Of a stretch of DNA of 41,647 bases, positions 1-41,647 are shown piece after piece. The notes under the pieces are model-generated. The model was not told the origin of the DNA, made no database searches, and saw only the letters and a list, made by a program, of their open reading frames with translations. The stretch spans positions 1-41,647 of the forward strand of contig NZ_JAQIBL010000100.1 of the NCBI RefSeq assembly GCF_027859075.1, written 5' to 3'. Source of the DNA: Oceanispirochaeta sp. Its GTDB lineage: Bacteria; Spirochaetota; Spirochaetia; DSM-2461. Position 1 is the stretch's first letter; each line of letters starts with the position of its first letter. The position numbers were made by a program, and so were the translations under genes.

Positions 1-43
1 TGCTATTGTGGCCTGTATTTCCAAAGTGTGCTCTGTCTATCAT
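1..43 (-). CDS. Aldo/keto reductase, N-terminal fragment cut by the window edge
   Basis: Reading leftward from an ATG at 43, the minus strand encodes MIDRAHFGNTGHNS and then runs off the window. The pattern FGxTGHxS directly after the start is typical of the N-terminus of aldo/keto reductases, where a phenylalanine-glycine-x-threonine-glycine strand opens the TIM barrel. GGAG lies just upstream at 46-49, close to the ATG. The frame is closed by a stop 14 codons upstream (86-88) with no other ATG, so 43 is the likely start. Only 14 residues are visible, so the family call rests on a short motif. Confidence 0.5.
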   Translation of the reverse strand, partial: MIDRAHFGNTGHNS

Positions 44-257
44 ATCTCCATCATAATGGATAATGATGGGTGAATGCTGGAAATTTTACTAGAAAAAGGA
101 ATTAATTCCTGGGAATGACAAGAATGGTTGGTATCAGATTGAATTGACAGATAATTCTCATCAAGATGAAGGAAGGCTCTCAAATCATGCTAATCCCTTC
201 CCCCGAGTCAGTAAAAATTGGCTATCAATTTCTAATCTCATGGTCTAGAATTATCCT

Positions 258-286
258 TTGACCTATTACTAATGAGCCGGATTATA
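258..286 (+). promoter_or_regulatory. Putative sigma70-type promoter of the acyl-CoA synthetase operon
   Basis: TTGACC at 258-263 is followed after 17 nt by ATTATA at 281-286. Transcription would start near 293, leaving a leader of about 20 nt that carries GGAGG at 301-305, seven bases before the ATG at 313. I see no gene between 44 and 257; that AT-rich stretch separates this promoter from the divergent aldo/keto reductase. Confidence 0.5.
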
Positions 287-312
287 TAGCGATTTTTACT
301 GGAGGCATTCTT

Positions 313-1992
313 ATGAATCTAACACCCTGGGATTTTCTTTCAGATTACAAAGGAAAATTTTACAATGGCCAATGGCCGACTCTTCCTGAAGTTCTTGAAA
401 TTACGGTAGAACGATTTGGAGAGAGACGGGCTTTTACGTCCTATTCTCCCGAACTGGTGGAGTTGAATTACAGGGAAGTCCTGGAAAAATCCAAAATGCT
501 GGGGCAGTATCTTCACTCTCTAGGGGTTAAAAAAGGAGATCGTGTCGGAGTAACAGGCAAAAATTCCCCCGAATGGGGATTGGCATACCTGGGAATCCTT
601 TTTGCGGGTGCTGTTGTTGCACCCATGGATTACGGCCTGAAAAACAAAGAAGTGGAAGGCCTGATGAAAATGGCCGATGTGGATATTCTCTTTTGTGATG
701 AGGAAAAATACGATCACTTTAAGGATAAAAAACTTAAGGCCCTTATCAGCCTGTCTCCCAAAAAAGACAACTACATCTTAAATATCAGTTATGAAAGAAC
801 TGAAGTTATTGAATTGCCTGAAGAGGGCGATCTGGCGGCGATTTTATTTACCTCCGGTACGACGGGTATCTCCAAAGGAGTCATGCTGACGCATGCTAAT
901 TTTGTCAGTGATGCCTATCAGGCTCAGGCATGTATGAATATATTTCATACAGATGTCTTTTATGCCCTATTACCCCTTCATCACTCCTATTCTATGCTGG
1001 CCGTTTTCATTGAGTCCCTCTGTATAGGATCGGAAGTGGTCTTTGCCAAGCAGCTGGCTATAGGACAGATTCTTAAAGATCTGAAACAGGGGCAGGTGAC
1101 CATGTTTCTGGGTGTTCCCATGCTCTTTAATAAACTGATCAAGGGATTAATGAGAGGAATCAGAGAAAAAGGGATTGTGGTCTATGGCCTGATCAGATTT
1201 CTCATGTGGATCAGTGGTGTCATCAAGAAGTATTTTCATATCAATCCCGGAAAGAAGATGTTCAAGGGAATCCTGTCTAAGTTATCTCTAGATACAAACA
1301 GGGTCTGTATCTGTGGAGGAGGACCCCTTCCCGCATCAACCTTCAAGATGTTTAATCAGCTGGGAATTGACTTTGTTCAGGGATACGGTCTGACAGAAAC
1401 CTCCCCCATTGTGGCTCTGAATCCCAAAGAAGCTTACAAGGAAGAGTCTGTGGGAAAAATGATCCCCGGAACACAGACAATGATTCTTGACCCGGATGAA
1501 AATGGCTGCGGTGAAATCGCTTTGAAAGGTTCTATGATCATGCAGGGATACTATAAAAATGATGAGGCTACCAAAGAGGTCTTCACTGAAGACGGTTGGT
1601 TTAAAACCGGGGATGTCGGGTATCTTGATGAGGATAACTATCTTTATTTAACAGGCCGAGCCAAGTCGATGATCGTCACGGAAGGCGGGAAAAATGTCTT
1701 CCCTGAGGAAATTGAAGATAAGTTCCAGCTCTATGATGAGATAGAACAGATTCTCGTCCGCGGCTATGTCCTGGATGCCAAGATGAAGACCGAGGGAATC
1801 GAAGCCCTGATTTTTCCCAATCAGGACGCGGGAGAGAAGACAAGGGATCACTTTCAGAAGGTCATCGATGAAGTGAATTCCGGACTCAAGGTCTATCAGA
1901 AAATCGGTCAATTTCATATACTTGACGAAGCGATGGAAATGACGACCACAAAGAAAATTAAAAGACACAAGGTCGTTTTGAAAGAGGATTGA
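313..1992 (+). CDS. AMP-binding long-chain acyl-CoA synthetase (FadD-like)
   Basis: This 559-residue protein belongs to the adenylate-forming (ANL) superfamily, which activates carboxylic acids as acyl-adenylates and passes them to CoA. The phosphate-binding loop TSGTTGISKG lies at residues 180-189, the adenine-binding GYGLTET at 357-363, and the GWFKTGD motif, whose Asp binds the ribose, at 428-434. The C-terminal catalytic-lysine region TTTKKIKRH is near residue 550. Length and motif spacing fit long-chain fatty acid-CoA ligases better than acetyl-CoA synthetases. The substrate cannot be read from sequence. GGAGG seven bases before the ATG supports the start. The stop overlaps the next start (TGATG), so this gene heads an operon with an unknown protein and RNase M5. 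Confidence 0.88.
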   Translation: MNLTPWDFLSDYKGKFYNGQWPTLPEVLEITVERFGERRAFTSYSPELVELNYREVLEKSKMLGQYLHSLGVKKGDRVGVTGKNSPEWGLAYLGILFAGAVVAPMDYGLKNKEVEGLMKMADVDILFCDEEKYDHFKDKKLKALISLSPKKDNYILNISYERTEVIELPEEGDLAAILFTSGTTGISKGVMLTHANFVSDAYQAQACMNIFHTDVFYALLPLHHSYSMLAVFIESLCIGSEVVFAKQLAIGQILKDLKQGQVTMFLGVPMLFNKLIKGLMRGIREKGIVVYGLIRFLMWISGVIKKYFHINPGKKMFKGILSKLSLDTNRVCICGGGPLPASTFKMFNQLGIDFVQGYGLTETSPIVALNPKEAYKEESVGKMIPGTQTMILDPDENGCGEIALKGSMIMQGYYKNDEATKEVFTEDGWFKTGDVGYLDEDNYLYLTGRAKSMIVTEGGKNVFPEEIEDKFQLYDEIEQILVRGYVLDAKMKTEGIEALIFPNQDAGEKTRDHFQKVIDEVNSGLKVYQKIGQFHILDEAMEMTTTKKIKRHKVVLKED

Positions 1993-2810
1993 TGAATCTG
2001 ACTATACTAGATTCTGTGGACGCCTTGATAAAGAGGGTAAAACAGGAAACAGGGAAGCCTGTACTTTTGGTGCAGGCTGAGGAAATGCCCGGGATGGTGG
2101 AAACCAGACCCGCCGGTGCCAGTGACACTGAACATATCATATATATTTCAAAAGCATTCAAGGACCCGGAAGGACAGTATCTGATAGCCTGTAAATGCTA
2201 TCAGATACTGCGGATCTTCCGGGAAAAAGAAGAAGAAAGGCTTATCCCTTCTTCGGGAAAGAGTCATTTTAACAACGCCCGGATGCGCCTTGCCCTGGAT
2301 GTGCAGGGCCGGCCTGATCTGGCCAGGGCTCTGAATGAAGAAGAAATCGTCAGGGCCTGGATATATGGTGTTGTAAACCAGCTCATCAGCCAACCCGCCG
2401 ATATTTATATCCAGAAAGCCCTATATGAAGAGCAGCCTGAGCTGAATCAAACCCGGCTGATGGTTCTGGAGCGGCAGTTTCAGGATTTCATGTCGGCACA
2501 AAAAGAAGAGGTGAGACACTACAGTCCCAAGACGGTATACGATGCCTCATTGATCATGAACTCTGTCTATCTGAGTCTGCTTGATGAAGTGGCGGGTATG
2601 GATTTTCTGAGCCGAGTGGGAGTTCTGCCTCAAAGCAGGAAGATCGCAAGGCTCCTGACGGCCACAAAAGAAATCTCTGAAGATACTCCGGCGGCAGACA
2701 GGGCGCGAACAGATCTCTGGGCTGACTTTCTGTCTCTCCGTGACTGGTATGAGTGGCTTCCTTCTGAACGGGATGATCCGATTGTTCATACCAGGCAGGC
2801 TGCAAAATGA
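1992..2810 (+). CDS. Conserved-looking protein of unknown function, possible degenerate IrrE-like fold
   Basis: I do not recognise this 272-residue protein with confidence. The ATG at 1992 overlaps the preceding TGA stop and has GAGG at 1984-1987. The TTG three bases earlier is less likely. There is no signal peptide or membrane segment, so it is probably cytoplasmic. Residues 48-76 have the layout of an ImmA/IrrE-type metallopeptidase core: a strand ending in YISKAF, then a helix QYLIACKCYQILR. The positions where a zinc peptidase would have HExxH hold C67, K68 and Q71. If the resemblance is real, the site is inactive. The rest is charged and helical. Its 3' end overlaps the RNase M5 start by ATGA, which indicates translational coupling. 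Confidence 0.6.
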   Translation: MNLTILDSVDALIKRVKQETGKPVLLVQAEEMPGMVETRPAGASDTEHIIYISKAFKDPEGQYLIACKCYQILRIFREKEEERLIPSSGKSHFNNARMRLALDVQGRPDLARALNEEEIVRAWIYGVVNQLISQPADIYIQKALYEEQPELNQTRLMVLERQFQDFMSAQKEEVRHYSPKTVYDASLIMNSVYLSLLDEVAGMDFLSRVGVLPQSRKIARLLTATKEISEDTPAADRARTDLWADFLSLRDWYEWLPSERDDPIVHTRQAAK

Positions 2811-3352
2811 TGAAAATTCAGGAACTCATCGTTGTGGAAGGTGTGGATGATGTGGCTGCCGTCAAAAAAGCTGTAGAGGCCGAGGTCTTACCGGTTCACG
2901 GTTTTGCCGTCAAGTCACTGAAGACACTGGATAAAATCCGCTTTGCCAGCGAACGGGTAGGGGTTATTGTCTTGACCGATCCCGATCATGCGGGCAGGAC
3001 TATCCGCGAAACCATTGAAAAGGCTGTTCCCAATGTGAAACATGCCTACATTTCACGGAAAGAAGGAACAAAAAAAGATAATATCGGTGTGGAAAATGCA
3101 TCCAGCGAGGCCATCATCGCCGCCCTGGAAAAAGCTCGTTTCAAGCTGGTGGAAGCCTCTCTGGAGTTCTCTCTGGCCGACATGGACCACTATGGCTTGA
3201 GCGGCGGCCCTGGTTCAAAAGAGCGCCGTCAGAACCTGGGACAGGCTCTGCGGATCGGATACGGCAATACAAAGCAGTTTCTGGCCCGGCTTAATCATTT
3301 TGGAATCAGCCGGGATGAACTGGAAAAGGCACTCTCCGATCTCCACTCTTAA
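2807..3352 (+). CDS. rnmV: Ribonuclease M5 (TOPRIM-domain 5S rRNA maturase)
   Basis: RNase M5 trims the ends of precursor 5S rRNA in bacteria of the Bacillus type. This 181-residue protein has the usual length. It opens with the TOPRIM motif IVVEGVDD (catalytic Glu), followed by VIVLTDPDHAGRTIRE (the DxD-type motif), then the M5-specific KKDNIGVENAS segment. The C-terminal half carries the GSKERRQNLGQALRIGYGN region typical of the family. Two adjacent ATGs (2807 and 2810) are possible. The second gives the family-typical MKIQELIVVEG start, while the first makes a 4-nt ATGA overlap with the upstream gene. It usually neighbours ksgA, which is not seen here. Confidence 0.87.
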   Translation: MMKIQELIVVEGVDDVAAVKKAVEAEVLPVHGFAVKSLKTLDKIRFASERVGVIVLTDPDHAGRTIRETIEKAVPNVKHAYISRKEGTKKDNIGVENASSEAIIAALEKARFKLVEASLEFSLADMDHYGLSGGPGSKERRQNLGQALRIGYGNTKQFLARLNHFGISRDELEKALSDLHS

Positions 3353-3388
3353 GAGCAAGTCCTATCTGCAAAGATGCTGAGTCTAAAA

Positions 3389-3397
3389 GGGGGGGGG
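3389..3397. repeat. Nine-guanine homopolymer next to a stop codon
   Basis: A run of nine G lies between the convergent RNase M5 and phosphatase-like genes and touches the stop codon (3398-3400) of the latter. A change in length would fall after that stop and would not alter either protein. Confidence 0.9.
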
Positions 3398-3850
3398 TTA
3401 AGCGGAAATACCCGTCAGGCCGAACTGTCTGAAGTACACATGCCATTTCTCCTCGGGCTGCTGGATCTGCAGGAGCTGGTTGTATGACTCTTTTTCATCT
3501 AATTTCTCTTCGAGAACATTATACATATGCATCAGGTTTGATGATTTGATATTCCCTCCGCAGTGGATAAATACTTTCTCTTTTCCGAAGCCCTTCAGGA
3601 TTCCCGAGAACATGTTGTAGTGAATACTTCTGAGATTGCTGCAGTCTACTGGATAGTGAACATAGGTCATATCCAGTGATTCCACGGCTTCAGCTTCAGA
3701 GGGCAGATAATTGGGAGTACTCCCTGGTGACAGGTTTAATACGGCGGTAAACCCCTTTTCTTTCAGTAATTCAAGTCCTTCGATGCTGGGTTGAGCCCCA
3801 GTGGCGTATGTTTCGTTCACTTCAAAATAACGGGGAATATTATTACTCAT
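3398..3850 (-). CDS. Protein tyrosine phosphatase-like protein (DUF442/BLH-type)
   Basis: This 150-residue protein resembles the small phosphatase-like family whose active site reads HCxxNxRxS. The opening segment ATGAQPSIEGLELLKEKGFTAV and the later strand VFIHCGGNIKSS (catalytic-type Cys97) fit that fold. The family arginine is a lysine here (K102), so activity is uncertain. There is no signal peptide, so it is probably cytoplasmic. AAGGA precedes the ATG, and the upstream sequence is strongly AT-rich. It follows the methyltransferase gene by 61 nt on the same strand and may be cotranscribed with it. Confidence 0.7.
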   Translation of the reverse strand: MSNNIPRYFEVNETYATGAQPSIEGLELLKEKGFTAVLNLSPGSTPNYLPSEAEAVESLDMTYVHYPVDCSNLRSIHYNMFSGILKGFGKEKVFIHCGGNIKSSNLMHMYNVLEEKLDEKESYNQLLQIQQPEEKWHVYFRQFGLTGISA

Positions 3851-3911
3851 GATTTTTTCCTTATATATGTATAAATATATATAATAAAAAATTATATCTT
3901 TGTACAGCCGT

Positions 3912-4574
3912 TTATTGGAGGAATCTGTCTTTGTGAAAGAAAATCACGTCCTTATCCATAAACTGAAGGGTCGCATCCTGAGCAGCAGCCAGAAAATGCA
4001 TAGTTTCACGGGAATAGAAGCAGATATGACTCTGATCCTGAATATAATGCCATTTTGAGAAAGCATCCCTGTTCAGGACCATCTTCGTCATCACAGCCAG
4101 GGTTCCCTGTTTTTTTAAAAGGTAAAATAGAGTCGTGAAAACGGCAGAGGGATCTCTGAGATGCTCAATGACTTCTGTGGAGCAGATAAAATCATATTGC
4201 TGCTTCAGCACGGATGCATCTGGAAAGTAAAATTTATCAAATTTTGTCATGGTCATGCCTTTTTCTTCCAGCATGACGCAAAGAGCAGGCCCGGGCCCGC
4301 ATCCAAAATCCAGTCCCTGACTCCCAGGTTTAATCCTTTTTATTAGCGGAATGCTGAGGCGGGATAAAAAGCGTCTGTATCCGGGGTCATAGGGATCGTT
4401 CTGATGGAGATCATAAATGCTCTTTTCTTCACTCTCAGACAGATGGTATTCTACAGGAACGAATACCAGGGAACAGACCTGGCAGATCAGGTAGTTCCGG
4501 TTTCTGTCCCTGAAATACTCCCGGACATCGGCGGAGCCGCAGAGGAGACAGTCCCTGGATTTATTCTCAGACAT
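3912..4574 (-). CDS. Class I SAM-dependent methyltransferase with N-terminal zinc-binding motif
   Basis: This 220-residue protein starts with a CLLCGS...CQVC pair typical of a zinc ribbon (residues ~10-35). The Rossmann methyltransferase domain follows, with motif I GLDFGCGPGP near residue 85 and the post-motif II segment STEVIEHLRDP near 130. This arrangement is seen in the Methyltransferase_23-like group, whose substrates are mostly unknown. The start has AGGA seven bases upstream and a TATAAT-like -10 further up. The next gene on the strand is the phosphatase-like protein. Confidence 0.78.
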   Translation of the reverse strand: MSENKSRDCLLCGSADVREYFRDRNRNYLICQVCSLVFVPVEYHLSESEEKSIYDLHQNDPYDPGYRRFLSRLSIPLIKRIKPGSQGLDFGCGPGPALCVMLEEKGMTMTKFDKFYFPDASVLKQQYDFICSTEVIEHLRDPSAVFTTLFYLLKKQGTLAVMTKMVLNRDAFSKWHYIQDQSHICFYSRETMHFLAAAQDATLQFMDKDVIFFHKDRFLQ

Positions 4575-4603
4575 GAATCGATCCTATACTTTATTGCCTT
4601 TGT

Positions 4604-4609
4604 ATTATA
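4604..4609 (-). promoter_or_regulatory. Putative -10 element for the methyltransferase gene
   Basis: The minus strand reads TATAAT at 4609-4604, about 30 bases before the methyltransferase ATG. The -35 position has no good match, so the call rests on the perfect -10 alone. Confidence 0.35.
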
Positions 4610-4665
4610 GTCTGAGATAGAACCCATTCCTCTGTTTATATGACAGGGGGCAGTAAAGGATTGGT

Positions 4666-5121
4666 ATGGAATTTAATACAGTTTTAAGAAGTCTGCGCTA
4701 CGCGCTGGACTATACAGATCAGCAAATGGCTGAAGTTTTCGCCCTGGACGGGTACAAGGTTGATCCCTCTACCATTGTGAACATGCTGAAACATGAAGAG
4801 CAGGATGGATTTCTCCCGGTGGATGAAATCGTTCTGGGACATTTTCTGGATGGTTTCATCACACAGAAGAGGGGACCTGCCGATCCTGCCCGTAAGGTGC
4901 CGGAGGTTCAGGCACTGGATAACAATATGGTCATTAAGAAACTCCGCATAGCCCTGGAGCTTCGGGAAGAGGATATGATTAAAACCATCGGTAAGGGAGG
5001 TTTTGTCATTTCCAAGTCGGAATTATCAGCTCTGTTCAGAAAAAAAGGGCACAAGCACTACCGGGAATGCGGAGACCAGCTTCTTCGTAATTTTTTAAAG
5101 GGTCTTTCCATTCCTGACTGA
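4666..5121 (+). CDS. DUF1456 family protein (YehS-like)
   Basis: This 151-residue protein is made of two related units of about 68 residues. Unit one begins NTVLRSLRYALDYTDQQMAEVF and unit two NMVIKKLRIALELREEDMIKTI. Each is followed by a helix that ends near KHEEQDGF or KKGHKHYREC. This tandem architecture and length match DUF1456, a cytoplasmic family of unknown function. AAAGGA lies six bases before the ATG. The gene stands alone and ends just before a strong hairpin. Confidence 0.8.
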   Translation: MEFNTVLRSLRYALDYTDQQMAEVFALDGYKVDPSTIVNMLKHEEQDGFLPVDEIVLGHFLDGFITQKRGPADPARKVPEVQALDNNMVIKKLRIALELREEDMIKTIGKGGFVISKSELSALFRKKGHKHYRECGDQLLRNFLKGLSIPD

Positions 5122-5166
5122 TTTTCCTCCTCAGCCCGCATACAGAACATAGACCGGCGGGGCAAA

Positions 5167-5196
5167 AATAGAGCAGCTCAGATGAGCTGCTCTATT
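5167..5196. terminator. Strong bidirectional hairpin terminator
   Basis: A perfect 14-bp inverted repeat (5167-5180 with 5183-5196) lies between the convergent DUF1456 and ygeW genes. On the minus strand the stem is followed directly by five T, so it should end the carbamate kinase-ygeW transcript. On the plus strand a T run follows after four bases. Confidence 0.85.
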
Positions 5197-5210
5197 ATCC
5201 TTTTTCTACT

Positions 5211-6407
5211 CTACAGAATCCTCTTCTGATCCCGTTTCAGCATTTCCATCAGCTTCTCAGAGGGGCTTTTGAACTTGCTTGTAAAAATCATGGCAGCAAT
5301 GATGTAGGGTTTGAAACTGGCTTCCTTGTATAGGGGCACTCTGTAGCGGTCAAAGACAGAGGCTGCTACTTCACCCTGTTCGCAGCTAACTCCGGAAATA
5401 TCGGCAGGGAGGCAATGCATATACAGGGCTTCCCCGTTTTTAGTTGTTTTCATCAAATCTTCGGTGCATTCCCAATCTTTGTGTTTCCCGTTCTGGGTCA
5501 ATAGCTCTTTTTCCAGGGTTTTTATGCCGTCAAAGTCACCGGCACCATAGAGATCAGTTCTTTTTTCCATGGCATTGAAAGGAGCCCAGCTTTTGGGATA
5601 GACAATATCGGCGTCTTTAAAGGCTTCTGCCATGGAATTGGTTCTTACAAAACTGCCTCCGGAATTTCCTGAATTTTTAGCCGCAATGCCTTCCACTTCC
5701 GGCATCACTTCGTATCCTTCGGGATGGGCCAGAGTCACATCCATTCCAAAACGGGTCAAGAGTCCAATGATTCCCTGAGGAACAGAGAGGGGTTTGCCGT
5801 AGGAGGGAGAGTAGGCCCAGGTCATGGCTATTTTTTTACCTTTCAGGTTTTCAACTCCGCCAAAATGATTGATCAGATGGAGGGTGTCAGCCATGCTCTG
5901 TGTGGGATGGTCAATGTCGCATTGGAGGTTGACCAGCGTGGGGCGCTGTTCCAGGACACCGTCTCTGTATCCCTCTTCTACAGCTCTGGCCACGTCTTTC
6001 ATATAAGTATGACCCTTGCCGATGTACATATCGTCTCTGATACCGATGACATCCGCCATAAAGCTGATCATATTGGCCGTCTCCCGGACGGTTTCACCAT
6101 GAGCTATCTGTGATTTTCCTTCGTCCAGATCCTGATCCTTCAGGCCCAGAAGGTTCAGTGCACTGGCATAGCTGAAACGCGTTCTTGTTGAATTATCCCT
6201 GAATAGGGATATTCCCAATCCACTGTCAAAGGCCCTGGAAGAAATATTACTCTCTCTCATGCCTCGGAGTATCTCTGCAACTTCAAATACAGCCGCAATC
6301 TCGTCATCTGTTTTGTCCCAGGTCAGTAAAAAATCTTTCAGGTACATATTCTCTGCTCTCAGGCAGGAAAGGTCTTTGATTCTCTCTTCAATTCCAATTC
6401 TATCCAT
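5211..6407 (-). CDS. ygeW: Knotted carbamoyltransferase YgeW
   Basis: This 398-residue protein belongs to the aspartate/ornithine carbamoyltransferase superfamily. The carbamoyl-phosphate loop reads DNSTRTRFS (residues 71-79), HPTQSMAD supplies the second phosphate contact, and HCLPADI near residue 330 is the superfamily HCLP motif. Length and the SMADTLHLINHFGG segment match YgeW. The YgeW substrate is not the classical ornithine or aspartate. In conserved clusters it sits with ssnA, ygeY, ygfK and carbamate kinase. AAAGGAG lies seven bases before the start. It follows the carbamate kinase gene by 24 nt, so the pair could transfer a carbamoyl group to phosphate and then to ADP. Confidence 0.9.
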   Translation of the reverse strand: MDRIGIEERIKDLSCLRAENMYLKDFLLTWDKTDDEIAAVFEVAEILRGMRESNISSRAFDSGLGISLFRDNSTRTRFSYASALNLLGLKDQDLDEGKSQIAHGETVRETANMISFMADVIGIRDDMYIGKGHTYMKDVARAVEEGYRDGVLEQRPTLVNLQCDIDHPTQSMADTLHLINHFGGVENLKGKKIAMTWAYSPSYGKPLSVPQGIIGLLTRFGMDVTLAHPEGYEVMPEVEGIAAKNSGNSGGSFVRTNSMAEAFKDADIVYPKSWAPFNAMEKRTDLYGAGDFDGIKTLEKELLTQNGKHKDWECTEDLMKTTKNGEALYMHCLPADISGVSCEQGEVAASVFDRYRVPLYKEASFKPYIIAAMIFTSKFKSPSEKLMEMLKRDQKRIL

Positions 6408-6431
6408 TGTTTTCTCCTTTGGGTTTTGTTA

Positions 6432-7388
6432 TTAGTCCCGGGTTATATGGGTTCCCGCCCCGTTGAGTACTGCTTCTTTTAAATTCTCCGGACTGGTGAT
6501 GATTACTTCTTTTCCGCCTCTGTCCAGAAAATCAAGGGCTGCCTTAATCTTGGGAGCCATGCTGCCCGGAGCAAAGTGACCATCTTCCATATATCGGCGA
6601 GCCTCAGAAGCCTTTATATTGTTTAACCTTTTCTGATCGGCTTTCCCGAAATTGAGGCATACTTCCTTTACTCCCGTTGAGATGATAAAAACATCTGCCT
6701 GGAGGGCATGGGAGAGGAAGGCTGAGGCAAAATCCTTGTCGATGACCGCATCAATTCCCTCCAGCAATCCCTTGTCTGACTCGATGACTGGAATTCCGCC
6801 TCCACCTGCTGCGATCACGCAGTAGTTTTCTGCTATGAGTGCTTTTATGGCTCCCAGTTCTATTATATCCTGAGGAAGAGGGGAGGCGACAACCCTTCGG
6901 AATCCTCGTCCGGCGTCTTCTACAAGAGTCCAATCGGGGTAGGCTGCCCTCAGCAACATCGCCTCATCGGAAGAATAGAACTGGCCAATCGGTTTGGCTG
7001 GTTTTTTAAAGGCGGGATCATCCTTGTCCACCAGAACCTGGGTGACAATCGTTGCCGCTATCCGTTTGATTTTTCTCTGTCTGAATTCGTTATCCAGGGC
7101 TTGCTGAATCTGATAACCGATGGCTCCCTGGGTATCCGCATCGCAGCTGACCAGGGGAACCGGGTGCATGTGGGCTACTTCTCTGGCAATTTCGGATCTT
7201 CTAAGGATAAATCCTACCTGTGGTCCGTTTCCATGGGTGACTACCAGTGTCATTCCCGCTTCTACCAGATCTGCGATGTGCCGAGCCGTTGTGCATACGG
7301 CAGCATACTGATCTTCAACGGTCATATGTTCATTATCAGCAATAAGGGAATTTCCCCCGATGGCAATTAGTGCCAATGAATCAGCCAT
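6432..7388 (-). CDS. arcC: Carbamate kinase (ArcC/YqeA family)
   Basis: Carbamate kinase makes ATP from carbamoyl phosphate and ADP. This 318-residue protein has the amino acid kinase fold: AIGGNSL at residues 9-15, THGNGPQVG at 51-59, the glycine-rich AAGGGGIPVI segment, and a GAGTHI C-terminus. The ATG at 7388 was chosen because GGGAG sits just upstream and the family begins with the first strand at this point. A longer open frame upstream adds unrelated residues. It heads a two-gene operon with ygeW and is divergent from the YheO-like regulator, whose product is the obvious candidate to control it. In E. coli the matching cluster member is yqeA. Confidence 0.9.
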   Translation of the reverse strand: MADSLALIAIGGNSLIADNEHMTVEDQYAAVCTTARHIADLVEAGMTLVVTHGNGPQVGFILRRSEIAREVAHMHPVPLVSCDADTQGAIGYQIQQALDNEFRQRKIKRIAATIVTQVLVDKDDPAFKKPAKPIGQFYSSDEAMLLRAAYPDWTLVEDAGRGFRRVVASPLPQDIIELGAIKALIAENYCVIAAGGGGIPVIESDKGLLEGIDAVIDKDFASAFLSHALQADVFIISTGVKEVCLNFGKADQKRLNNIKASEARRYMEDGHFAPGSMAPKIKAALDFLDRGGKEVIITSPENLKEAVLNGAGTHITRD

Positions 7389-7422
7389 AAAATCTCCCGA
7401 AAAATTATTGAATCTAAAATCG

Positions 7423-7452
7423 ATTATAGATCCATTTACAAATAATTGGCAA
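7423..7452 (-). promoter_or_regulatory. Promoter of the carbamate kinase-ygeW operon
   Basis: On the minus strand TTGCCA (7452-7447) is followed after 18 nt by a perfect TATAAT (7428-7423). The start would be near 7416, giving a leader of about 28 nt with a GGGAG ribosome site. The -35 box lies inside one copy of TTGGCAAGGT. Confidence 0.6.
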
Positions 7453-7499
7453 GGTTTATTAAAATATTGTAAGAAAAGTGGTTCCTTTTTTGGCAAGGT
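7446..7499 (+). repeat. Two direct copies of TTGGCAAGGT overlapping divergent -35 boxes
   Basis: Identical 10-mers occur at 7446-7455 and 7490-7499, start to start 44 bp apart, which is close to four helical turns. The first overlaps the -35 region of the leftward promoter and the second the -35 region of the rightward promoter. They are candidate operator sites for a regulator acting on both directions. Confidence 0.55.
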
Positions 7500-7518
7500 G
7501 AAAAATATCTGATATAAT
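7490..7518 (+). promoter_or_regulatory. Promoter of the YheO-like regulator gene
   Basis: TTGGCA at 7490-7495, a 17-nt spacer, and a perfect TATAAT at 7513-7518 form a strong sigma70-type promoter. Transcription would begin near 7525, 38 nt before the ATG at 7563. Confidence 0.7.
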
Positions 7519-7529
7519 AAGCTGATTAT

Positions 7530-7549
7530 TTCCCGTCAAGGAACGGGAA
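7530..7549 (+). repeat. Short inverted repeat in the regulator leader
   Basis: TTCCCGT (7530-7536) and ACGGGAA (7543-7549) form a 7-bp stem with a 6-base loop just after the predicted start of transcription and before the GGGAG ribosome site at 7553-7557. It could be an operator for autoregulation or a leader hairpin. Confidence 0.45.
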
Positions 7550-7562
7550 TCCGGGAGTTATT

Positions 7563-8201
7563 ATGCCTCATTCCAATTCATCAGATACCTTGAAATCCTG
7601 TATTCCCCTCGTTCATGCCATTGGGAAAACAATAGGTGGGGGCGAAGTTATCCTCTATGATTTCCAGAAAGATCCCCCCGAGCTGATCGCAAGAGAAGGG
7701 GGAATCACCAGCCGCCTTCCTGGAACCCCGGCAACGCAGCTTCTTTGTGAAATGGTTCAGGAGATGCAGGATGAGGGAGAAACTATGCGGACCAACTATG
7801 AATCGGCGACAAAATCGGGGAAGCCTTTAAAATCTACTACCGTGCTTATCCATGATAAAGAGATTCTTTTAGGAGCCCTCAGCATGAATATTGATATGAG
7901 CGCCATGAATATGCTGCAGCATTTTATTGATCAGTTCAGCGGGAAAGAACGGCCCGACGGTCATGATGAAATGCCTCAGAACACCCAGGAATTCCTGAAT
8001 ATCATGATCCGTAAGGGGATAGACTCCATAGGGAAACCAGTCTGTTATTTCGACAAAAAAGATAATCTCGAAGTTGTCAGGTTTCTGAATGAGAATCATA
8101 TTTTTTCAATCAAGGGATCCACAGATAACCTGGCGGGAGAACTCAATGTCAGCCGCTATACGATTTATAATTATATTGAGGAAGTTAAGAACAGAGACTG
8201 A
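7563..8201 (+). CDS. YheO/DauR-type transcriptional regulator (PAS_6-like sensor plus HTH)
   Basis: The 212-residue protein has an N-terminal ligand-sensing domain of the YheO type (residues ~8-120), beginning LVHAIGKTIGGGEVILYDF, and a C-terminal helix-turn-helix (~165-208) containing LAGELNVSRYTIYNYIEEV. Regulators of this type often control amino acid or nucleobase catabolism genes beside them. Here the gene is divergent from carbamate kinase-ygeW, with shared repeat elements in the 174-bp gap, so control of the flanking catabolic operons is a reasonable inference. GGGAG precedes the start. The diguanylate cyclase gene follows after 50 nt on the same strand. Confidence 0.85.
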   Translation: MPHSNSSDTLKSCIPLVHAIGKTIGGGEVILYDFQKDPPELIAREGGITSRLPGTPATQLLCEMVQEMQDEGETMRTNYESATKSGKPLKSTTVLIHDKEILLGALSMNIDMSAMNMLQHFIDQFSGKERPDGHDEMPQNTQEFLNIMIRKGIDSIGKPVCYFDKKDNLEVVRFLNENHIFSIKGSTDNLAGELNVSRYTIYNYIEEVKNRD

Positions 8202-8235
8202 TTAATGCAGAATTCTATCCCCAGTGAATATTTTC

Positions 8236-8244
8236 TGCTATTAT
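8236..8244 (+). promoter_or_regulatory. Extended -10 element directly before the diguanylate cyclase start
   Basis: TGC followed by TATTAT (8239-8244) gives an extended -10 sequence. The ATG at 8252 begins seven bases after it, and no ribosome-binding sequence is visible. A transcript from here would start at or beside the ATG. No good -35 is present, as expected for an extended -10 promoter. Confidence 0.4.
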
Positions 8245-8251
8245 ATGTTTT

Positions 8252-10129
8252 ATGAATATCAGTTGCTCCCTGGTTGACCCGAATATCATACTAACAGACA
8301 AAATGCCCCTGGGGTCAGATGGGCATCTCACCCCGGAATACGATACAGTTCTCCAATCTGCCGGATTATACCCCTGGTTCTGGGATTTTAATAAAAACCA
8401 GATCCATCTGACAACGAACCTCCTGGATCTGCTGGAGCTCACAGATCTCAAAGACTCTAATCTCTATAGTTTTATTTTTTCCCAGCTTGAAAGAAAAGAT
8501 GCTCAGCATTTTTTCAGAATTCTTAAGTCAATCATCCGGATGAAAAAAATTGAAGAGAAAAATTTCAGATTGAAGAAACGGACCGGCAAAGTCTCACCCT
8601 GGTTGAGGATTTCCGGTACATTCCTCAAAAAAAAGGGGCAGATCTATGGGGCAGTAGGGCATGTAAGAAATATCAATGAATTAGTCAACCAGGAAGACTC
8701 TCTTGAAGAAAACCGGGAGTTTCTAAATACATTAATCAATCTTGTTCCCCTCCCTATATACTATAAGAATCAATCAGGACAATTTCAGTTCTATAATAAT
8801 GCCTATTCAAAGATATTGAGACTATCAGTCGATGAGATTCATGGAAAGACGGTTTATGACATTTATGACCGGGATCAGGCAGAAATCTTATCCCGGGATG
8901 ACAATAAATTAATGCAGAAGCAGGACGTTCAAATATTTGAGAGGAAGGTGCGTTTCCGAGACGGAAGAATCAGGGATTTTATAATTCATAAGACACCGGA
9001 TTACAGCAGGAAAGACGGCAGAGTCAAGGGACTGGCTGGATTTATGCTGGATGTTACGGATCAGAAATCAGCATCCCGCCGTATTACCCGTCTGATGGAT
9101 ATTAAAGAGCTTGTCCTTGAGATTAATCATGCCATCCTTTCCATTCCCGATCTGGAAAGCCTTTTGGAATTTATACTGAAGAAAATACCCCGTGTTATAG
9201 AAGGAGCCGATTGCGGGACCATCCTTCTTAACCATAATGGTATGCTCACTGTGACAGCCTCCTTCGGCTATATTATGGATAAAACTGAAACATTTTCCTT
9301 TCCTCTTAATACTTCTTTTATGATAAAAGAGAATCAGGGATTACCCGAAAAAGCTGTGATCATTAATAATATTCAGCAGGTCATAAGCAGTGGAAACCAT
9401 ACCCCTTTGCTGCCGACCAAATCAGGGAAGACTGTTCATTCATTTATGGGTTCTCCCATTATCAGGAATGGTCATACCCTGGGGTTGTTTTCTCTGGATA
9501 GCTTCAGCAATAATATTTTTACAGAAGATGATATTGAAGTCATGAATTACCTGAATGAACAGCTGGCTGTGATTCTGGATAAACAGGAACTGTATCAGGA
9601 GGTTCTGGGCCTCTCCCGCTTTGACAGTCTTACCGGCTTAAGCAACAGGCATTTCTTTCAGGAGCAGGCTCATGCGGCACTGAACCGGGCAGGCAGAACA
9701 GGTCAGAAGCTCATCATCGTCCTGGCCGATCTGGACAGTCTCAAATCTGTGAATGACTTCTGGGGTCATGATGCCGGTGATGCCATGATTATGACATTCA
9801 GCAGACTCTTAAAGGAATCTTTCCGGGATTCAGATATCCTGGGACGATTGGGAGGAGATGAGTTTACCGGAGTCTTTCATGACACCAACAGGGACGATTT
9901 GGAAGTCCGATTCAATTCATTCCGGGAGACCCCCCCTTCTTTTCCAGTGACCGGCGGGAGTGTATCCTGTCGTTTCAGTTTTGGTACCGCCCTCTACCCC
10001 GATGACAGCAGTTCCCTGGATGAATTGATTAAAATTGCGGACATGAATATGTATCGGATGAAAGAGGCAGGCAAACAGCAGAGGGGAGTCGTGACTATGG
10101 AATTTCTTCTGAATGAAAAAAAAGGCTGA
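8252..10129 (+). CDS. PAS-PAS-GAF-GGDEF diguanylate cyclase
   Basis: This 625-residue protein should make cyclic di-GMP from two GTP. The catalytic signature GGDEF is intact at residues 534-538, and the product-inhibition I-site RDSD lies at 525-528, five residues before it as usual. Upstream are a probable PAS domain (~30-140), a clearer PAS/PAC unit (~150-270, ending GFMLDVTDQ) and a GAF domain (~285-445, with GADCGTILL and MGSPIIRNGHTLGLFSL). There are no membrane segments, so it is a cytoplasmic sensor. There is no EAL domain. It follows the YheO-like regulator on the same strand but has its own possible leaderless promoter. The stop codon lies inside the terminator hairpin. Confidence 0.9.
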   Translation: MNISCSLVDPNIILTDKMPLGSDGHLTPEYDTVLQSAGLYPWFWDFNKNQIHLTTNLLDLLELTDLKDSNLYSFIFSQLERKDAQHFFRILKSIIRMKKIEEKNFRLKKRTGKVSPWLRISGTFLKKKGQIYGAVGHVRNINELVNQEDSLEENREFLNTLINLVPLPIYYKNQSGQFQFYNNAYSKILRLSVDEIHGKTVYDIYDRDQAEILSRDDNKLMQKQDVQIFERKVRFRDGRIRDFIIHKTPDYSRKDGRVKGLAGFMLDVTDQKSASRRITRLMDIKELVLEINHAILSIPDLESLLEFILKKIPRVIEGADCGTILLNHNGMLTVTASFGYIMDKTETFSFPLNTSFMIKENQGLPEKAVIINNIQQVISSGNHTPLLPTKSGKTVHSFMGSPIIRNGHTLGLFSLDSFSNNIFTEDDIEVMNYLNEQLAVILDKQELYQEVLGLSRFDSLTGLSNRHFFQEQAHAALNRAGRTGQKLIIVLADLDSLKSVNDFWGHDAGDAMIMTFSRLLKESFRDSDILGRLGGDEFTGVFHDTNRDDLEVRFNSFRETPPSFPVTGGSVSCRFSFGTALYPDDSSSLDELIKIADMNMYRMKEAGKQQRGVVTMEFLLNEKKG

Positions 10130-10156
10130 ACCCCTTTTTTGGATCTCAGCCTTTTT
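10119..10156. terminator. Bidirectional hairpin terminator between diguanylate cyclase and ygeY
   Basis: AAAAAGGCTGA (10119-10129) pairs perfectly with TCAGCCTTTTT (10146-10156). The arms carry T runs on both strands, so the element can end the diguanylate cyclase transcript and the converging ygeY operon. The left arm contains the cyclase stop codon. Confidence 0.85.
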
Positions 10157-10169
10157 ACATCAAAGGATA

Positions 10170-11375
10170 TCAGCTTAGCTTATAGGGCAGCATGGCATAG
10201 AAGGCACTGCAGATGACCAGGTCTTCAATTCTGTTCTTTTCATTAGGAGCATGAGCTTCATTTTCATCGCCGGGACCAAAACCGATCATGGGAATTTTAT
10301 GGCGCCCGCAGATGGCTACACCGTTTGTCGAGAAGGTCCACTTATCCACCACAGGATCTTTGCCGAACAGGGCGCTGTGGGCGGCTACTCCGGCTTTTAC
10401 AATCTTATGATCTTCATCAATTTTCCATGTGGGGAAGTAGAGTTCCTGACTGTAGTCGGTGTTTTTCCAGCCTTTCTTGGCATAGTCGGGCATGGTGACA
10501 GATTCGGGTGCCTCTCCCAGGGCTTCTGTAATATATTCCCTGACCTGGCTGATGGCCAGAGCCGCATCTTCCCCCCAGGTTAATCGGCGGTCCAGGTAGA
10601 GCATTGCCTGATCGGGTACAGCACACTGAGAAGGACCGTTCACCTTCATTTCAGAAACGACAATCGTCCCTTTTCCCAGGAAATTTTCTGCGTCCGGTTT
10701 TAAGTCTGAGTTCAGTTTTTCCATGGCCAGGGCCGCACGGCTGGCCTTGTAGGCGGCATTGACACCTCTTTCCGGGGCGGAACCATGACTGGAGACACCC
10801 TTGAGGGTCACAACCATTTCCATTCTACCTCTATGACCTCTATAAAGACGACAGCTGGTAGGCTCTGTAGACACGGCAAAGTCGGGGACAAGCTTTTCCT
10901 CTTCGATCAGGTATTTCCAGCACATGCCGTCGCAGTCTTCTTCCATGACGGTGAAGGTAAAATACACCGAGTAGTCTTTGTCGTATCCCAGATCCTTGAG
11001 AATCCGTCCGGCCGTAATCATAGAGGCGGCACCACCTTTCTGGTCGGAAGTACCCCGTCCCCAGACATAGGTCTTGTCTATCTCACCGGAAAAAGGATCC
11101 TTTTCCCAGGCACTCAGATCTCCGGTGGTGACCGTATCGATATGGGCATCAAAAGCCAGGATCTTGGGTCCCTTTCCCACACGGCCGATGACAGATCCCA
11201 GTCCGTCAAAATAGACCTCATCAAATCCGGCCTCTTCGCACATCTCTTTGATTTTACGGCATACCTGCTCTTCCTCAGAGCTGTAAGATTTTATCTTGAC
11301 CATTTCAGAGAGCAGCCCGGCTGTGTAATCTCTGTATTCTTCCGCTTTGTCACGAATTTCTTTTTCAATTTCCAT
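10170..11375 (-). CDS. ygeY: YgeY-family M20 metallohydrolase
   Basis: This 401-residue protein has the metal-site pattern of M20 peptidases and deacylases. DAHIDTV gives His78 with Asp80, GRGTSDQKGG gives the bridging Asp111, and EED (Glu145-Glu146) gives the catalytic glutamate and a ligand. STEPT follows, and a C-terminal HAPNEKNRIEDL histidine completes the set. The overall layout matches the YgeY family, described in genome annotation as linked to selenium metabolism. The substrate is not known; hydrolysis of an amide intermediate of the purine-type pathway is plausible. AGGAG lies eight bases before the start. It is the last gene of the PLP-PLP-ygfK-ssnA-ygeY run and ends at a strong terminator. 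Confidence 0.88.
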   Translation of the reverse strand: MEIEKEIRDKAEEYRDYTAGLLSEMVKIKSYSSEEEQVCRKIKEMCEEAGFDEVYFDGLGSVIGRVGKGPKILAFDAHIDTVTTGDLSAWEKDPFSGEIDKTYVWGRGTSDQKGGAASMITAGRILKDLGYDKDYSVYFTFTVMEEDCDGMCWKYLIEEEKLVPDFAVSTEPTSCRLYRGHRGRMEMVVTLKGVSSHGSAPERGVNAAYKASRAALAMEKLNSDLKPDAENFLGKGTIVVSEMKVNGPSQCAVPDQAMLYLDRRLTWGEDAALAISQVREYITEALGEAPESVTMPDYAKKGWKNTDYSQELYFPTWKIDEDHKIVKAGVAAHSALFGKDPVVDKWTFSTNGVAICGRHKIPMIGFGPGDENEAHAPNEKNRIEDLVICSAFYAMLPYKLS

Positions 11376-11433
11376 GGTAATTATCTCCTGTTATTTCTAT
11401 CGATATCAATTGATGGTCAGAGCCAAAGGGGAG

Positions 11434-12768
11434 TCAATCCTTCAATTGGTTCATATTTTCCCAAAGCCTTGATGCATCTTCCCGGGCTTCGGAGTATATC
11501 TCTTTTACGTTTAATTCAGTGGGAAAAATTCTGTCCTTCATAACCACCTTTCCATTGATGATTACCGAGCGAACCGAGGTCGCAGACAGACCAAAGGCAA
11601 TGTGTCCGGCAATATTCTCCGCCTTGAGGGGAGTAGGAGGCAGGTAGTCTGAGACAACAAGGTCTGCCTTGTAACCTTTTTCGATCCGGCCGAAACGGCT
11701 GTCGAAATTCCGTTCCAATAGGATGTTCCCGTTATGGAGAAAGTTCAGGAAGTCTCCCGGCCAGAGAGGTCCTCCCGTATCTTTGTGTTTGAAATAGGCA
11801 AATTTGAACTCTTCCCACATATCGCTGCCGATTCCATCGGTTCCCAGAGCGGCATTTTTGACAGTTCCCACATGATTCTGAGTTCCCACATTGTTGTTCA
11901 TGTTGGAGCGGAAGTTCACAACCAGAAAGCTGTTTCGTTCATCCAGTATCTTTCTGTCTTCCTTTGACAGATATAGTCCGTGGACAATGAGGGCCTTGCT
12001 GTTGAGCAGTCCGTTTCTGTCAAGCCTCACAAGGAGATCTTCTCCATAGTGATGGTGTGAGTAGGACGCATCATAGCGGTCCTCTGCTGCGTGAATATGG
12101 ATTCCCCGACCAGTCTTCTCGACGGCTTCTCTCAGCAGTTTTAAGCCGCTCTCAGGAACCGTGAAGGGGGCATGGGCTCCAATGTGGGCCTCATAAAGTC
12201 CCGACCAGGTTCCCTGTTCCTTTTCCCTGTCGATTTCCCGGGCCATTCGTATGTTTTCAGCTACACCCGCCTCCATCTCAGCCAGGCCGTTCCGGTCGGT
12301 GGTTTCGTAGCAGCTCATTCCCCGGAGTCCTGTTTTCTCGAAGCTGTCTTTCAATACTGAGAGAGATCCCTCTACAAAGGAGGGGGAGGCATGATGATCG
12401 ATCACCGCGGTTGTACCATTCCGGATGGCATCGAGAGAACAGACGAGGGCACTCGACTTCAGGATGTCCCGGTCTATGGCTTTGTCCAGACGCCACCAGA
12501 GATTTTTCAGCACAGAGACGAAGTCAGGAGTGGGTTTGATCTCAGCCAGAATCCCTCTGGAAAGGCCGGAGTAGAAATGGTTGTGACTGCATACCAGCCC
12601 GGGATGGACAATGGCTCCCTCCATATCCCATACTTCCTTTGCCGTCAGGCCTTCCGACGCTCCGGGTCCTGCTGCGGCGATCATGCCGTCTTCAATGACC
12701 AGATCCCAACCCTTATGGAATTCGGGGGGTGAAAAATTGACCACTGTTGCATTTTTAATTATCAGCAT
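11434..12768 (-). CDS. ssnA: SsnA-type aminohydrolase
   Basis: This 444-residue amidohydrolase-superfamily enzyme has the metal-binding HxH in SHNHFYSG (His62, His64). Later metal and substrate residues appear in HIHAAED, in IVHGLYL and in ALGTDGIGSDMWEE, where the Asp is the usual base and ligand. This is the pattern of chlorohydrolase/guanine deaminase-type aminohydrolases, and the adjoining genes identify it as SsnA. It probably deaminates a ring or amidine intermediate. The start at 12768 (MLIIKNATVV) was chosen because a full GGAGG lies five bases upstream in the 13-nt gap after ygfK. A longer frame runs back into ygfK without support. Confidence 0.9.
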   Translation of the reverse strand: MLIIKNATVVNFSPPEFHKGWDLVIEDGMIAAAGPGASEGLTAKEVWDMEGAIVHPGLVCSHNHFYSGLSRGILAEIKPTPDFVSVLKNLWWRLDKAIDRDILKSSALVCSLDAIRNGTTAVIDHHASPSFVEGSLSVLKDSFEKTGLRGMSCYETTDRNGLAEMEAGVAENIRMAREIDREKEQGTWSGLYEAHIGAHAPFTVPESGLKLLREAVEKTGRGIHIHAAEDRYDASYSHHHYGEDLLVRLDRNGLLNSKALIVHGLYLSKEDRKILDERNSFLVVNFRSNMNNNVGTQNHVGTVKNAALGTDGIGSDMWEEFKFAYFKHKDTGGPLWPGDFLNFLHNGNILLERNFDSRFGRIEKGYKADLVVSDYLPPTPLKAENIAGHIAFGLSATSVRSVIINGKVVMKDRIFPTELNVKEIYSEAREDASRLWENMNQLKD

Positions 12769-12781
12769 CTCTTCCTCCTTC

Positions 12782-15700
12782 TCATGACTCAACCGGACCG
12801 TTGTACCAGTTGTAGCCAGTGAGGATCGTTTTGAGTATCCTCGCGCTCTTTTCTCCCTCAATTCCAGCAGGAACAGTTCCGATCAGTTCTGATCCATCCC
12901 ATTTCAGGGTCATCACGGAGCCGCTCTGCCGGAGGATGATCTCAGATCCTCTGACAAGAAATCCGTTGTTGTCGCTGCCGTCAAAATCTTCTTTTGTACT
13001 GAATACTGTTATTTTATCCTTGTAGGGTCGGCCGTCCCAGGGACAGAAGCGGGCACAATTTCCGCATTCATTACAGTAGGTGTCAACATGGAGAATCTGG
13101 GTCTCCTGGCTAAAGCCTTCCTTTCCCGTATGAATGACGACATTGGCTCTGTTGGGGCAAACATCCACACATTTGTCACATACAACATCGCATTGCAGGC
13201 AGCGGCTGGCTTCCACCTGAGCCCATTGAGCTGTTTTTCCGGGATCAGGAGCACTTTCGGTCAGGATCGATTTCCTGTGAAGGATGTCTTTTAATTCTAT
13301 CTCCTCAAGAGCTTCCGCCTTGACAGGTGCCAGGGATACCCCGACCTTTGCCAGGATGGAATTGACCGCCTTTCGGGCGCTGCCCATGGCTCCCACAATG
13401 GAGTCTGGACCTGTCTGGGCGTCCCCTACCAGAAATACACCGGGAATTTTAGTTTCAAGGGTTTTTTGGTTAACCTCCACAGCTCTGTCCGATATGGAGA
13501 GACCCATGGATTGGAGAATCTTGTTATCCACTTTTTCTCCGATGGCTGTGATCAGAGTATCAACGCTGTACTCCTCCGCCTCTTCCGTGACTACAGGTCT
13601 TCGTCTTCCCGACTCATCCGGGTCACCCAGTTTCATGACCGAGCATTTGAGTCTGCCCCCGGGGAGGAACTCTTTCGGATTTCTGAGAAAGTGGAAGCTG
13701 ATGCCCTCTTCCATGGCATCATAATACTCTTCTCTGTCGGCGGGCATTTCCTGGAGGGTTCTTCTGTATATGACCCTCACCTGTTTCACCCCTGGTGCTC
13801 TTACAGCAGAACGGGCCGAATCCATGGCTGTATTTCCACCGCCCACAATGGCGACATTTTCTCCGAGTTGACAGGATTCCGGATTGTGGCGGAATCTTTC
13901 CAGAAAATTCAGTGAGGTCATCACACGGCCTCCGGGAAGGTTCAGGATGTTATCTTTTTCCGCACCTATGGCGATGAGGATCTTGTCATACCCCTTCTCT
14001 TTCAGCCCCGCTATGGTCATATCCTTCTGTCCAAAATGGAAATCTACCCCGTGAAGCCGGATAAAATCCATATCATTTTCAATCTGATCCAGAGGCATTC
14101 TGAAGGAGGGCAGTACATAGCTGATGATCCCGCCGGGGCCGTCTTCTCTTTCAAAAACAGAGACGTCCATCCCTCCTCTCTTCAGGAAATACGCTGCTGC
14201 CAGGCCGGCAGGACCCGCCCCGATGACAGCCGCCTTCTGACCGCTGCCGGTTCCAGGTTTAACAAATCGTTTCAGGTACTCTTCAAAGCCTTCCTGTGCC
14301 GCGATCTTCTTCATTTCCCTTATTTTTACGGTTCCCTCATAGTCCATCCTGGTGCAGTTGTAATGACACTTATGGTCACAGATCCATCCGGTAATGAAGG
14401 GGAGGGGGTTTTTATCGTAAATAACTTCCAGTGCATCAGCATAACGGCCCTGTCCTACCAGGCGGAGATACTCAGGAACATCCTGATGAATGGCACAGGC
14501 TGTTTTACAGGGTGCAACGGCACAGTCATATAGAGGAAGTTCCTCCTCCGTGGAGATGACATCCGTCCCTCTCCAATCCTTCTTATACTCTTTGGCAGTC
14601 ATGGCTTTTGCCGCCAGGGCTTCCAGTGCGGTTAGGTCAATTTCGTTTCTGTTCCAGTCTTCTACTTCCTTCGCCTTCTCTACAGCTCTGGCCATGCGGC
14701 CGTATCCACCGGGTTTGAGCATATCCGTTGCCATGGTGACAGGTCTGATGCCCGTCTGGATGATCTCTTTCATGTTGAGAACACTGGCCCCTCCGGAAAA
14801 AGAGATGGGCAATTTTCCATCAAATTCGCGGCTGATTTTAAGAGCCACCTGTATGGATATCGGGAACAGGGTCCGTCCGGACATATACATTTCGTCACCC
14901 GGCAGGATACCCTTGTTGTTAATCGATCCCAGTGTATTTGTCAGTTTGACACCAAAGCTGAGGTTCTGTTTCTTCCCCAGATCCACCAGTCTTTTCAGCA
15001 TGGAAACTGCTTCGGGATACTGCAGGTCATGGTCAAAACCCTCGGGGTTCAGCTTCACATATCCATAATCCAGTTCGTCCAGAATCGCTCTGACCCTTTC
15101 AAATCCAAGGAGGGTCGGATTCAGTTTGACAAATGTATGAATTTTTTTCTCTGCCAGAAGATAGACAGCTATCTTTTCGATCTCTTCTGGAGGGCAGCCA
15201 TGCATGGTGCTTAAGGTCATGGAACGGCAAAGTACCGGCGAAATCCGGTCGGCCAGTCCCTTGAGTTTGTCTGCCTTGGATTCCAGCCCTGAGCCTCTGA
15301 GGAAGGAGGGGTCCAATGCGAAGGCATTCAGTTCTTTTTTGTATTGAAGGAACCTTTCTTCCGATCCACTGTTCATCAGGCGATTGATAAACTGATCCAT
15401 ACGGGGGTTCTGAATGCCCTTCAGGTCATAACCCACAGACATGTTGAATATAAACTGCCGATCAGTATGATCTTCAAAGAGGGCCTCCAGCATATGCAGA
15501 AGGAACCATCCTTTGAGGTATTCATCATAGGCCTTGTCCAGAGTGAACTCGGTGGACCACTCTGTGTTGAATCCCTCATCCTCGGCATCGATACAGGGCT
15601 TTTCAATTTCAAGGGTATCCATGATCTGAACGGTTTTCAACTCGAAGAAACGGGCACCCGCCAACCAGGATGTCACAATGTTCTGTGCCAGCTGGGTGTG

Positions 15701-15886
15701 CGGTCCGGCCGCAGGTCCCACCGGAGTGGCCGCAGTTTCCCCAAAGAGGATCATGGGTGCATGACCGCCGCCGTCTGTACCGGAAAGATCTTTATTGAAA
15801 CTTAAAATTTTTCTTTCCAGCGCATATTCATCAAATATTCTTTTGACCAGTTCCTGAAAGGACACCGGGTGCATCGTATCTGTCAT
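12782..15886 (-). CDS. ygfK: YgfK-type iron-sulfur flavoprotein oxidoreductase
   Basis: This 1034-residue protein combines three parts. Residues ~1-430 form a dihydroorotate dehydrogenase-like TIM barrel (LTNTLGSINNKGILPGDEMY, ISFSGGASV). Next is a cysteine-rich linker (CAVAPCKTACAIHQDVPEYL) like that of glutamate synthase small subunit. Then comes a GltD-type FAD/NAD(P) module with VIGAGPAGLAAAY near 554 and VAIVGGGNTAMDSARSA. The C-terminus has two ferredoxin-type clusters, CDVVCDKCVDVCP near 895 and CNECGNCARFCP near 940. This is the YgfK architecture, annotated elsewhere as a putative selenate reductase subunit. In purine-type clusters it is thought to move electrons between reduced ferredoxin or NAD(P)H and a pathway intermediate. 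AGGAAAGG precedes the start, and the gap to the upstream PLP gene is 19 nt. Confidence 0.9.
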   Translation of the reverse strand: MTDTMHPVSFQELVKRIFDEYALERKILSFNKDLSGTDGGGHAPMILFGETAATPVGPAAGPHTQLAQNIVTSWLAGARFFELKTVQIMDTLEIEKPCIDAEDEGFNTEWSTEFTLDKAYDEYLKGWFLLHMLEALFEDHTDRQFIFNMSVGYDLKGIQNPRMDQFINRLMNSGSEERFLQYKKELNAFALDPSFLRGSGLESKADKLKGLADRISPVLCRSMTLSTMHGCPPEEIEKIAVYLLAEKKIHTFVKLNPTLLGFERVRAILDELDYGYVKLNPEGFDHDLQYPEAVSMLKRLVDLGKKQNLSFGVKLTNTLGSINNKGILPGDEMYMSGRTLFPISIQVALKISREFDGKLPISFSGGASVLNMKEIIQTGIRPVTMATDMLKPGGYGRMARAVEKAKEVEDWNRNEIDLTALEALAAKAMTAKEYKKDWRGTDVISTEEELPLYDCAVAPCKTACAIHQDVPEYLRLVGQGRYADALEVIYDKNPLPFITGWICDHKCHYNCTRMDYEGTVKIREMKKIAAQEGFEEYLKRFVKPGTGSGQKAAVIGAGPAGLAAAYFLKRGGMDVSVFEREDGPGGIISYVLPSFRMPLDQIENDMDFIRLHGVDFHFGQKDMTIAGLKEKGYDKILIAIGAEKDNILNLPGGRVMTSLNFLERFRHNPESCQLGENVAIVGGGNTAMDSARSAVRAPGVKQVRVIYRRTLQEMPADREEYYDAMEEGISFHFLRNPKEFLPGGRLKCSVMKLGDPDESGRRRPVVTEEAEEYSVDTLITAIGEKVDNKILQSMGLSISDRAVEVNQKTLETKIPGVFLVGDAQTGPDSIVGAMGSARKAVNSILAKVGVSLAPVKAEALEEIELKDILHRKSILTESAPDPGKTAQWAQVEASRCLQCDVVCDKCVDVCPNRANVVIHTGKEGFSQETQILHVDTYCNECGNCARFCPWDGRPYKDKITVFSTKEDFDGSDNNGFLVRGSEIILRQSGSVMTLKWDGSELIGTVPAGIEGEKSARILKTILTGYNWYNGPVES

Positions 15887-15905
15887 ATTTCCTTTCCTCT
15901 CAGAA

Positions 15906-17369
15906 TCAGCTTTTGTCGATGATGGAATTGAATTCTTCTATCTTTCTGTCGATTTCATCAGCCTGTTCGAGAGTGCCGTACCAGTAATTATCATGATCAT
16001 ACCACTGGGCGTTCAGTTCACTCAGTTCCCGTCCCTGCTGTTCGATCCATGTGAAGTATTTGAGGTTATGAATGGCTTTCTTGTCGTAGTAGTTCATCTC
16101 CTTCAGGTGATCGATGCTCTGGCCCATCAGCAGCTCCATGTCCCTTTCTGCCTGAGCGCTGGTATAGGCTCCTCTGGCTTCAGAGAGTTCCTGAACCCTG
16201 GAATTATAAAGTTCCATTGAATCGGTGGCGATGGTTACAACATAGTCATTTTCGGTCAGTTCGCTGTACTTGGCAAACTTTATGGCCGCCAGAACATTGG
16301 CAATCCCGGAAATCCCCAGTAGACCGAGCTGATCGACCAGTTCTGATGCCACTCCTGCTGACTTGAGGCTGTCCCGGCCAATTTTTTCGTTGAAAAGGCG
16401 GATGAGACGCATGGGGTCTTCATCATCAATGGCAGCAATGAAATCACTGTCCTTGCAGTTGTGCACCCAGGGAACATGTTTGTCGCCGATACCTTCGATT
16501 CTGTGAGCGCCATATCCGTTGTTCAGGAGGGTGGGGCACTGGAGGGCTTCGGCCGCGATGATCTTGGTGGCAGGGAAGACTTTTTTCAGGTAGGACCCGG
16601 CCGCCAGGGTTCCACCTGAACCCGATGAGGAAACAAATCCGGCCATCTTGTCACCCTTTTTCATATAATAGCCCAGTGCTTCTTCGATGGCGCTTCCTGT
16701 TACATTATAATGCCAGAGAGGATTTCCCATCTCATCAAACTGGTTGAAGATCCTCAGATCCTGACCAGACTCTTTCAGCTCCCAGCATTTGTCAAAGATT
16801 TCTTTTACATTCGATTCAGACCCGGGAGTGGCGATTACTTCACCGGCGACTTTTTTGAGCCAGTTAAACCGCTCTTCACTCATCTCCTCGGGCAGGATGG
16901 CAATGGCTTCACAGGCCAGCAGAGCAGAAATATAGGCGCCTCCGCGGCAGTAGTTTCCCGTTGAAGGCCATACGGCTTTGGTCGTTCTGGGGTTGAATTG
17001 TCCAGTGATCAGTCTGGGAGCCAGGCAGCCGAAGGTGGCGCCTACTTTATGGGCTCCCGTGGGAAACCACTTGCCCGTGAGAACGATAATATTGGCCTTG
17101 CACCCCGTCAGTGCTGGGGGAAGAACAAGATGATTGACCTTGCCGAAAAGACCTCCAGATTCCACTGCTTCATTTTTCCAGCTGATGCGGTAGAGATTCA
17201 CAGGATCAATGTCCCAGAGACCGGTCTTTTTAAGTTTAGCCTTGGCCTCTTCGGGCACCAGTTCCGGGTTCTTCATCATGGCGATGGTTGGCAGTATGAT
17301 CCCTTTGGATTTGCAATACTCCGCATTGTTTTTCTGAATTTCTTTGTTTACTGTAAAATCAATCATCAT
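15906..17369 (-). CDS. Fold-type II PLP-dependent enzyme, TrpB/cysteine synthase-like
   Basis: This 487-residue enzyme carries the beta-family PLP hallmarks. The Schiff-base lysine is in TGAHKVG (Lys108, TrpB-like context), the cofactor loop is PSTGNY (135-140), and the glycine-rich phosphate site is SSGSGGTLAAG (248-258). It is not the classical YgeX diaminopropionate ammonia-lyase, which has a different lysine context and is about 400 residues. A long C-terminal extension (~430-487) is rich in tyrosine and charged residues. It occupies the place ygeX has in related clusters, so a lyase or beta-replacement role on a diamino or hydroxy acid is only an inference. The ATG at 17369 overlaps the upstream TAA stop (TAATG) with AGGGG just before, so translation is coupled to the ThrC-like gene. 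Confidence 0.75.
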   Translation of the reverse strand: MMIDFTVNKEIQKNNAEYCKSKGIILPTIAMMKNPELVPEEAKAKLKKTGLWDIDPVNLYRISWKNEAVESGGLFGKVNHLVLPPALTGCKANIIVLTGKWFPTGAHKVGATFGCLAPRLITGQFNPRTTKAVWPSTGNYCRGGAYISALLACEAIAILPEEMSEERFNWLKKVAGEVIATPGSESNVKEIFDKCWELKESGQDLRIFNQFDEMGNPLWHYNVTGSAIEEALGYYMKKGDKMAGFVSSSGSGGTLAAGSYLKKVFPATKIIAAEALQCPTLLNNGYGAHRIEGIGDKHVPWVHNCKDSDFIAAIDDEDPMRLIRLFNEKIGRDSLKSAGVASELVDQLGLLGISGIANVLAAIKFAKYSELTENDYVVTIATDSMELYNSRVQELSEARGAYTSAQAERDMELLMGQSIDHLKEMNYYDKKAIHNLKYFTWIEQQGRELSELNAQWYDHDNYWYGTLEQADEIDRKIEEFNSIIDKS

Positions 17370-18556
17370 TATCCCCTTATGTCTTGTATTGAACGTATCG
17401 TCTCTTCCGGCATATGAATTCCTTTCAATGCCGTAGATGTATCTTTTAAACCGCTGCCTGTTGCCAGGACAACGACTGTTTCTTCCGGTGAGAACTCTTC
17501 TTTGCATTTTAGCAGTCCCGCCCAGGCGGCAGCTCCTGCAGGTTCTGTAAACAGGCCGCTGCGGCTGGAAAGATGAGCCTGGGCCTCTAGAATCTGATCA
17601 TCCCTGACGGTGATGACATCACCACCGTAGTCATTGAGATAGCGGAGTGCGGTGTAACCGTTTCGTGGTATATCTACGGATATGGAATCCGCTATGGTGC
17701 TGCTGGGCTGATTGTCAAAACTCCCCGTCTTCCAGGCTCTATAGAGAGCCTTGCTTCCTTCGGCCTGAACCGCGGTGATCCGGGGCATTTTTTTTATAAG
17801 ACCAAACTGCATCAGATCCCTGAATCCCTTGTACACTCCCCCCAGGATGCATCCGTCCCCTGTCGGAACGATGACCCGGTCCGGTGCCCGGTCCCCCAGC
17901 TGATTAAATATTTCGAAGGAAACGGTTTTTTTCCCTTCCATGGTCATGGGATTCCATGCGGTATTTCTGTTCATGCCGCCCCTTGATTCGGAATATTCCA
18001 GAGACAGGTCATAGGCCATATCATAATTTCCGGCCACCTTGTACAGGGTGGCCCCGTACTGGAGGGCCTGAATCATCTTGGCAGGAGGAGCCGTTTCGGG
18101 CAGGAACAGGACGATTTTCTGTCCGGCCGCGGCACCGATGCCCGACATGGAGGAGCCTGCATTCCCTGTAGATGCCAGAACGATGCGGTCAATGCCGCAT
18201 TGTTTTGCATAGGCAGAGACCAGGACTGAGGCTCTGTCTTTGAAGGAGCCCGTGGGGTTGGAACTGTCATCCATGATAAAAAGGCCGGGAAGGTTCATTT
18301 CCTGTCTTAGACGCTCAGGTTGCCACAGTTTTCCTGTGACCCTGGGTACAGGGGGGAAATATTCCGGAGGAACGGGGAGAAGAGCCATGGTTCTGTCGGC
18401 AGGAGAGGCCGGCAGACTTCCCTCTAGCAGAACTTCCAGGACTCCCCGCAAAGGTTCGTTTTTTTTCTGACTTTTACGACAGGAGGGGCAGGTGGTCAGT
18501 CCTGGATCAAGATCGTACTTGCTGCCGCACTCACTGCATTTATATTTAAATTTCAT
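17369..18556 (-). CDS. Threonine synthase-like PLP enzyme with zinc ribbon
   Basis: This 395-residue protein starts with a rubredoxin-like zinc ribbon (Cys7, Cys10, Cys23, Cys26), common in ThrC-type enzymes. The PLP lysine is Lys106 in SSNPTGSFKDRAS, followed by STGNAGSS and the cofactor phosphate loop GDGCILGGVYKG. Threonine synthase converts O-phosphohomoserine to threonine, but no other threonine biosynthesis gene is nearby. As first gene of the ygfK-ssnA-ygeY operon, it may instead handle a related amino acid in the catabolic pathway. GAAGGA lies seven bases before the ATG. Upstream are 220 bp of AT-rich DNA with repeated TTGTAA and GTTAATT elements that probably hold the operon control region. 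Confidence 0.8.
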   Translation of the reverse strand: MKFKYKCSECGSKYDLDPGLTTCPSCRKSQKKNEPLRGVLEVLLEGSLPASPADRTMALLPVPPEYFPPVPRVTGKLWQPERLRQEMNLPGLFIMDDSSNPTGSFKDRASVLVSAYAKQCGIDRIVLASTGNAGSSMSGIGAAAGQKIVLFLPETAPPAKMIQALQYGATLYKVAGNYDMAYDLSLEYSESRGGMNRNTAWNPMTMEGKKTVSFEIFNQLGDRAPDRVIVPTGDGCILGGVYKGFRDLMQFGLIKKMPRITAVQAEGSKALYRAWKTGSFDNQPSSTIADSISVDIPRNGYTALRYLNDYGGDVITVRDDQILEAQAHLSSRSGLFTEPAGAAAWAGLLKCKEEFSPEETVVVLATGSGLKDTSTALKGIHMPEETIRSIQDIRG

Positions 18557-18730
18557 GGGTTTTCCTTCATTGTTAATTAACTAATCAGTCAATTAACCAG
18601 ATGATAATAATTCTTTTTATCTATAAATTCTACACTATTGTAACAGGTTCTGACGGAAGGAAAAGAGAAATTACTGATTTTTTTGTAAAAACTACAATTT
18701 TATTGTAAGTACCCTCTAAAATAATTCAAA
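18557..18730 (-). promoter_or_regulatory. AT-rich control region of the PLP-ygfK-ssnA-ygeY operon
   Basis: On the minus strand two GTTAATT copies (18597-18591 and 18581-18575) flank an imperfect palindrome starting TTGACT at 18592. Further upstream TTGTAA recurs on the plus strand at 18638-18643, 18683-18688 and 18703-18708. A perfect palindrome TACAAT-TTT-ATTGTA lies at 18693-18707. I could not fix a convincing -35/-10 pair. I see no gene from here to the pcnB promoter at 18908: the only open frame in the gap has no ribosome site and no recognisable content. Confidence 0.4.
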
Positions 18731-18907
18731 TCCATCCTGATCTTATCAAATCTTGTATATAGGAAAGAAATCCGTTTAATCTTTTCCTTTACAATATGAC
18801 CCCTGTTCATAATAATGAGTCAGATACCCTCCTGTTTTGTGTTCTGTCTCTGCAGCGTCCGTTGGACATGCAGGGATGGGGGTATCTTCGTTCCTGTAAT
18901 ACGGCTC

Positions 18908-18935
18908 TTGAATTTTGCACTCTGAATGATATAAA
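18908..18935 (+). promoter_or_regulatory. Putative promoter of pcnB
   Basis: TTGAAT at 18908-18913, a 16-nt spacer and TATAAA at 18930-18935 form a sigma70-like promoter. Transcription would start near 18942, leaving a leader of about 100 nt. Confidence 0.45.
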
Positions 18936-19041
18936 ATGATCACTGATGTATGGGCTGTGGACATTCTGCGAGCCTTTAAGTCAAAAGGAAATATTCTATC
19001 TTCCCTACCGGGAGATGGTTTACTGGTAACAAACAACTGCA

Positions 19042-20202
19042 ATGCTGATAAGATATGGAAAAAATAGCAAAGGCCGCCTTATAAAGCAGGCTAAAGTATA
19101 CACACTGGATGAACACGGTATCAGCCGCCAAAAACTGGATCATGATGCCCTGAAGGTCACAGACCGTCTGAGATCTGCCGGCTTCCAGGCCTATATTGTC
19201 GGAGGAGCCGTCAGAGACCTTCTGATAGGCAAAGTACCAAAGGATTATGATATTGCCACAGACGCGTATCCATCCCGGGTCAGGAAAATATTCAGGAATT
19301 CCCGGATCATCGGGAAACGATTTCGACTGGTCCATGTATATTTTCCTCAAGACAAGATCCTGGAAGTGGCGACGTTCCGTTCTCTCGAGGGTGGGGATGG
19401 AGATAATGTCTATGGGTCCATCGATGAGGATGCCAGAAGACGCGATTTTACCCTGAATGCCCTGTATTACTCTCCACGGGAAGAGCAGATCATTGATTAT
19501 CATGATGGTGTCAGGGATATCAGAACACGGAAATTGCGTTCGGTGATCCCCCTGAATATTACATTCAAGGAAGACCCCGTCAGGATGCTACGAGCCATCA
19601 AATACTCGGTCATGACGGAAGCCAGTATTCCCTGGCGTCTGGGGTCGGCTATCAAAAAGGAAGCCCATCTCCTGGCAGATTGTTCAGTTTCCAGGATGTC
19701 TGAAGAGATCTTCAAAATTCTCCAATCCGGGTATTCAGAGGCCATACTGAAAAGGGCTGAAGAATTAAAGGCCCTGGAGCATCTTATTCCTCATATCTAC
19801 GACTCTCTCAACAATGGTGGACCCGGTCGGAGCTACCGGAAGAGATTTTACCGGGAGATTCAGAAACTGGATCAATACATAAAAAAAGAGGGAGAAGAGA
19901 AGAAGAGAGGCAAAATGCTCTTTTTTCTTACCAGGACATTTCTGATGGAAACAAAATCACTCCATGAAGAAACTGAATCACAGTATAGTGATACAGTGAA
20001 TGCCATCAAAGAATACCTACGTCCCATGATTGCCCCCAACAGGGATGTCATGGATGCGGTAAAACTTTTTTTTAAGCAGAATAATTGGAAGATTCCCCGA
20101 AAAAGGCCCCCTTTTAAGTCAGCCGCACAGCCTAGGAATAAGTCTCCAAAAGCAGGAAATAAGCCGGTTGGCGCCAGGCGCTCTACTCCAGCGAATCGTT
20201 AG
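19042..20202 (+). CDS. pcnB: Poly(A) polymerase / nucleotidyltransferase PcnB
   Basis: This 386-residue class II nucleotidyltransferase has the signature VGGAVRDLLIGKVPKDYDIATDA (residues 53-75) with the metal-binding aspartates Asp68 and Asp70. The second conserved block, RRDFTLNALYY, lies near residue 133. The RNA-binding helical part follows (FKEDPVRMLRAIKYS). The tail is basic (SAAQPRNKSPKAGNKPVGARR), as in enzymes that add poly(A) to RNA 3' ends. It could also be a CCA-adding enzyme; the N-terminal IRYGKN-type start and the basic tail favour PcnB. No clear ribosome site precedes the ATG. The 3' end overlaps the convergent P-loop gene by 20 nt. Confidence 0.85.
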   Translation: MLIRYGKNSKGRLIKQAKVYTLDEHGISRQKLDHDALKVTDRLRSAGFQAYIVGGAVRDLLIGKVPKDYDIATDAYPSRVRKIFRNSRIIGKRFRLVHVYFPQDKILEVATFRSLEGGDGDNVYGSIDEDARRRDFTLNALYYSPREEQIIDYHDGVRDIRTRKLRSVIPLNITFKEDPVRMLRAIKYSVMTEASIPWRLGSAIKKEAHLLADCSVSRMSEEIFKILQSGYSEAILKRAEELKALEHLIPHIYDSLNNGGPGRSYRKRFYREIQKLDQYIKKEGEEKKRGKMLFFLTRTFLMETKSLHEETESQYSDTVNAIKEYLRPMIAPNRDVMDAVKLFFKQNNWKIPRKRPPFKSAAQPRNKSPKAGNKPVGARRSTPANR

Positions 20203-21103
20203 ATCTCTTTTTCCATTTGGAAACCTTGGATATTTCGATATCTACCTCTTCGATGAGTATGCCTGTAAAGCGCTCAACCTTGTCCAGGACATAGGCCTGA
20301 AGCTCATGCAGGCTGCCGCCCAGCTGATTGCCGTACCCTGCTTCAATATACACCTTAATGCGGTACCCCCGGCGTTCCTTCTTTACGGAAATCTTGATTA
20401 CATTGATTTCACAGTCGTATTCATCGATACAGTGAAGGATCATCTGACTCAATGCTGCTTCCGAGATTCTGACGGTCCCTCTCGTCATTTCAGTGGAGAA
20501 TTCCGGGGTTACAACAGCTTTTTCAAAAATCTGAGTTTCATTTCTAAAACCGAAACTCTTTCTAAAGAGTATCTTTATGGAATCCTGGAGGATATGGGAA
20601 TAATCGGTTTTAACTTCAATAGAAGGAACGGGAATGATATGTTTTCCTTCTGAATACCGGGACTGAATGGCCTTTTCGATTTCTGCCCTGCTGGCAATAT
20701 CTTCAATCTTGATGATCTTATGGACAGAAGGCAGGCCCAGTCGCAGAGTCATTTTTGCTACCATTCTTTCGGAAGTTCCAATGAGCAGTATCTTTCTGAC
20801 TTTTTCTTTTTTGATTATTTCCCTGACTTCCAGCCTATGCTGGGGATCATCAAAAAGGGCTGTCTTGATGGCTCCCATGTAGAGCTTCTCTTTTTTAGCA
20901 GATTTTCCAGCAATTATTCTATTACCATTAATAAGAAGACCATCGTCTATTATGTAGGGGATGCTGTATTTTTCGGCCAGAAGCCTGGCTCTGAAACTCT
21001 TGCCGGTTCCACTTTTTCCAATAAGGGCATACACATAAATTCCACTGAAGGCTGCCGAAATTGCCAGGAAGGTTTTTTTAAATTTTTCTGTACTGAAGCT
21101 CAT
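20183..21103 (-). CDS. P-loop ATPase fused to an Asp23/Gls24-like domain
   Basis: The 306-residue product has a Walker A loop, IGKSGTGKS (residues 28-36), after a short helix. It then has an adenylate kinase-like body in which KKEKVRKILLIGTSERMV looks like a central strand. The C-terminal ~95 residues, from TRGTVRISEAALSQMI to FTGILIEEVDIEI, match the Asp23/Gls24 (DUF322) pattern, including the LHELQ...V..VE..TG segment. Asp23-type domains are known from small cell-envelope or stress proteins. The joint architecture suggests a nucleotide-dependent regulator, but no function is assigned. I chose the ATG at 21103 because a promoter-like pair ends seven bases upstream. A TTG at 21121 is in frame but only one base from AGGGG. 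Confidence 0.65.
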   Translation of the reverse strand: MSFSTEKFKKTFLAISAAFSGIYVYALIGKSGTGKSFRARLLAEKYSIPYIIDDGLLINGNRIIAGKSAKKEKLYMGAIKTALFDDPQHRLEVREIIKKEKVRKILLIGTSERMVAKMTLRLGLPSVHKIIKIEDIASRAEIEKAIQSRYSEGKHIIPVPSIEVKTDYSHILQDSIKILFRKSFGFRNETQIFEKAVVTPEFSTEMTRGTVRISEAALSQMILHCIDEYDCEINVIKISVKKERRGYRIKVYIEAGYGNQLGGSLHELQAYVLDKVERFTGILIEEVDIEISKVSKWKKRSNDSLE

Positions 21104-21110
21104 GTTATCA

Positions 21111-21139
21111 AATATAATCAATCCCCTGTATCTGGTAAA
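21111..21139 (-). promoter_or_regulatory. Putative promoter placing transcription start at the P-loop gene ATG
   Basis: On the minus strand TTTACC (21139-21134), a 17-nt spacer and TATATT (21116-21111) precede the ATG at 21103 by seven bases. There is no ribosome-binding sequence at a useful distance, so the transcript would be leaderless. Confidence 0.45.
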
Positions 21140-21181
21140 TGGAAAAGCATCCTGGAGAGTATTGTTTTATCCCAATCATTC

Positions 21182-21210
21182 TTGACAAAGGAGGGACATA
21201 AACGGAAAAT
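21182..21210 (+). promoter_or_regulatory. Putative promoter of the membrane protein-rnf operon
   Basis: A perfect TTGACA at 21182-21187 is followed after 17 nt by GAAAAT (21205-21210), a weaker -10. Transcription would begin near 21217, about 44 nt before the membrane protein ATG. It is the only good -35 in the intergenic region. Confidence 0.5.
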
Positions 21211-21260
21211 TATGCAAATGGCCCTATTCCAATGGAACCTCTCATATAGAAGTGGATTTA

Positions 21261-22760
21261 ATGAGTAATCTACGTTCACAAAACCGCTTTTTCTCTGCTT
21301 TAGGAATATTGATTATAATCCTGAGCTTTGCTGGTTTATTGCTGTTTCTTTCGGTCTGGTCTTATGAGGGTACATTTTGGCACAGCTGGTTTCCACTTCT
21401 TATACCAGAGTCCGAGATGAATGATCTGAGGGAAGATTCTTTACTGGAGATAAGCGGTGGTCAATTGATCAGTGAATCCAATAGTATCCTTAAATATAAC
21501 AGTTACAGGACCTTTAAAGAAATCACTGTCAGAGATTTACAGCAGGGCGATAGTTTGTATTATTCTGATCCACGATATGATCCCTATATGAAGGACATTC
21601 CAAAGTATTTCAATCAAGGAATATATAAAATATTCTATTTACCAAATATCCAATCTCCACTAAAATATATCTGGTTTTTTTCACAGTCAGAATTGTGGAC
21701 AGGAACATCCTTGATTCTTCCGGATGCAGACTTTTCTTTTTTTGAACTCTTTCTTTTTTGTATGGCTCTTTTTCTGCTGTGCTGGAGTTCCCCCCGTTTT
21801 ATTATTCCGGGATTTGCGGTACTCTTCCTGGGAATTCACTGCGTTCTGGCCGGTCAGAATCAGATTCTTCTGGTTCTGGCAGTGACAGCCCTCTATTTAA
21901 GGCTTATGATGGCGAGAGATTCAAGATCCCTTTTCTTCTGGATTTTTTCAATCATCCCTGTGGGATTGGCTGTGTTTGGGAATATCATGGATTTCCAGCA
22001 GTCTAAATCTGTTTTTTTTCTATTCTCCCTGACCCTTGGTTCAAACCTCTTTTGGGAAAACCATACAATGAGGAACGTCCAAAAGGGTCTAGGGAAAATG
22101 CAGCATGATCATTTCCTTTTTAAGCCGGTTCCTCTGTATGAGAAGAGGGTGGTGAAGGAGCGGTTAATACGCTCTCCCCTGCTCTTAACGGCTGCCCTGG
22201 TGACCATGATTCTGGCCGTATTCAACTGGCCCGGGGAAAATCTGCTCCCTGTGGATGTTCCCGAAGCTCAGTCCTCTGGTGGAATCTGGGCTGCATCAGA
22301 ATTGAATCCCCGGAAGATGATGAGTCTTTTGCCGGATTCAGAGGATTTCCTGAGGCATAAGGCGTTTCAGGAATCCTTTATGTACGGGGGCAGCTACACT
22401 CTACCTCAGCCGGGATCAGGAATTACTTTGGACGAGTTCGTCATGAAAGATGGCCAAGTACGGGAATCGAGGAAAACCGTCCTTGAGTTCAGCCCTTCCT
22501 GGTTTGAAGCCGGTTTGGCAGAAATGACAGAATCCGGACCGTCAAGGCTCTTAAGAACCGAGCTTGTTCCACCCGTTGTGAGTCTTCGCAGCTCGGTTAT
22601 CTCAGGAATCCATCCGCTCCTGCTTTTAGCATTTGCGGTTCTTATATTTTTAAATGTTTTGATTCGATCCCCGGGAGATCATTCGGTCCGCAGGAATTGG
22701 GCCGTTCTGGGATATGGAAAATCGTTATTTATTTTAAGGAGGAAGCAACAGGCAGCATGA
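21261..22760 (+). CDS. Polytopic membrane protein of unknown function, first gene of the rnf operon
   Basis: I do not recognise the family of this 499-residue protein. It has an N-terminal membrane segment (~residues 12-35), then a soluble stretch of about 120 residues rich in Tyr, Ser and Asp. A cluster of about five hydrophobic helices follows (~155-270), then another near 315-330, a second soluble region, and a last helix near 460-480. The soluble parts may face outside. The ATG at 21261 (GTGGA five bases upstream) is preferred to the GTG at 21252. Its TGA overlaps the rnfC ATG by four bases, so the two are translated together. A role in Rnf assembly, membrane anchoring or regulation is possible but not shown. 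Confidence 0.6.
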   Translation: MSNLRSQNRFFSALGILIIILSFAGLLLFLSVWSYEGTFWHSWFPLLIPESEMNDLREDSLLEISGGQLISESNSILKYNSYRTFKEITVRDLQQGDSLYYSDPRYDPYMKDIPKYFNQGIYKIFYLPNIQSPLKYIWFFSQSELWTGTSLILPDADFSFFELFLFCMALFLLCWSSPRFIIPGFAVLFLGIHCVLAGQNQILLVLAVTALYLRLMMARDSRSLFFWIFSIIPVGLAVFGNIMDFQQSKSVFFLFSLTLGSNLFWENHTMRNVQKGLGKMQHDHFLFKPVPLYEKRVVKERLIRSPLLLTAALVTMILAVFNWPGENLLPVDVPEAQSSGGIWAASELNPRKMMSLLPDSEDFLRHKAFQESFMYGGSYTLPQPGSGITLDEFVMKDGQVRESRKTVLEFSPSWFEAGLAEMTESGPSRLLRTELVPPVVSLRSSVISGIHPLLLLAFAVLIFLNVLIRSPGDHSVRRNWAVLGYGKSLFILRRKQQAA

Positions 22761-24097
22761 GTCGGATAAAAACTTTCCCAAAAGGGGGAATCCATCCTAC
22801 TGATTATAAGGAAGCAACCTGCAACAAAGAAGTGCAGAATGCAAGTTTGACCAGTACAGCGATTGTCCCCCTCTCTCAACATATTGGAGCTCCTTGTGAG
22901 TGTCTTGTGAAAAAAGGTGATCTGGTCGAAGAAGAGCAGATAATTGGCAAATCAGGTGGTTTCGTATCCGCCAATATTCATTCCCCCGTACCGGGTGAAG
23001 TGATTGAAATCAAGCAGATATTCCTTCCCAACGGAATGGCCGTAGAGGCTGTCGTTATTGAAGTGAAGGGTGAGTTCAAACGCCTGGGTAAGGAAAGTCT
23101 TCTTCATGACTGGCGAGTCATGACTAATGAAGAAATCAGTTCAAAAATAGCTGAAATGGGTATCGTCGGTCAGGGTGGGGCTACATTCCCCACCCATGTC
23201 AAGCTTACCCTTCCCAAGGGAAAAAGCTGTGAGACCTTTATAATCAACGCCGTAGAATGTGAACCCTATCTGACTTCAGATCACAGGGTTATGCTTGAAA
23301 AGGGATCTGAAGTTCTGGAAGGTATCCAGATTATGCAGCGCCTTCTGTCTCCCTTGAATACTATTATTGGTATTGAATCCAACAAGATGGATGCAGTGAC
23401 CCTCCTTCAATCATTAATAGCGGAAAAAGGGCTGGATATTGAAGTCATTCCCCTGGAAGTGAAATACCCCCAGGGTGCGGAAAAAAACTTGATTAAAGCC
23501 CTCACGGGGAATGAGGTTCCTTCGGGGAAACTTCCTCTGGAAGTCGGGGTTATCAATGCCAATGTGGGTACCTGTCTCTCCGTTTATGAAGCCCTGGTGC
23601 TGAATAAACCCGTCATTGAACGGATTGTTACTGTTTCCGGTGGAGCAATCAAGAATCCTTCCAACCTGAAGGCACGAGTGGGGACATCCTTCCGGAGTCT
23701 CATTGAAGACTGTGGTGGTTTTTCAGAAGAACCAGTGAAGGTTATTGCCGGAGGGCCCATGATGGGTTTTGCCGTCTATGACCTGGATACTCCTGTGACC
23801 AAGGGGACCAGTGGTATTCTGGCTCTCACGGCAAGGGAGATAAAAGCCTCCAGACCGACGTCCTGTCTTTCCTGCGGTCGTTGTGTCTCCTCCTGTCCCA
23901 TGGGACTCAACCCGACTAAGATCTTTAAGTTTATTGATTTCAATATGTCTGATCAGGCACTTGAAGCCGGATTGATGGACTGCGTAGAATGCGGGTCCTG
24001 TTCCTTTATGTGTCCTGCCCATATTCCTCTGGTACAGGGATTCCGGGGTGGCAAAAAAATCGTCCGGAAAAATTCAATGAAAAAGGCGGGTCAATGA
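22757..24097 (+). CDS. rnfC: Rnf complex subunit RnfC (NADH-oxidoreductase subunit)
   Basis: RnfC is the cytoplasmic NAD(H)- and FMN-binding subunit of the ion-translocating ferredoxin:NAD+ oxidoreductase. The 446-residue protein opens with KGGIHPTDYKE, typical of RnfC. The nucleotide-binding region contains GIVGQGGATFPTHVKL and NAVECEPYLTSDH. The C-terminal third has two 4Fe-4S motifs, CLSCGRCVSSCP and CVECGSCSFMCP. The ATG at 22757 makes a 4-nt ATGA overlap with the membrane protein upstream, and a longer upstream frame lies within that gene. The next overlap, with rnfD, is also ATGA. Confidence 0.93.
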   Translation: MSRIKTFPKGGIHPTDYKEATCNKEVQNASLTSTAIVPLSQHIGAPCECLVKKGDLVEEEQIIGKSGGFVSANIHSPVPGEVIEIKQIFLPNGMAVEAVVIEVKGEFKRLGKESLLHDWRVMTNEEISSKIAEMGIVGQGGATFPTHVKLTLPKGKSCETFIINAVECEPYLTSDHRVMLEKGSEVLEGIQIMQRLLSPLNTIIGIESNKMDAVTLLQSLIAEKGLDIEVIPLEVKYPQGAEKNLIKALTGNEVPSGKLPLEVGVINANVGTCLSVYEALVLNKPVIERIVTVSGGAIKNPSNLKARVGTSFRSLIEDCGGFSEEPVKVIAGGPMMGFAVYDLDTPVTKGTSGILALTAREIKASRPTSCLSCGRCVSSCPMGLNPTKIFKFIDFNMSDQALEAGLMDCVECGSCSFMCPAHIPLVQGFRGGKKIVRKNSMKKAGQ

Positions 24098-25116
24098 AAG
24101 ATAAACTCTTAATTACCAGTTCACCCCAGTTTCACCATTCTCAGAGCACCGCATCCATCATGTGGACCGTATCGCTCTGTCTGCTCCCCGCCGGAATCTG
24201 GGGTATCTATATTTTTGGAATGAGAGCCCTCCTGGTCACCCTGTCTGCCATTATTGCAGCAGTGGGTACGGAGGCTCTTTTAGGACTGATCAAAAAGGAA
24301 AACACAGTCTTTGACGGCAGTGCCTTTTTGACAGGTTTACTCATCGGGTATAATATGCCTCCTGCGGTTCCTCTGTATATTGTGATTGTTGCTTCCGTCA
24401 TTGCCATAGCCGTTGTCAAATGGACATTCGGCGGTCTGGGGGCCAACTGGATGAACCCTGCCCTTGCTGGAAGAGTCTTTGTATTCTTTTCCTGGACCGG
24501 GGGGATGACAAGATGGACTCTCCCTCATCCCGGCGGGCCTGATGTTATCACCGGGCCAACACCCCTGGGATCGTTGAAATCCGGACTGATGTCCATGGCC
24601 GATACAATCCACGGTCCCCTTGATCTCCTGGCTGCCGAAGGAGTTCCCGTCTCTTACATGGATCTCTTTCTGGGTAAAATCCCGGGTTCTATTGGAGAAG
24701 TCTCCGCCCTGCTGCTGATTCTGGGGGGGCTCTTCCTCCTCATCCGAAAGATCGCCAATTGGGAGATCGTTGCTTCCTATCTTGGAAGTTTCCTCCTCCT
24801 TGTCTGGGTCTTCGGCGGCTTTAGATATGGTCAGGGAGCCTTTTCAGGAGATGTCCTGTTTCATCTGCTCTCAGGAGGTCTGATGCTGGGTGTCTTCTTC
24901 ATGGCAACCGATATGGTTACCTCACCCCTTACATCCAAGGGCATGCTGATTTACGGAGTAGGATGCGGTTTTATGACCTTCCTTCTGCGCTTTTTCGGCT
25001 CTGTTCCAGAGGGAGTCTCACTGGCCATCATATTTATGAATATCTTCGTACCTCTTATCAATCGGGCCTTTCAGCCTGAAAAATTCGGCCTGGTAAAAGA
25101 GGAGGCAGCCAGATGA
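24094..25116 (+). CDS. rnfD: Rnf complex subunit RnfD
   Basis: RnfD is a membrane subunit that carries covalent FMN and helps couple electron flow to ion transport. This 340-residue protein has about eight to ten hydrophobic helices and the family segments FDGSAFLTGLLIGYNMPP and GANWMNPALAGRVF. The flavin attachment motif, normally [S/T]GAT, reads TGPT at residues 153-156 (in the context ITGPTPLGSLKSG), so the alanine is a proline. The Thr expected to hold FMN (T156) is present. The ATG at 24094 overlaps the rnfC stop by ATGA, and the gene overlaps rnfG the same way. Confidence 0.92.
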   Translation: MKDKLLITSSPQFHHSQSTASIMWTVSLCLLPAGIWGIYIFGMRALLVTLSAIIAAVGTEALLGLIKKENTVFDGSAFLTGLLIGYNMPPAVPLYIVIVASVIAIAVVKWTFGGLGANWMNPALAGRVFVFFSWTGGMTRWTLPHPGGPDVITGPTPLGSLKSGLMSMADTIHGPLDLLAAEGVPVSYMDLFLGKIPGSIGEVSALLLILGGLFLLIRKIANWEIVASYLGSFLLLVWVFGGFRYGQGAFSGDVLFHLLSGGLMLGVFFMATDMVTSPLTSKGMLIYGVGCGFMTFLLRFFGSVPEGVSLAIIFMNIFVPLINRAFQPEKFGLVKEEAAR

Positions 25117-25652
25117 CAGCAACAATGGAAAAAGCCGGAAAACTGGCCCTGATCTGTGCTTTGTCAGCCCTCATTCTGGGATTTGTGAATACAATAACCG
25201 AACCGGCCATAGCCAGAAGAAAAGCAGCGGAATTAAAGGTCGCTCTTTCATCTCTTCTGGAAGAAGGATCTCCGGGAGCCCGGGAAGATCTTAACGACTC
25301 TTCCACGATCCTTTCCCGCTATCCGATAGAGGGAATGGGAGGATGGATTCTGGAGATGAATGGCAAAGGTTACGGCGGTGATATGAAGATTCTGGCTTCC
25401 TACAGGGACGACGGCTCTATCATCGATGTTGTCCTGATGGATAATACTGAAACCCCGGGGCTGGGAAAGAAAGCGGAAAAACCAGAATATATGGATAAAT
25501 TCCGCGGTACAGGGGGAAGCTCTTCTGTTCCAACGTCAAAAGAAGACCTGGAGTCCCCCGATGCTGTGACGGGGGCTACCATTACTTTTGTCGGGATCGC
25601 CACACCTCTCCATGAGGGGTCCGTCTATGTTCAATCTCTGGGAGACAAATAA
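25113..25652 (+). CDS. rnfG: Rnf complex subunit RnfG
   Basis: RnfG is a mostly periplasmic subunit anchored by one N-terminal helix and carrying covalent FMN. Here 179 residues start with a hydrophobic segment (ALICALSALILGFVNTIT, ~12-29). The FMN_bind domain ends in SPDAVTGATITF, with the consensus TGAT at 153-156 (Thr156 as attachment site). NTETPGLGKK is the usual preceding motif. The protein is somewhat short for the family but has all recognisable landmarks. Start and stop are tightly packed with rnfD (ATGA overlap) and rnfE (directly adjacent). Confidence 0.92.
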   Translation: MTATMEKAGKLALICALSALILGFVNTITEPAIARRKAAELKVALSSLLEEGSPGAREDLNDSSTILSRYPIEGMGGWILEMNGKGYGGDMKILASYRDDGSIIDVVLMDNTETPGLGKKAEKPEYMDKFRGTGGSSSVPTSKEDLESPDAVTGATITFVGIATPLHEGSVYVQSLGDK

Positions 25653-26276
25653 ATGAGTAATATTAGCAAAGGGTTTATCAGAGAAAACCCCATTTTTATA
25701 CTGATGCTGGGCCTCTGTCCTGCATTGGCCGTCTCTACCCAGGTGATAAATGCCCTGGGGATGAGTGCCGGTACCGTCTTTGTTCTTCTGGGTTCCAACA
25801 TTATGGTTGCCTTATTGAAGGATTTCATTCCTGAAGAAATCCATATTCCTGCCTATATCGTCATCATCGCAACTTTTGTTACCCTTGTTGACCTGTTGAT
25901 GCAGGCTTATGCACCGGGGCTTTCAAAGAGCCTGGGTGTTTTTGTTCAGCTCATTGTTGTTAACTGCATTATACTGGGACGAGCCGAGGCCTTTGCCAGT
26001 AAAAACAGTGTAAAAGACTCTGTTGTGGACGCTTTGAGTATGGGCTTCGGCTTCTTTTTCGGGCTGACCCTTATCGCTCTTATCAGAGAGGTCCTGGGAG
26101 CCGGAACGATTACCCTTTTCCCTATGGGGAGCTTTGATGGAGTCATTGAAGTCCCCGGACTGGTCAGTTCTCCTGTCAGAATTATATCTCTGTCAGCGGG
26201 CGCTCTATTTGTTGTCGGGTATCTAAAAGCAGTATTCAACTGGATAAGCTCCCGCCCCGGTAAGGAGGAAAATTAA
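25653..26276 (+). CDS. rnfE: Rnf complex subunit RnfE
   Basis: RnfE and RnfA are homologous integral membrane subunits in inverted topology that share an iron-sulfur centre at their interface. The 207-residue protein begins NPIFILMLGLCPALAVS and contains VVNCIILGRAEAFA; the cysteines in these two motifs are the conserved cluster ligands. About six transmembrane helices are predictable. The ATG directly follows the rnfG TAA stop, with GGGAG upstream inside the end of rnfG. Confidence 0.93.
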   Translation: MSNISKGFIRENPIFILMLGLCPALAVSTQVINALGMSAGTVFVLLGSNIMVALLKDFIPEEIHIPAYIVIIATFVTLVDLLMQAYAPGLSKSLGVFVQLIVVNCIILGRAEAFASKNSVKDSVVDALSMGFGFFFGLTLIALIREVLGAGTITLFPMGSFDGVIEVPGLVSSPVRIISLSAGALFVVGYLKAVFNWISSRPGKEEN

Positions 26277-26279
26277 AAT

Positions 26280-26870
26280 ATGAGTTATTTTGGAATAGTC
26301 GTAACCTATATCTTCATCAGTAACATGATTCTGACCCAGTTTCTGGGACTCTGTCCCTTCATCGGTGTTTCTAAAAATGTTGAATCTGCCATGGGGATGG
26401 GGCTTGCCGTTACTTTTGTCATGTCCATCGCCTCCCTTGTCACCTGGGCACTGTATCATCTGATTCTTATGCCTCTGGGCCTGGACTACCTGCAGACCAT
26501 TGTCTTTATTTTGACAATTGCCTCTCTGGTACAGTTGGTGGAAATGGTCGTACAGAAATATTCGCCTGTACTGTATAAAGCTTTGGGAATTTATCTTCCC
26601 CTGATCACAACAAACTGTGCTGTCATGGGGATCGCCCTGATCAATGTAAAAAGCGGCTATAATGTCCTGGAAAGTTTCACAGCTGGTTTTGCTGCGGGAC
26701 TGGGATTCCTGCTGGCGATTTTGTTGATGTCGGCCATCCGTGTGCAGATGGAAACCGAACGGGTTCCACGCTTTCTAAAGGGGGCTCCCATTGCTTTTAT
26801 CAGTGGTGGACTCATGGCAATGGCCTTTATGGCCTTTGACAATGCCCTTCTGAACAATCTTGTAGGATAA
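26280..26870 (+). CDS. rnfA: Rnf complex subunit RnfA
   Basis: This 196-residue membrane protein has the RnfA landmarks MILTQFLGLCPFIGVS (conserved Cys) and LPLITTNCAVMGIAL (second conserved Cys), and about six helices. It pairs with RnfE in the membrane core. AAGGAGG sits just before the ATG, in the last codons of rnfE, so the two are cotranslated. Confidence 0.93.
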   Translation: MSYFGIVVTYIFISNMILTQFLGLCPFIGVSKNVESAMGMGLAVTFVMSIASLVTWALYHLILMPLGLDYLQTIVFILTIASLVQLVEMVVQKYSPVLYKALGIYLPLITTNCAVMGIALINVKSGYNVLESFTAGFAAGLGFLLAILLMSAIRVQMETERVPRFLKGAPIAFISGGLMAMAFMAFDNALLNNLVG

Positions 26871-26874
26871 ATAA

Positions 26875-27720
26875 ATGGATGTAATTTTAAGAATATTCTG
26901 GGGCTTTCTGTCCACTGTACTCTTCGGGGGACTCCTCGGACTGGGACTGGCCGTGGCCTCACGGAAACTGAAAGTAGAAAAAGATGAGACTGTGGAGGCC
27001 CTGGACGGGGCTCTCCCAGGCTTGAATTGCGGTGCCTGCGGTTATGCCGGCTGCGGCGGATATGCCGAAGCTCTGGCTGCCGGTAAAGATGATGATCTGA
27101 CCAAATGTAAACCCGGCGGAGCCGATACTCTGGCTGGGATCGGTAAAATCCTGGGTGTTGAAGTGGATACTGATGCTGTGAGAATGGTTGCTTATGTCCA
27201 CTGCATAGGAAAAGAAGGAATTGCTTCCCGCAGCTATAATTATAGTGGATTGCAAGACTGTAATGCCGCCACGGTTCTCTTTAACGGAGATAAGGATTGC
27301 AAGTATGGGTGTTTGGGACTGGGCAGCTGTATCAATGTCTGCCCGACGAATGCCATCAGTAAAACCGGGGATGGACTTGTGGTTGTTCATGCCGATCTTT
27401 GTATCTCCTGCGGGAAATGTGTTGACATCTGTCCTACAGGCGTCATGCGTATGATCCCCGAAGATGCTGATTTTGTTGTTGCCTGTAATTCCCGGGATAA
27501 AGGGAAAGTAACCAAAGGTAATTGTAAGGTAGGGTGCATAGCCTGTAAAATCTGTGAGAAAAAATTTCCAGAAGCCGGTTATAAAATACAAGATAATTTG
27601 TCAATTCTGGGTTATGATAATAGAGGTCCGGGCAGAGCAGACGCTGTTGAAAAATGCCCGGTTAAATGTATCATTCCATATAAAGAAGTGAAGGTCAGAA
27701 AAGCATCCAATGCAGGTTGA
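26875..27720 (+). CDS. rnfB: Rnf complex subunit RnfB (ferredoxin-type iron-sulfur subunit)
   Basis: RnfB is the entry point for electrons from reduced ferredoxin. The 281-residue protein has an N-terminal membrane anchor (~residues 5-27), then the CGACGYAGCGGYAEAL four-cysteine cluster motif. Further ferredoxin-type clusters follow: CKYGCLGLGSCINVCP, CISCGKCVDICP and a C-terminal cysteine group (CKVGCIACKICEKKFP...CPVKC). It closes the order rnfCDGEAB, found in clostridia and other anaerobes, where RnfB comes last, unlike the rnfABCDGE order of proteobacteria. A hairpin overlaps its stop codon. Confidence 0.93.
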   Translation: MDVILRIFWGFLSTVLFGGLLGLGLAVASRKLKVEKDETVEALDGALPGLNCGACGYAGCGGYAEALAAGKDDDLTKCKPGGADTLAGIGKILGVEVDTDAVRMVAYVHCIGKEGIASRSYNYSGLQDCNAATVLFNGDKDCKYGCLGLGSCINVCPTNAISKTGDGLVVVHADLCISCGKCVDICPTGVMRMIPEDADFVVACNSRDKGKVTKGNCKVGCIACKICEKKFPEAGYKIQDNLSILGYDNRGPGRADAVEKCPVKCIIPYKEVKVRKASNAG

Positions 27721-27730
27721 TTCAACCTGC
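27712..27730 (+). repeat. Perfect inverted repeat over the rnfB stop codon
   Basis: GCAGGTTGA (27712-27720) and TCAACCTGC (27722-27730) form a 9-bp inverted repeat around one base. There is no T run after it, so it is a weak terminator or RNA-stability element rather than a strong stop. The next gene starts 31 bases after rnfB, so read-through is likely. Confidence 0.6.
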
Positions 27731-27751
27731 TCCTGTGTGCTGACTCCATAA

Positions 27752-29746
27752 ATGAAAAGAATAAAGCTGGTATTCGGAACCCAAAGTACACAAGCTCTCG
27801 ATCTACCTGATCATCTGTACGAAGATGTGTATCAGAAAGCCTATAAACCCTTTCTGACAGCTGTGTATAATTATCCGGATCTGGCTTTGACTTTACACTA
27901 CTCGGGCCCTCTGCTCTCCTGGCTGGAGAGAAGGCATCCCGAGTTTATTACCGTCCTGCGTGAAATGGTTGAGCGGAAACAGGTTGAAATCCTGGGCGGG
28001 GGATATTATGAACCAATTCTTCCTCTTATCCCCGCCTCAGACCGAGTCGGGCAGATTGAGATGATGACCACCTACCTTCGAAAAAATTTCGGTCGCCGAT
28101 CCCGGGGATTCTGGCTGTCACGTCAGATCTGGGATAATCAGTTGGCCCATACTCTGAAAAGCTGCGGAATGGAGTACACTTTTCTCGATGAAACCCGTTT
28201 TAAAGGAGCCGGTATACCCGATTCGAGGATGTTTCATCCTGTGCTGACGGAAGAACAGGGTAAATCCCTTCAGATCTTTCCAATCTGTAAGCGGATTCAG
28301 GATCAAATGTTTCAACAGAATCCCGCAGACCTGGTGGAAGAGATCTGTAAACTTCCATTGGAAAGCAGTAGGGATGCAGTTGTTTCACTGATCCTGCCGG
28401 GAGAGTCGCTGAATCAACAAAAAGGTCATGATTTCATGCCCTGCGATACAGTCTGGCTGGAAGAGTTCTTTACATGTCTGGCAGAAAATAAAGACAGGGT
28501 CGAATCCATCCTCCCCGGCCGATTTGTCAGGGATACGGTTCCTCTGGATAAAAGGTATTTTTCCACATCCAGTTTCGAGGAACTTATGGAGTGGAAGAAA
28601 GACGTCCATACAGCTACTGAGAATGAACAGGCTGGTTCCTGCAATTACCGTCACTTCCTCTCAGTTTACCCCGAGAGTAATCTTCTTTATTCAAAAATGA
28701 TGTACGCCCAGATCCTATCCAATCAGGTGCGGGGTGATCGATACCGTAAAAAATCTTCCAAGGAAGAACTCTGGAAGGGGCAGAATCATAGCCCATTCTG
28801 GCATGGTCCGGGAAAGGGAATATATAACATTCAGCTCCGCCATAACGCCTACCGGTTTTTGATTGAAGCCGAGAAGACCACCCGTGAAAAAGGAATTTTT
28901 ATCCCTGCCCTCATGCCGATGGATTTTGATCTTGATGGACTGAATGAGTACCTCTATCAGGGGCATATCCTGAATGCCTATTGTCATCTGAAGGGAGGCG
29001 CTCTGATTGAGCTTGACTACCTGCCTTCAAGCTGGAACTACCTGAATACACTCAGCAGGCATCGGGACGGAATCGCCAATGGCAGTAAAAGAGACACCTA
29101 CCTCAGGAAAGCCTTTCATGATCATTTCTTTGAATCCCCCGATTTGAGGGCATTCAAGAAAGGCATCTATAAGGAAGAAGGGGATTTTCTAGGTGGTTAT
29201 TATAATGTCCAGAATCATAACAGGGAAAAACATCTTCTGGTATTGATGAGAAATGGCAGTGTAGACAAAAATGGCATAAAGCATCCGATTAGAATCAGAA
29301 AACAGTACGATTTTAAAAGGAACAGCGTTGAGCTTCAGTATGAGCTTACGAATACAGGGTATGAAAAGGTCAGCTATAATTTTGCCAGTGAACTGAACCT
29401 CTCCCTGCCGGCACCATCCAGCTGTGAATCAAAATTCTTTTATATCAACGGACAGGATGATTTTCTTGAAATTGAAGATCAGGTTGCCGAATTAAAGAAT
29501 TTAAAGATACTACAGGTACAGGATATCATGAATAACACATCCATCCAGGTTGAATTCTCAATTCTGCCCGGGCGTTTCTGGTGTCTTCCTCTGGAAGTTC
29601 CCTATAACGGTCATGGTGAAAATGAGCTTTTATACCAGGGAACAACCTTTGTTCCCCACTGGGAAATCACCTTGTTTCCCGGAGAAAGCTGGACCGTCGA
29701 TATCAGCCTGAAAGTTGGTAAAAGCCGGGGTAAGGCCTTCGCCTGA
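27752..29746 (+). CDS. GH57 alpha-amylase/4-alpha-glucanotransferase-like protein, catalytic residues lost
   Basis: The 664-residue protein aligns along its length with GH57 4-alpha-glucanotransferases, as recalled from the Thermococcus litoralis enzyme. Preserved parts are the barrel start (LVFG, YKPFL, LHYSGPLLSWLERRHPEF), GGGYYEPIL (82-90, Glu87), FWHG near residue 350, and the C-terminal beta-sandwich. The catalytic sites are changed. HNHQP at the first motif is QSTQA (11-15). The nucleophile position of WLTERVW is Arg124 in WLSRQIW. The acid/base Asp of the DDGEKFG motif is replaced in LPGESL (215-220). It should bind but not cleave alpha-glucans. No signal peptide is seen. It lies 31 nt after rnfB, without a strong terminator between, so it may be cotranscribed. 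Confidence 0.85.
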   Translation: MKRIKLVFGTQSTQALDLPDHLYEDVYQKAYKPFLTAVYNYPDLALTLHYSGPLLSWLERRHPEFITVLREMVERKQVEILGGGYYEPILPLIPASDRVGQIEMMTTYLRKNFGRRSRGFWLSRQIWDNQLAHTLKSCGMEYTFLDETRFKGAGIPDSRMFHPVLTEEQGKSLQIFPICKRIQDQMFQQNPADLVEEICKLPLESSRDAVVSLILPGESLNQQKGHDFMPCDTVWLEEFFTCLAENKDRVESILPGRFVRDTVPLDKRYFSTSSFEELMEWKKDVHTATENEQAGSCNYRHFLSVYPESNLLYSKMMYAQILSNQVRGDRYRKKSSKEELWKGQNHSPFWHGPGKGIYNIQLRHNAYRFLIEAEKTTREKGIFIPALMPMDFDLDGLNEYLYQGHILNAYCHLKGGALIELDYLPSSWNYLNTLSRHRDGIANGSKRDTYLRKAFHDHFFESPDLRAFKKGIYKEEGDFLGGYYNVQNHNREKHLLVLMRNGSVDKNGIKHPIRIRKQYDFKRNSVELQYELTNTGYEKVSYNFASELNLSLPAPSSCESKFFYINGQDDFLEIEDQVAELKNLKILQVQDIMNNTSIQVEFSILPGRFWCLPLEVPYNGHGENELLYQGTTFVPHWEITLFPGESWTVDISLKVGKSRGKAFA

Positions 29747-29796
29747 TTTGCAAATGAAATGAGAGGACCGCTTGCCCTGGGCTATGATACCATTCA

Positions 29797-31056
29797 TTAT
29801 TCCAGATCCAGTGTCTTGCTCAATATCCTTCTCTGTTCAAAAATGCTGAGCATCCAGGCATTTGACTCACCGTAGTAAACCGACCGGGCTATTAGAAAAT
29901 CCATAAAAGCAAACTCCAGATTTCCCAGGAAATAATGAGCCTGTCCTTTGTAAAAGTGAAGGCGGCTTTGTACTTCAGGGTCAAAGCTTGTTTTAATCTG
30001 CTCTTCAGAGCGCCTGAGAAGGCTTTCCCAATCTCCCGTTTCAATCAGTTCTATGACCCAGGATGTTTCGGGTGGAGCTGAGCCAGTGCGTTCAATGCTC
30101 AGCAGCCGGGGCTGTCTCCAGACCGACGGATGAACTGATTTTCCGAGATTGAGTTCTGCCAGAGCCTGTTTTGTTTCACGGGATAACTCCACTGGGACAT
30201 CGGGGATTCCCATCTCAGGCAGTCTTTTTCCCCTTTCGATATCCAGTTCTATATTGAGCAGGGGGAGGGGGTTGTGTCTTGAGGCAAACTGAAAGGAATG
30301 GGCTGTCTCAGAGCTCCATTCTTCTAGAGGAATCATGACAGGCCGGGCTGTGACACTTCCATCATAGAGGAGAATTCGGCTTCCAGACTCATAAAGAGAT
30401 TGATCAACCAGAGCATAATAAAATGAAATTCCCGGTACAACCTGGTCCCTTAATTCTATGGTTTCATTGACAAAAACCCTCACCTGGGTGGCATCTGCCA
30501 GATCTTCTCTGTTTTCAAGCGGGTTCGTGCTCCTGAAAAGGATCAAGGATCGCCCGGGATTACTGCTATCAGCCCTTATCAGGAGTGCCTGAGACTCCGG
30601 AAGGACTTTAAGAGAAGAGATCCGGGCTGCTTTTTCTTCCTGAATCACCACTCTTTCGGCACTGACCTTCTCCATGGTCATATTCCGGTAGGGAATGAAG
30701 ACATCAAACAACACTCCCTCTTCCTCTGCCAGTATCAGAAAATAGCGGGGCTTTGAATCACCCGGCTCATAGAGAAAGCTTTCTATTCTGCTGCCCAGGC
30801 TTGCAATTTTTCGGGTATAGATAAAACGTTCGGGATCAAAGGGTTGTTCAGATTCATAGATATTATAAAAGGGTGACCGAAGATTACTGGCGTCTTTCCA
30901 GGTCAGCAGTATTCCGCTTCCTTTCGTCTCCGCATTCAAGCGGGATATAAAGGGCGCGAATACCCTGTTTTCTTCGGGATTGCCTGTCTGAGCTGCCGCT
31001 TGGAGTGTCATAAGGCACAACAGAAGGATGATGGGAAGCTGTTTTATTTTTTTCAT
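29797..31056 (-). CDS. Secreted FN3-like protein with C-terminal TPR-like helices
   Basis: I do not recognise a named family. The ATG at 31056 gives a 419-residue product with a clear signal peptide (MKKIKQLPIILLLCLMTLQAAAQ). Residues ~45-140 look like a fibronectin type III-like sandwich (GILLTWKDAS, FYNIYESEQPFD). A second similar sandwich follows around residues 140-250. The C-terminal ~90 residues are helical and resemble one or two TPR units (LHFYKGQAHYFLGNLEFAFMDFLIARSVY). It is likely periplasmic. The ribosome site is weak. It is divergent from the FliG paralogue with a 98-bp gap, so a role in flagellar or envelope structure is possible but unproven. Confidence 0.6.
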   Translation of the reverse strand: MKKIKQLPIILLLCLMTLQAAAQTGNPEENRVFAPFISRLNAETKGSGILLTWKDASNLRSPFYNIYESEQPFDPERFIYTRKIASLGSRIESFLYEPGDSKPRYFLILAEEEGVLFDVFIPYRNMTMEKVSAERVVIQEEKAARISSLKVLPESQALLIRADSSNPGRSLILFRSTNPLENREDLADATQVRVFVNETIELRDQVVPGISFYYALVDQSLYESGSRILLYDGSVTARPVMIPLEEWSSETAHSFQFASRHNPLPLLNIELDIERGKRLPEMGIPDVPVELSRETKQALAELNLGKSVHPSVWRQPRLLSIERTGSAPPETSWVIELIETGDWESLLRRSEEQIKTSFDPEVQSRLHFYKGQAHYFLGNLEFAFMDFLIARSVYYGESNAWMLSIFEQRRILSKTLDLE

Positions 31057-31119
31057 AGTATTCTCATCTTCATAATCGGCAGGTTCCCTCATAATCAGAA
31101 CAAAAAAAGAACTCCGCCG

Positions 31120-31148
31120 TTGACCCACCGGGGAGCTGCCTTTAATAT
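31120..31148 (+). promoter_or_regulatory. Putative promoter giving a leaderless fliG-paralogue transcript
   Basis: TTGACC at 31120-31125 and TAATAT at 31143-31148 are 17 nt apart. The ATG at 31155 begins six bases after the -10, where transcription should start. No ribosome site lies at a working distance (the nearest G-rich run is some 20 bases away). Confidence 0.5.
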
Positions 31149-31154
31149 GATTCC

Positions 31155-32303
31155 ATGAAGTTCATACAAAAAGGTATTGATGCCTATAAGGCAGAAAGCA
31201 ATAAATCCGACAGCAAACTGGACAGTTCGGAAAATGCGGCACTGAAAGCTCTCCAGGGAGAAGAAAACAAGAGTCTTCCCCAGGCTCCCGGTTTGATAAA
31301 AACCGGGAACATCAGCAAAGGTGGCGCTGCTCAAGCGGCCCGATTCCTGCTGCTTCTGGGAAAAGAAGAAGGAGGACATGTCCTCCGGAACATGTCTGAA
31401 GCAGAAATCGAGCAGGTAACTGCCGAGATTGCCCGGATCAAAGAGATTCGTCGGGATGAAGCCCTCGAGATACTTCAGAAGTTCGGACATAAAATTAATT
31501 TGAAGGGTGAAGGTGTCGGTGGACTTGATACGGCTCGTGATTTTCTCATCGGGGCCTTCGGAGAGGATAAAGCCAGACAAATTCTCTCCAAAGCGGTTCC
31601 CGAATCAAATCCTCATCACTTTTCCTTTATGAATGTCCTCTCTCTCCCTCAGATGCTTCAGGTTCTAAAAGAAGAACCCGTAGAAACCTGCTCTATCATC
31701 CTTTCTTTTATGAATCCTAATAAAGTTTCCTCCTATTTAAAAACCTGTGAGAAAGATATTCAGGTCCAACTGATCAGGAATATGGCTTTGAAGCGGGAAC
31801 TAAATCCTGAAATACTCAGCAGAATGAATATAGTTCTCCAGGAGAAGGCTCACCGTATCGGCCGGCTCGAAGAGATCGTCATCGATGGAGAGGACAGGCT
31901 GGCGGAAATTCTGAAACATATGGACAGCGGCTCAGAAAAAAGGATTCTGGGAGACCTGGAAGAGGGAAATCCTGAATTGAGCCGGAAGATTAAAGAACAG
32001 ATCCATACTATCAATTGTATTTTTCAGTTGCGCCCCAAAGATCTTCAGAATCTTCTTCTGGAAATGAATAATGATAAACTTGCTTTTATCCTGAGAGGAA
32101 AAGAGGATAAGATCAAAGAGCACATCCTCAGTCATCTCTCTTCCCAGCGGAAATTAATTGTTGAGGAAACCATGATCATCTCACCCCGGGTATCCAGGAA
32201 AGATGTGGATAAAGAGACCCGTGAATTTCTGAATATCATCAAAAAAAGGGAAGAAGAAGGGAGTTATATACTTCTCTCTGAGGATGAAGAAGATCTGATA
32301 TAG
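31155..32303 (+). CDS. Divergent FliG-like flagellar switch protein (FliG1 type)
   Basis: FliG carries torque between stator and rotor. This 382-residue protein starts with a ~50-residue polar lead, then has the N-terminal FliG helices (GGAAQAARFLLLLGKEEGGHVLRNMSEAEIEQV), the armadillo-like middle (LPQMLQVLKEEPVETCSIILSFMNPNKVSSYL) and a FliG C-domain (LQNLLLEMNNDKLAFILRG, followed by SPRVSRKDVD). The C-domain is the least conserved part: the canonical LREVD element reads LLEMN here. Spirochaetes often carry two FliG proteins. The divergent one fits FliG1, and a canonical FliG2 would be elsewhere. No other flagellar gene is in the window. Confidence 0.78.
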   Translation: MKFIQKGIDAYKAESNKSDSKLDSSENAALKALQGEENKSLPQAPGLIKTGNISKGGAAQAARFLLLLGKEEGGHVLRNMSEAEIEQVTAEIARIKEIRRDEALEILQKFGHKINLKGEGVGGLDTARDFLIGAFGEDKARQILSKAVPESNPHHFSFMNVLSLPQMLQVLKEEPVETCSIILSFMNPNKVSSYLKTCEKDIQVQLIRNMALKRELNPEILSRMNIVLQEKAHRIGRLEEIVIDGEDRLAEILKHMDSGSEKRILGDLEEGNPELSRKIKEQIHTINCIFQLRPKDLQNLLLEMNNDKLAFILRGKEDKIKEHILSHLSSQRKLIVEETMIISPRVSRKDVDKETREFLNIIKKREEEGSYILLSEDEEDLI

Positions 32304-32329
32304 CCCTTTGGTAAAATGTCCGGAGACTC

Positions 32330-32359
32330 TTGTCTTTGTCTGCCTCCTTATACTATTAT
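32330..32359 (+). promoter_or_regulatory. Putative promoter directly before alaS
   Basis: TTGTCT at 32330-32335 and TATTAT at 32354-32359 are 18 nt apart, and the alaS ATG at 32367 follows the -10 by seven bases. No Shine-Dalgarno sequence is visible for this ATG. Confidence 0.4.
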
Positions 32360-32366
32360 CATCTCT

Positions 32367-34154
32367 ATGACAGGCAACGAACTAAGAAAAAAATACATCG
32401 ATTTTTTTGTATTAAAAAATCATAAAGAAATATCAGGGCAGTCCCTGATTCCCGAGAACGATCCTACGGTTCTCTTCACAACGGCGGGGATGCATCCTCT
32501 GGTACCTTATCTTCAGGGACAACCTCATCCCGCAGGGAAAAGACTGACCAACTATCAGAAGTGTATCCGAACCGGAGATATCGAGGTCGTCGGAGATCCT
32601 TCGCACCTGACTTTTTTTGAAATGCTGGGAAACTGGTCTCTTGGTGACTATTTCAAGGAAGAATCCCTCTCAATGAGCTGGGAATTCCTGACTTCCAGGG
32701 ACTACCTGGGCCTGGATAAAGACCGATTATCAGTGACCGTTTTCGGCGGTGATGAAGAGGTCCCCCGGGATGATGAAGCAGCAAATATCTGGAGAAGTCT
32801 GGGTGTACCGGAAAACAAAATCTATTTTCTCCCCCGTGAAGATAACTGGTGGGGACCCGCCGGAAAGACAGGACCCTGCGGTCCCGATAGTGAAATGTTC
32901 TACGACACTGGTAAAGAAGGCTGCGGGGAAGACTGCAAACCGGGTTGTCACTGTGGAAAATACTTTGAAATCTGGAATGATGTGTTCATGCAGTACAATA
33001 AGACTGAAGACGGTCATTATGTAAAACTGGATTCACCTTGCGTTGATACCGGAATGGGGATCGAGCGGACTGTCACCATGCTGCAGGGCAAAAAATCTGT
33101 TTATCAGACAGAACTTTTTCAGCCCATTATAGCCAAGCTGGAAGAGCTGACATCTAAGACATACGGCGACAATGAAGAGGACGATGTTTCCATTAGAATT
33201 ATCAGCGATCACTGCAAGTCGGCTACCATGATCATCGGTGATCCCCGGGGAGTCAAGCCTTCAAATCTGGGTCAGGGTTATATCCTGCGCCGACTCATCA
33301 GAAGAGCCGTTCGTCATGGACGGAAGCTGGGCATTACCGAGAACTTTCTGGGTCAGGTCAGTCAGGTGGTTCTCGATATGTATAAGCATGTGTATACCGA
33401 GCTTTCAGACAAGGCTGAAATGATTCTGAATGAACTGGAACTGGAAGAAAAACAGTTTAGTGTGACCCTGAAAAAAGGGGAGCATGAGTTCGAGAAAATT
33501 CTGCCGAACCTATTGAAAAATCCCAAAATGGAAATTCCAGGACGCCTGGCTTTTAAACTGTACGATACCTTCGGGTTCCCTCTGGAACTCACGGAAGAAC
33601 TGGCGGGAGAACACGGCATGACCGTAGACCGGGCCGGATTCGATGCAGCCTTTGAAAAGCATCAGGAAGCCTCTAAAAAAGGGGCTGACAAGATCTTTAA
33701 GGGCGGCCTGGCGGATCATTCCGAAATGACGACACGCTACCATACGGTCACTCATATGCTTCATGAAGCACTCAAGCGAGTTCTGGGAGATCATGTAGAA
33801 CAGAAGGGGAGCAATATCACCGAAGAGCGGTTGCGTTTTGACTTTGCTCATCATGAAAAGATGACTCCCGAGGAGTTGAAACAGGTTGAAGACCTGGTCA
33901 ATACCGAAATTTCCAGAAATCTTCCTGTGACAATGAAGACCATGACTGTGGAAGAAGCAAAAGAACAAGGGGCCAGGGCTCTGTTTTCATCCAAGTACGG
34001 AGAGCAGGTCAAGGTTTACTTTATCGGAGACTACTCTGTCGAAGTCTGCGGGGGGCCTCATATTGAGAATACATCAGAGCTGGGTACTTTTGTGATTCAA
34101 AAAGAACAGTCTTCTTCCCGCGGTGTCCGCCGGATAAAAGCGGTACTGAAATAA
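32367..34154 (+). CDS. alaS: Alanyl-tRNA synthetase, short form without C-Ala domain
   Basis: AlaRS charges tRNA-Ala. This 595-residue form has the class II catalytic core (TTAGMHPLVPYLQGQ, HLTFFEMLGNWSLGDYFK, and VDTGMGIERT as motif 3). It also has the tRNA-recognition helices and an editing domain with both zinc motifs, HTVTHMLH and CGGPH. It ends right after the editing domain (RRIKAVLK), so the C-terminal C-Ala dimerisation domain of the 870-residue bacterial enzymes is absent. Borrelia and Treponema also have this short form. The ATG at 32367 (MTGNELRKKYIDFF) fits the family start. An in-frame ATG at 32316 adds 17 atypical residues. Confidence 0.93.
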   Translation: MTGNELRKKYIDFFVLKNHKEISGQSLIPENDPTVLFTTAGMHPLVPYLQGQPHPAGKRLTNYQKCIRTGDIEVVGDPSHLTFFEMLGNWSLGDYFKEESLSMSWEFLTSRDYLGLDKDRLSVTVFGGDEEVPRDDEAANIWRSLGVPENKIYFLPREDNWWGPAGKTGPCGPDSEMFYDTGKEGCGEDCKPGCHCGKYFEIWNDVFMQYNKTEDGHYVKLDSPCVDTGMGIERTVTMLQGKKSVYQTELFQPIIAKLEELTSKTYGDNEEDDVSIRIISDHCKSATMIIGDPRGVKPSNLGQGYILRRLIRRAVRHGRKLGITENFLGQVSQVVLDMYKHVYTELSDKAEMILNELELEEKQFSVTLKKGEHEFEKILPNLLKNPKMEIPGRLAFKLYDTFGFPLELTEELAGEHGMTVDRAGFDAAFEKHQEASKKGADKIFKGGLADHSEMTTRYHTVTHMLHEALKRVLGDHVEQKGSNITEERLRFDFAHHEKMTPEELKQVEDLVNTEISRNLPVTMKTMTVEEAKEQGARALFSSKYGEQVKVYFIGDYSVEVCGGPHIENTSELGTFVIQKEQSSSRGVRRIKAVLK

Positions 34155-34172
34155 GTTTCACTTCCGGGAGTC

Positions 34173-34214
34173 AACCTGCTTTCTCAATTGAATGATTAGT
34201 CTGGAAAGCAGGTT
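34173..34214 (+). repeat. Inverted repeat downstream of alaS
   Basis: AACCTGCTTTC (34173-34183) and GAAAGCAGGTT (34204-34214) form a perfect 11-bp stem with a 20-nt loop that itself contains the palindrome TCAATTGA. There is no T run directly after, so it is either a weak alaS terminator or a control site for the DUF432-mscS pair. Confidence 0.5.
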
Positions 34215-34252
34215 CTTGCAACATTTTGTATATTGAACCAGAGGGGGAGAGT

Positions 34253-34993
34253 ATGGAGGATGAATTAATTCCCTGGGGAAAACTGACATTACAGAATTCC
34301 AGGAAGCACATTAAGCTTCCCTACAATCAATCCTTTGATATTGAGCGGAACGGAAATGAAATCTATGTTAAACGAATGATTTCAGGGGTCTCTAGTTCAA
34401 ACAGGTTTATTACCGGGGATGATCTCTCCCTGTATTTAGAACCTGGTCTGCCGGATTTACCGATGATTCTCAAACCTGTTGAAAGTTTATCAATACTGCC
34501 GGGTAAAAAAATTGATGTTTATGTTGAAGTTCCTCTGGTTGTAAGACTGCTTTTCGGTTCTCAAAATAATAAATCTCTGCTCTGTGAATCGGCTCTGTGT
34601 CCCTTATCCAAGAGTTTTTTAGGGAATATGGACAATGGTGAAATCGCTTATTTTCTGGAGAGTTCCCTGTTTCGGGGTATTCGGGAATACAAAAAGAGGG
34701 ATTCCAGTGTCTACTGTCTCCTGTCAATCCGCAATAAATCTTCCCAAAATCTGGTCTTTGAAAGAATGATTCTGAGGGTCCCTTATCTATCCTTGTATTA
34801 TAGTGATGATACGATCCTCGCCAGTCCTGTGAATATCACATTCAAGGGTATGGACCAATTGAGTCAGGTTGTGTATCGAAAATCTCTCCCTGAGGGAGAA
34901 CACATCAAACCTGCCTCTCCCCCCCGGCTCATTGAAGACAACAGCATTATCAAAAAGAGCTTTTATTACTTTAAAACACTTTATACAGGATGA
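34253..34993 (+). CDS. DUF432 domain protein
   Basis: The 246-residue protein matches the general pattern of DUF432: an initial WGKLTLQNSRKHIKLP segment, a central strand-rich region with IDVYVEVPLVVRLLFG, and an SLFRGIREYKKRDSSVYCLLSIRNKS block. No function is established. There is no signal peptide or membrane span. The ATG at 34253 has a good GGGGAG site. A TTG further upstream is in frame but unsupported. It is followed after three bases by mscS, and DUF432 genes are known to sit beside mechanosensitive channel genes, so a role in channel regulation is a fair guess. Confidence 0.6.
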   Translation: MEDELIPWGKLTLQNSRKHIKLPYNQSFDIERNGNEIYVKRMISGVSSSNRFITGDDLSLYLEPGLPDLPMILKPVESLSILPGKKIDVYVEVPLVVRLLFGSQNNKSLLCESALCPLSKSFLGNMDNGEIAYFLESSLFRGIREYKKRDSSVYCLLSIRNKSSQNLVFERMILRVPYLSLYYSDDTILASPVNITFKGMDQLSQVVYRKSLPEGEHIKPASPPRLIEDNSIIKKSFYYFKTLYTG

Positions 34994-34996
34994 TTT

Positions 34997-35818
34997 ATGA
35001 ATATACTCCCTCTAGAAAGCATAAAAGATTTTTTTAAAAGTATTTCCTATAGTCAGGTTTTCAGTATTGCTCTCCTGCTGATCGCCGGCATTGTATTGAT
35101 CCGTATTGTACGTTTTGTTTTGAACCGCACTTTCTTTAAAAAATCCAATCTTCAGAACAAGATGCTCATCAACAAACTGGTAAATTACATAGGTTTCCTG
35201 ATCCTCCTCATTATTATCCTGTCTGAATTGGGACTTAAATTGAGTGCCTTACTGGGAGCAGCCGGTGTGATCGGTATTGCCGTCGGTGTGGCCTCTCAAA
35301 AAAGCCTGGGGAATATCATCAGCGGTTTTTTCATGGTGACGGAAAAAAGTTTTGAAATCGGAGATGTGATCACAGTAGGTGATAAAACAGGCGTCGTTTA
35401 CTCAGTAGAGCTTCTGTCTATCATGTTGAAGACATTTGACAACCTGCTGATCAGGATTCCTAATGAGACACTGATTTCAACAGATGTGGTCAATATCACA
35501 AGATTTCCCATCAGAAGAATGGACCTGTTCCTTTCTGTCTCATATGACTCTGATCTGGGACTGGTTATGGATGTCCTGCAGAAAACGGCAAGGAATAATT
35601 CTCACTGTCTGGATGAACCCAACCCCTTTATTCTCATAAAATCTTTTGAAGATTCGGGAATCAGCATACAATACGGCATCTGGTTTGAAAAAACTGATTA
35701 TGTCGAAACCCGTAATTCCATCATGCAGGATCTCTTGGGAGAGTTCAGGAAATCCGGGATTGTCATTCCCTATCCCCACATCACCGTCAAGACTGAATCT
35801 TTTCCTTCAACGTCATGA
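34997..35818 (+). CDS. mscS: Small-conductance mechanosensitive channel MscS
   Basis: MscS channels open under membrane tension to release solutes during hypo-osmotic shock. The 273-residue protein has three predicted membrane helices (the last two at ~65-80 and ~85-115). The pore-lining TM3 is rich in Gly and Ala (LLGAAGVIGIAVGVASQKSLG). The beta domain follows (FEIGDVITVGDKTGVV, IRIPNETLISTDVVNITRFP), then the C-terminal alpha/beta domain ending PYPHITVKT. This size matches E. coli MscS (286 residues). The start lies three bases after the DUF432 stop with AGGA upstream. The 3' end overlaps the TPR gene on the other strand by 32 nt. Confidence 0.92.
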   Translation: MNILPLESIKDFFKSISYSQVFSIALLLIAGIVLIRIVRFVLNRTFFKKSNLQNKMLINKLVNYIGFLILLIIILSELGLKLSALLGAAGVIGIAVGVASQKSLGNIISGFFMVTEKSFEIGDVITVGDKTGVVYSVELLSIMLKTFDNLLIRIPNETLISTDVVNITRFPIRRMDLFLSVSYDSDLGLVMDVLQKTARNNSHCLDEPNPFILIKSFEDSGISIQYGIWFEKTDYVETRNSIMQDLLGEFRKSGIVIPYPHITVKTESFPSTS

Positions 35819-36938
35819 TCCTGTCAATGACCTTGTTGTTCCGAATTCCTGTTTCAAGGAAATGGGCGAGGATTTCAATCGCCTCTTCCGGATCTTTCAT
35901 TCCTTCGTAGCAATCAGCTGCTTCCAGATAGAGGCGGTAGTTTCGGGGATCGTTACTGATGAGATCTTTCAGAGAGGTTAAAGCATCCTGATAGTGACCC
36001 TTTTTCTTGTTGATCATGGCCAGACCGAGGATCGCATAGGTGTCAAATTCGATATTCAGTGCTTTTTTGTAATATTCCTCAGCATTTTCCAGGTCTCCCA
36101 TACAGCGGTAGGCATCACCGGCTCTTGTAAGGATGACCTTGTTTTTCCGATCCAGATCCAGAATTCTATTCCAGTAGATCAGAGACTTTTCCTGCTGATT
36201 GAGGCCTCTATAACAGTCAGCCAGGCCGAAGAGGGCATAAAAGTTATTGGGTTGTAATTTGAGGGCTTTCTGGAAAAAAGGCACACCATCGTCAAAGGTC
36301 TTCAGTTTTCTGTGGCAGTTTCCCAAAGATGTGAGAACCCTGATATCCACATGACCCCTGTTGACCTCCAGCATTCTCTGCCAGTAATGAAGGGCGTCTT
36401 TATACTCTTTAAAATCATAGTAGAGGTGGCCCAGACCGATGATGGCATAGGAGTTGTTTTCTTCCATAGAGAGTACTTTCTGATATAACTCGAAGGAGCG
36501 TTTGAAGTTCCGAACTTTTCTGTAGGCATCGGCAATCCTGGTGAGTACCGTGATGTTCTTGTCATCATGAAGAAGGTATTCTTCCCAGATATCTATGGCA
36601 CGGTTGAATTGATTCATGGCTTTGTAGCAGTCTGCCAGGCCAAAGAGGGCATAGTTATTTCCAGGGTGAGACGAAAGACATCGCTGATAATAGGTCACGG
36701 CTTCTCTGAAATTCCGCTCTTTTCTAAAGCAGTCTCCCATACCAACCAGGGCATAATTATTGAATTTATCCAGAGACAGGATCTTGTCAAATAATTCTCT
36801 GCCTCGTTCTGTCAGATTTTCTTTGAGAAGCTGATAGCCCTGTTTAGATAGTTCTGAAATCTCGTTCAGAGCCTCTTCTCCGGTTTCTTCTGACAAACCC
36901 TCTGCGAGTTCATCAAAACTCAGCTTGTCTTTTAACAT
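35787..36938 (-). CDS. TPR-repeat protein, about nine repeats
   Basis: This 383-residue protein is almost entirely tetratricopeptide repeats after a ~40-residue acidic head. Repeats begin near residues 60, 94, 128, 162, 197, 232, 266, 300 and 334, each of 34 residues with the usual A/G-rich helix A (ALFGLADCY, VLTRIADAY, AIIGLGHLY) and helix B. A block of three repeats (YALFGLADCY / ITVLTRIADAYR / YAIIGLGHLY) is matched by a later block (YALFGLADCY / VILTRAGDAYR / YAILGLAMIN), which indicates internal duplication. It is a probable protein-protein scaffold without signal peptide. AAGGA precedes the ATG. The small unknown gene upstream on the same strand is 23 nt away. Confidence 0.85.
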   Translation of the reverse strand: MLKDKLSFDELAEGLSEETGEEALNEISELSKQGYQLLKENLTERGRELFDKILSLDKFNNYALVGMGDCFRKERNFREAVTYYQRCLSSHPGNNYALFGLADCYKAMNQFNRAIDIWEEYLLHDDKNITVLTRIADAYRKVRNFKRSFELYQKVLSMEENNSYAIIGLGHLYYDFKEYKDALHYWQRMLEVNRGHVDIRVLTSLGNCHRKLKTFDDGVPFFQKALKLQPNNFYALFGLADCYRGLNQQEKSLIYWNRILDLDRKNKVILTRAGDAYRCMGDLENAEEYYKKALNIEFDTYAILGLAMINKKKGHYQDALTSLKDLISNDPRNYRLYLEAADCYEGMKDPEEAIEILAHFLETGIRNNKVIDRIMTLKEKIQS

Positions 36939-36961
36939 TTTATAATCCTTAAATATTTTTA

Positions 36962-37294
36962 TTAATTAGTACCCAACCAGCCTCGTACAATCGTTGCCAT
37001 CTTTTCCACAATCATATCTGCTTTATGCTGAGAGGGAGCCGCCTTATACATCCGGAGTGCTTCCAGTGTTTTGTTATGGCTATAATAATAATCTCCCACT
37101 CTGATCAAACCGTCTGTGTAGCCGATGGTAATAAAAATTCTTCCGGCTGTCTCAATGTCTCCATCATTGAAAAGCTGATTGCCCTTACGCATCAGAATCA
37201 CTTTTCTCTCAGGAGAGAGAGGAACTCCACCCGACTCCGGGACCTTAATAAAGCCTTCTTCCGGAATAAGTTTAAGAATCTCTTCTCGTTTCAT
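36962..37294 (-). CDS. Small protein of unknown function, upstream partner of the TPR gene
   Basis: I do not recognise this 110-residue protein. It has no signal peptide or membrane span. The first third reads MKREEILKLIPEEGFIKVP and is charged. The centre (GNQLFNDGDIETAGRIFITIGYTDGLIRVGDYYYSHNKTLEALRMYKAAP) looks like one or two degenerate TPR hairpins. A strong promoter lies directly upstream, and the TPR protein gene follows 23 nt downstream, so the two likely form an operon and may interact. Confidence 0.7.
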   Translation of the reverse strand: MKREEILKLIPEEGFIKVPESGGVPLSPERKVILMRKGNQLFNDGDIETAGRIFITIGYTDGLIRVGDYYYSHNKTLEALRMYKAAPSQHKADMIVEKMATIVRGWLGTN

Positions 37295-37306
37295 TTCGAT
37301 ACCACC

Positions 37307-37335
37307 ATTATAAGATCAAAAAATATTGTTTTCAA
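37307..37335 (-). promoter_or_regulatory. Strong promoter of the small protein-TPR operon
   Basis: On the minus strand TTGAAA (37335-37330), a 17-nt spacer and a perfect TATAAT (37312-37307) precede the ATG at 37294 by 12 bases. The GGTGG that could serve as ribosome site lies at or before the expected start of transcription, so the leader would be at most about six bases. Confidence 0.65.
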
Positions 37336-37362
37336 TAAAAAGTGAACAATAAAGTTTTTTAA

Positions 37363-37941
37363 TTAGATTAATCCCTTAGTAGACATTTCTCTGGAGTCTC
37401 CTGATAACGGGCGAAACGCTGTGTAGAGGCCACGGCCCAGGGCCTTGAAAAGGGCTTCAGACATATGGTGACTATTTTCACCATAGCGGCAGCTGGCGTG
37501 AATGTTTAAGCCCCCTCTGTTGGCAAGGGCCTGGAGAAATTCCTTTATGAGGAAAAAATCAAAATTTCCGGCACTCATCTGAGGCCAGTCTGCGTTAAGA
37601 ACCAGGAAGGGACGCCGGCAGACATCGATGGTCACTTCAGACAGGGCATCATCCATGGGGATTACGGCGTGACCATAGCGAACCAGGGCTCCCGTTTGTT
37701 CAAAGGTTTTCAACAGTGCGTCCCCCAGAACCAAACCTGTATCTTCTATCAGATGGTGGGGATCAACTTCAATATCTCCGCGGGCTTCCACATTCAGTGT
37801 AAATCCTCCATGAAAAGCCATGGCGTTCAGCATATGATCAAAAAAGGGAAGTCCCGTATTGGTTGAGACTGAGGGTCCCGAATGCATGTCCAGTTCAAGG
37901 TGAATCTTTGTCTCTTTTGTTTCTCTGTTTATAATAACCAT
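37363..37941 (-). CDS. hisB: Imidazoleglycerol-phosphate dehydratase
   Basis: HisB removes water from imidazoleglycerol phosphate in histidine synthesis. The 192-residue monofunctional form carries the manganese-binding motifs FFDHMLNAMAFHG, DPHHLIEDTGLVLGDAL and the second half ENSHHMSEALFKALGR. GGGAGG lies before the start. It is the last gene of hisZ-hisG-hisB, starting two bases after the hisG stop. Confidence 0.95.
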   Translation of the reverse strand: MVIINRETKETKIHLELDMHSGPSVSTNTGLPFFDHMLNAMAFHGGFTLNVEARGDIEVDPHHLIEDTGLVLGDALLKTFEQTGALVRYGHAVIPMDDALSEVTIDVCRRPFLVLNADWPQMSAGNFDFFLIKEFLQALANRGGLNIHASCRYGENSHHMSEALFKALGRGLYTAFRPLSGDSREMSTKGLI

Positions 37942-37943
37942 GA

Positions 37944-38561
37944 TCAGTCCTCCCTGATCTGCTGAATGAATTTATTAATCCCTTTATAGTGAATTTTATA
38001 GTAGGCGGGATTGGCAATAAGGTAGACCTGAATATCCTGAAGTCTTTGAATAATTTCCAGATTATTGGCCTTTAATGTACTGCCGGTTTCAACCAGGTCG
38101 ACAATACAGGGAGCCAGACCCAGAACTGGTGCCAGTTCTACACTGCCGTTGAGGCGGATGATCTTGACAGGAATACCCTGATTATGGAAATATTTTCTGG
38201 TCATCTCTGTATAGCTTGTGGCAATGGTGAGGGGACCAGCCTGGTTTTCCAGAGAAAAACCCTTAAGACCCGCCAGACTCAGTGAGGTGCCTCCAAAAGA
38301 GAAGGGCAGCAGTTTGTGAAATTGCTGTCCCGATTCAATGATGACATCCTCACCGCAAATCCCAAGACCCGCAATTCCATGAGCCACATAGGTGGGAAGG
38401 TCACTGTTCTTCACAAGATATATCTTAAGATTTTCCTCTTTGTCAAAGGCGACGAGTTTTCTTTTTTCAAATTCGAAAAAAATACCTTTTGTTTCGAAGT
38501 GCTTCTGCACTCTGTCATAGAGTCTGCCCTTTGGCAGGGCTATGGTCAGGGGGGTACTCAT
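37944..38561 (-). CDS. hisG: ATP phosphoribosyltransferase catalytic subunit, short form
   Basis: HisG catalyses the first step of histidine synthesis, joining ATP and PRPP. At 205 residues it is the short form that lacks the C-terminal regulatory domain and needs HisZ, encoded directly upstream. Recognisable are the opening TIALPKGRLYDRV, GIAGLGICGEDVI, and the PRPP-binding segment CIVDLVETGSTLKANNL. GAGGAG precedes the ATG. The gap to hisZ is 38 nt. Confidence 0.95.
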   Translation of the reverse strand: MSTPLTIALPKGRLYDRVQKHFETKGIFFEFEKRKLVAFDKEENLKIYLVKNSDLPTYVAHGIAGLGICGEDVIIESGQQFHKLLPFSFGGTSLSLAGLKGFSLENQAGPLTIATSYTEMTRKYFHNQGIPVKIIRLNGSVELAPVLGLAPCIVDLVETGSTLKANNLEIIQRLQDIQVYLIANPAYYKIHYKGINKFIQQIRED

Positions 38562-38599
38562 GTTGTTTCTCCTCTCATTTATGAAATCCCTGTCAGGGG

Positions 38600-39673
38600 T
38601 TATTTTCTTGTTTCTGCCAGTTTCTCGGCAGCCGTCATGGTTTCTTCCATTTTTTTAGAGACTGTGGATTCAGGAAGATCCATGGCGCTTATTTTTTCAA
38701 GTTTTCTCAGAAACATCGAAAATCCGATGGAGGAAGCAGGCTTGTCCCCCGTGTAGCCAAAGTGATCCAGGAGGCCGTCATAACGCCCCCCTGAGGCTAC
38801 GGATGTTCCGCATCCTTCTGTATAGGCATTGAATACGATACCCGAATAGTAGGCCTGATTTCCTGTTTCAGAGAAATCAATGTTGAAGAGATCCTTAAAA
38901 CCATTCACCCGGGACCAGCTGTCGCTGATAGCCTGCAGATGATCCAGGGAGTCTTTCAGGGTTCCTTCCAGAAGGGAATCCCAGTTGACCTTCTCTTTTG
39001 TAAACTCTTCCCCTGATCCGATAAAAAGAAGCAGCCTTGTCAGAGCCGATGCATCCTCTTTCTTAAAGTTCCTACCCAGGGTCTTTCTGATTTCTCTTTC
39101 TTCTCTGGTCTGCAGATATTGGGCCAGGAGTCGACTGTCTTCTTCATTTAACACACCGGCAATGGTATGGAAAACCAGGGTGGAACCTACATGGATACGG
39201 CTCATGGGCAGCTTGAAATTCTCAAGAAGCTCTGCCAGAAGAAAGAGTATTTCCAGATCTCCTTCCAGGCCTGGTTTCCCAATGAGTTCGCAGCCGGTCT
39301 GGAAAAACTCATGGCTGCTTATGTCTTCATGATCCTGATAACGGAGGATCGAATCGGAGTAATAGACTCTCACCGGAAGTTCTTCCTCCTGGAGAATCAT
39401 GCCCATCTGACGGGCAAGAAAGAGGGTGATATCCGATCGGAGCATGAGCAGGTCACCTTCGCGGTCGATGAGTTTATAGGTTTGATCGTCCAGCTTGCTG
39501 TCCAGGAGTGTCCGATAGTTGTCATAGAAATCAAATACCGGGGTTTGAACCGGCATATACCCCCAACGTTCAGTCAGGTCTTCCATATGCCGCAGAATCT
39601 TCCTGTGTCGGAAAGTCTCTTCCAGGTAGAGTGATTCGGTTCCCTGGGGAAGGCGCAGCAAATTATTTTTCAT
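38600..39673 (-). CDS. hisZ: ATP phosphoribosyltransferase regulatory subunit (HisRS paralogue)
   Basis: HisZ is a histidyl-tRNA synthetase-like protein that forms a complex with short HisG. The 357-residue product retains class II synthetase features (LPQGTESLY at the start, YMPVQTPVFDFYD, LLMLRSDITLFLAR, SSHEFFQTGCELIG) and GCGTSVASGGRYDGLL, but lacks the anticodon-binding domain. The adjoining short hisG confirms the assignment. AGGAG precedes the ATG. Confidence 0.92.
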   Translation of the reverse strand: MKNNLLRLPQGTESLYLEETFRHRKILRHMEDLTERWGYMPVQTPVFDFYDNYRTLLDSKLDDQTYKLIDREGDLLMLRSDITLFLARQMGMILQEEELPVRVYYSDSILRYQDHEDISSHEFFQTGCELIGKPGLEGDLEILFLLAELLENFKLPMSRIHVGSTLVFHTIAGVLNEEDSRLLAQYLQTREEREIRKTLGRNFKKEDASALTRLLLFIGSGEEFTKEKVNWDSLLEGTLKDSLDHLQAISDSWSRVNGFKDLFNIDFSETGNQAYYSGIVFNAYTEGCGTSVASGGRYDGLLDHFGYTGDKPASSIGFSMFLRKLEKISAMDLPESTVSKKMEETMTAAEKLAETRK

Positions 39674-39701
39674 TTAAACACTCCTGATTGATATTGGACA
39701 A

Positions 39702-39707
39702 GTATAG
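39702..39707 (-). promoter_or_regulatory. Putative -10 of the hisZGB operon
   Basis: The minus strand reads TATACT at 39707-39702, about 30 bases before the hisZ ATG. The -35 position falls in a T run and is weak. Confidence 0.3.
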
Positions 39708-39724
39708 TACAAAAGACTGGTATG

Positions 39725-39748
39725 AAAAAACCCCGGAAACTGATTTCC
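39725..39748 (-). terminator. Possible terminator after the amidase gene
   Basis: On the minus strand a 5-bp stem (GGAAA with TTTCC, loop of four) is followed by GGGG and six T. It lies 14 bases after the amidase stop codon. The stem is short, so the call is tentative. Confidence 0.3.
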
Positions 39749-39761
39749 TTCCCCTGTCTGT

Positions 39762-41387
39762 TTATTTAAAGTAGCTCACAATTCCTTTGACAATCCTGTC
39801 GGCATCGTCCTGGCGCAGTTCCTCGTTGCGAATGGCCCAGGCATTGCTTTTAAAGGCCAGGTTTCTCACTTCCACCAGAACGGCGGCATCCGCCGGATTG
39901 GCTTCCAGGACTCGGAGTTCCTGAGCTCTACTCAGGGAGTCGGCACCCATGAATCCTTGAATCTGACGGGCCAGATCTTCCGATGATGTGTCTTTTTCAT
40001 CGGGATGAAAGAGAACGCGGGTTCCCTTACCATCTCCCGTATTATTATCGGCATGGATGCTTATAAAGACTGACTTGTTTCCGGGGCTCTCCCTCAGAGC
40101 CAGCCGGGCAACCTCTTTCCTCTGATCCAGACCCCAGGCGTTTCCCACCGGCCAGGCATCGACGAATCTGTTGACTTTGCTGTCGTTGTAGACTTCATTC
40201 TTTTCGTTTACGAAGGTCAGGGAGGCATCTTCGGTTGTTCTGATGACCTGATTCGGGCTGATCACCGTGAGGACTACATCCGCTCCATGACGTATCAGAT
40301 CCCGGTAAACCCGGAGACTGATATCGTAACAGTATTCATCTTCCACCACATAGACGGTGTTGCCGTTACCGTCGCTGCTGGCCACTATGGCCCCCGGGTC
40401 CAGTCCACCGTGCCCGGGATCGATGATGACTGTGAAGTCCCTGAGTTTCCGGCTCAGAGGAGGGAGGGCTCTGGAGGCCTGTTCAAAGTCTTCCAGCAGC
40501 CTGGATGCCTGCAGGTAGTTGTTCATGGGGTCATCCAGATCGGTTTCTGAGTAGTTACGGTCAGGCTGTGTCTTTCTTTCTGTCGGTGTAGAATAGTAGA
40601 GAGACGGGGTGAGCTCCACCTGAGCCATCAGAATTTCCGGATCGGCGGGAAATCCCTTCTTTTCTTCACTCCGTTCTTTTTTATCTTCTTCTTCCAGGTT
40701 CAGGACCACCGAGTACATCTGAAGCTGCATCCCCTCAAAGACTCTGTCACTCTCCAGTTGGTTCCAGCGCATAAGTTCACTTAATTCGACATTGTAAAGG
40801 GTGGAAATCTTCCACAGGGAATCGCCTTTTTCAAGAGTGATGACCTGGGGACGGGGAGGGGTCAGTTCCAGCAGCTGTCCTTCCTTCAATCCCGAGGAGT
40901 CGAGGAGGTTGATCTGCATCAGCCTCTCCAGGGAGATATTAAATTTCAGAGAGAGCCAGCTGAGGCTGTCTCCTTTTCTGACGGTCCATACCTCTCCTTC
41001 CAGGGGCGGTCTTATCAATTCCAGTTCCTTCAGGGAATTCAGGTTAGTGCCGTTCAGTCTATTCAGGGATATCAGTTTTTCCTGGGGAATCCCATATTTC
41101 AAGGCTATTCCGGACAGAGTCTCTCCGGATTGCACCTTGTGACTGTCCGGGTATTTGAGGGGAATTTTGAGTTCTTCACCGCTATAGAGGACATCCCGGT
41201 TTAGACTGTTCAGGGTTTTCAGCTCTTCGACGGAACATTCGTACCTCAGGGCCAGGGCGAAGAGGCTCTCACCAGGCTGTACCTGATGATTTAAATGTTC
41301 CGATGCTGATAGTAGCCCGATTCCCATGAGGATCAACGGGAGGATCAAATGGGCCGGGCTGGGAGGGGTCCGAAAATTAAAGCTCAT
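39762..41387 (-). CDS. N-acetylmuramoyl-L-alanine amidase with four LysM domains
   Basis: The 541-residue protein should cut the bond between muramic acid and the stem peptide of peptidoglycan. An N-terminal hydrophobic segment (LILPLILMGIGLLSA, ~14-28) is a probable signal peptide. Four LysM units follow at ~33-77, 81-126, 132-176 and 180-224, each with a GE/GD-SL or -TL core and an N-L pair. A charged low-complexity linker (~228-310) leads to an Amidase_3 domain. Its zinc ligands are in IDPGHGG, VEDEYCYD and SIHADN, and the catalytic Glu is in VEVRNLAF. It acts outside the inner membrane in wall turnover or daughter-cell separation. No clear ribosome site precedes the ATG. rsmD ends 58 bases upstream. 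Confidence 0.92.
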   Translation of the reverse strand: MSFNFRTPPSPAHLILPLILMGIGLLSASEHLNHQVQPGESLFALALRYECSVEELKTLNSLNRDVLYSGEELKIPLKYPDSHKVQSGETLSGIALKYGIPQEKLISLNRLNGTNLNSLKELELIRPPLEGEVWTVRKGDSLSWLSLKFNISLERLMQINLLDSSGLKEGQLLELTPPRPQVITLEKGDSLWKISTLYNVELSELMRWNQLESDRVFEGMQLQMYSVVLNLEEEDKKERSEEKKGFPADPEILMAQVELTPSLYYSTPTERKTQPDRNYSETDLDDPMNNYLQASRLLEDFEQASRALPPLSRKLRDFTVIIDPGHGGLDPGAIVASSDGNGNTVYVVEDEYCYDISLRVYRDLIRHGADVVLTVISPNQVIRTTEDASLTFVNEKNEVYNDSKVNRFVDAWPVGNAWGLDQRKEVARLALRESPGNKSVFISIHADNNTGDGKGTRVLFHPDEKDTSSEDLARQIQGFMGADSLSRAQELRVLEANPADAAVLVEVRNLAFKSNAWAIRNEELRQDDADRIVKGIVSYFK

Positions 41388-41445
41388 ATTCTTTTATCGT
41401 AAAAAAGACAGAAGGATCTTAGGGAAATGTAGTCTTAAGGGAGAT

Positions 41446-41647
41446 TCAGTCCCTGGTGTAGAAAATAAGCTTGGACCGGCCGTATTCCCGCAGGTCATAC
41501 TGGCGTAAACTGCCCAACTTTTCGGGAAAGCTCTCCTCTCCGGGGTAATGCATTGTCAGGGTTCCCCCTTTTTTTACCACCCCTGAAGATTCAGCCAGTT
41601 CCAGTACTTCCAGTTTTTGTTTAAACGGGAAGGGCGGGTCCAGGTGA
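41446..41647 (-). CDS. rsmD: 16S rRNA m2G966 methyltransferase RsmD, C-terminal fragment
   Basis: The frame enters from the right edge and ends with TGA at 41446-41448. It opens with the methyltransferase motif LDPPF (the DPPF/NPPY-type catalytic element), followed by a helix and a GGTLTMHYP strand. It ends LREYGRSKLIFYTRD, like the K.YG.S.L.F end of RsmD. RsmD methylates guanine 966 of 16S rRNA. Only the last ~66 residues are in the window; the N-terminus lies beyond 41647. Confidence 0.72.
   Translation of the reverse strand, partial: HLDPPFPFKQKLEVLELAESSGVVKKGGTLTMHYPGEESFPEKLGSLRQYDLREYGRSKLIFYTRD

Follow-up and report, generated by a model that had tools for sequence, protein, structure and literature searches.

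The window analysed here, a stretch of 41,647 nucleotides of Oceanispirochaeta DNA, carries an rnf operon of the order orfM-rnfCDGEAB-GH57L (Table 1). The RnfC protein of the window has both of its 4Fe-4S motifs and the sequence GQGGATFP, the motif of the NADH/FMN site, intact.

Table 1. The orfM-rnf-GH57L operon of the window and the conserved sequence regions (CSR) of GH57L
Feature	Position	Strand	Description	Basis
orfM	21261..22760	+	Uncharacterised membrane protein, first gene of orfM-rnfCDGEAB-GH57L; ORF opens at 21252	
rnfC	22757..24097	+	ORF opens at 22697; likely start at 22757, overlapping the orfM stop	TIGR01945, 529 bits
rnfD	24094..25116	+	ORF opens at 23989; likely start at 24094	
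rnfG	25113..25652	+	TGAT flavinylation-type motif	Motif read from sequence
rnfE	25653..26276	+	Also a sub-cut-off match to the related rnfA model	
rnfA	26280..26870	+		TIGR01943, over cut-off
rnfB	26875..27720	+	Fe-S motifs intact; 31 bp upstream of GH57L	Translation
GH57L	27752..29746	+	664-aa GH57 4-alpha-glucanotransferase-like pseudoenzyme; closes the rnf operon	
Degenerate CSR-1	27782..27796	+	Residues 11-15, QSTQA; HNHQP in active enzymes	Alignment with 1k1w and 8 canonical outgroup enzymes
CSR-2	27977..27994	+	Residues 76-81, KQVEIL; E79 retained	
Degenerate CSR-3	28112..28132	+	Residues 121-127, WLSRQIW in place of WLTERVW; R124 at the nucleophile Glu; W127 invariant	
Degenerate CSR-4	28394..28411	+	Residues 215-220, LPGESL; P216 at the acid/base Asp	

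The GH57L frame is uninterrupted from its ATG at 27752 through 664 codons to the stop that ends at 29746, as a preliminary description of this DNA had read it. All three domains of the GH57 fold family were found by Pfam over cut-off, the catalytic (GH57, PF03065, 3e-37), the middle (AmyA-A_glucT_m, PF09094, 3e-11) and the C-terminal domain (AmyA-gluTrfs_C, PF09095, 3e-33); no NCBIfam model matched the protein. Among solved proteins, the 4-alpha-glucanotransferase of Thermococcus litoralis (1k1w, E 1e-55) is its closest relative, and the two share the whole fold and the order of the three domains. The AF2 model of GH57L, made with 59 own-locus sequences, has a mean pLDDT of 89.9 and a pTM of 0.91, and it superimposes on 1k1x with a Z of 39.6 and an rmsd of 2.4 Å over 601 residues, at 26% structural sequence identity. 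A loop of low confidence (residues 224-228, pLDDT below 50) lies just after the degenerate CSR-4.

On alignment to 1k1w, H11, N12 and H13 are replaced in the window protein by Q, S and T, the nucleophile E123 by R124 and the acid/base D214 by P216; W221 is replaced as well. The CSR-1 His, CSR-3 Glu and CSR-4 Asp are all lacking, and the CSR-2 Glu is present as E79. The three substitutions noted beforehand, QSTQA, R124 and LPGESL, lie where they had been placed, and in the alignment with characterised GH57 enzymes that had been proposed as a check, R124 and P216 occupy the catalytic positions with no Glu or Asp there. The accompanying statement that all catalytic motifs are replaced is true of the catalytic residues only, since E79, W121 and W127 (W120 and W126 in 1k1w), the PESN segment and the WHG of CSR-5 are kept. 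We rejected an assembly error as the source of the R/P pair because the same pair occurs in a congener whose genome is closed as one contig (G002, 85% identity). The genome of the window (G000) holds two more ORFs that match the GH57 Pfam model, with frames of 573 and 797 aa on contig C133 (L032, L033); on the strength of that match, true GH57 activity may come from elsewhere in the genome.

A protein search found a GH57L orthologue in 56 of 61 related genomes, nearly always at full length, and a scan of named genomes returned 208 related stretches, the best 80 of which come, judging by their titles, almost exclusively from spirochaetes, with one labelled simply 'bacterium'. Alkalispirochaeta alkalica is among the carriers. 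As shown by neighbourhood profile searches, GH57L is linked to at least one rnf gene in 27 of the 29 GTDB families that carry it, and this linkage is co-directional across distant taxa. Among the best 80 named loci, GH57L lies downstream of rnf in nearly all that have enough upstream sequence. Where a locus extends far enough upstream, its genes almost always run orfM-rnfCD(G)EA(B)-GH57L. The position after rnfB, to which novelty had been attributed, was correctly described; it is no peculiarity of this genome and is the rule in the class Spirochaetia. The exceptions to the linkage are family f8 (L043, L044), where GH57L lies away from rnf, and family f27 (L037), where it is beside orfM only. 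One genome of family f32 (G166) has GH57L and rnf on different contigs, the other members of that family being linked. Nearly every genome examined that has Rnf also has GH57L. The gene was not found in seven Borreliaceae-like genomes, in G034, which has essentially no rnfC, in G039 (rnfC at 137 bits) or in G046, a true exception with rnfC at 411 bits. Many of the GH57L-linked operons have no detectable rnfB, and RnfB was therefore rejected as an obligatory partner.

To give the loss of the catalytic residues a direction, the family was rooted with nine outgroup rows, 1k1w and eight GH57 homologues belonging to other Spirochaetota classes (L148-L155). These eight have a GH57L-like architecture, are about 685-726 aa long and represent the closest intact outgroup; unlike GH57L, they keep all catalytic residues, HNHQP, WxxERxW and DDGE being unaltered in 8/8. 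The 4-6.5 kb fetched around them contained no detectable rnf gene. In a quick maximum likelihood tree with SH-aLRT values only, which contains long branches and leaves out the seven most aberrant rows, GH57L forms a single clade against these homologues and 1k1w with a support of 100. The nucleophile Glu is kept in 65 of the 112 GH57L proteins on the tree, the acid/base Asp in 37, both in 22, H11 in 24 and H13 in 17 (replaced in 95). With canonical residues placed at the root, at least 18 changes are needed for the Glu and 25 for the Asp, and the Dollo losses number 21 and 30, counts that depend on an alignment anchored at CSR-3 by the invariant W127 and less firmly at CSR-4. E123 is replaced across lineages by R, G, S, Y, D, K, Q, F, N or A, and D214 by P, N, E, S, K, R and others; in the genus of the window alone, both R/P and G/S are present. 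These varied residues and the at least 18 and 25 changes led us to reject a single ancestral origin of the pseudoenzyme with substitutions fixed from then on. The variety of the replacements and the 22 members still with Glu and Asp indicate repeated independent loss and not one founding event, and a conserved substitution at each of the three sites, which had been predicted for a pseudoenzyme family, was not what the spirochaetes display.

Substitutions were compared between the window and G002. The nonsynonymous distance is 0.092. With synonymous sites close to saturation (pS 0.74), the ratio of the two is approximate, yet far below 1; the adjacent rnf genes have a similar substitution pattern. 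Selection on GH57L is purifying in a genus that had already lost the dyad. Together with the full-length orthologues found class-wide, this led us to reject a pseudogene or decay, and the original proposal of a pseudoenzyme under selection was upheld. The catalytic columns of the family range from the 26th to the 64th percentile of conservation. Residues conserved at 98-100% are E79, Q101, E103, R110, W127, K333, D391, D422 and K517; E103, R110, Y313, K333 and D422 are not shared by all nine outgroup rows.

The repeated loss of the catalytic residues from a protein kept in the rnf operon suggests that GH57L probably serves the Rnf complex rather than digesting sugar. More specifically, we give about an even chance to GH57L being a non-catalytic cytosolic accessory, either a subunit or an assembly/regulatory factor, of a spirochaetal Rnf/orfM assembly. 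A gene of the ancestral GH57 4-alpha-glucanotransferase type would have become established as the last gene of the rnf operon early in the history of the class Spirochaetia, in a new role for which the fold and surfaces away from the catalytic centre matter. The catalytic residues, no longer needed, would then have been lost by drift, independently in many lineages. The protein would dock at the cytoplasmic side of Rnf subunits, of the membrane protein orfM, or of both, and act there as a structural subunit or as an assembly or regulatory factor. No transmembrane or hydrophobic segment was found in GH57L, from which we infer that it is cytosolic. Its C-terminal domain (residues 384-659) resembles mutarotases (Z about 21) and also matches 9grx_2 and 7wff_b (Z about 17.9), subunits of the chloroplast NDH-PSI supercomplex with the same mutarotase-like fold, which we take to be PnsB2. 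In plants, PnsB2 arose from a lineage of assembly factors (PMC8211685). The chloroplast NDH could serve as a precedent, by analogy of fold and silent on function, for a carbohydrate-enzyme fold in an ion-pumping electron-transport complex; it is a complex unrelated to Rnf, and the likeness is confined to the C-terminal domain.

The gene that opens the cluster class-wide, orfM, which the preliminary description passed over, is a 502-aa ORF in the window with several hydrophobic segments and no convincing match in Pfam or NCBIfam. It has the conserved motifs DPRxDPY and LADYLAHRAxQExFxYG. Its AF2 model (pLDDT 80) gave weak matches in fold searches, nearly all to membrane proteins of the RND/SSD superfamily (Foldseek best E 0.02, Z no higher than 6.2), and these were too weak for an assignment of orfM to that type. 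Over the 39 loci that hold all the genes, the evolutionary distances of GH57L correlate most strongly with those of orfM (0.67), followed by RnfC (0.54), a downstream convergent control gene (0.38) and RnfD (0.31), and the partial correlations given the control are 0.60 for orfM, 0.46 for RnfC and 0.25 for RnfD; since these statistics ignore shared phylogeny, the rate coupling offers weak support. At three loci that have no rnf gene (L037, L101, L138) orfM immediately precedes GH57L, so the primary partner of GH57L may be orfM. A tentative alternative, overlapping with the accessory role proposed above and less probable than it, is that GH57L and orfM form a membrane-associated module that merely shares an operon with Rnf. 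The adjacency at the three loci and the strength of the orfM correlation would be expected of such a module. However, orfM survives without GH57L, adjoining an RnfC-like gene, in the Borreliaceae-like genomes and in G039, and it was not detected in the GH57L carriers G031, G036, G056, G058, G098 and G215, where rapid divergence could hide it.

The preliminary description had also suggested glycogen binding. Most GH57L carriers examined have glgA, the gene screened for glycogen synthase, and GH57L is retained in seven genomes in which no glgA reaches the curated cut-off (G036, G037, G056, G059, G060, G098 and G166). These carriers weaken glycogen as a universal ligand and leave a glycogen role unsupported as a general function. 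In a wider form of this idea, the eroded cleft would still bind an alpha-glucan, maltodextrin or other metabolite without cleaving it and tune Rnf/orfM to the carbohydrate status of the cell. GH57 domains belong to carbohydrate proteins by descent, and parts of the cleft are kept despite the lost catalysis: E79 in 118/119 family members, W121 in 99/119 with an aromatic residue in most others, and the W of the CSR-5 WH segment in 95/107. We nevertheless regard such a ligand sensor as doubtful, since at least seven carriers, including a Treponema-like genome of 1.1 Mb, are without glgA over cut-off, H11, H13 and W221, presumably part of the substrate site in the 1k1w enzyme, are not conserved in GH57L, CSR-5 D354 is among the least conserved positions (14th percentile) and the CSR-4 loop is poorly modelled.

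It is less probable still, and on the whole unlikely, that GH57L remains an enzyme throughout, with the lineages that keep Glu and Asp as active 4-alpha-glucanotransferases, the others using different residues or catalysing a new reaction, and the place in the operon reflecting mere co-transcription. With both residues kept in 22/112, some GH57L members may indeed still be catalytic, as far as can be read from their sequences. The early-branching L023 and L085 are among those keeping both, together with a CSR-4 of the DDGEKFG type, and several carboxylates and lysines are near-invariant across the family. Of the eight Glu/Asp-keepers with H11 that were inspected, one (L108) also has H13; it is the lone member of the 112 with all four residues. 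But H13 is replaced in the great majority of the proteins. The replacements of Glu and Asp vary even within one genus, a variation that no single alternative mechanism predicts, and D457, K517 and E547 look structural, being mostly conserved in the canonical enzymes too. Finally, a slowly decaying relic of an ancestral glucanotransferase, to which the ongoing loss of active-site residues and the short or fast-evolving L043, L048, L053 and L056 could be ascribed, is very improbable in view of the near-universal full-length frames, the retention in reduced genomes, the purifying selection after loss of the dyad and the newly fixed residues.

Catalytically deficient relatives of GH57 enzymes were already known, as had been remarked for this gene. 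In the parts of PMC6037648 that deal with them, the '4AGT-like' proteins of Janecek and colleagues are bacterial, closest to 4AGT, lack one or both catalytic residues with few exceptions, and are defined by conserved motifs alone; GH57L adds genomic context, the linkage to Rnf and a polarity given by the outgroup. Among the matches listed in a search of the open-licence literature, none dealt with GH57 or orfM as part of an rnf operon, and the Rnf linkage appears to be the new part. Amylase or glucanotransferase labels on such GH57 genes are probably misleading in most Spirochaetia genomes. Descriptions of Rnf usually give it six core subunits; if the accessory role of GH57L is true, a class-wide seventh Rnf-linked gene would be a clear natural case of the conversion of an enzyme to a subunit.

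Besides canonical rnf, many loci are occupied by a divergent Rnf-like operon, and GH57L accompanies both kinds. The divergent operons encode an RnfC-like protein with two 4Fe-4S motifs and without GxGGxxFP, their RnfD, RnfE and RnfA are strongly diverged, and RnfB is often not detected. GH57L terminates such operons at L074, L080, L094, L096, L121, L165 and similar loci, and several of the genomes concerned also carry canonical rnf elsewhere. In the Treponema-like G098, a single contig of 1.14 Mb, an RnfC-like gene, an RnfD-like gene, two further divergent membrane ORFs and, at the end of the operon, GH57L lie in succession. A Borreliaceae-like locus (L168, G135:C1:62000-74000) has orfM, followed by an RnfC-like ORF of 781 aa that lacks both 4Fe-4S motifs and by an RnfA-like ORF; this Rnf-derived cluster apparently has no iron-sulphur sites. 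The Rnf of T. pallidum has been proposed as 'noncanonical' (PMC7512555), and GH57L and orfM would be concrete candidates for the non-canonical Rnf of the syphilis spirochaete. A broader scheme, which we hold at somewhat less than an even chance, is that the Spirochaetia evolved a modified Rnf with two lineage-specific accessories, the GH57 pseudoenzyme at the cytoplasmic side and orfM, and that host-associated spirochaetes later retained parts of it in an altered or non-redox function, as exemplified by GH57L with a diverged operon in the Treponema-like genome and by orfM with the RnfC-like protein without 4Fe-4S motifs in the Borreliaceae-like one.

Two minor features flank GH57L in the window. 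The rnfB/GH57L junction (27713-27731) contains a near-perfect inverted repeat, GCAGGTTGATTCAACCTGC, with no T run, possibly an element of mRNA processing or attenuation. On the other side, an ORF of 443 aa on the reverse strand (29797-31128), without a match in Pfam or NCBIfam, is a convergent neighbour of GH57L conserved in most loci, and in nearer relatives fliG lies beyond it.
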